32,501 nt of DNA, from assembly GCA_027592745.1 (NCBI GenBank), contig JAQCLG010000025.1, positions 1 to 32,501 on the forward strand, in the 5' to 3' direction. The notes below the pieces were generated by a model. It had not been told where the DNA came from. It worked only from the letters and a program-made list of their open reading frames with translations, and searched no databases. Both the position numbers and the translations under genes were made by a program. The DNA is from Pseudomonadota bacterium (GTDB taxonomy: Bacteria; Pseudomonadota; Alphaproteobacteria; SP197). Positions 1-32,501 of the stretch are shown here, in pieces. How positions within the stretch are numbered: the stretch's first letter is position 1; each line of letters begins with the position of its first letter.

Positions 1-100
1 ATCTTGAATCACATCCAGAACACCTCGGGAATCCCCATTCGATTCCCCACAAACAGGAAACGCTCTAGAAGCGGCGGGCGGCCTCGCCAAGGCTGCGCAA

Positions 101-123
101 CCCTCTCCCACAAGGGGAGAGGG
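101..123. repeat. GC-rich inverted repeat (hairpin) downstream of the DUF2125 gene
   Basis: CCCTCTCCC at 101-109 and GGGAGAGGG at 115-123 form a perfect 9-bp stem around a 5-base loop (ACAAG). It lies 20 bases past the stop codon of the minus-strand DUF2125 gene. It could end that transcript, although no T-run follows on either strand. Hairpins of this sequence type are a common dispersed intergenic element in alphaproteobacterial genomes (family knowledge). The rest of 1-142 shows no gene. Confidence 0.55.
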
Positions 124-142
124 AAGCAGAACGGCACCGCAT

Positions 143-1168
143 CTAGAACGAAGCCCCCTCGGGCAGGATCGGCGGCAGGTCGCCCAGCATCAGGGGGCCG
201 ACGAAGAGGTGGCCGTCCTGCATGGAGAGCGGCACGTTGAGGCGCTTGTTGCCCTGCGCGTCGGTGGTCGCGATCACGTCCATGCCGGCCGTGGCCATCA
301 TCGCCTGGTTGCGCGTCATGCGGCCCATCGCCTCGAAGGCCTCGACCATCTCGCGGTAGCCCACGACATCGGCCGTGAAGGCGCCGAGCGGGCGCATCTC
401 CCGGTCGAGCGAGAGCGAACCCTCGCCCGCGATGTCGAGCGGCGGCCAGACCAGCTTGAGCGCATGGACGTCGATCACGCCGCCGTTGTCGCGCCAGGCG
501 GCCAGGCGCTGTTCCAGCGGGCCTTCGGGAATGTCGCCGCGCAGGGTCAGGTCGGCGACCAGCAGGGGCACCTCGCCGTTGAAGGGTTCGGGCACCTGGG
601 AATGGAACCGCGCATTTTCGACCCGCAGCAGGATCGCCCAGGCGGCCTCGTCGGCCAGCGCCGCGACATCGAGCTGCAGCCGTTCGGCCGCGACCGGCGC
701 CTGGTTCTGGGCGAAGTCGATCACGAGGTCGGTGAAGGCCGTCCGCACCGTCTGCGCCCGGTTGTCCGCGATGGCGACATGGGCCGTGCCGCTGGTCATG
801 GTCAGCGCGGCCATGCGCAGGTTGCCGTCCTCGACGAGCGAGACATAGTGCTCGGGCGGCAGTTCGATGTCGAAGCTGGCAAGGCTCCAAGGGCGGAACG
901 AGGCGACCAGCCATGCCCCCTGCCAGACCGCGCCGCCGGAGCGGCCGTCCCAGGTGACCTGCGGTTCGGCAAGATGCACGTCCATGGAGAAGGGAAAGCC
1001 CGAGACCTCCGAGGCGCCGAAACTGCCGTGCCAGGCCTTGCCCGGCGCGGGCGCGGCCCACACGGCGATCCAGTCGGCGGCGCGACCCGCCATGACGAAC
1101 CAGTAGGCCGTCCATCCGGCGGCAAGGAAGGCGGTGAGACAGGCGGTGAGGAGGATGGTGCGGCGCAT
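143..1168 (-). CDS. DUF2125 domain-containing membrane-anchored protein
   Basis: This 341-residue protein starts with a short basic stretch and one hydrophobic segment (about residues 4-27). That segment is either an uncleaved signal anchor or a signal peptide, so the rest should face the periplasm. The body reads like the alphaproteobacterial DUF2125 family: an early GSFGASEVSGFPFSMDV stretch, then repeated beta-strand-like segments, some with the pattern LxGDIPEGPLEQRLAAW. The length is normal for the family. The function is unknown; the repeated strands recall AsmA-like lipid-transfer proteins, but that is only inference. It stands alone on the minus strand, divergent from the chaC-like gene, with 86 bases between them that must hold both promoters. 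The stop is TAG inside a TCTAGA site. Confidence 0.75.
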   Translation of the reverse strand: MRRTILLTACLTAFLAAGWTAYWFVMAGRAADWIAVWAAPAPGKAWHGSFGASEVSGFPFSMDVHLAEPQVTWDGRSGGAVWQGAWLVASFRPWSLASFDIELPPEHYVSLVEDGNLRMAALTMTSGTAHVAIADNRAQTVRTAFTDLVIDFAQNQAPVAAERLQLDVAALADEAAWAILLRVENARFHSQVPEPFNGEVPLLVADLTLRGDIPEGPLEQRLAAWRDNGGVIDVHALKLVWPPLDIAGEGSLSLDREMRPLGAFTADVVGYREMVEAFEAMGRMTRNQAMMATAGMDVIATTDAQGNKRLNVPLSMQDGHLFVGPLMLGDLPPILPEGASF

Positions 1169-1254
1169 GGCGCCCTTATAGCGGCTCCGGCGTGGCGCCG
1201 AAACGGCGCAGGGCCCTTGCCGAACGCGCTGCCCTTGCCTAAGTCAGGGGCCCC

Positions 1255-1833
1255 ATGATCCCCGACACCAGCGCCGACCCTATGCCCGTGACCGAACCCA
1301 ATGGCGACATCTGGGTCTTCGGCTACGGCTCCCTGATGTGGAAACCCGGCTTTGCCCACCTGGAGCGGCGCGCCGCGACGGTCCACGGCTACCACCGCGC
1401 CTTCTGCGTCTACAGCCACTGGCACCGCGGCTCGCCCGAGAAACCCGGCCTCGTGCTGGGGCTCGACCGCGGCGGCTCCTGCCGCGGCGCGGCCTACCGC
1501 ATCGCCGCGGCCGAGGCCGCCGATGTCATCGCCTATCTCGACGCCCGCGAGCGGGTGACCGACGTCTACCACCAGCACTGGACCCGCGCCCGCACCGCGC
1601 AGGGCCCGGTACCCGTGCTGACCTACGTCCCCCGCTTCCGCACCCACGTCCAGTACGCCGGCAAGCTGCCCGCCGAACGGGCCGCCCTGCTGCTCGCCCA
1701 CGGCGTCGGCAACTCCGGCCCCGGCTGGGAATACCTGGAGAACACCGTCGCCCACCTCGTCGACGAGGGCATCCGCGACCCCCACCTCATCGACCTGCGG
1801 GAGCGGGTGCGGGCGATCCGCGCCATGTTGTAA
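1255..1833 (+). CDS. ChaC-like gamma-glutamylcyclotransferase
   Basis: This 192-residue protein carries the family's nucleotide-like loop near the N-terminus, WVFGYGSLMWKPGF (about residues 20-33). It also has the RAFCVYSHWHRGSPEKPGL segment (about 50-67) and a late GNSGPGWEYLENT stretch (about 150-163). These are typical of ChaC/GGCT proteins, which cleave gamma-glutamyl peptides such as glutathione to 5-oxoproline and a dipeptide or amino acid in the cytoplasm. The catalytic glutamate of the family should be E100 or a neighbour in DARERVTDVYHQ, though I cannot assign it firmly. Two starts are possible: ATG at 1255, or ATG at 1282, just before MPVTEPNGD. The fold begins after the second, so the first 9 residues are uncertain. 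The substrate (glutathione or another gamma-glutamyl compound) is not shown by the sequence. Confidence 0.85.
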   Translation: MIPDTSADPMPVTEPNGDIWVFGYGSLMWKPGFAHLERRAATVHGYHRAFCVYSHWHRGSPEKPGLVLGLDRGGSCRGAAYRIAAAEAADVIAYLDARERVTDVYHQHWTRARTAQGPVPVLTYVPRFRTHVQYAGKLPAERAALLLAHGVGNSGPGWEYLENTVAHLVDEGIRDPHLIDLRERVRAIRAML

Positions 1834-1843
1834 CTGTTTTCGG

Positions 1844-1872
1844 TTGCAATCTGCTCTGCCCGCAACGATATT
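1844..1872 (+). promoter_or_regulatory. Candidate promoter of hicA-hicB
   Basis: TTGCAA at 1844-1849 and GATATT at 1867-1872 are separated by exactly 17 bases. Each matches four of six positions of the sigma-70 consensus. Transcription would start near 1879, just ahead of the GTG at 1898. This supports the shorter HicA and rules against translation starting at the TTG at 1844. The call rests on sequence match only. Confidence 0.4.
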
Positions 1873-1897
1873 GCCTTTGGACCGACAGAGCTCTCGC

Positions 1898-2152
1898 GTG
1901 ACCCGCAAGGACAAACTGGTCGCCCGTTTCCGTCAGCGCCCCCGGGACTTCACCTGGGACGAACTCGTGCGGCTCTTGACCATGCTGGGCTACCACGAGG
2001 CGACAACCGGAAAGACGGGCGGTTCACGTCGCCGTTTCCTCCACGCGAACGCGCCCGCCATCAGCCTGCACCGGCCTCATCCTGGCAGCATCGTGAAGAT
2101 GTACGTCATGGATGAAGTGAGGCGGGTTCTGGAAGAGGAGAAGCTGCTGTGA
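1898..2152 (+). CDS. hicA: HicA-family toxin of a HicAB toxin-antitoxin pair
   Basis: Read from GTG 1898, this is an 84-residue basic protein. It has a helical start (TRKDKLVARFRQRP), a WDELVRLLTMLGY helix, a basic strand region KTGGSRRRFLH, and the HicA hallmark LHRPHPG followed by a final helix ending in LEEEKLL. HicA proteins are small double-stranded-RNA-binding-fold ribonucleases that cut translated mRNA. This belongs to the subgroup with GSR where classic HicA has GSH, so the usual active-site histidine is absent at that spot. The histidines of LHRPHPG remain. I chose GTG 1898 over TTG 1844 because a plausible promoter lies between them and the fold starts after 1898. Its stop overlaps the hicB start by four bases (GTGA). 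Confidence 0.8.
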   Translation: MTRKDKLVARFRQRPRDFTWDELVRLLTMLGYHEATTGKTGGSRRRFLHANAPAISLHRPHPGSIVKMYVMDEVRRVLEEEKLL

Positions 2153-2499
2153 GCGACATGCTCGAATACAAGGGATACCTGGGTTCCGTCCAATACAGCG
2201 ACGAGGACGAGACCTTTCATGGCCAGCTGGAGTTCATCCGCGATCTCGTCACCTACGAGGGCGAGAACGCCAGGGACCTCAAGCGCGCCTTCCGGGAGGC
2301 CGTCGACGACTACATCGCGCTTTGTGGCGAGCAGGGCCGCGAGCCGGAACAACCGCTGAAGGGTAGCTTCAACGTCCGGCCCGGCCGCGAACTGCACCGC
2401 CGCGCCATGCTCTACGCACGCCGCGAGGGCACCAACCTCAATGCCGTCGTGACCGAGGCCCTGCGCCGCCTGCTCGACCGTGACGACCGGGCTGCCTGA
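2149..2499 (+). CDS. hicB: HicB-family antitoxin
   Basis: This 116-residue protein has two parts. The N-terminal HicB-like fold (about 1-70) contains YKGYLGSVQYS, a FHGQLEFIRDLVTYEG stretch and REAVDDYIALC. After KGSFNVRPGRELHRRA comes a C-terminal ribbon-helix-helix/Arc-type DNA-binding segment (about 80-112) ending in LNAVVTEALRRLL. Antitoxins of this layout bind the HicA partner with the first part and repress their own operon with the second. The start GTG 2149 overlaps the hicA stop and has a GAGGAG ribosome site about 10 bases upstream, so translation is likely coupled. An ATG at 2158 is possible but fits less well. The gene ends three bases short of the convergent DUF4406 gene. I see no clear operator palindrome upstream of hicA. 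Confidence 0.85.
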   Translation: MSDMLEYKGYLGSVQYSDEDETFHGQLEFIRDLVTYEGENARDLKRAFREAVDDYIALCGEQGREPEQPLKGSFNVRPGRELHRRAMLYARREGTNLNAVVTEALRRLLDRDDRAA

Positions 2500-2502
2500 T
2501 TT

Positions 2503-2847
2503 TCACGCCTGCGGGATGTCCGTGGAATCGCGAAAGACCTTGCCGCCCTTTGCGGCGATCAGCTCGACCTCCCTGTCCGCGCCGCCCGAGGCGCCGCCGA
2601 TGCGCAGCACGGCATCGCAGCGTTCGGCAAGGGCGAGCGAGACCGGAGCCATGAGAGCGTCGTAATGCGCCTCGCCAGCCGCCGCGATCATCGGCAGGGC
2701 CATGTTGACGCCGATGACCGGCACATGGCCCTTCTCCCAGACAGCCAGCGCCGCCGCGTTCAACACGGCCAGGTTTGCCGCACGCGTCGCGGCATCGGCC
2801 GAACCGGCGCGGTAGGGCCCGGCCACCATGATCCACATGGCGGCCAT
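2503..2847 (-). CDS. DUF4406 protein (nucleoside deoxyribosyltransferase-like fold)
   Basis: This 114-residue protein begins MWIMVAGPYRAGS, the beta-strand plus Y/R loop typical of DUF4406 and related nucleoside 2-deoxyribosyltransferase-fold proteins. It continues with helices and a strand giving GHVPVIGVNMALPM, then RCDAVLRIGGASGGADREVELIAAKGGKVF, which matches the family's binding-loop region with D/E residues. No substrate is established for the family; binding of a nucleoside or nucleotide derivative is inference. It begins seven bases after the stop of the ribonucleotide reductase gene on the same strand, so both are probably made from one transcript. That is a suggestive link between nucleotide-related proteins. 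Start choice: ATG 2847 or ATG 2838, three codons later. Confidence 0.75.
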   Translation of the reverse strand: MAAMWIMVAGPYRAGSADAATRAANLAVLNAAALAVWEKGHVPVIGVNMALPMIAAAGEAHYDALMAPVSLALAERCDAVLRIGGASGGADREVELIAAKGGKVFRDSTDIPQA

Positions 2848-2854
2848 GCTCAGT

Positions 2855-5164
2855 TCACGCGCACTTGGAGAAGCCGCAGGAGGTGCAGAGGTTACAGCCT
2901 TCCTGGTGGATCAGGCTGGGCTGGCTGCAGCGCGGGCAGAGGTCGGGGGCGCGGCCGCCCGATTCGCCGCGGGCGCGGGCCAGGACCTCGACGCTGCCGC
3001 CGGCCTGTTCGGAGCGCATGAAGCCGATGTCGATCATGTGCTTCTCGATGACCTCGCCGATCGCGGCCAGCAGCGAAGGCACGTAGCGCCCGTCGACCCA
3101 CTGGCCGCCGCGCGGGTCGAACACGGCCTTGAGTTCCTCGACGACGAAGCTGACGTCGCCGCCGCGGCGGAACACCGCCGAGATCATGCGCGTCAGGCCC
3201 AGGGTCCAGGCGTAGTGGTCCATGTTCTTGGAGTTGATGAAGATCTCGAAGGGCCGGCGGCGGCCGTCGCGCACCACGTCGTTGATGGTGAGGTAGATGG
3301 CGTGGTCGGACTCGGGCCAGCGCAGCTTGTAGGTCGAGCCGGGCAGCACCTCGGGGCGGTCGAGCGGGCGCGTCATGTAGACGACGCCGCCGGCCTCGAA
3401 GGTCTCGTCGGCGCGCTTGGAGGCCAGCTCGGGGAACGGCAGGGTCGGCTCGGCGGTGTCCTTCCTGACCTCCAGCACGGCGCCGGTGACGTCGTTGGGC
3501 CGGTAGGTCGTGCAGCCCTTGCAGCCCAGCTCGTAGGCCTGAAGGTAGACGTCCTTGAAGGCCTCGAAGTCGATGTCCTCGGGCACGTTGATGGTCTTGG
3601 AGATCGAGCTGTCGATGTACTTCTGCACCGCGGCCTGCATCTTCACGTGGTCGCGCGGATGCAGCGTCTGGGCATCGACGAAATAGTCGGGCAGCGGCAC
3701 GTCCTCGCCGCGCAGGCGGCGGAACAGGCGCACGGCGTAGTCGGCGACCTCCTCGCTGCGTCGCGTGCCGTCGGGCATCAGGACGTTGCGGTTGTAGGAG
3801 AAGGCAAAGACCGGCTCCAGGCCCGAGCTCACGTTGTCGGCAAAGAGCGAGATCGTGCCCGTCGGCGCGATCGAGGTGACCAGCGCGTTGCGGATACCGT
3901 GTTCGGCAATGGCCGCACGCACGTCCTCGTCGAGCTCGGCGACCGATTCGCCGGCGAGGTAGGCCTCCTTCTCGAACAGCGGGAAGGCGCCCTTCTCGCG
4001 CGCCAGTTCGGTCGAGGCGAGATAGGCCGTGCGCTGCAGGCGTTTCATCCAGGCCTCGGTCAGCGCCAGGCCGCGGGTGCTGCCGTAGCGCGCCTTCATC
4101 ATGATCAGCGCATCGGCAAGGCCGGTGACGCCCAGGCCGATGCGGCGCTTGGCCTTGGCCTCGTGGCGCTGGGCCTCGAGCGGGAAGCGCGAGACGTCGA
4201 CGACATTGTCCATCATGCGCACCGCCGTCTTCACGGTGCGGTCGAAGGTCTCCTCGTCGAGCGTCGCATCGTCCTCGAACGGGCGCTCGATGAAACGCGC
4301 CAGGTTGATCGAGCCCAGCAGGCAGGCGCCATAGGGCGGCAGGGGCTGCTCGCCGCAGGGGTTGGTGGCGCAGATCGTCTCGGCATAGTGCAGGTTGTTG
4401 CGCTGGTTGATGCGGTCGATGAAGATCACGCCCGGCTCGGCATAGGCATAGGTCGCGCGCATGATAGTGTCCCACAGCTCGCGCGCCCGCAGGGTCTTGA
4501 AGACCACGCCCTTGAACTTCAGCTCCCAGGCATCGTCGGACTTCACCGCCGCCATGAAGGCATCGGTCACCAGCACCGACAGGTTGAACATGCGCAGGCG
4601 GCCGGGATCGCGCTTGGCCTCGATGAAGGCCTCGATGTCGGGATGGTCGCAGCGCATCGTCGCCATCATGGCGCCCCGCCGGTGGCCCGCACTCATGATC
4701 GTGCGGCACATGGCGTCCCACACGTCCATGAACGTCAGCGGGCCCGAGGCGTCCGCGCCGACGCCCTTCACCGGCGCGCCCTTGGGCCGCAGGGTCGAGA
4801 AGTCGTAGCCGATGCCGCCGCCGGCCTGCATCGTCAGGGCGGCTTCCTTCAACTGGTCGAAGATGCCGCCCATGTCGTCGGGAATCGTGCCCATGACGAA
4901 GCAGTTGAAGAGGGTGACGTTGCGGTCGGTGCCGGCCCCGGCAAGGATGCGCCCGGCCGGCAGGTAACGGTAACCCTCCAGCGCGCGATAGAAGTCCTCC
5001 TCATGGCGCGCACGGTCTGCCTCCGGCTCGACCGCGGCCAGCGCATGGGCGACGCGGCGCCAGGAGGCCTCGACATCGCCGTCCACGGCCGAACCGTCGG
5101 CCGCCTTCAGGCGGTACTTCATGTCCCAGATCTGCAGGGCGATGGGCGTGGGGGCGTCGATCAT
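2855..5164 (-). CDS. nrdJ: Adenosylcobalamin-dependent (class II) ribonucleotide reductase
   Basis: This 769-residue cytoplasmic enzyme reduces ribonucleotides to deoxyribonucleotides using an adenosylcobalamin-derived radical, so it works without oxygen or a separate radical subunit. The thiyl-radical and proton-relay triad is seen as NPCGE (N268, C270, E272). The redox cysteine pair is likely C88 (FNCFVMG) and C281. The GGGIGYDFSTLRPKGAPV stretch (about 115-132) and APTGTIS near 430 fit the barrel. The C-terminus has a zinc ribbon with CPRC (743-746) and CNLCTSCGFSKC (757-768), which marks the TIGR02504 type with the re-reducing tail. It needs adenosylcobalamin, which the adenosyltransferase at 24.3 kb could supply. 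A DUF4406 gene follows by seven bases. GGAAG about 10 bases before the ATG may be the ribosome site. I see no cobalamin riboswitch in the 122-base leader. Confidence 0.95.
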   Translation of the reverse strand: MIDAPTPIALQIWDMKYRLKAADGSAVDGDVEASWRRVAHALAAVEPEADRARHEEDFYRALEGYRYLPAGRILAGAGTDRNVTLFNCFVMGTIPDDMGGIFDQLKEAALTMQAGGGIGYDFSTLRPKGAPVKGVGADASGPLTFMDVWDAMCRTIMSAGHRRGAMMATMRCDHPDIEAFIEAKRDPGRLRMFNLSVLVTDAFMAAVKSDDAWELKFKGVVFKTLRARELWDTIMRATYAYAEPGVIFIDRINQRNNLHYAETICATNPCGEQPLPPYGACLLGSINLARFIERPFEDDATLDEETFDRTVKTAVRMMDNVVDVSRFPLEAQRHEAKAKRRIGLGVTGLADALIMMKARYGSTRGLALTEAWMKRLQRTAYLASTELAREKGAFPLFEKEAYLAGESVAELDEDVRAAIAEHGIRNALVTSIAPTGTISLFADNVSSGLEPVFAFSYNRNVLMPDGTRRSEEVADYAVRLFRRLRGEDVPLPDYFVDAQTLHPRDHVKMQAAVQKYIDSSISKTINVPEDIDFEAFKDVYLQAYELGCKGCTTYRPNDVTGAVLEVRKDTAEPTLPFPELASKRADETFEAGGVVYMTRPLDRPEVLPGSTYKLRWPESDHAIYLTINDVVRDGRRRPFEIFINSKNMDHYAWTLGLTRMISAVFRRGGDVSFVVEELKAVFDPRGGQWVDGRYVPSLLAAIGEVIEKHMIDIGFMRSEQAGGSVEVLARARGESGGRAPDLCPRCSQPSLIHQEGCNLCTSCGFSKCA

Positions 5165-5286
5165 CGGCGCTGCTTCCAGTTCGTGTCAGGAAAGGACCAT
5201 CCTACGCCAATTCGTCAGGAAGCGGAAGATTCGTTCCCCGTTGGTTCCGCACAAAGAATCCTTGCGATACCCGTTATCCCCGTACT

Positions 5287-6006
5287 TCAGGACGCCGCGC
5301 GCTCCTCCTCGAGCCTGCGGCAGCCTTCCTCGATGCGCTCCTCGAGCAGGGAAAGGAAGGCGCGCCGCGGCATTCCGGGCGGGATCGGCTCCAGGAAGGC
5401 AAGGGTCGCGCGGCCTGGATATTTGATCAGGCTGCGGCGCGGCCAGACATGACCGGTATCGAGCGCCATGGGCACCACCGGCAGCCCCAGCTCGCCGTAG
5501 AGTGCCGCGACTCCGGGATGGTAGGGCGCGCGCTGGCCCGGCCGGGTGCGCGTGCCTTCGGGAAAGATCACGACGCTGCGGCCCCGCGCCGCGGCCTCCC
5601 GGGCATGGCGCACCATGCTGCGCAGGGCGCTGGCCCCTGCCCCGCGATCGACCGCGATGGGCTCGAGCGCCGCGACATACCAGCCGGCCAGCGGCACCAG
5701 CGTGATCTCGCGCTTGAGCACGAAACTGGCGCCGGGCAGGCGGTGGCTCAGGACATAGGTCTCCAGCGCCGACTGGTGCTTGGCCGCGATCAGCACCGGC
5801 CCGCCCGCCAGGTGCTCCAGTCCGCGCAGCTCGACCGTGATGCCGCAGAGCGGCCGCAGCAGGGCGACGATGAAGCCGGCAAAACCGCGCGCCAGGCCGC
5901 CGGCACGCCGCCGCGAGAGCAGCAGCAGCGGCAGGCCCAGGAGCGCGGCGACCAGCATCGCCACGACGACCAGCACGACAAAGAGCAGCGAACGCAGCAG
6001 AGTCAT
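5287..6006 (-). CDS. plsC: 1-acyl-sn-glycerol-3-phosphate acyltransferase (PlsC family)
   Basis: This 239-residue membrane protein transfers an acyl group to lysophosphatidic acid to give phosphatidic acid. One N-terminal membrane segment spans about residues 5-30. Motif I is KHQSALE, an HX4E version of HX4D (H77 to E82), a variation common in alphaproteobacterial members. Motif II is FVLKREI (about 95-101), and motif III is FPEGTRTRPG (148-157). The PYHPG segment follows at 161-165. I chose ATG 6006 because it overlaps the ydcF stop in an ATGA, keeps a hydrophobic N-terminus, and sits at the end of the ftsE-ftsX-ydcF-plsC chain. A longer reading from 6084 would overlap ydcF heavily and add a basic tail unlike the family. 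Confidence 0.9.
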   Translation of the reverse strand: MTLLRSLLFVVLVVVAMLVAALLGLPLLLLSRRRAGGLARGFAGFIVALLRPLCGITVELRGLEHLAGGPVLIAAKHQSALETYVLSHRLPGASFVLKREITLVPLAGWYVAALEPIAVDRGAGASALRSMVRHAREAAARGRSVVIFPEGTRTRPGQRAPYHPGVAALYGELGLPVVPMALDTGHVWPRRSLIKYPGRATLAFLEPIPPGMPRRAFLSLLEERIEEGCRRLEEERAAS

Positions 6007-6596
6007 GCCGGGGGCCACAGCAGGCTGATGACATACTTGGTGTATTCGTCGGCGAGCAGCACGACGGTGCGGGGATGGCGCCACCAGGCGCTGATGCGCA
6101 CCGTGTCGGGGAACACCGGATGGGGCACGATCGTGGTCTCGGGCATCACCCTGTGGAACAGCACCAGGGCGCGCGGCATGTGGTAGTTCGCCGTGACCAG
6201 GCGCAGCGACGTGCGCTTGCCCGCGGCCATCCAGATCGCGGTCTCGCGCGCATTGCCCACCGTATGAGGCGCGTCATGGCCAAGATCGATGCAGCAGGCC
6301 AGGGTCGTGGGCGCCTGGGCGTTGAGATCGAGGATGGTGGCGACGTCGACACCGCTGTAGACGCCCGAGACGAACAGCCTGTCGGCCAGGCGGTCGGCCA
6401 GCAGTTCGAGGCCGACCGGCAGGCGTTCGCTGCCCCCGGTCAGCACGACGATGGCGTCGGTATGGGTCGTGGTGTCGTCGACCGCGTCGGGGATCATGCC
6501 GAGGAACCAGACGAAACCGCCCGCCCAGAGCAGCGCCAGGAAGACCGCCAGGTGCAGCAGGCGGCGCAGCCCGCCGCCGGGCCTGCGCCGCCTCAT
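6003..6596 (-). CDS. YdcF/ElyC-family DUF218 membrane protein
   Basis: This 197-residue protein has an arginine-rich start and one membrane segment (about 12-32). The DUF218 domain follows: DAIVVLTGGSERLPVG (about 47-62), LFVSGVYSGVD, then HTVGNARETAIWM and RLVTANYHMPRALVLF. These are the strand-loop motifs of the YdcF/SanA/ElyC group. Members affect envelope integrity or peptidoglycan precursor balance, but the biochemical reaction is unsettled. ATG 6596 overlaps the ftsX stop (ATGA), and its own stop overlaps plsC in the same way, so the four genes are translationally linked. The context suggests an envelope or division role. Confidence 0.85.
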   Translation of the reverse strand: MRRRRPGGGLRRLLHLAVFLALLWAGGFVWFLGMIPDAVDDTTTHTDAIVVLTGGSERLPVGLELLADRLADRLFVSGVYSGVDVATILDLNAQAPTTLACCIDLGHDAPHTVGNARETAIWMAAGKRTSLRLVTANYHMPRALVLFHRVMPETTIVPHPVFPDTVRISAWWRHPRTVVLLADEYTKYVISLLWPPA

Positions 6597-7468
6597 GGCA
6601 GGCCCGCCAGGGTGGCAAGCACCGTCAGCCGCGCCGTCGCCACCGAGATCGCCGCGGCGATCAGCGGCAGCACCGCCACGGCGATCCAGCCGCCCGTGCC
6701 CAGCGCCAGTTCGGGCAGCAGCGGCGCGTCCAGACCCCCGGCCAGGCGCCCGATGACCACCAGGCAGAGCGCGGCCAGCAGGGCGCCGGGCACGCCGCCC
6801 CACAGGGCCAGGCGGAAGGCGTGGCGCTGGAACTGGCCGGCCACGAAGCTGTCGCGGGCACCGACCTGGTGGAGCACGGCGATGGTGTCGCGGTGCACGG
6901 CAAGGCCGGTGCGCGTCATGAAGATCACCGTGACGATCGAGGCCGCCACGATCAGCAGCAGCACCAGGCCCGAGACCACCTGCAGGGCCCCGGCGGTCGC
7001 ACGCACCGGTTCCAGCCAGCGCCGCCCGTCGTCGACCCGGATGCCGGGCTGGACCGTCCCCAGCAGGCTCTCCATGGCGGCAAGGTCGAGGGCGCCGGGC
7101 GCCGCGAGCCGGACGTCGACCAGGGTCGGCAGCGGCAGGCTGGCAAGCTCCAGGTCGTCGCCGATCCAGGGCGCCAGCAGTTGCGCGATGTGCTGGTCGC
7201 TCACCGGCGCGGCATCGACCACCCCGGGCACGCCGCGCAGGGCCGCCAGCACCCGCTCCAGGGCGGCGCTGTCGGCCGAGGGCGGGACCTCGACGGTAAG
7301 CTGCACGCTGTGGGCGAGCTGCCAGCGGTCGATCGCGCTTTCGAGCACCAGGGCGACGGCCAGCACGAGCGCGGAGAGGAAGACCATCGTGCCGATGATC
7401 CACGGCACGAAGCGCGTCGAGCTGTCGGAGGCCAGCGGCACGTCGCCGTTGCGCAACCAAAGGGCCAT
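6593..7468 (-). CDS. ftsX: Cell division protein FtsX (permease-like subunit)
   Basis: This 291-residue inner-membrane protein partners FtsE at the division site. There it transmits ATP-driven changes to periplasmic peptidoglycan hydrolase activators. Four membrane segments are visible at about 22-44, 163-184, 222-241 and 259-279. A periplasmic domain lies between the first two (about 45-160), and a cytosolic coupling stretch RDTIAVLHQVGARDSFVAGQF lies at about 193-213, which is the classic FtsX topology. ATG 7468 follows the ftsE stop by two bases. Its stop overlaps ydcF. The gene is divergent to convergent with nothing nearby that encodes EnvC or another hydrolase activator, so the periplasmic partner must be elsewhere. 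Confidence 0.92.
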   Translation of the reverse strand: MALWLRNGDVPLASDSSTRFVPWIIGTMVFLSALVLAVALVLESAIDRWQLAHSVQLTVEVPPSADSAALERVLAALRGVPGVVDAAPVSDQHIAQLLAPWIGDDLELASLPLPTLVDVRLAAPGALDLAAMESLLGTVQPGIRVDDGRRWLEPVRATAGALQVVSGLVLLLIVAASIVTVIFMTRTGLAVHRDTIAVLHQVGARDSFVAGQFQRHAFRLALWGGVPGALLAALCLVVIGRLAGGLDAPLLPELALGTGGWIAVAVLPLIAAAISVATARLTVLATLAGLP

Positions 7469-7470
7469 GG

Positions 7471-8136
7471 TCAGCCCCCGGCCATGAGATGGCCGTTGTC
7501 GAGCCGCAGCACGGGATGGGCAAAGCGGCGCGGCAGGCTGGTGTCGTGGGTGGCGATGAACAGGGTCGTTCCCATGCGGTTGAGCTGTTCGAACAGGCGC
7601 ATCAGGCGCTCGGCCATGGCCTCGTCGAGGTTGCCCGTGGGTTCGTCGGCCAGCAGCAGGTCGGGCTGTCCGATCACCGCGCGGGCGACGGCCACGCGCT
7701 GCTTCTCGCCGCCCGACATGAAGGGCGGCGCGACATCCACCTTGTCGCCCAGGCCGACCCAGGCGAGCAGTTCCATGACATCGTTGCGGATGCGCTGGGC
7801 CGGCACGCCGGCGACCTGCAGGGGCAGCGCGACGTTGTCGAAGGCGGTGAGATGGTCGAGCAGGTGGTAGTCCTGGAAGACGACGCCGATGCGGCGGCGC
7901 AGTTCCGGCAGGCTTTCGCGGGGCGCAGCGGTGACGTCGCGCTCGAACATCGAGACCATGCCGCGCGTCGGCCGGCGCGCCAGGTAGAGCAGGCTCAGCA
8001 GCGAGGATTTTCCGGCACCGCTGGGACCGAGCAGAAAGTGGTAGGATCCCGGATCGAGCACGAGATCGATGTCGTGCAGCACCTCGGGCCCGCTGCCATA
8101 CCGGAGGCCGACGTTCTCGAAGCGTACCAACCCCAT
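7471..8136 (-). CDS. ftsE: Cell division ATP-binding protein FtsE
   Basis: This 221-residue ABC ATPase drives FtsX. Walker A is GPSGAGKS (37-44), and the Q-loop is VVFQDYHLLDHLT (Q88). The signature is SGGEKQR (141-147), slightly different from the common SGGEQQR. Walker B with its glutamate is LLLADEPTGNLD (160-171, E165), and the switch histidine is H197. FENVGLRYGSGPEVL at the N-terminus is typical of FtsE. I chose ATG 8136 (MGLVRFENV). A start at 8181 would add 15 residues with no match to the family. It leads the ftsE-ftsX-ydcF-plsC operon and is divergent from the zinc-ribbon gene, sharing a 114-base promoter region. Confidence 0.93.
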   Translation of the reverse strand: MGLVRFENVGLRYGSGPEVLHDIDLVLDPGSYHFLLGPSGAGKSSLLSLLYLARRPTRGMVSMFERDVTAAPRESLPELRRRIGVVFQDYHLLDHLTAFDNVALPLQVAGVPAQRIRNDVMELLAWVGLGDKVDVAPPFMSGGEKQRVAVARAVIGQPDLLLADEPTGNLDEAMAERLMRLFEQLNRMGTTLFIATHDTSLPRRFAHPVLRLDNGHLMAGG

Positions 8137-8250
8137 GTCCCCGTCTGCTGCATGCGCACGCCGCGCAGGAATCGCCGGCACCTTGCCAGCGCGCCTTCCG
8201 TCGCACTAAAGAGAGCATAGCAGCAAGGGCCAGCGAGGCCACGTCAGCCG

Positions 8251-9294
8251 ATGATCATCACCTGCCCCGCCTGCGCGACCCAGTTCCGCGTGCCCGACGG
8301 CGCGCTGGGCACCGACGGCCGCAAGCTGCGCTGCAGCTCCTGCCGGCACGTCTGGTTCCAGGAGCCGCTGGCGCCGCCGGCCGAAACGGCACCGCAGCCC
8401 GAACCGGAAATCTACGCTTCCCCGGCGACGGCAGAGGCGCCACCGGCCGCGCCGAGCGTGAGCGAGGAAGCCGCGGACCCCGTCGAGGAGCCGCTCGAGG
8501 ACGCCGCGGCATGGGACCAGGCCGAACCCGCCGAGGAAAGCCCGGCTGTCGGCGCCGAAACCGTGGAGGCGCCTGCGGCCGGCGCGGCGGACTCCGAAAC
8601 GGACAAGGATGACGGTGCGGCCGAAGCGCCCGCCCCGGCAACGACGACAACCGGCTGGGAACCCGGCGCGGTCATGCCGCGCACGCCCCCGCGCGAGGAC
8701 GCCGCGCCGCGTGCCGGCCTGCGCCTGGTGCCCCAGGAAAGCAGGGCGCAGGCCCCAAAGGAGCCTCCGGCACCCGCCGCGCCGGCCTATGACGTCACCC
8801 GCGTGGTGACACCCGATTCGGCGCCCGACGAAACACCCCGGAAGCCTGCGCGCAGGCGGCGCAGCGGGCTTGTACTGGTGCTCCTGCTGCTGGTCGCCGT
8901 CGGCGCCGCGGCGTATTTCGAGCGCACCCAGGTGATGCGTTTCCTGCCGGCCACGGCCTCGCTCTACGCCATGGTCGGCCTGGTCGGCGCCCCCGGCTCC
9001 CAGGGCCTCCAGCTCCACGATGTCGCCTTCCGCATCGAGGATACCGGCGAGGGGACGTCCTCCCTGGTCATCTCCGGCAAGGTCATGAACGTCGGGCGCG
9101 ACTACCGCCTGCTGCCCGAACTGCGCGTCCTGCTGCTCGACGGCCAGATGGAGGCGACCGAATCCTGGGCCCTGCGCACCACCGCCGAGGGCCTGGCGCC
9201 GGGCGCCACCACCGTGTTCGAGGCGGTCTACGCCGATCCGCCGCGCACCGGCAGCGACGAGAGCATCTTCGTCACCTTTGCCGATCTGATGTGA
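8251..9294 (+). CDS. MJ0042-type zinc-ribbon, single-pass DUF3426 membrane protein
   Basis: This 347-residue protein starts with a zinc ribbon of two CxxC pairs (C5/C8 and C28/C31, in ITCPACATQFRVPDG and RCSSCRHVWF). The family is MJ0042/zinc_ribbon_5. A long acidic, alanine- and proline-rich linker (about 40-200) is probably disordered. It leads to one membrane segment (about 206-225) after an RRRRS stop-transfer-like stretch. The C-terminal domain (about 235-345) resembles DUF3426, an extracytoplasmic beta-sandwich with VISGKVMNVGRDYRLLPELRVLLLD. The zinc ribbon would be cytoplasmic and the sandwich periplasmic. The role is unknown. Divergence from ftsEX is a conserved alphaproteobacterial arrangement and hints at an envelope or division function. 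The 3' end overlaps the convergent acetyltransferase gene by 23 bases. Confidence 0.85.
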   Translation: MIITCPACATQFRVPDGALGTDGRKLRCSSCRHVWFQEPLAPPAETAPQPEPEIYASPATAEAPPAAPSVSEEAADPVEEPLEDAAAWDQAEPAEESPAVGAETVEAPAAGAADSETDKDDGAAEAPAPATTTTGWEPGAVMPRTPPREDAAPRAGLRLVPQESRAQAPKEPPAPAAPAYDVTRVVTPDSAPDETPRKPARRRRSGLVLVLLLLVAVGAAAYFERTQVMRFLPATASLYAMVGLVGAPGSQGLQLHDVAFRIEDTGEGTSSLVISGKVMNVGRDYRLLPELRVLLLDGQMEATESWALRTTAEGLAPGATTVFEAVYADPPRTGSDESIFVTFADLM

Positions 9295-9829
9295 CGTCCG
9301 GCTCGGCCGCGCCGGGCTCCGCACCCAGCCCGGCCTGCATGATCACCGAATCGAGCCAGCGGCCGTGCTTGAAGCCGACCTCGCGCAACGTGCCGACGTG
9401 ACGGAAGCCGAGCGCGGCATGCAGGCCGATCGAGCCCTGGTTGGCCGAATCGCCGATGATCGCGATCATCTGGCGGATGCCCGCCGCACGGCACTCGTCC
9501 ATCAGCCAGGCGAGCAGGGCACGGCCGATGCCGCGGCCCTGCATGGCCGGCGCCAGATAGACCGAATCCTCGACCGTGAAACGATAGGCCGGGCGTGGCC
9601 GGGAGGGGCCGGCATAGGCATAACCGGCAAGTCCGCCGTCGCATTCGGCGACCAGATAGGGCAGGCCCGCGGCGACGATGGCATCGCGCCGGCGGGCGAT
9701 CTCGGCAAGGTCGGGGGGCTCGATCTCGAAGGATGCGCTGCCGTGGCGCACATGGTCGCCATAGATCGCCGTCACGGCCTCGAGATCGGACGGCAGGGCG
9801 GGCCGCACCAGCGGCGATGGTGGCGCCAC
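9272..9829 (-). CDS. GNAT N-acetyltransferase, phosphinothricin/MnaT-like
   Basis: This protein of about 185 residues has a GNAT fold. It has the N-terminal VRPALPSDLEAVTAIY strand-helix and the loop SFEIEPPDLAEIARR, which is characteristic of the phosphinothricin/methionine-sulfone acetyltransferase family. It also has EDSVYLAPAMQGRGIGRALL, whose QGRGIG segment binds acetyl-CoA, and GFRHVGTLREVGFKHGRWLDSVIMQ at the C-terminus. Members acetylate free amines of amino-acid analogues, so detoxification of methionine sulfoximine or phosphinothricin-like compounds is plausible but not shown. No ATG suits. GTG 9829 lies eight bases after the DUF4175 stop, and GTG 9808 is a shorter choice. The start is therefore uncertain, with no clear Shine-Dalgarno. 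It is probably co-transcribed with the DUF4175 gene. Confidence 0.8.
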   Translation of the reverse strand: MAPPSPLVRPALPSDLEAVTAIYGDHVRHGSASFEIEPPDLAEIARRRDAIVAAGLPYLVAECDGGLAGYAYAGPSRPRPAYRFTVEDSVYLAPAMQGRGIGRALLAWLMDECRAAGIRQMIAIIGDSANQGSIGLHAALGFRHVGTLREVGFKHGRWLDSVIMQAGLGAEPGAAEPDVTSDRQR

Positions 9830-9837
9830 GGCTGGGC

Positions 9838-12255
9838 TCAGAAGCGGCGCAGCAGGCGCTGCAGGTATTGCTGCTCGTCGGCGGTCCTGCCCTGTTCGCC
9901 GGCGCGCTTGTAGAGTTCGTCGAGGATTTCGCGGGCGCGCATCAGGGCGCCGCTTTCGGGAAGCTGGACCTGGGAATTGGGATCGCCCGCGGCCCCGCCC
10001 AGGGTGCGGCCCATGGGATCGCGCGGCGCGGCAAGGAAGTTGCGCCCGCCCTCGGCGCCGTCCTCCCCGGACTGCTCGATCAGGTCCTGCATCAGTTCGT
10101 CGGTCCCGGCGCGCAGCTGGTCGACGGCGGCGGTCTCGTGGTCGACCGCCTGGCCCGGCCGGTTGGCCTCGAGCTGGCGCGCCGAGCGGGTCATCGAGCG
10201 TTCGGCCCGGTCGAACTCGCGCGAGACGCCGAAGCCGAAGGATGCCATCCGCGCCATCAGGTCCTCCAGGGCGCCGCGCAGCTGTTCCTGGGTCTGGAAC
10301 TGGACCTGGCTCTCGGGATCCTCCTCGCCGGCCTCGCGCAGCAGGCGGAAGGTCTCGTCGAGCAGGTTCTGCTGGCCGACCATGAGCTGGCGGATGCTCT
10401 GGAGCACCTCCATCGCCTCGGGCGACATCGCGCCGGTGAGATCGGAGAGATTGCCCACGGAGATGTTCTCCATGATCTCCTGGAGCCGGTTGAGCAGGGT
10501 CTGGGCCTGCTCGCGCGACCCCGTGCGCACGAGATCGCGGATCTGCTCGACCAGATCGGTCAGCTCCCGGCTGCCCACGGCCTTGATCGCGTCGGTCGGG
10601 TCGAACAGTTCGCCGGGATCGGTGCGCAGGCGGTTCGAGAGCGCGCGCATGTAGTCGTCCATGGCCTGGCGCAGCTCGTCGATGAGCTGCTCGATCTCCT
10701 CGTCGCCCGCCCCCTCGGCAAGCGCCTCGAGCAGGGCCTCCTGGATCTCCTGGACGCGCTGCTCGGCAAAGGCCAGCGGCCCCTCCTCGATCTCGATTGC
10801 CATGTCCCACATCAGGTCGGCGATCTCCTGGCGCTCCGGCGACGCCGGATCAGCCGAGACCAGCCGGTGGGCGGCGATGTTGAGCCCGAGATAGACCGAG
10901 GTGTCGTCGAGGAAGGCCTCCGGGTCCTGGGCCAGTGCCGCCAGGACGCCGGCGACCGAGGGACCGGCCATCGGGTCGCGCACCAGATCCTTGCGCCGGT
11001 CGGCGATCTCGCGCGCGACCGGATGCATGAAGAAGCGTTCGGGCATCTGGAAGGTCACGGGGTCGCTGCGCCCCTCCTGCCCGGCGACATCGGTCGCGAC
11101 CAGCTCCAGGGTGACGTCCAGGCCGGCCCAGGGATGGGCCATGAAGCTGTGGAACGACGGCCCGGAGGTCGCGGTGATGCCGGGATGGGGAATCGGCACC
11201 AGGAGCTGGAGCGGCGGATCGTCGGGACGCTCGACAAGGCGGATCACCCCGACCACGGATTCGATGCCGTAGTCGTCGCTGGCCTCGACGTCGAGGCGCA
11301 GGCCGGTGCGCAGGGTCTCCTGCGGCGGATCGGTGAGCGCCACCGAGGGCAGCGCGTCGGCCACCACCGCGATGGGCCAGGCGGCCAGATCCTGCCCGGA
11401 CTGGCGGATGGCCAGCCGTGCGCCGTCGGTGAGGATCGTGGCGACCTGGTAGCTGCCCGGACCGGCATCCTCGAAGAGCGTGACCGCCTCGTCGACGACG
11501 ACCTCGGGCGGGCGCGTGCCGCCGCTCACCTGGGCGACCAGTTCGCTGCCCGCCGGGATCGCGATCGGCCGGTCGACCTCGGCGGCAGTCGCCGGGTCGA
11601 GCCAGATCGGCGGCTTGCCGGTATAGGCCGGCGGCGTGATCCAGAGGGTGACCTCGCCGACCGGATCGGCGCCGGTCAGGCCGCGCGAGAAATCGGGCGC
11701 TATGGCCGCGGCAAGATGGGCGCGGGCATCCTGCCAGCCCGCGATCAGCCCGGCCGCCAGGACGAACACACCCAGTGACCGCAGGGCGAAGCGGTCGGCC
11801 CGTGCGACAGCCGAACGCGGCCAGCCGACCCGCAGGGCGCGCAGCCGGGCGCGCATGCGGACGCGGTGGGCCTCGAACAGGGCGCGGCTGTCGGCATCGC
11901 GGGGATCGCCGGCAAAGGGGTCGTCGAGCGCCAGCAGCGGCCGGTGGTCGAAGCCGCTCTCGATCTCCAGCCGGCGCAGGCCCGCGGCCGGAAGGGACCA
12001 GGCCAGGCCGCGCAGGTCGCGCACCAGGAACCAGAGAAGGACCAGGGCAAAGGCGGCGAGCAGCACGGAATGGACAATGCCCGGCAGCAGGAGCCAGAAA
12101 CCGAGCAGGGTCAGGCCCAGAAACACCGCGGCGACCGCGCCGGCACGCCACAGGCGCACCAGCAGGTCCTCGCAGAAGATCGCCAGGCGGGCGAGCACCA
12201 GCCGCCGGGACAGTGCCGGCGGGGGTGCGACCTGGCGCGAAAGCGGCTCGGCCAT
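9838..12255 (-). CDS. TIGR02302/DUF4175 large membrane protein
   Basis: This protein of about 805 residues has two closely spaced membrane segments near the N-terminus (about 36-77) and a third at about 160-178. A long extracytoplasmic beta-rich region follows, including VTLWITPPAYTGKPPIWLDP (about 200-219) and ASDDYGIESVVGVIRL. After residue 450 it turns into acidic, glutamine-rich helices (EEIEQLIDELRQAMDDYM; EIMENISVGNLSDLTG; FQTQEQLRGALEDLMARM) that look like coiled coil. It ends with YLQRLLRRF. The family is restricted mostly to Alphaproteobacteria and has no known biochemical activity. I chose ATG 12255 (MAEPLSRQ), which has GGGAGAG nine bases upstream, over ATG 12300. It follows lysA by 118 bases on the same strand, so it may have its own promoter. 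Confidence 0.88.
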   Translation of the reverse strand: MAEPLSRQVAPPPALSRRLVLARLAIFCEDLLVRLWRAGAVAAVFLGLTLLGFWLLLPGIVHSVLLAAFALVLLWFLVRDLRGLAWSLPAAGLRRLEIESGFDHRPLLALDDPFAGDPRDADSRALFEAHRVRMRARLRALRVGWPRSAVARADRFALRSLGVFVLAAGLIAGWQDARAHLAAAIAPDFSRGLTGADPVGEVTLWITPPAYTGKPPIWLDPATAAEVDRPIAIPAGSELVAQVSGGTRPPEVVVDEAVTLFEDAGPGSYQVATILTDGARLAIRQSGQDLAAWPIAVVADALPSVALTDPPQETLRTGLRLDVEASDDYGIESVVGVIRLVERPDDPPLQLLVPIPHPGITATSGPSFHSFMAHPWAGLDVTLELVATDVAGQEGRSDPVTFQMPERFFMHPVAREIADRRKDLVRDPMAGPSVAGVLAALAQDPEAFLDDTSVYLGLNIAAHRLVSADPASPERQEIADLMWDMAIEIEEGPLAFAEQRVQEIQEALLEALAEGAGDEEIEQLIDELRQAMDDYMRALSNRLRTDPGELFDPTDAIKAVGSRELTDLVEQIRDLVRTGSREQAQTLLNRLQEIMENISVGNLSDLTGAMSPEAMEVLQSIRQLMVGQQNLLDETFRLLREAGEEDPESQVQFQTQEQLRGALEDLMARMASFGFGVSREFDRAERSMTRSARQLEANRPGQAVDHETAAVDQLRAGTDELMQDLIEQSGEDGAEGGRNFLAAPRDPMGRTLGGAAGDPNSQVQLPESGALMRAREILDELYKRAGEQGRTADEQQYLQRLLRRF

Positions 12256-12373
12256 GCACTCTCTCCCGGGGCCGCGCATCACGCGACGGCGGCGCTCCAA
12301 CGGACCAGAACTAGCCGATTTGTACGCGCCTGTCGCCTTGGCCGATGATCATGCTTGCGCGCGCAGGTCCTTC

Positions 12374-13651
12374 TCAGGCCGCGCCGGCCTGCGCCTGCCA
12401 GTCCGGCAGGCTGTCGAGCGCCATGGCCTCCTCGAAGCTGGGGCGCCGCCGCACGATCTCTAGGCGATCGTCCCACACCATCGCCTCGGGCACCAGCAGG
12501 CGGCTGTTGTAGCTCGAGGCCATGACCGCGCCATAGGCGCCGGCCTTGCCGATGGCGATGAGGTCGCCCGGCGCCAGGTCGGGCAAGGGAGCATCGACCG
12601 CCAGGATGTCGCCGGATTCGCAGACCGGGCCGGCCACGGTGCCGGGGTGGCAATCCTCCTCGGCGGCCTCAACCACCGGCCAGACCGGATGGCGGGCATC
12701 GTAGAGGGTCGGGCGGATCAGGTCGTTCATGGCGGCATCGACCACCACGAAGCGCCGGTTGCCCGCCTGCTTGACCGTGATGACGCGGCTGACCAGGACG
12801 CCGGCGTCGGCGACCAGCCAGCGGCCGGGCTCGATGGTGAGTTCGGCGCCGGTGCGTGCCTTCAACTCGGCCAGCAGGCGGCCGTAACCCTCCAGCGGCA
12901 TCTCGGTCTCGTCCTCGCCATAGGCCACGCCCAGGCCGCCGCCCAGGTCGATGCGCGGCACCGGCAGTCCCCTGGCGCGCAGGTCCTCGGCGATTTCGGC
13001 CATGCGCGTGAAGGCCGCGCCATAGGCTGCGACATCGTGTATCTGGGAGCCGATGTGCATGGCGATGCCGACCGCCTCGAGGCCTTCCGTGGCGGCCATG
13101 CGGCCATAGACGGCAGGCGCCTGTTCGGCGGCGATGCCGAACTTGTCGGTCTTGCGCCCGGTCGAGATCTTCTCGTGGCCGCCGGCCGAGACATCGGGGT
13201 TGACGCGCAGGGCAACCGGCATGACACGCCCTGCCCGGCGCGCCTCCTGGGCGACGAGATCGATCTCGGTCTCGGATTCGATGTTGATCTGGCCGATGCC
13301 GCAGGCGATGGCGTGGCCGATCTCGCCCGCGGTCTTGCCGACACCCGAGAAGAGGATGCGCTGCGCAGGCACGCCGGCTGCCAGGCAGCGGCGCAGTTCG
13401 CCTTCCGACACGACGTCGGCGCCCGAACCCAGCCCGGCAAAGACGCCGATCACCGCCAGGTTGCTGTTGGCCTTCACGGCAAAGGCGATGCTGGCCCGGG
13501 CGGGCGCAATGGCATGGGCCAGTGCCCGGTAGCGGCGCTCGAGTTCGCCCGCGGCGTAGCAGTAGAACGGCGTCCCGACCCGTTCGGCCGCCGCGACCAG
13601 GCTCAGGTTCTCGACATGCAGGATGCCGTCACGATAGGCAAAGGCGTTCAA
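12374..13651 (-). CDS. lysA: Diaminopimelate decarboxylase
   Basis: This 425-residue PLP enzyme converts meso-diaminopimelate to L-lysine, the last step of lysine synthesis. K60 in FAVKANSNLAV should hold PLP, and HIGSQIHD at 199-206 is the classic motif. GGGLG (237-241) binds the phosphate, EPGR lies at 274-277, CESGD at 344-348 carries the active-site cysteine from the neighbouring subunit, and GAYG lies at 371-374. Length is normal. No ATG is suitable. The start is TTG 13651, which gives [16 protein letters not shown], the expected family N-terminus (usually MNxFxYRDG). That TTG overlaps the TGA stop of the small lipoprotein gene, so translation is coupled. The argH-lptM-lysA order is a common proteobacterial cluster. 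Confidence 0.93.
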   Translation of the reverse strand: MNAFAYRDGILHVENLSLVAAAERVGTPFYCYAAGELERRYRALAHAIAPARASIAFAVKANSNLAVIGVFAGLGSGADVVSEGELRRCLAAGVPAQRILFSGVGKTAGEIGHAIACGIGQINIESETEIDLVAQEARRAGRVMPVALRVNPDVSAGGHEKISTGRKTDKFGIAAEQAPAVYGRMAATEGLEAVGIAMHIGSQIHDVAAYGAAFTRMAEIAEDLRARGLPVPRIDLGGGLGVAYGEDETEMPLEGYGRLLAELKARTGAELTIEPGRWLVADAGVLVSRVITVKQAGNRRFVVVDAAMNDLIRPTLYDARHPVWPVVEAAEEDCHPGTVAGPVCESGDILAVDAPLPDLAPGDLIAIGKAGAYGAVMASSYNSRLLVPEAMVWDDRLEIVRRRPSFEEAMALDSLPDWQAQAGAA

Positions 13652-13773
13652 TAGTCGCGCCCTTCTTCGGTCTCTTCGGCGTCGGGGTCGGGCGGCGGCT
13701 TGAGCGGGCCCTTGCGGCCGCAGGCGGCAAGCAGGGCGGCGAGCGCGCCCATCAGGAGAAGGCGGCGGGTCAT
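13648..13773 (-). CDS. lptM: LptM-like small lipoprotein
   Basis: This 41-residue gene is easily missed. It encodes a lipoprotein signal ([18 protein letters not shown]) with lipobox LAAC and the acylated cysteine at residue 18. [13 protein letters not shown] and a short acidic tail follow. CGxKGPLxxP right after the lipid anchor is the hallmark of LptM/YifL, which helps the LptD outer-membrane LPS translocon mature. Its start overlaps the argH stop (ATGA), and its stop overlaps the lysA TTG start. The position between argH and lysA is also characteristic for the family. Alternatives are few given the motif and context. Confidence 0.9.
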
Positions 13774-15182
13774 GACAGGAACCTCCGGCGGGCCTGCGCG
13801 GCGGCGGCGGCGACATTGGCCGGCGCCGTGCCGCCCAGGCTGGTGCGGCTGGCGACCGAAGCATCGACCGAAAGCACGGCCATGACGCCCGCGTCGATAC
13901 GCGGCTCGACCGCCTGCATCTCCTCGAGCGACAGGCTGTCGAGGCCGCAGCCCGTGTCCTCGGCCAGCTTGACGATGCGCCCGGTGACATGATGGGCATC
14001 GCGGAAGGGCAGGCCCAGGCTGCGCACCAGCCAGTCGGCAAGGTCGGTGGCGGTCAGGAAACCGGCATCGGTGGCGCGACGCAGGGCACCGGCATCGACG
14101 GTCAGGCCGGCGATCATCGCGGTCGTGGCCGGCAGGGCCAGCATCAGGGATTCGGCGGCATCGAACACCGGCTCCTTGTCCTCCTGCATGTCCTTGCCAT
14201 AGGTCATGGGCAGGCCCTTGAGCATGGTGGCAAGCGCCACCAGCGCGCCCAGCACCCGGCCGGACTTGCCGCGCACCAGTTCGGCGGCATCGGCGTTGCG
14301 CTTCTGCGGCATGATCGAGGAACCGGTCGTCAGGCCGTCGGGCAGGCGCACGTAGCCGAAATGCGGGCTGGTCCAGAGCACGAGTTCCTCGGCCAGGCGC
14401 GAGAGGTGGACCGCGATGATCGTCGCGGCGCCGAGGAACTCCAGGGCGAAGTCGCGGTCGGCGACGCCGTCCATGGAATTGGCGGTGGGCCGGTCGAAGC
14501 CCAGCGCCCTCGCCGTCATCTCGCGGTCGATCGGGAACGAGGTACCGGCCAGCGCGGCGCTGCCCAGCGGGCTTTCGTTGCCCCGCGAGCGGGCATCGGC
14601 GATGCGGCCGCGGTCGCGCCCGAACATCTCGACATAGGCCAGCATGTGGTGGCCGAAGGTGACCGGCTGGGCCGGCTGGAGATGGGTGTAGCCGGGCATC
14701 ACCGTGGCGGCGTGGGCCTCGGCCTGGCCGATCAGCGCGGCCTGCAGGTCGCGCAGCGCGCCCTCGACCGCATCCATGGTGTCGCGCAGCCACAGGCGCA
14801 TGTCGGTGGCGACCTGGTCGTTGCGCGAGCGGGCGGTGTGGAGCCGTCCGGCGGGTTCGCCGATCAGCGCCTTCAGCCGCGTCTCGACGTTCATGTGAAC
14901 GTCCTCGAGCGCGGGGTCGAAGGTGAAGTCACCCGCGGCGATCTCGGCCGCGATGGCATCGAGCCCCTGCTGGATCGCGGCGTTGTCGCCGTCCGTGATG
15001 ATGCCGCAGGCCGCCAGCATCGCGGCATGGGCCTTGGAACCCGCGATGTCCTGGCCGGCCAGGCGGCGGTCGAAGGCCACGGAAGCGTTGATGCGCTCCA
15101 TGATCTCGCTGGGACCCTCGGCGAAACGGCCGCCCCAGAGGGGGTTGGCCGCGCCGGCCCTGTCGTTCTCGGTCTTGTCCAT
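13770..15182 (-). CDS. argH: Argininosuccinate lyase
   Basis: This 470-residue enzyme cleaves argininosuccinate to arginine and fumarate in the last step of arginine synthesis. It belongs to the fumarase/aspartase superfamily and is a tetramer. LWGGRF occurs at 15-20, HTARSRND at 115-122, [16 protein letters not shown] at 164-179 (H167 being the catalytic-site histidine), and [10 protein letters not shown] at 287-296, the superfamily signature with the mobile catalytic serine. Length is normal. ATG 15182 is the only sensible start, without a clear Shine-Dalgarno. It is the first gene of the overlapping argH-lptM-lysA set. The HD-GYP gene lies 56 bases upstream on the same strand. Confidence 0.95.
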
Positions 15183-15238
15183 GGCGCGCCATTACCGCGC
15201 GGCGGCAACGGACGCAAGCGCGCGCGCCCGATCCGGGC

Positions 15239-18160
15239 TCACGCCGCGGCCTGCGGCGGCCGGAAGGTCTCGATATCGACCGCGTCGATCTGCTCGGGCG
15301 CCAAGAACCGGTCGGCGTAGGCGCGCCATACGCCGGAGGTCAGGAACAGGTCGAAGAGTTCCGCGTCGATATGCCGGTCCTTGACCATGAAGCCCATGAT
15401 GCGGAGCGCCTCCGAAAGGGTCTTGGCCTTCTTGTAGGGGCGGTCGGCGGCGGTCAGGGCCTCGAAGATGTCGGCGATCGCCATCATGCGCGCGACCGGC
15501 GACATCTGTTCTGCCGTCAGCCGCTTGGGGTAGCCGGTCCCGTCCATCTTCTCGTGATGGCCGCCCGCCAGTTCCGGCACGCTGCGCAGGTAGTGCGGGA
15601 ACGGCAGGGAATCGAGCATCTTGATCGTCTGGATCATGTGCTCGTTGATCTTGTAGCGGTCCTCGGCGGTCAGCGTGCCGCGCCGGATCGAGAGGTTGTA
15701 GAGTTCGCCGCGGTTGTAGAGCGCCTCGTGCACATCGACGCGGAAGCCCCAGGGGTTGTCGGGCGCAAGCTTCTCGGCCTCGGGCCGGGCGATGACGTGT
15801 TCGGGCTTGTCGGCCAGCAGTGGTTCGGCGACCGGCAGGGCGGCCGTTGGGGTGTCTGCCAGGCGCTGCGCCTCCGGGTGGGAGATGCCCAGGCGGTCGT
15901 CGAGCGTGCGCGTCCAGGTCTGCCGCGCCAGGTCGTTGAGGCGCACGATGTTCTCGTCCGACATGGCCTCGCCGCCGATGTTGCAGGCGGCGACAAAGGC
16001 GAAGTCGTCGTCGATCTGCGCCAGCCTTGCCTGCAGCGCGGCATCCCGTTCGGGACTGTCGTAGCCCTCAGCGATCACCGTGCGCAGGTGGGCGATCACC
16101 GCCTCGCGCTTGAGCACCTCGAAGCGCATGCGGATCTCGTGGATGCGGTCGTGGATCGTCTCCAGCTTGGTCGCCTTGTCGACGACGTATTCGGGCGTCG
16201 TCACCTTGCCGCAATCGTGCAGCCAGGCCGCGACGTGGATCGCCTCCCAGTCGTCCGCATTCAGGCGGAACTCCGCGTAGGGTCCCTCGGTGGCGCGGTC
16301 GGCCGCGCCGGCCAGCAGCTTGGTCAGTTCGGGAACCCGCGCGCAATGGCCACCGGTATAGGGGCTCTTGGCATCGATCGCCTGGGCGATGAGCTGGAGC
16401 AGGCTTTCGAAGAGCTGGCGCTGGGCGGCGATGAGCTGGCGGGTCTCGACCGCGATCGCGGCCGAGCCTGAGAGTTTCTCGGTGAAGCGCACCAGGCTTT
16501 CGTCGGGCGCCTGCGCGGTGCACAGCAGCAGCACGCCGATCAGGTCGTGCGAGCGGTTGAACAGCGGCGTGGCGAGCAGGTGACGCGGCACCACGTCCAT
16601 GGCCGCGCAGTGCTCGGCCAGACCCAGGGCCTCCAGTTCGGCCGGGGAAGCCGGGCCGCCCAGCGCATTCTCGTCGGCGATGGCGCGCACCAGCAGGACA
16701 TCCCCGCGCGACAGGGCGACCGGCCCGGCAGGGAGCGGCGCTGCCCGCGCGCCCGCCAGCCGGGCGCCGTAGGGTACCAGTCCGGTGCCGTCCTCGCTGG
16801 CCAGGTAGAGAACGCCGCTGCCGGTGCGCGTGGTCTCGATGATCTCGTCGAGCAGCAGTTCCAGAAGCCGGTCGAGATCGGGTTCGGCCGCGATCGTCGT
16901 GGATATGTCGAGAAACCTGCGGATGACCTCCTTCATGCCGGCAACCGCCTGGGCAAGCTGGTCGATCTCCAGGATACGGAAGCGCGGCATCGGGGTGGAG
17001 GAAAAGTCGAAACGCCGGATGGCGCCGACATCCTCGGCCAGGCGCACCAGGGGCCGCGAGATGTGGCGGGCGACGACGATCGTGATCACCACGGCAACCG
17101 CCATGATGGCGGCCAGGATGACGATCGACTGCCGTGCCGCGGCGCGTGCGGCGGCAAAGAGGTCGCCCTCCCTGACCGCCAGGACGAGGTTGTAGTCCTC
17201 GTCGCCGCCCGAATCGATCGGCACGACTAGGCTTCGGTAGGGCGTGCCGTCGGCCATGGCGAAGCTGTCGAGGTGCCCGCTGTCGAGCCGGTCGGCCGAC
17301 AGGGCGGCAGTGAGCACGGCATTGGCCGGCGCGTTCATGTCGGTCAGCAGCAGGCGCCCGTCGTCGTCGGGGTTGGGCACCGCCACACGGTCGAGGTCGG
17401 CATGGGCGATAAGCAGGCCGTTGGCATCGACCAGGGCGATCTCGGCGCCGCGAACCGGGCGCAGCCGCGCCATCGCCTGGCCCAGCGAGGCGAGCGTGAC
17501 GTCGACGCCGGCCACCGCATCGCCCCGTCCCCTGTGGGCGATCGTGGTGCCGACCTCGCCCGTGGTGAAGAAGACATAGGGCATCGTGCGCACCCAGTCC
17601 GCGCTCGCCATGGCCTGCTGGTACCAGGGCCGCGTGCGCGGATCGTAGCTGGTGAAGTCGTCTGCCGTGCGGCGCGAGAGTTCCTCCAGCCCGGCATCGT
17701 AGAAGATGAAGACGGCGGGTTCGGGCCGCTCGATCGCCTGGACCAGGAAGGCGGCCTGGTCGGGGGCCTCGAAGCGTTCCCGTTCCTCGGCTCCCCGCAG
17801 CGGCCGCATGAGCACGAAGTCGCCGTCGCCATAGCCCACGAAGACGCTGGCGAAGGCCGGATTGGCGCCCAGGAACCGCGCCAGCAGCTCGCGGAAGGCC
17901 AGGCGCGTCTGCGTCGTCGGTGCCAGCATGACGGGGTTCTGCCCGACCACCTCCGTCGCCATCTCGGCCGGCCTGAAGATGTCGGAAAGGTGGGCCGAGA
18001 TCGCGATCTCGGCCGCCGCGAACGACTGCTCGGCGGCGGCGACCCTTTCCCGGCTGCTGTCGATGTACTGCACCGTGGCGATGATCGCACTGACCACCAG
18101 CATCAGGGTTACGAAGACCAAGGAAAGGTGGACCGAAATCCGCCTCAATTGCCCGACCAT
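15239..18160 (-). CDS. Membrane sensor HD-GYP phosphodiesterase with an enlarged HD-GYP domain
   Basis: This protein of about 973 residues has two membrane segments (about 12-34 and 346-366) flanking a large periplasmic Cache-like domain, with FTSYDPRTRPWYQQA (about 169-183) as the typical double-Cache stretch. A HAMP-like linker (about 365-420), a GAF domain (about 425-575) and the HD-GYP domain (about 580-945) follow. HD is seen as HDCGK (648-652) and GYP as HHEKMDGTGYP (868-878), so the metal site looks intact. Family activity is hydrolysis of cyclic-di-GMP. A stretch of about 190 residues between these motifs is much longer than the usual roughly 50-60. It contains EYVVDKATKLETIHDR and is known in some large HD-GYP sensors (family knowledge). 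The start is ATG 18160 (MVGQLRRISV), with 18178 as an alternative. Confidence 0.88.
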   Translation of the reverse strand: MVGQLRRISVHLSLVFVTLMLVVSAIIATVQYIDSSRERVAAAEQSFAAAEIAISAHLSDIFRPAEMATEVVGQNPVMLAPTTQTRLAFRELLARFLGANPAFASVFVGYGDGDFVLMRPLRGAEERERFEAPDQAAFLVQAIERPEPAVFIFYDAGLEELSRRTADDFTSYDPRTRPWYQQAMASADWVRTMPYVFFTTGEVGTTIAHRGRGDAVAGVDVTLASLGQAMARLRPVRGAEIALVDANGLLIAHADLDRVAVPNPDDDGRLLLTDMNAPANAVLTAALSADRLDSGHLDSFAMADGTPYRSLVVPIDSGGDEDYNLVLAVREGDLFAAARAAARQSIVILAAIMAVAVVITIVVARHISRPLVRLAEDVGAIRRFDFSSTPMPRFRILEIDQLAQAVAGMKEVIRRFLDISTTIAAEPDLDRLLELLLDEIIETTRTGSGVLYLASEDGTGLVPYGARLAGARAAPLPAGPVALSRGDVLLVRAIADENALGGPASPAELEALGLAEHCAAMDVVPRHLLATPLFNRSHDLIGVLLLCTAQAPDESLVRFTEKLSGSAAIAVETRQLIAAQRQLFESLLQLIAQAIDAKSPYTGGHCARVPELTKLLAGAADRATEGPYAEFRLNADDWEAIHVAAWLHDCGKVTTPEYVVDKATKLETIHDRIHEIRMRFEVLKREAVIAHLRTVIAEGYDSPERDAALQARLAQIDDDFAFVAACNIGGEAMSDENIVRLNDLARQTWTRTLDDRLGISHPEAQRLADTPTAALPVAEPLLADKPEHVIARPEAEKLAPDNPWGFRVDVHEALYNRGELYNLSIRRGTLTAEDRYKINEHMIQTIKMLDSLPFPHYLRSVPELAGGHHEKMDGTGYPKRLTAEQMSPVARMMAIADIFEALTAADRPYKKAKTLSEALRIMGFMVKDRHIDAELFDLFLTSGVWRAYADRFLAPEQIDAVDIETFRPPQAAA

Positions 18161-18253
18161 TGCGCCCCCCGGCAGCACATGCAGAAGCGCCCGGGCCGAT
18201 GCCGGCCTGGAGCGCTTGGCGAATCACATCCCAGAGGGCTGCACGACTCAAGC

Positions 18254-18282
18254 GTTTTATTGTGCCATGCGACAACCCACAA
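18254..18282 (-). promoter_or_regulatory. Weak candidate promoter of the HD-GYP gene
   Basis: On the minus strand, TTGTGG (complement of 18277-18282) and TAAAAC (complement of 18254-18259) are separated by 17 bases in an AT-richer patch. The -10 match is partial. The position, about 95-120 bases upstream of the HD-GYP start, is possible for a leader. This is weak. Confidence 0.25.
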
Positions 18283-18358
18283 TTGCACCTCGTGCGGCGG
18301 TCTGGCCATGTTGGGACAGGACAAGCCGGGAGAATGCCGCTAGACAGGCTGTGCCCTG

Positions 18359-19627
18359 TTGCGATTGCGATCCGCCTTGTCGTTCCAGACACCGCCTCAC
18401 GCCCTGCCGGCCTTCCCCTTCCTGGCCTTCAGGGTCTTCCTGCCGTTCGGGCTGGGCTATTTCCTCTCGCAGCTCTTCCGCACCGTGAATGCGGTGCTGG
18501 GGCCGATGCTGCGTGAGGAACTGGGCATCTCGGCCTCCTCGCTGGGCCTGGTCACCGGCGCCTTCTTCCTTGCCTTTGCGCTGGTGCAACTGCCCCTGGG
18601 CATGGCGCTCGACCGCTACGGGCCGCGCCGCACCCAGGCCGTGCTGCTGAGCGTGACCGCGCTGGGCGCCCTGCTGTTCTCCCTGGGCGGCGACACGCTC
18701 TCCCTTGCCCTGGCCCGCGCGGTGATCGGCATCGGCGTCTCGGGCTGCCTGCTTGCCTCGTTCAAGGCCTTTGCCCTGTGGTTCGACAAGGGCCGCCTGC
18801 CCCTGGTCAACGGCCTGGTCATGGCCTGCGGCAGCCTGGGTGTGATCGCCGCCTCGACCCCGGTGCAGGTGCTGGCGACCGCCCTGGGCTGGCGCGAGGT
18901 CTTTCATATCCTGGCGGCCACCAGCATCGCCGTCGCCGTCGTCATCGTCCTTGTGGTGCCCGAAAAACATGTCGAGGGCGAGCCGCGCACCTTTGCCGAC
19001 CAGGTCGCCGGGCTGAAGGTCATCTTCACCGCGCCGGTCTTCTGGTCGATTGCGCCGCTCCTGGCCACGGCACAGGCGGCATGGCTCTCGATCCAGGCGC
19101 TGTGGCTGGGTCCCTGGCTGCGCGATACCGCGGGTCTGGATGCCGGCGCGGCCGCCGATGCCCTGCTGCTGGGCGGCGTCGGCGGGGCGACCGGCTACAT
19201 CCTGCTGGGCGGCCTGACCGAACGGCTGGGCCGGCTGGGCACGCCGGTCGGTGCGGTGGCCGGCACCGCCATCGTGCTCTTCATCGCCGTCCAGGCACTG
19301 CTCGCGCTGGGCAGCGCCCTGCCGCCCTGGATGCTGACCTTCGCCTTCGCCTTCTTCGGCGGCGGCGCCACCTTGTTCTATGCGGGGCTCACCCAGCGTT
19401 TTCCCGTCGCCCTGGCCGGACGGGTCAACACCTCCCTGGCGCTGTTCGTCTTTTCCCTGGCCTTTGCCCTGCAGGTGCTGACCGGGCTGGTCCTCGACCT
19501 CTTCCCCGATGGCCGCGGCGGCTACACCGGCACCGGCTACCTCGTCGCCTTCGGCGGCTGGGCGCTGGTCCAGGTCGCCTGTTTCGTGTGGTTCCTGGTC
19601 CGTTACCCCAGGTCGCGCCCGACCTGA
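18359..19627 (+). CDS. MFS transporter (12 transmembrane segments)
   Basis: This protein of about 420 residues has hydrophobic segments throughout that fit twelve membrane helices in two halves. An MFS motif-A-like loop is seen between helices 2 and 3 (LGMALDRYGPRRTQA, about 81-95). A central loop follows helix 6 (PEKHVEGEPRTFADQ, about 201-215). I see no residues that fix the substrate, so I call only a major-facilitator transporter. No ATG is usable upstream of the first helix. TTG at 18359, 18365 or 18377 are the candidates, and none has a convincing Shine-Dalgarno, so the start is uncertain by up to six codons. It is divergent from the HD-GYP gene (about 200 bases apart) and convergent with the ornithine-cyclodeaminase-like gene, 30 bases away. 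Confidence 0.85.
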   Translation: MRLRSALSFQTPPHALPAFPFLAFRVFLPFGLGYFLSQLFRTVNAVLGPMLREELGISASSLGLVTGAFFLAFALVQLPLGMALDRYGPRRTQAVLLSVTALGALLFSLGGDTLSLALARAVIGIGVSGCLLASFKAFALWFDKGRLPLVNGLVMACGSLGVIAASTPVQVLATALGWREVFHILAATSIAVAVVIVLVVPEKHVEGEPRTFADQVAGLKVIFTAPVFWSIAPLLATAQAAWLSIQALWLGPWLRDTAGLDAGAAADALLLGGVGGATGYILLGGLTERLGRLGTPVGAVAGTAIVLFIAVQALLALGSALPPWMLTFAFAFFGGGATLFYAGLTQRFPVALAGRVNTSLALFVFSLAFALQVLTGLVLDLFPDGRGGYTGTGYLVAFGGWALVQVACFVWFLVRYPRSRPT

Positions 19628-19657
19628 TCTTGTTGAATTAGAGCGGATTCAAACGGC

Positions 19658-20623
19658 TCAACGCTCCAGGCGCTGGCCCACGCCGGCATCCAGGGCGCGC
19701 TGGTAGCACAGGATGGCCAGCGCGAGATCGGCCAGCGCCAGGCCGCGGAAGGCAAAGGCGATACGCTCCTCGTCGTCGCGCCGGCCGGGGATCGCCCCGG
19801 TCGCCAGGTCCTTGAGATCGCCGGCGATCAGCTCGGGAGGGATCGTCGGGTCGGCCATGGCGCGCTCCTGGACGGCATCGTCGATCACGATGCGGTCGAG
19901 CCGGGCCAGGCCCGCGCGTTGCCAGGGCCGCGTCAGGTCGGTCATGGCGACGAAGCTGCCGGGCACCAGCCGGTCGGGGTCGAGGAAGGGTTCGGCAATC
20001 CCGGTGTGCGGTACCGAGGTGACCACCAGGTCGGCCCCGTCGAGCACGCCATCGCCGTCCTCGCAGGCCACCGCCTCCAGCCCCATCTCCCGCGCCTTGG
20101 CCAGCAGGCGTTCGCGGTTGGCCGCACCCCGGCCTAGGACCTGGACCCGCCGGAGCGGGAACAGCGCGGCAAAGGCATCGAGATGGCAGCGCGCCTGCAG
20201 GCCGGCGCCGACGAAGGCGATGGTGCGGGCATCCTTGCGCCCCAGATGATGGGCCGCGGTCGCCGAGAGCCCGGCGGTGCGCACGCCGGTGATCCAGTCG
20301 CCGTCCATGATGGCGCGCGGCAGTCCGCTCTCGCTGTCGAACACGGTGATCAGCGCGCCGATCGTCTCCAGGCCCTGCGCCGGATTGGCCGGGTTCATGC
20401 CGAGCGACTTCACTGCCATCAGACTGGGTTCGCTGGAGGCCGCCAGCATCGACATGAACAGACGGCCGTCGCCGGGCAGGATCTGCGCCTTGGGCGTGTT
20501 CCACGCCTTGCCCGCCGCGACCTGGCGCAGCAGGTGCTCGATCGTTACGACGATGTCGCCGGTGGTGATGCCCAGGCCCGCGACATCGGCACGGTTGAGG
20601 TAGAGCAGGCTTTCGTCGTTCAT
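19658..20623 (-). CDS. Ornithine cyclodeaminase/mu-crystallin family protein
   Basis: This protein of about 321 residues has the family's GVRTAGLSATAAHHLG stretch (about 112-127). The Rossmann loop TIAFVGAGLQARCHLDAF (about 132-149) and TSVPHTGIAEPFLD follow. It ends in IAFAFRGLALADLALAILCYQRA, typical of the family. Members deaminate ornithine to proline, reduce cyclic imino acids such as piperideine-2-carboxylate, or act on alanine or N-carboxyethyl amino acids. The sequence alone does not choose among them. I chose ATG 20623 (MNDESLLYLNR) because GGGATGGGA sits just upstream. A longer reading has no family match. It lies downstream of hbd on the same strand after a 232-base gap (20624-20855) in which I see no gene, and shares no obvious pathway with hbd. 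Confidence 0.87.
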   Translation of the reverse strand: MNDESLLYLNRADVAGLGITTGDIVVTIEHLLRQVAAGKAWNTPKAQILPGDGRLFMSMLAASSEPSLMAVKSLGMNPANPAQGLETIGALITVFDSESGLPRAIMDGDWITGVRTAGLSATAAHHLGRKDARTIAFVGAGLQARCHLDAFAALFPLRRVQVLGRGAANRERLLAKAREMGLEAVACEDGDGVLDGADLVVTSVPHTGIAEPFLDPDRLVPGSFVAMTDLTRPWQRAGLARLDRIVIDDAVQERAMADPTIPPELIAGDLKDLATGAIPGRRDDEERIAFAFRGLALADLALAILCYQRALDAGVGQRLER

Positions 20624-20855
20624 GGTCCCATCCCGTATCCGCCATGGGAGCCGTGACGCCATCGCCCCGCTCCCGCGTTGTCGGGCGATGCTAACCCTGG
20701 CCTGCCGTGTCCGGAAGCGGAGGGATGCCGCCCGACGGCTGCCGCCTTGCCAGGAAGGCGGGCCGGCTGCAGGCACGGGCGTACACGGCGCCGGTTCGCT
20801 CGTCGGGGGGCGCGACCTGCAGGCGCTTGCGGGGATCGCGGCGAGGCAGGCCGAA

Positions 20856-21731
20856 CTAGCGCGTCGGGACGGGTTCGTCGCCGGCGTAGTCGTAGAAACC
20901 CTTGCCGGTCTTGCGGCCCAGCCAGCCGGCCTCGACGTACTTGGCGAGCAGCGGGCAGGGCCGGTACTTGCTGTCGGCCAGGCCGTCGTAGAGCACCTGC
21001 ATGACCGACAGGCAGATGTCGAGGCCGATGAAATCGGCAAGCTCCAGCGGACCCATGGGATGGTTGGCGCCCAGGCGCATCGCCGTGTCGATTGACTCGA
21101 CGTTGCCGACACCCTCGTAGAGGGCATAGACCGCCTCGTTGATCATCGGCAGCAGGATGCGGTTGACGATGAAGGCCGGGAAATCCTCCGACGACGCGGT
21201 GGTCTTGCCGAGCTTCTCGGAGAGCTGGCGGATCGTCTCGTAGGTGTCGGCGTCGGTCGCCAGGCCGCGGATCAGCTCGACGAGCTTCATCAGCGGCACC
21301 GGGTTCATGAAGTGCATGCCCATGAACTTCTCGGGCCGGTCGGTCGCCGCCGCCAGGCGGGTGATCGGGATCGAGGAGGTGTTCGAGCAGATGATCGCCT
21401 CGGGCTTCAACGTCTCCGTCAGCTTGGCGAAGATCTCCTTCTTGATCGCTTCCTTCTCGGTCGCGGCCTCGATGACGACGTCGCAGGCGCCCATGGCCGC
21501 GTAGTCGGCGACGATGGCGATGCGGGCAAGGCCGTCGGCCTTCTCGTCCTCGGTGATCAGGGCGCGGCGGACCTGGCGGTCCATGTTGCGCCCGATCTTC
21601 TCGAGGCCCTTCCTTGCCCGTTCGCGATCGATGTCGACCAGCTTGACGTCATAACCGGCCAGCGCACAGACGTGGGCGATGCCGGTGCCCATGGCACCGG
21701 CACCGATGACACCGATCGAGCGAATCTCCAT
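20856..21731 (-). CDS. hbd: 3-hydroxybutyryl-CoA dehydrogenase
   Basis: This 291-residue NAD(P)-dependent enzyme interconverts (S)-3-hydroxybutyryl-CoA and acetoacetyl-CoA. The nucleotide loop is GVIGAGAMGTG (7-17), SNTSS lies at 116-120, and the catalytic pair is H140 in HFMNPVP with E152. The C-terminal domain carries FIVNRILLPMINEAV and GANHPMGPLELADFIGLD. Length is typical of the bacterial single-domain form. AAGGAAG sits nine bases before the ATG. It follows etfA by 46 bases, so etfB-etfA-hbd are likely one operon, an arrangement common in Alphaproteobacteria that links short-chain acyl-CoA oxidation to electron transfer. In the ethylmalonyl-CoA pathway the reductive step is often done by an (R)-specific PhaB instead. 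Hbd may therefore serve butyrate or crotonyl-CoA turnover rather than C2 assimilation itself. Confidence 0.93.
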   Translation of the reverse strand: MEIRSIGVIGAGAMGTGIAHVCALAGYDVKLVDIDRERARKGLEKIGRNMDRQVRRALITEDEKADGLARIAIVADYAAMGACDVVIEAATEKEAIKKEIFAKLTETLKPEAIICSNTSSIPITRLAAATDRPEKFMGMHFMNPVPLMKLVELIRGLATDADTYETIRQLSEKLGKTTASSEDFPAFIVNRILLPMINEAVYALYEGVGNVESIDTAMRLGANHPMGPLELADFIGLDICLSVMQVLYDGLADSKYRPCPLLAKYVEAGWLGRKTGKGFYDYAGDEPVPTR

Positions 21732-21777
21732 CGAAGCTTCCTTGTCTGGTCTCGGTCTGGCTTGGCCCGGCCTGGTT

Positions 21778-22731
21778 CTAGCGCGCCTGGATGCCCTGCT
21801 TCTCCAGCTCGCCCTTGAGTTCGGGGACCGCCGTGAAGAGGTCGGCGACCAGACCGAAATCGGCGACCTGGAAGATCGGGGCTTCCTCGTCCTTGTTGAT
21901 GCAGGCGATGACCTTGCTGTCCTTCATGCCCGCCAGATGCTGGATCGCGCCGGAGATGCCGACGGCGATGTAGAGCTCGGGCGCGACCACCTTGCCGGTC
22001 TGGCCGACCTGGTAGTCGTTGGGCACGTAGCCGGCATCGACCGCCGCGCGGCTGGCGCCGACGGCGGCACCCAGGATGTCGGCGACCTCCTCGAGCATCT
22101 TGAAGTTGTCGCCCGACTGCATGCCGCGGCCGCCCGAGATGACGACGCGGGCCGTGGTGAGTTCGGGACGCTCGTTTTCGGAGAGTGCGGCACCCTCGAA
22201 GGTCGAAAGACCGGCATCGCCCGTGCCCTCGATCGTCTCGACCGAAGCCGAACCGCCTTCGGCCTCGGCCGGGGCGAAGGTCGTGGTGCGCACGGTGATC
22301 AGCTTGATCGCGTCGGTCGACTGCACCGTCACCAGGGCGTTGCCGGCATAGATCGGGCGGATGAAGGTATCGGCCGATTCCACCGCGGTGATGTCGGAGA
22401 CCTGCTGCGTGTCGAGCAGGGCCGCGGCGCGCGGCATGATGTTCTTGCCGGTCGTCGTCGCGGGTGCGACGACATGGCTGAAGTTGGCGGCCAGCTTGGC
22501 GATCAGCGGCGCGACGTTCTCGGGCAGCTGGTCCTTCAGGCTGGCGTCCTGCGCAACCAGCACCTTGGCCACGCCCTGCACCTTGGCGGCAGCCTGGGCC
22601 ACGGCGTCGCAGCCCTGGCCGACCACCAGCACGGTGACGTCGCCGCCCATCTGGCCCGCGGCGGTGACCGCGTTCAGGGTCGCCGAGGAGAGTTCCTGGT
22701 TGTTGTGATCGGCATAGACGAGGATCGCCAT
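21778..22731 (-). CDS. etfA: Electron transfer flavoprotein subunit alpha
   Basis: This 317-residue subunit binds FAD and, with EtfB, carries electrons from acyl-CoA dehydrogenases to ETF:quinone oxidoreductase. The start [21 protein letters not shown] is typical. The C-terminal FAD domain carries [11 protein letters not shown] (about 200-210), [20 protein letters not shown] and [23 protein letters not shown], the PROSITE-type signature. It begins one base after the etfB stop. It is the likely electron acceptor for the methylsuccinyl-CoA dehydrogenase encoded at 28-29.6 kb (inference from pathway knowledge). Confidence 0.95.
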
Positions 22732-22732
22732 G

Positions 22733-23482
22733 TCAGATGACTCCCGCTTCGTTGTGCAGCTTGTCGACGAGTTCGGCGATGGAGCCGACCTTCTTGCCGC
22801 CCTGGCGCTTGGGCGGCTCGGCAACCTTCAGGGTCTTCAGGCGCGGTGTCGTGTCGACGCCCAGATCGGCCGGGGTTTTCTTGGCGATCTCCTTCTTGCG
22901 CGCCTTCATGATGTTGGGCAGCGAGGCGTAGCGCGGCTCGTTGAGGCGCAGGTCCACGGTCAGGATCGCGGGCAGCTTCAGGCCGACCTTCTCCAGGCCA
23001 CCGTCGACCTCGCGCGTCACGCTGATCGCGCCGCCCTCGATCTTGAGCTTGGAGATGAAGGTGCCCTGGCCCCAGCCCAGCAGGCCGGCCAGAAGCTGGC
23101 CGGTCTGGTTGGCATCGTCGTCGATCGCCTGCTTGCCCAGGACAACCAAGTCCGGCGTCTCCTCGGAGACGATCTTGGCCAGCATCTTGGCGACCATCAG
23201 CGGCTCGAGTTCGCCGTCGTGGACGACGTGGATCGCACGGTCGGCGCCCATGGCCAGAGCCGTGCGCAGGGTTTCCTGGCTCTGCTCGGGACCCATGGAG
23301 ATCGCGATCACCTCGGTCGCGGTGCCGGCCTCCTTGAGGCGCACGGCTTCCTCGACGGCGATCTCGTCGAAGGGGTTCATGGACATCTTGACGTTGGCCA
23401 GATCGACACCCGACTGGTCCGCCTTGACGCGCACCTTGACGTTGTAGTCGATCACACGCTTGACCGGGACGAGGACCTTCAT
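22733..23482 (-). CDS. etfB: Electron transfer flavoprotein subunit beta
   Basis: This 249-residue partner of EtfA binds AMP and contacts the dehydrogenases. It starts [19 protein letters not shown] and has [17 protein letters not shown] (about 35-51). The beta-subunit signature [19 protein letters not shown] (about 164-182) and the recognition loop [19 protein letters not shown] (about 184-202) follow. Length is normal. GGAGACGG sits about eight bases before the ATG. The upstream region holds a strong -35 element and a palindrome, listed separately. It heads the etfB-etfA-hbd set. Confidence 0.95.
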
Positions 23483-23529
23483 CGAATCCGTCTCCAGGAG
23501 ACTGCTGTGGACAGGAAATCTGGTAGCGG

Positions 23530-23545
23530 ACCGGCAAGCGCCGGT
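23530..23545. repeat. Short hairpin in the etfB leader
   Basis: ACCGGC (23530-23535) and GCCGGT (23540-23545) form a 6-bp stem around a 4-base loop, within the predicted untranslated leader of etfB. It could be a leader structure or chance in GC-rich DNA. Confidence 0.3.
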
Positions 23546-23548
23546 TCA

Positions 23549-23564
23549 TTTCGCAGGTGCGAAA
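23549..23564. promoter_or_regulatory. 16-bp palindrome at the etfB transcription start (candidate operator)
   Basis: TTTCGCA (23549-23555) and TGCGAAA (23558-23564) are perfect inverted repeats separated by GG. It overlaps the end of the candidate -10 element and covers the predicted start of the etfB transcript. That is the position expected for a repressor site. The regulator is unknown; TetR- or GntR-type acyl-CoA-responsive repressors would fit. Confidence 0.45.
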
Positions 23565-23592
23565 ACTAGGGCGGCCCCCGTCCCCGTGTCAA
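23563..23592 (-). promoter_or_regulatory. Candidate promoter of etfB-etfA-hbd
   Basis: On the minus strand, a perfect TTGACA (-35; complement of 23587-23592) is followed after 18 bases by TAGTTT (-10; complement of 23563-23568). The -10 match is partial. Transcription would start near 23556, leaving a leader of about 70 bases before etfB. Confidence 0.45.
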
Positions 23593-23627
23593 CGCGGGAT
23601 GGCATCAAAAATGGCACCGATGCGACA

Positions 23628-23657
23628 GATTTGGGCAAATCGCGCAACGGCATTGCG
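23628..23657. promoter_or_regulatory. Two adjacent TTG/CAA-type inverted repeats upstream of the cytochrome b561 gene
   Basis: GATTTG-GG-CAAATC at 23628-23641 is perfectly symmetrical. CGCAA-CGGCA-TTGCG at 23643-23657 is a second perfect 5-bp inverted repeat just beside it. They lie between the divergent etfB and cytochrome b561 genes, about 95-125 bases before the latter's start. The tight pair suggests protein binding, but chance cannot be excluded. Confidence 0.35.
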
Positions 23658-23752
23658 ACTTGTCCGAGCCACCGCGCTGTGGCACGTCGCTTCGCGGCCA
23701 AACATCATGGCGGTGCATTCGGGCGCGCGGCCCCCTCAGGCAGGAGACTTCG

Positions 23753-24298
23753 ATGAAGGATACCCGGGAACAACTCTCGGCAATGACGGTCGGGCTGCAC
23801 TGGCTGATCGCTGCGGCGATCATCGGCATGCTGGCCTTCGGGCTCTACATCGACAGCCTGGAGCGCAGCCCCGAGCGCACCTCCCTGATGGACCTGCACA
23901 AGTCCATCGGCGTGACTATCCTGGCGCTGGCCTGCCTGCGTATGCTGTGGCGCTGGCGCAACGGCTTCCCCGTCCTGCTTGGCCAGGCGCCGCGCTGGCA
24001 GAAGGCAGCGGCCCACGCAGTCCACGGCCTGCTGCTGCTCGCCACGGTGCTGATGCCGCTGACCGGCATCCTTAGCTCGATCGGCGGCGGCCACGGCCTG
24101 CCCCTTTTCGGCCTCACCCTGGTCGCGGACGACGGGGTCAGGCAGGAAACACTCCACGCCATTGGCGAGACCCACGGCGCCATCGCCTGGATCCTGATCG
24201 TGCTGATCGGCATCCACGTCGCCGCAGCGCTCAAGCATCAGGTGATCGACCGCGACGGCACCATGCGGCGCATGTGGGGCTGGCGAATCTCCGGCTGA
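23753..24298 (+). CDS. Cytochrome b561-family protein
   Basis: This 181-residue membrane protein has four hydrophobic segments (about 13-33, 48-66, 88-110 and 142-161). Histidines sit where a bacterial CybB-type cytochrome b561 holds its two b hemes: H16 (GLHW), H49 (LHKSIG), H141 (GETHG) and H155 (GIHV). Others are at 88, 91 and 162. Such proteins pass electrons between quinol and a partner, and some members act as superoxide:quinone oxidoreductases. CAGGAGACTTCG just before ATG 23753 gives a clear ribosome site and excludes a longer start. It sits on the plus strand between the minus-strand etfB and adenosyltransferase genes, ending 19 bases from the latter's end. Confidence 0.88.
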   Translation: MKDTREQLSAMTVGLHWLIAAAIIGMLAFGLYIDSLERSPERTSLMDLHKSIGVTILALACLRMLWRWRNGFPVLLGQAPRWQKAAAHAVHGLLLLATVLMPLTGILSSIGGGHGLPLFGLTLVADDGVRQETLHAIGETHGAIAWILIVLIGIHVAAALKHQVIDRDGTMRRMWGWRISG

Positions 24299-24317
24299 AG
24301 CGGCAGAGCGCTCCGGC

Positions 24318-24881
24318 TCAGCGGTTGGCGCCGGGCGTCCAGAGCACGTCGGCCTTGCCGTTGTCGTTCATGCGCCGGGCCATGACGAAGAAGTGGTCCG
24401 ACAGCCGGTTGGCGTATTTCACCGCTTCCGGGTTGACTTCCTCGACCTCGGCCAGGCCCGTCATCATGCGTTCGGCGCGCCGGATCACGGTACGGGCCAG
24501 ATGCAGATGGGCCGCTGCCGGGCTGCCGCCGGGCAGGATGAAGGAGGTGAGCGGCGCGATCTGCGCATTCATCGCGTCGATCTCGGTCTCCAGGCGCCTG
24601 ACCTGCTCCTCGCTGATGCGCAGGGCGCCCTTGGCATGGCGCCCGTCGTGGGGCGTGCAGAGATCGGCGCCCAGATCGAAGAGGTCGTTCTGGATGCGCT
24701 CGAGCACCTTGTCGTCCTCGCCCGTGGTGTGCAGGCGGGCCATGCCGATCACGGCATTGGCCTCGTCGACCGTGCCGTAGGCGACGACCCGCAGGTCGTG
24801 CTTGGCGACGCGCCGGCCGTCGCCGAGCGAGGTTTCCCCGGCATCGCCGCCGCGGGTGTAGATCTTGTCGAGTTTCACCAT
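24318..24881 (-). CDS. Cob(I)alamin adenosyltransferase, PduO type
   Basis: This 187-residue enzyme transfers the adenosyl group of ATP to cob(I)alamin, making adenosylcobalamin. The ATP-binding N-terminus is KIYTRGGDAGETSLGDGRRVAKHD (about 6-29, fitting TRxGDxGxTxL). VDEANAVIG occurs at about 38-46, FILPGGSPAAAHLHLARTVIRRAER at about 112-136, and NRLSDHFFVMAR near the end (about 157-168). All belong to the PduO/MMAB family, not CobA or EutT. Length is normal. It starts four bases after the HIG1-like gene, so they form a two-gene operon. Its product would serve the B12-dependent ethylmalonyl-CoA mutase and ribonucleotide reductase in this window (inference). Confidence 0.93.
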   Translation of the reverse strand: MVKLDKIYTRGGDAGETSLGDGRRVAKHDLRVVAYGTVDEANAVIGMARLHTTGEDDKVLERIQNDLFDLGADLCTPHDGRHAKGALRISEEQVRRLETEIDAMNAQIAPLTSFILPGGSPAAAHLHLARTVIRRAERMMTGLAEVEEVNPEAVKYANRLSDHFFVMARRMNDNGKADVLWTPGANR

Positions 24882-24885
24882 GGTG

Positions 24886-25086
24886 TCAGCTCCGGCCGGC
24901 GAGGAAGAACATCAGCATCAGCAGCAGCACCGCGATGAGCTGCATGCCGACGCGGGCCTGCATCAGCTTGTTGCCCCACTTGCTGTTGAATTGGCCGCCC
25001 TTGACGAAGCCAGCCAGCCCCAGGAACAGGATGCCGAGCGTGAGCAGGGCGGCAATGACGACAAGGACGGGTAGCCAGCTGCTCAT
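24886..25086 (-). CDS. Small HIG1-like twin-transmembrane protein
   Basis: This 66-residue protein has two membrane helices (about 5-27 and 45-63) joined by GGQFNSKWGNKLMQARVG, which is the conserved loop of HIG_1_N-type proteins. Mitochondrial relatives associate with cytochrome oxidase supercomplexes. The bacterial role is not settled. I chose ATG 25086 (MSSWLPVLV), because a longer reading adds a hydrophilic, proline-rich tail unlike the family. It is followed after four bases by the adenosyltransferase gene, a pairing seen often in Alphaproteobacteria. Confidence 0.82.
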   Translation of the reverse strand: MSSWLPVLVVIAALLTLGILFLGLAGFVKGGQFNSKWGNKLMQARVGMQLIAVLLLMLMFFLAGRS

Positions 25087-25168
25087 GGGTCGCTCCGGTA
25101 GCCGCCGCGTGGCGTGGCGGGCAGGGGTTGAGATCGGTTGCCGCAGGCGCGGCGGCAAGGGGTGAGCG

Positions 25169-25567
25169 TCAGGGGGCGGTGCCCATGGCGCAGTATCCGT
25201 CGGCCGCAACCGTCAGAAGCGGCGTCCTGCCCCCGGCAATCATGCTGGTGCCCTGGCACAGGGTGGCGCCGTCGCCGCCCTCGACCCGGTATTCCGCCGA
25301 GGCGACCGAAAGCACCATCTGAAGGCAGACCGCAACGCCCTGCTGCGTGGCGCCCAGCGCCTGGAGCGTCGCCCAGGCATCCTGCGAGCGGTCCTGGCGC
25401 AGGCTGACGGCAACCGGTGCGCCCGAGCGGTTCTCGACCATGACATCCACCGCCCGGCTGCCCGAGGGACAGTCGAGCGCAGCCGCCGTCCCGGCAAGCA
25501 GGAGGGTGCAGGCGGCGGCGAGACCGGCCCGGAACGGGACAAGACGGCTGGCGGGGCGAAACGACAT
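25169..25567 (-). CDS. Small secreted cysteine-containing protein of unknown function
   Basis: This 132-residue protein has an N-terminal signal peptide (about 1-30: basic start, hydrophobic core AGLAAACTLLLAGTAAA, probably cut before LDC). The mature part, about 100 residues, has four cysteines (33, 81, 104, 126), enough for two disulfides in the periplasm. It shows beta-strand-like segments (AVDVMVENRSGAPVAVSLRQ; LQMVLSVASAEYRVEG). I recognise no family. ATG 25567 gives a good signal peptide. A longer reading would add 17 residues with no support. It starts 35 bases after the tmpB-like gene on the same strand, so it is likely its co-transcribed third gene. A link to ligand capture is possible but unsupported. 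Confidence 0.6.
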   Translation of the reverse strand: MSFRPASRLVPFRAGLAAACTLLLAGTAAALDCPSGSRAVDVMVENRSGAPVAVSLRQDRSQDAWATLQALGATQQGVAVCLQMVLSVASAEYRVEGGDGATLCQGTSMIAGGRTPLLTVAADGYCAMGTAP

Positions 25568-25602
25568 CACGGGCCTGAGTCTCGCGGGCGCGGCTGCCGC
25601 GG

Positions 25603-26196
25603 TCAACCACCCGCGCACGTCCGGTCGGCCAGGCGATCCAGCAGGGGCCGGTAATGGCCGAAACCGGGCACATCCGCCCCGACCGTCTTGCCCGCGTCGT
25701 CCCAGCGGCGCAGGCGGCAGGCATCGCCACTGAACGGCAGGGCGGCAAAGGCCGCCGCCTCGTCGCGGCCCATGATGCCGCCCTGCAGCGCCATGGTGTG
25801 GATCGAGGCCGCCGACAGCCTGGCCCGGTATTCCGGCTCGACGGCGCAGAGGTAACGCTTGGCATCGACATGCAGGCGGATCGGCGCCACCGCCGCCTGG
25901 GGCAGCAGGGCCGCCAGCGCCCGCCCGGCGGCGACATCATGGCGCCTGTCCGGTCGTATCTCGTTCTCGTTGTCGGGCGCGGCATCGAGGTAGTAGCCGA
26001 TGTCGTGCAGCAGGGCCGCGGCAACCAGCGCATCGGGCGCACCTTCGGCCTGCGCCAGGGCAGCGCACTGCAGCATGTGGTCGCCGATCGTGACGTTCTC
26101 GCCGAGGTAGCTCTCGCGCACGATGACGGCAAAGAGGCTCTCCAGCCGGTCGACCAGGTTGTCGCGCGTGAGGCCGGCCAGCAGGGGCTTGCTCAC
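25603..26196 (-). CDS. tmpB: HD-domain mixed-valent diiron oxygenase, TmpB/PhnZ-like
   Basis: This 197-residue protein has an HD-domain pattern like PhnZ and TmpB, which cleave the C-P bond of 2-hydroxy-phosphonates with a mixed-valent diiron centre rather than hydrolysing phosphate. I see Y30 and E33 (a YxxE loop as in PhnZ), H40 in IGDHMLQCA, H64-D65 in ALLHDIGYYL, H86, H109 and D167 in RRWDDAGK, which matches the final ligand region. TmpB acts on (R)-2-(trimethylammonio)-1-hydroxyethylphosphonate, giving glycine betaine and phosphate. The start is GTG 26196, overlapping the TGA of the dioxygenase gene by four bases. It would be easy to misannotate as a phosphohydrolase. PhnZ-type activity on an aminoethyl substrate is the main alternative. 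Confidence 0.72.
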   Translation of the reverse strand: MSKPLLAGLTRDNLVDRLESLFAVIVRESYLGENVTIGDHMLQCAALAQAEGAPDALVAAALLHDIGYYLDAAPDNENEIRPDRRHDVAAGRALAALLPQAAVAPIRLHVDAKRYLCAVEPEYRARLSAASIHTMALQGGIMGRDEAAAFAALPFSGDACRLRRWDDAGKTVGADVPGFGHYRPLLDRLADRTCAGG

Positions 26197-27320
26197 GCGT
26201 CCCGCTCCAGCAGGGAGAGGGTGGAACGCAGGCCGTCCATGTCGGCGTAGCAGCCCTGCAGGTGGCGCCAGCCGGAGGCGGCGATGGCGCGGCGGCCGTG
26301 CAGGACGCGGCGGTTATCGACGATGAAGAGTTCGCCCGGTGCCAGCCTGAACGCCACTTCCAGGGCCGGGCGGCGCAGGATCTCGGCAAAGCGGCGATAG
26401 GCGGCGTAGAACGCACCCATGACCGCGACGTCGAGATCGAAGGCGGCGATCGAGCGGTTGTTGAAGCGGATCTCGGCGACCTCGCCGCGGTCGTCCAGGG
26501 TGATCAGGCGGGCGCGTGCCTCGAGCACGGCATCGGCGCTGGCGAAACGGAAGGGTACGGCGTGGCGCGTCAGCAGGTCGAAATCGCTCCCCGATTCGGC
26601 GGCCAGCATCTGGGCGGCGCGGAAGCCGTCGACCACCACCGATTCGCCGCCGTCGCTTTCGGCCACCAGGCAGTGCAGCAGCTGCAGACCGGGCACGGGA
26701 TCGCGGTACGGGTTGTCGGTATGCACCGACAGCCCCATGGGCGTGTAGGCCAGGTTGATCGGATCGGGTTCGCTGCGGACCTCGAAGAAACGGCCGTAGT
26801 TGGTCTCGCGGACATGGCCGAAGAGTTCGGCGACCCCCAGCAGCGCACCCGATTCCACGGGCACGCCGCGCAGCAGGGCAAAGCCCAGTTCGGCGATGTC
26901 GGCGAGCCAGGCGCGCCGCGCCGCGGCATCGCTGACCACCGCCACGTGTTCGTGGGCCGGCAGGTTGCGCCCCAGGTCGGCGCCCCAGAGCCGCCGCGGC
27001 GGGACGCGCCGGGGCAGCGCGTGGCGATGCAGCCAGGCGCCCTCGAACTCCACCTCGTGACCGTCCGAGAAGGTCATCGCGACCCGCCCGCCCTGCGCCG
27101 CGGCGGCGACGATGTGGATCGTCGGGTCGATGTCGGTGATGTCGAACAGCTTCTGGCCGTTGGCGTGGCGCGCGCCCGGCGCCGGCGAATTGTCGCGCAG
27201 CCAGATCGCCGGCAGTTCGGCGGTGGCGCCGTCGCTCCAGGCCAGCGCCAGGCTCGCCGCGCGGTTCTGCACCGCCAGCAGCAGGGCGGCATCGCGCAGG
27301 GAGCGGGCGGGAGCGGGCAT
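26193..27320 (-). CDS. tmpA: 2-oxoglutarate/Fe(II) dioxygenase, TmpA-like (gamma-butyrobetaine-hydroxylase family)
   Basis: This protein of about 375 residues has an N-terminal GBBH-type domain (about 20-105) and a C-terminal TauD-type jelly roll. Iron ligands fit H200, D202 (VHTDNP) and H341 (VLHGRR). R352 likely binds 2-oxoglutarate. Against human BBOX1 (recalled), Y175, F179, Y192 and Y358 take the places of the trimethylammonium-binding aromatics, which suggests a quaternary-ammonium substrate. Its coupled HD-oxygenase neighbour makes 2-(trimethylammonio)ethylphosphonate the best guess, hydroxylated at C1. The usual zinc cysteines of the N-terminal domain are replaced: RDNSPAPGARH has S45, A47 and A50 where CxCxxC is expected. 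H88 is retained. ATG 27320 and ATG 27332 are both possible starts; I prefer 27320 by the GGAA spacing. Gamma-butyrobetaine hydroxylase is the alternative. Confidence 0.75.
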   Translation of the reverse strand: MPAPARSLRDAALLLAVQNRAASLALAWSDGATAELPAIWLRDNSPAPGARHANGQKLFDITDIDPTIHIVAAAAQGGRVAMTFSDGHEVEFEGAWLHRHALPRRVPPRRLWGADLGRNLPAHEHVAVVSDAAARRAWLADIAELGFALLRGVPVESGALLGVAELFGHVRETNYGRFFEVRSEPDPINLAYTPMGLSVHTDNPYRDPVPGLQLLHCLVAESDGGESVVVDGFRAAQMLAAESGSDFDLLTRHAVPFRFASADAVLEARARLITLDDRGEVAEIRFNNRSIAAFDLDVAVMGAFYAAYRRFAEILRRPALEVAFRLAPGELFIVDNRRVLHGRRAIAASGWRHLQGCYADMDGLRSTLSLLERDA

Positions 27321-27451
27321 GCAACGTTCCATCGCTATGGCGCCGCCATTGTCGCGCCGTCGGGGCACGTTCACAATCGGTCTGGCTGGTGCGCCGCGCG
27401 CCGGCTGGTGCATCATGCGGAGCGCCGCGACGAAGGAAACCCGACGCAGCC

Positions 27452-27928
27452 ATGGCGACCGATCCGGACTACCGCACCACCCTGCTTGCCTGCTTCGAGG
27501 ACGAAATCGGCGGCGAAGCCTATTTCCACGGCATGGCCGAACATTTCGACGAGCCGGGCGCGGCCGAAAAGCTGCACCTGATGGGCGAGGTCGAACGCTG
27601 CGCCGCCGAGACCGTGCGTCCGCTTCTGGAGCGCCACGGCCTGAAGCCCCGCGCGGAAGAAACCCTGCATGCACAAGGCAAGACCTCCATCGCCCGCCGT
27701 GCCGGCATGTCCTGGACCGCCCTGGTCGACGACATGGCCGCGCGTTACCCCGCCTACATCGACGACTTCCGCGCCCTGGAGGCCATGGCGCCCGAGGAAG
27801 ACCTGCCGGCGCTGCGCCTGCTGACCGAACACGAGGCCGTCCTGATCGCCTTCGTCGAGCGCGAGAAGGCCGGCGATGCGACCGCCGCCGACCCGATGCG
27901 CACCTACATCGCCTCCTGCCGGGGCTGA
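27452..27928 (+). CDS. Ferritin-like helical protein, possible metal-binding
   Basis: This 158-residue, nearly all-helical acidic protein may form a four-helix ferritin-like bundle. E16-D17-E18 and E22 are followed by E46, E48 and E53 in MGEVERCAAE, and late E126-H127-E128 with E136 in LLTEHEAVLIAFVEREK. The spacing of glutamates and histidine is reminiscent of rubrerythrin or ferritin-like diiron proteins, but I cannot assign a named family. ATG 27452 is supported by AAGGAAA about 13 bases upstream. It is divergent from tmpA, sharing a 131-base region, and convergent with mcd, 21 bases away. Placement beside two iron enzymes makes an iron or redox-related role an appealing guess only. Confidence 0.6.
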   Translation: MATDPDYRTTLLACFEDEIGGEAYFHGMAEHFDEPGAAEKLHLMGEVERCAAETVRPLLERHGLKPRAEETLHAQGKTSIARRAGMSWTALVDDMAARYPAYIDDFRALEAMAPEEDLPALRLLTEHEAVLIAFVEREKAGDATAADPMRTYIASCRG

Positions 27929-27949
27929 ACGCCACAGCGGGCCTGCCGC

Positions 27950-29611
27950 TCAGTTCGCGTCGGCGAGCAGGCGGCGGGCGATGACCTGGGCCTGGATCTC
28001 GGCAGCGCCCTCGAAGATGTTGAGGATGCGGGCGTCGCACAAGACGCGGCTGATCTCGTATTCCATGGCGTAGCCGTTGCCGCCGTGAATCTGCAGGGCG
28101 TTGTCGGCCGCGGCCCAGGCGATGCGCGCGCCCAGCAGCTTGGCCATGCCGGCCTCGAGGTCGCAGCGCCGCCCGGCGTCCTTCTCGCGTGCGGAGAACC
28201 AGACAAGCTGGCGCGCGACCATGGTCTCGACCGCCATCCAGGCGAGCTTGTTGGCCACGCGCGGGAAGCCGACGATGGCGCGACCGAACTGGTTGCGCTC
28301 GCGGGCGTAGGCAAGGCCCAGCTCGAAGGCGGCCTGGGCGACGCCCACGGCGCGGGCGCCGGTCTGGATGCGCGCCGATTCGAAGGTCGCCATGAGCTGC
28401 TTGAAGCCCTGGCCTTCCTTGCCGCCCAGCAGGTTGTCGGCCCTGACCTCGAAGCCGTCGAAGCCCAGCTCGTATTCCTTCATGCCGCGGTAACCCAGGA
28501 CGCCGATCTCGCCGCCCGACATGCCCTTGGCGGGGAACGCCTCGTTTTCGGTGGCGCGCGGCTTTTCGGCCAGGAACATGGAGAGGCCGCGGTAGCCCTT
28601 CTCGTCCGGGTCGGTGCGCGCCAGCAGGGTCATCACGTCGGCGCGGGCGGCATGGGTGATCCAGGTCTTGTTGCCGGTGATGCGATAGACGTCGCCGTCC
28701 TTTTCCGCCCGCGTCTTCAGGCTGCCCAGATCCGAGCCGGTGCCCGGTTCGGTGAAGACGGCGGTCGGGATGATCGCACCCGAGACGATGCCCGGCAGCC
28801 AGCGCGCCTTCTGCTCGTCCGTACCGCCGCTCAGGATCAGCTCGGCGGCGATCTCCGTGCGCGTACCCAGCGAACCGACGCCCAGATAACCGCGCGAAAG
28901 CTCCTCGGTGACCACGCACATGGCGACCTTGCTCATGCCCAGCCCCCCGTGCTCCTCGGGCACGGTCAGGCCGAAGACGCCGAGTTCGCCCAGCTCCTCG
29001 AGCACCTCCATGGGGATGAACTCATCGCGCAGGTGCCAGCCGTGGGCATGGGGCTTGATGCGCTCGTCGGCGTAGCGGCGGAACTGGTCGCGGACCATGA
29101 CGAGGTCCTCGTCGAGCCCGGTCTGGCCGAAACCGCCGGAGTCGGCATTCTCCTCCAGCAGGTAGGCAAGGCGCGCCCAGACGATGTCGGCGCTGCCCGC
29201 CAGGATCAGGCGGCGCACCTCGCGCGTGCGGAAATGCTCGACATCCTCCTCGGCGATGTCGAGGTCGTGCGGGCGCACGATCTCGACCTGGCTCATCGGG
29301 ATGCCGCCGGCGAGCTGGGCCAGGTACTCGGCATAGGCAAGCTGCAGGATGAGCTGTTCGGTCTGGCCGAAACGACCGGCCTCCTGCAGCGCACGGGCCC
29401 AGCGCAGCATCTGGCGCAGCGCCTCGACATAGGTCGCCATCCAGGCCAGGCCGTGGGCGGCGTTCTGGTTGCGGTCGAGCCGCTCCAGGTCGAGCCCGTG
29501 CTCGGGATCGAAGACCTTGGCGCGCACGCCGCGGCGGGCCGCGCCATACAGCGTCTCGGCGGCCTTCAGCGCGCCATCGCAAAGCTCCAGCAGGTCGTCG
29601 AGAACGGCCAT
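27950..29611 (-). CDS. mcd: Methylsuccinyl-CoA dehydrogenase (acyl-CoA dehydrogenase family)
   Basis: This 553-residue FAD enzyme oxidises (2S)-methylsuccinyl-CoA to mesaconyl-CoA in the ethylmalonyl-CoA pathway. It has the acyl-CoA dehydrogenase core (about 165-550) plus an N-terminal helical extension of about 165 residues, which distinguishes Mcd from ordinary 380-residue members. AVFTEPGTGSDLGSLKTRA is the flavin/substrate signature (about 282-300), and TGNKTWITHAARAD follows. Near the end LQIHGGNGYAMEYEISRVL and IFEGAAEI carry the expected catalytic glutamate, E534. It follows ccr by 51 bases on the same strand and faces ecm beyond that. Context plus the extension makes Mcd much likelier than a generic acyl-CoA dehydrogenase. 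Electrons should go to EtfAB. Confidence 0.9.
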   Translation of the reverse strand: MAVLDDLLELCDGALKAAETLYGAARRGVRAKVFDPEHGLDLERLDRNQNAAHGLAWMATYVEALRQMLRWARALQEAGRFGQTEQLILQLAYAEYLAQLAGGIPMSQVEIVRPHDLDIAEEDVEHFRTREVRRLILAGSADIVWARLAYLLEENADSGGFGQTGLDEDLVMVRDQFRRYADERIKPHAHGWHLRDEFIPMEVLEELGELGVFGLTVPEEHGGLGMSKVAMCVVTEELSRGYLGVGSLGTRTEIAAELILSGGTDEQKARWLPGIVSGAIIPTAVFTEPGTGSDLGSLKTRAEKDGDVYRITGNKTWITHAARADVMTLLARTDPDEKGYRGLSMFLAEKPRATENEAFPAKGMSGGEIGVLGYRGMKEYELGFDGFEVRADNLLGGKEGQGFKQLMATFESARIQTGARAVGVAQAAFELGLAYARERNQFGRAIVGFPRVANKLAWMAVETMVARQLVWFSAREKDAGRRCDLEAGMAKLLGARIAWAAADNALQIHGGNGYAMEYEISRVLCDARILNIFEGAAEIQAQVIARRLLADAN

Positions 29612-29662
29612 GGTCTCACATTCGTTGGGTCGTCGTGACTACGGTCGGAACAGCCTTCCGGT

Positions 29663-30946
29663 TCAGCCCTCGAGCACATCCTCCAGCGTCCGCAGGCCCG
29701 GGCGGGGCGAGCTGACGAGCACGGCCATGTTGCCGGGCTTGTGCTGGTTGGCCCGCATCTTCATGTGGGCGCGCGGGATGTCGTTCCAGGAGAAGACTTC
29801 CGACATGCAGGGGTCGATGCGCCGCTCGATGACCAGCTTGTTGGCCTGGCTCGCCTGCATCAGGTTGGCGAAATGGCTGCCCTGGATGCGCTTCTGGCGC
29901 ATCCACACGAAACGCGCGTCGAAGGTGATGTTGTAGCCGGTGGTTCCGGCGCAGAACACGACCATGCCGCCGCGCTTCACGATGAAGCAGGAGACCGGGA
30001 AGGTCGATTCGCCGGGGTGCTCGAAGACGAAGTCGACGTCGTTGCCCTTGCCGGTGAACTGCCAGATCGCCTTGCCGAACTCGCGGCACTTCTTCATGTA
30101 GGCGGCGTAACCCTCGGTGTCGGAGACCTCCGGCAGGCGGCCCCAGCAATCGAAGTTGTTGCGGTTGATGACGCCCTTGGCGCCCAGCGACATCACGAAC
30201 TCGGCCTTGTCGTCGTCGCTGATGATGCCGATCGCATTGGCGCCGGCCGTCGCGATGAGCTGCACGGCAAAGGAGCCCAGGCCGCCCGAGGCGCCCCAGA
30301 CCAGCACGTTGTGACCGGGCCGCAGGATGTGCGGGCGGTGGCCGAAGAGCATGCGGTAGGCGGTCGCCAGGGTCAGCGTGTAGCAGGCCGCCTCCTCCCA
30401 GGTCAGGTGGCGCGGGCGCGGCATGAGCTGCTGGGCCTGGACGCGGCAGAACTGGGCGAAGCTGCCGTCCGGCGTCTCGTAGCCCCAGATGCGCTGGCTG
30501 GTCGAGAACATCGGGTCGCCGCCGTTGCACTCCTCGTCGTCGCCGTCGTCCTGGTTGCAGTGGATGACGACCTCGTCGCCGACCTTCCAGCGCGTCACCT
30601 TCGAGCCGACCGCCCAGACGATGCCCGAGGCATCCGAGCCGGCGATGTGGAAATCGGCCTTGTGCACGTCGAACGGGCTGATCGGGATGCCGAGCGAGGC
30701 CCAGACACCGTTGTAGTTGACGCCCGCGGCCATCACGAGGACGAGCACCTCGTGGCTGTCGATCTTGTGGGTGGGCACCGCCTCGACCTGCATGGCCGTG
30801 TCCGGCTCGCCGTGACGCTCGCGCCGGATCGTCCAAGCATACATTTTCTCGGGCACATGGCCCATGGGCGGAATCTCGCCGATCTCGTAGAGATCCTTCT
30901 TCGGCGCGTCGTAATTGCTCGGTAGTGCCTCGGCTGGCTGGGCCAT
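29663..30946 (-). CDS. ccr: Crotonyl-CoA carboxylase/reductase
   Basis: This 427-residue enzyme of the zinc-free medium-chain dehydrogenase family uses NADPH to reductively carboxylate crotonyl-CoA to (2S)-ethylmalonyl-CoA, the key step of the ethylmalonyl-CoA pathway. The N-terminus MYAWTIRRERHGEP and the NYNGVWASLG stretch (77-86) are followed by the nucleotide-binding loop VWGASGGLGSFAVQL (216-230). GSHFANLMQA (356-365) carries H358, likely the CO2-pocket histidine. The asparagine in NYNGVW (N79 or N77) is likely another pocket residue (family knowledge). Length matches the 430-residue family. AGGAGACG sits nine bases before ATG 30946. It is the first gene of the ccr-mcd set and divergent from ecm across a 159-base region with candidate operators. 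Confidence 0.95.
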   Translation of the reverse strand: MAQPAEALPSNYDAPKKDLYEIGEIPPMGHVPEKMYAWTIRRERHGEPDTAMQVEAVPTHKIDSHEVLVLVMAAGVNYNGVWASLGIPISPFDVHKADFHIAGSDASGIVWAVGSKVTRWKVGDEVVIHCNQDDGDDEECNGGDPMFSTSQRIWGYETPDGSFAQFCRVQAQQLMPRPRHLTWEEAACYTLTLATAYRMLFGHRPHILRPGHNVLVWGASGGLGSFAVQLIATAGANAIGIISDDDKAEFVMSLGAKGVINRNNFDCWGRLPEVSDTEGYAAYMKKCREFGKAIWQFTGKGNDVDFVFEHPGESTFPVSCFIVKRGGMVVFCAGTTGYNITFDARFVWMRQKRIQGSHFANLMQASQANKLVIERRIDPCMSEVFSWNDIPRAHMKMRANQHKPGNMAVLVSSPRPGLRTLEDVLEG

Positions 30947-30981
30947 CGGTCGTCTCCTGAATCTCGTCTCGGTGCCGGCGC

Positions 30982-31000
30982 ATTATGCTGCAATGCAGCA
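30982..31000. promoter_or_regulatory. Candidate ccr -10 element overlapped by a CTGC-N3-GCAG operator-like palindrome
   Basis: On the minus strand CATAAT (complement of 30982-30987) matches five of six -10 positions. No good -35 is seen 17 bases upstream, so an activator may be needed. The perfect inverted repeat TGCTGCA-A-TGCAGCA (30986-31000) overlaps that -10 and would block it. Its core, CTGC-AAT-GCAG (30988-30998), fits the CTGC-N3-GCAG pattern I recall for the PHB-linked regulator PhaR of Paracoccus. Confidence 0.45.
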
Positions 31001-31043
31001 CTTTGGGCATCCCCGCCCGTGAAGCCCATTGTTTTTCGCCCGC

Positions 31044-31057
31044 GTTGCGTTTGCAAC
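31044..31057. repeat. GTTGC-N4-GCAAC inverted repeat in the ccr/ecm intergenic region
   Basis: GTTGC (31044-31048) and GCAAC (31053-31057) form a perfect 5-bp inverted repeat with a 4-base spacer. The GTTTGCAAC part resembles the TTTGCAAA core I recall for ScfR-type short-chain acyl-CoA regulators. It lies midway between the two CTGC/TTGC-N3-GCAG sites. It may be a separate binding site or a chance match. Confidence 0.35.
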
Positions 31058-31084
31058 TTGTTTTGCATCGCAGCATGATAGAAC
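31058..31084 (+). promoter_or_regulatory. Weak candidate ecm promoter containing a TTGC-N3-GCAG site
   Basis: TTGTTT (31058-31063) and TAGAAC (31079-31084) are 15 bases apart, which is short for sigma-70, so the pair is weak. Between them lies TTGC-ATC-GCAG (31063-31073), a second near-match to the site at the ccr promoter and about 75 bases from it. Its position over the presumed promoter is what makes it notable. Confidence 0.3.
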
Positions 31085-31114
31085 CGTGACAAGGGCCCAG
31101 CGGGGATGCGGGAC

Positions 31115-32501
31115 ATGGACAAGCAGGCACAAGGCAGCGGCGGGCGGGTCAAGGACAAGCCCTGGCTGATGCGGACCTATTCGGGCCACAGCACGGCAAG
31201 GGCCTCCAACGCGCTCTACCGGACCAACCTGACACGCGGCCAGACCGGGCTCTCCATCGCCTTCGACCTGCCGACCCAGACCGGCTACGACGCCGACGAG
31301 GCGATCGCGCGCGGCGAGGTCGGCCGCGTCGGCGTCCCGGTCAGCCACCTGGGCGACATGGAGGCGTTGTTCGAGGGCATCCCGCTCGAACAGATGAACA
31401 CCTCGATGACGATCAACGCCACCGCGGCCTGGCTCTTTGCCCTCTACATCGCCCTTGCCGACAGGCGCGGCATCGACCGCAAGGTGCTCCAGGGCACGAT
31501 CCAGAACGACATCGTCAAGGAATACCTCAGCCGCGGCACCTACATCTTCCCGCCGCGCGCCTCGCTCGCCCTGACCCGCGACACCATCGTGTTCTCGGTG
31601 GCAGAGACGCCGAAGTGGAACCCGATCAACGTCTGCCCCTACCACCTGCAGGAAGCCGGCGCGACGCCGGTGCAGGAGATCGCCTTCTCGCTGGCCAACG
31701 CGATCCAGATCCTCGACGACGTGAAGGCCTCGGGCACCGTGCCGCACGAGACCTTCGCCGATGTCGTGGGGCGCATCAGCTTCTTCGTCAACGCCGGCAT
31801 CCGCTTTGTCACCGAGATGTGCAAGATGCGGGCGTTCACAGAGTTGTGGGACGAGATCTGCGAGAGCCGCTACGGCGTCGAGGACCCCAGGATGCGCCGC
31901 TTCCGCTACGGCGTGCAGGTCAATTCCCTGGGCCTGACCGAACAGCAGCCCGAGAACAACGTCTACCGCATCCTGCTCGAGATGCTGGCCGTCACCCTGT
32001 CCAAGGGCGCGCGGGCGCGCGCGGTGCAGCTTCCGGCCTGGAACGAGGCGCTGGGCCTGCCCCGGCCCTGGGACCAGCAGTGGAGCCTGCGCCTGCAGCA
32101 GATCGTGGCGCACGAGACCGACCTGCTGGAATTCGGCGACATCTTCGAGGGTTCCGCCGAGATCGCGGCCAAGGTCGCCGAACTCAAGGCGCAGGCCACC
32201 GCCGAGATGGCCCGCATCGAGGCCATGGGCGGGGCGGCGGTCGCGGTCGAGACCGGCTACATGAAACAGGCCCTGGTCGAATCCAACAGCATCCGCTTCT
32301 CGGCCATCGAATCGGGCGCCATGCCGGTGATCGGCGTCAACCGCTTCACCGAATCGGCGCCCTCGCCGCTGACCGCCGGGACCGACGGCGGCTTCATGAC
32401 CGTCGAGGCCGGCGCCGAGGCCGAGCAGATCGCCAACATCACCGCCTGGCGCGCCGCACGCGACAGCGCCGCCGCGAAGGCTGCCCTGGCCGCCCTGAAG
32501 G
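31115..32501 (+). CDS. ecm: Ethylmalonyl-CoA mutase, 5' part (truncated by window end)
   Basis: The reading frame is open to the right edge; about 462 residues are visible of an expected 650-690. KPWLMRTYSGHSTARASNAL and TRGQTGLSIAFDLPTQTGYD near the N-terminus are typical of ethylmalonyl-CoA mutase (MeaA) and differ from methylmalonyl-CoA mutase. NTSMTINATAAWLFALY, QGTIQNDIVKEYLSRGTYIFPP and EIAFSLANAIQIL follow, all from the substrate-binding barrel. The enzyme uses adenosylcobalamin to turn (2R)-ethylmalonyl-CoA into methylsuccinyl-CoA, between Ccr and Mcd. The C-terminal B12-binding domain (DxHxxG) lies beyond the window. ATG 31115 is my choice because GGGATGCGG precedes it; ATG 31106, three codons earlier, is also possible. 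The gene is not ended or broken as far as seen. Confidence 0.92.
   Translation, partial: MDKQAQGSGGRVKDKPWLMRTYSGHSTARASNALYRTNLTRGQTGLSIAFDLPTQTGYDADEAIARGEVGRVGVPVSHLGDMEALFEGIPLEQMNTSMTINATAAWLFALYIALADRRGIDRKVLQGTIQNDIVKEYLSRGTYIFPPRASLALTRDTIVFSVAETPKWNPINVCPYHLQEAGATPVQEIAFSLANAIQILDDVKASGTVPHETFADVVGRISFFVNAGIRFVTEMCKMRAFTELWDEICESRYGVEDPRMRRFRYGVQVNSLGLTEQQPENNVYRILLEMLAVTLSKGARARAVQLPAWNEALGLPRPWDQQWSLRLQQIVAHETDLLEFGDIFEGSAEIAAKVAELKAQATAEMARIEAMGGAAVAVETGYMKQALVESNSIRFSAIESGAMPVIGVNRFTESAPSPLTAGTDGGFMTVEAGAEAEQIANITAWRAARDSAAAKAALAALK

Follow-up and report, generated by a model that had tools for sequence, protein, structure and literature searches.

The window, by which we mean the whole stretch of 32,501 nucleotides that was analysed, carries on its reverse strand two overlapping genes that, with a probability we put at about 0.7, form a TmpA/TmpB pathway cleaving 2-(trimethylammonio)ethylphosphonate, the chemistry and the substrate being what we infer for them. 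This pathway is already known (PMC10574752) and the novelty of the pair is a lineage-specific variant of TmpB without the fifth histidine. An initial annotation of this DNA had proposed a TmpA/TmpB pair acting on this phosphonate; the type of pair stands, according to profile scores, tree, residues and fold, but the HD-domain protein is not a plain TmpB. On this reading, a small and recently found route of phosphorus recycling from methylated phosphonates would reach another alphaproteobacterial order, where core acyl-CoA genes flank the fixed slot of the pair, and the lineage would offer a natural experiment on the fifth histidine, the literature marker of the enzyme class. As this histidine is replaced in a whole lineage under purifying selection, either rules demanding it miss true oxygenases or the function of the lineage differs. 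The features of the pair are as follows.

25603 to 26196, reverse strand: HD-domain diiron oxygenase of TmpB/PhnZ type, 197 amino acids, GTG start (6npa match, Foldseek).
26193 to 27320, reverse strand: TmpA-like 2-oxoglutarate dioxygenase, 375 amino acids (NF049936 score, 6npb match, tree).
26193 to 26196, reverse strand: GTGA stop/start overlap of the two genes (sequence).

According to the mechanism that we propose, TmpA, an Fe(II)/2-oxoglutarate enzyme, would hold the quaternary ammonium group of 2-(trimethylammonio)ethylphosphonate in a cage of Tyr and Phe and its phosphonate group by N, N and R, and would hydroxylate this substrate at C1. The resulting product would be bound by the mixed-valent diiron site of the co-translated HD enzyme, where Tyr30 would leave the iron and Glu33 would swing in, and with O2 the C-P bond would be split to give glycine betaine and phosphate.

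Both reading frames are intact, and an in-frame ATG at 27332 would make the dioxygenase 4 amino acids longer. At the overlap the forward strand reads TCAC, TGA being the stop of the dioxygenase and GTG the start of the HD gene. The pairing was surveyed in the genome of origin, searched family by family, and in 60 relatives. Fifteen genomes encode a dioxygenase above the TmpA cut-off and in all 15 the HD gene lies directly 3' of it, which indicates a coupling beyond chance and not an accident of one genome; the genes mostly overlap or are separated by at most about 60 bases, with the exception of G004 (435 bases), and seven of the eight pairs of the clade with Tyr68 (see below) are closely coupled. 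Fusions of a TmpA-like with an HD protein occur in the relative G003 (L157:6889-8580), in two Kitasatospora, in Streptomyces tateyamensis and in one gammaproteobacterium (the others at L073, L109, L110 and L074), a one-protein design comparable to the fungal PhnY-PhnZ fusion PhoF (PMC10574752). The translational coupling that the initial annotation had read from GTGA is therefore not only seen in the sequence but also backed by the pairing and the fusions. A comparison with a genome of the same genus gave dN/dS values of 0.16 (dioxygenase) and 0.18 (HD protein), from which we conclude that both genes are constrained.

The dioxygenase, composed of a GBBH-like N-terminal domain and a TauD domain, is well supported by its sequence as a probable TmpA. 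It scores 438 bits with NF049936, the NCBIfam equivalog model of TmpA (cut-off 400), and 361 bits with TIGR02409, the gamma-butyrobetaine hydroxylase (BBOX) model (cut-off 415, failed); the trimethyllysine dioxygenase model is also failed and the TmpA model is the only one in NCBIfam that it passes. In the PDB, its match to TmpA (6npb) has an E-value of 4e-94 and that to human BBOX one of 2.5e-50. A phylogeny had been suggested initially as a check, and in the maximum-likelihood tree the dioxygenase indeed groups with TmpA: its clade is sister to that of 6npb (88/91), both belong to a larger starred clade (52 rows, 95/83), in which 50 rows are paired with an HD gene, and two BBOX-like paralogues of the same genome fall outside it. 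These paralogues (C143:1623-2675 and C172:3644-4744 of G000) are unpaired and reach the cut-off of neither BBOX nor TmpA. The initial expectation that both genes would be misannotated is out of date for the dioxygenase, since an NCBIfam equivalog model for TmpA exists and is passed; the HD gene alone would get a vague name, since it falls below every curated cut-off, that of Pfam HD included.

In TmpA, N187, N287 and R288 hold the phosphonate, and human BBOX has the two Asn (PMC9296572). The corresponding codons in the window, assigned by alignment, with roles from the same source (PMC9296572), are as follows.

26754 to 26756, reverse strand: Asn codon equivalent to TmpA N187 (P0001 residue 193).
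26454 to 26459, reverse strand: Asn-Arg codons equivalent to TmpA N287-R288 (P0001 residues 292-293).

The three equivalents are N, N and R in the window protein and in 9/9 rows of its clade, and D/P/R and V/D/R in the two paralogues. We rejected R288 by itself as a mark of TmpA, as an Arg is common to 12 of 15 unpaired BBOX-like bacterial proteins, both paralogues included, and is thus not specific. The aromatic cage noted initially is present as in TmpA (Y179, F183, Y196 and Y362 in P0001 numbering), its counterparts in human BBOX being Y177, W181, Y194 and Y366. The window protein shares with BBOX the GBBH-like N-terminal domain, the TauD fold, the aromatic cage and the two Asn; by contrast, human BBOX has an Ala at TmpA R288, and the window protein falls with TmpA both by profile score and in the tree. 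Twenty-four columns are specific to its class within TmpA, among them S202, two residues ahead of the iron ligand H204.

As regards the HD protein, sequence and structure model suggest that it is a diiron oxygenase of PhnZ/TmpB type. Across an alignment of 100 sequences, the iron ligands H40, H64-D65, H86, H109 and D166 are all kept. Of the ligands named by the initial annotation, Y30, E33, H40, H64-D65, H86 and H109 hold, but D167 must be replaced by D166: column 166 is D in 100/100 sequences and column 167 is D or E. Y30 and E33 form the YxxE loop, described as substrate-gated for PhnZ and TmpB (PMC8177086), and K113, R114, S128, S131, Q138, R163 and K170 are kept as well. The best PDB matches are TmpB (6npa, E 6e-40) and PhnZ (E 5e-23). 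The structure model (mean pLDDT 90.6) has 6npa as its top Foldseek match, and at E < 0.001 the fold search returned TmpB and PhnZ only. The profile scores all fall below their cut-offs, with 188 bits for NF049941, the NCBIfam equivalog of TmpB (cut-off 300), a slightly higher 192.2 for the Phn-HD model TIGR03276 (cut-off 214.6) and 21.4 for Pfam HD (cut-off 22); 12 of the 15 HD partners of TmpA proteins above their own cut-off likewise fall below that of NF049941. A tree built from 100 HD proteins gives firm support (100/99) to the clade of the window, with eight members, and no starred placement of it relative to TmpB was obtained; constraining it with the TmpB clade was not rejected (AU p 0.487). 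On the strength of its sequence we consider this protein a probable divergent TmpB, which may or may not be sister to characterised TmpB.

TmpA and TmpB were characterised in Leisingera caerulea (PDB 6npb and 6npa; Rajakovich et al. 2019, as cited in PMC8177086). With that system the window pair shares the gene order, the TmpA contacts and cage, the iron ligands and YxxE loop of the HD protein and the fold. The window TmpA is 44-50% identical to the Leisingera-type rows of relatives and the HD protein 36-39% identical to 6npa, from which it differs by Tyr68 for His, Met135 for Leu and Asp111 for Ala; no LysR gene lies beside the window pair, whereas one is common to 12 of 31 surveyed loci. PhnY*/PhnZ, acting on 2-aminoethylphosphonate (PDB 4mlm and 4n71), has the same HD oxygenase fold and ligands, but PhnZ shows 32-33% identity in the fold search and scores lower than TmpB, and the dioxygenase partner belongs to a different branch. 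The Phn-HD proteins of TIGR03276 (PhnHD), one of which is encoded on another contig of the same genome (C171), belong to the same HD oxygenase family; the unpaired ones keep all five histidines and, in the DNA read, lack a partner resembling TmpA.

The substitution that sets the HD protein apart is the following.

25993 to 25995, reverse strand: TAC codon, Tyr68 replacing the fifth invariant His (HDIGH to HDIGY; alignment).

The initial annotation had named PhnZ-like ligands but had overlooked this Tyr at the near-invariant His after HDxG. In the 92 aligned homologues that do not belong to the clade, His is near-invariant at exactly five columns (40, 64, 68, 86 and 109), and the window protein has four of these five. 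Column 68 is Tyr in 8/8 pairs of the window clade, which all come from one family, and, outside it, His in 91/92 and Leu in 1/92; additional loci sampled in the order, the class and the phylum likewise carry HDxGH when they lie outside the clade, apart from one HDxGL already counted. This sole other exception is a paired TmpB with HDIGL (L144, G093). HDxGY as a general trait of TmpB was rejected, being found in no aligned sequence outside the window clade. By alignment column 68 is PhnZ H62, for which no role was found in the literature searched, and it presumably corresponds to MIOX Lys127, which contacts the substrate. Five invariant histidines are the mark of the TIGR03276 oxygenases, and the fifth points to a phosphonate oxygenase more strongly than the metal motif does (PMC11203657); from the count, this fifth histidine would be column 68. 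A second clade-specific change at a near-invariant HD column is L135 to Met; close to the K113 loop, all clade members have D111, which few other sequences share. We infer that the Tyr68 enzyme keeps its C-P-cleaving activity. It is possible, if rather doubtful, that the His to Tyr and second-shell changes make the HD enzyme of this clade a functionally distinct C-P oxygenase, with a new substrate range or another handling of the oxidised intermediate.

The surroundings of the pair were compared in 16 genomes of the order, all of one family. A row consisting of a crotonyl-CoA reductase-like gene, an acyl-CoA dehydrogenase, the slot, a cobalamin adenosyltransferase, ETF beta, ETF alpha and a 3-hydroxyacyl-CoA dehydrogenase is kept in 16/16 genomes as far as the contigs reach. 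In the window, the slot and its edges contain the following features.

24318 to 24881, reverse strand: cobalamin adenosyltransferase, slot edge (PF01923, synteny).
24886 to 25146: HIG1 protein, at the same slot edge.
27452 to 27928, forward strand: ferritin-like four-helix protein in the slot, divergent from the pair (AF2 fold, slot survey).
27950 to 29611, reverse strand: acyl-CoA dehydrogenase, other slot edge (Pfam, synteny).
29663 to 30946, reverse strand: zinc-type dehydrogenase, conserved neighbour, probably crotonyl-CoA reductase-like (Pfam ADH domains, synteny).

The ferritin-like protein (158 amino acids) has conserved E/H positions, a predicted ferritin/Dps fold (AF2 pLDDT 92.7) and no sequence match in Pfam or PDB; its gene is present in 8/10 slots with the pair or its remains and in 0/6 empty slots. 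In eight of these genomes the slot is occupied by an intact Tyr68 pair and in two (G006 and G009) by a decayed one, while in six it lacks a pair. All six genomes with an empty slot have another TmpA/HD pair elsewhere (four of Leisingera type, one fusion and one broken), and none of the genomes combines the Tyr68 slot pair with another, which fits the exchange of one function. According to the tree of flanking genes, however, this exchange took place in one or two independent events, at most two, and the decays came without a replacement pair, so the argument is given limited weight. The broken pairs, at L160 (G006) and L159 (G009), are syntenic, carry frameshifts or deletions and belong to two separate lineages, and assembly error is possible. 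In G002, a partial second HD fragment (L151, 10962-11150, reverse strand), 56% identical to the window HD protein, lies just upstream of TmpA, apparently, from its sequence, a remnant of duplication or exchange.

Counted against the TmpA/TmpB reading are the HD score below the TmpB cut-off, Tyr68, an HD tree without a supported position, the non-specific R288, the two unreplaced decays, the two swap events at most and the lack of any phosphonate gene beside the pair. An oxidative C-P-cleaving pair with a reshaped HD site and a related substrate (an N-methylated, N,N-dimethylated or longer-chain aminophosphonate) is improbable, though it deserves consideration: the substitutions H68Y and L135M, which affect near-invariant columns, D111 near the K113 loop and the class-specific TmpA columns, S202 included, would agree with it, whereas the cage and the phosphonate contacts of TmpA are unchanged and the characterised TmpA is highly substrate-specific (PMC10574752). 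The replacement of the window-type pair by other TmpA/HD pairs in sister genomes also speaks against a different substrate. We regard as very unlikely that TmpA hydroxylates the phosphonate next to an HD protein in which C-P cleavage is lost or weakened, or which catalyses a different reaction, even if column 68 lies at what we take to be the place of MIOX Lys127. The lost histidine, being the TIGR03276 oxygenase mark (PMC11203657), would support such a change, but the iron ligands and YxxE loop are kept, the dN/dS value and the close coupling of clade pairs oppose it, and a paired TmpB elsewhere has Leu at this position.

A gamma-butyrobetaine hydroxylase making carnitine beside an unrelated HD phosphohydrolase, the pair of functions that usual labels would give, is scarcely credible: the TIGR02409 match and the cage residues common to BBOX are outweighed by a score below that cut-off and above that of TmpA, the tree placement, the fixed HD partner and HD fold matches confined to TmpB and PhnZ. 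Scores, PDB match and tree led us to reject a true BBOX, and PDB and fold searches, which favour TmpB/PhnZ, led us to reject an HD hydrolase; profile scores, trees, residues and fold together exclude both, as the initial annotation had held. The reading with the least to recommend it is that the pair is decaying or cryptic and has no function at present, as only the broken pairs of G006 and G009 point that way, against intact frames and dN/dS values of a constrained pair in the window. The TmpA/TmpB reading is the one that we prefer.

No phosphonate gene island was found around the pair, whose neighbours are acyl-CoA, ETF and cobalamin genes. The initial statement that no phosphonate transporter or phn regulator lies in the window holds, and candidates for such genes are found in the same genome on contig C171. 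This contig encodes the C-P lyase component PhnJ (479 bits), binding proteins resembling PhnD (138 and 169 bits) and an unpaired Phn-HD protein whose TIGR03276 score of 210.4 bits is narrowly below the cut-off; by our reading it also carries a GntR-type gene and putative genes for PhnE-like permeases and for a DUF1045-like protein. Given the PhnD/PhnE-like genes, phosphonate import by the source organism is plausible, and the region (L164, G000), with both C-P lyase and Phn-HD, implies more than one route to phosphonate phosphorus. A choline-sulfatase in the slot of G002 (TIGR03417, 594 bits, cut-off 433), with homologues in G004 and G007, provides a quaternary-amine context that fits the TmpA/TmpB reading and was counted for it. 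In sister genomes G008, G010 and G014 (L161, L162 and L163), the Leisingera-type pair is surrounded by genes for a class III aminotransferase, a second TauD dioxygenase, isochorismatase-family and NIPSNAP proteins, a TPP enzyme and an EamA transporter.
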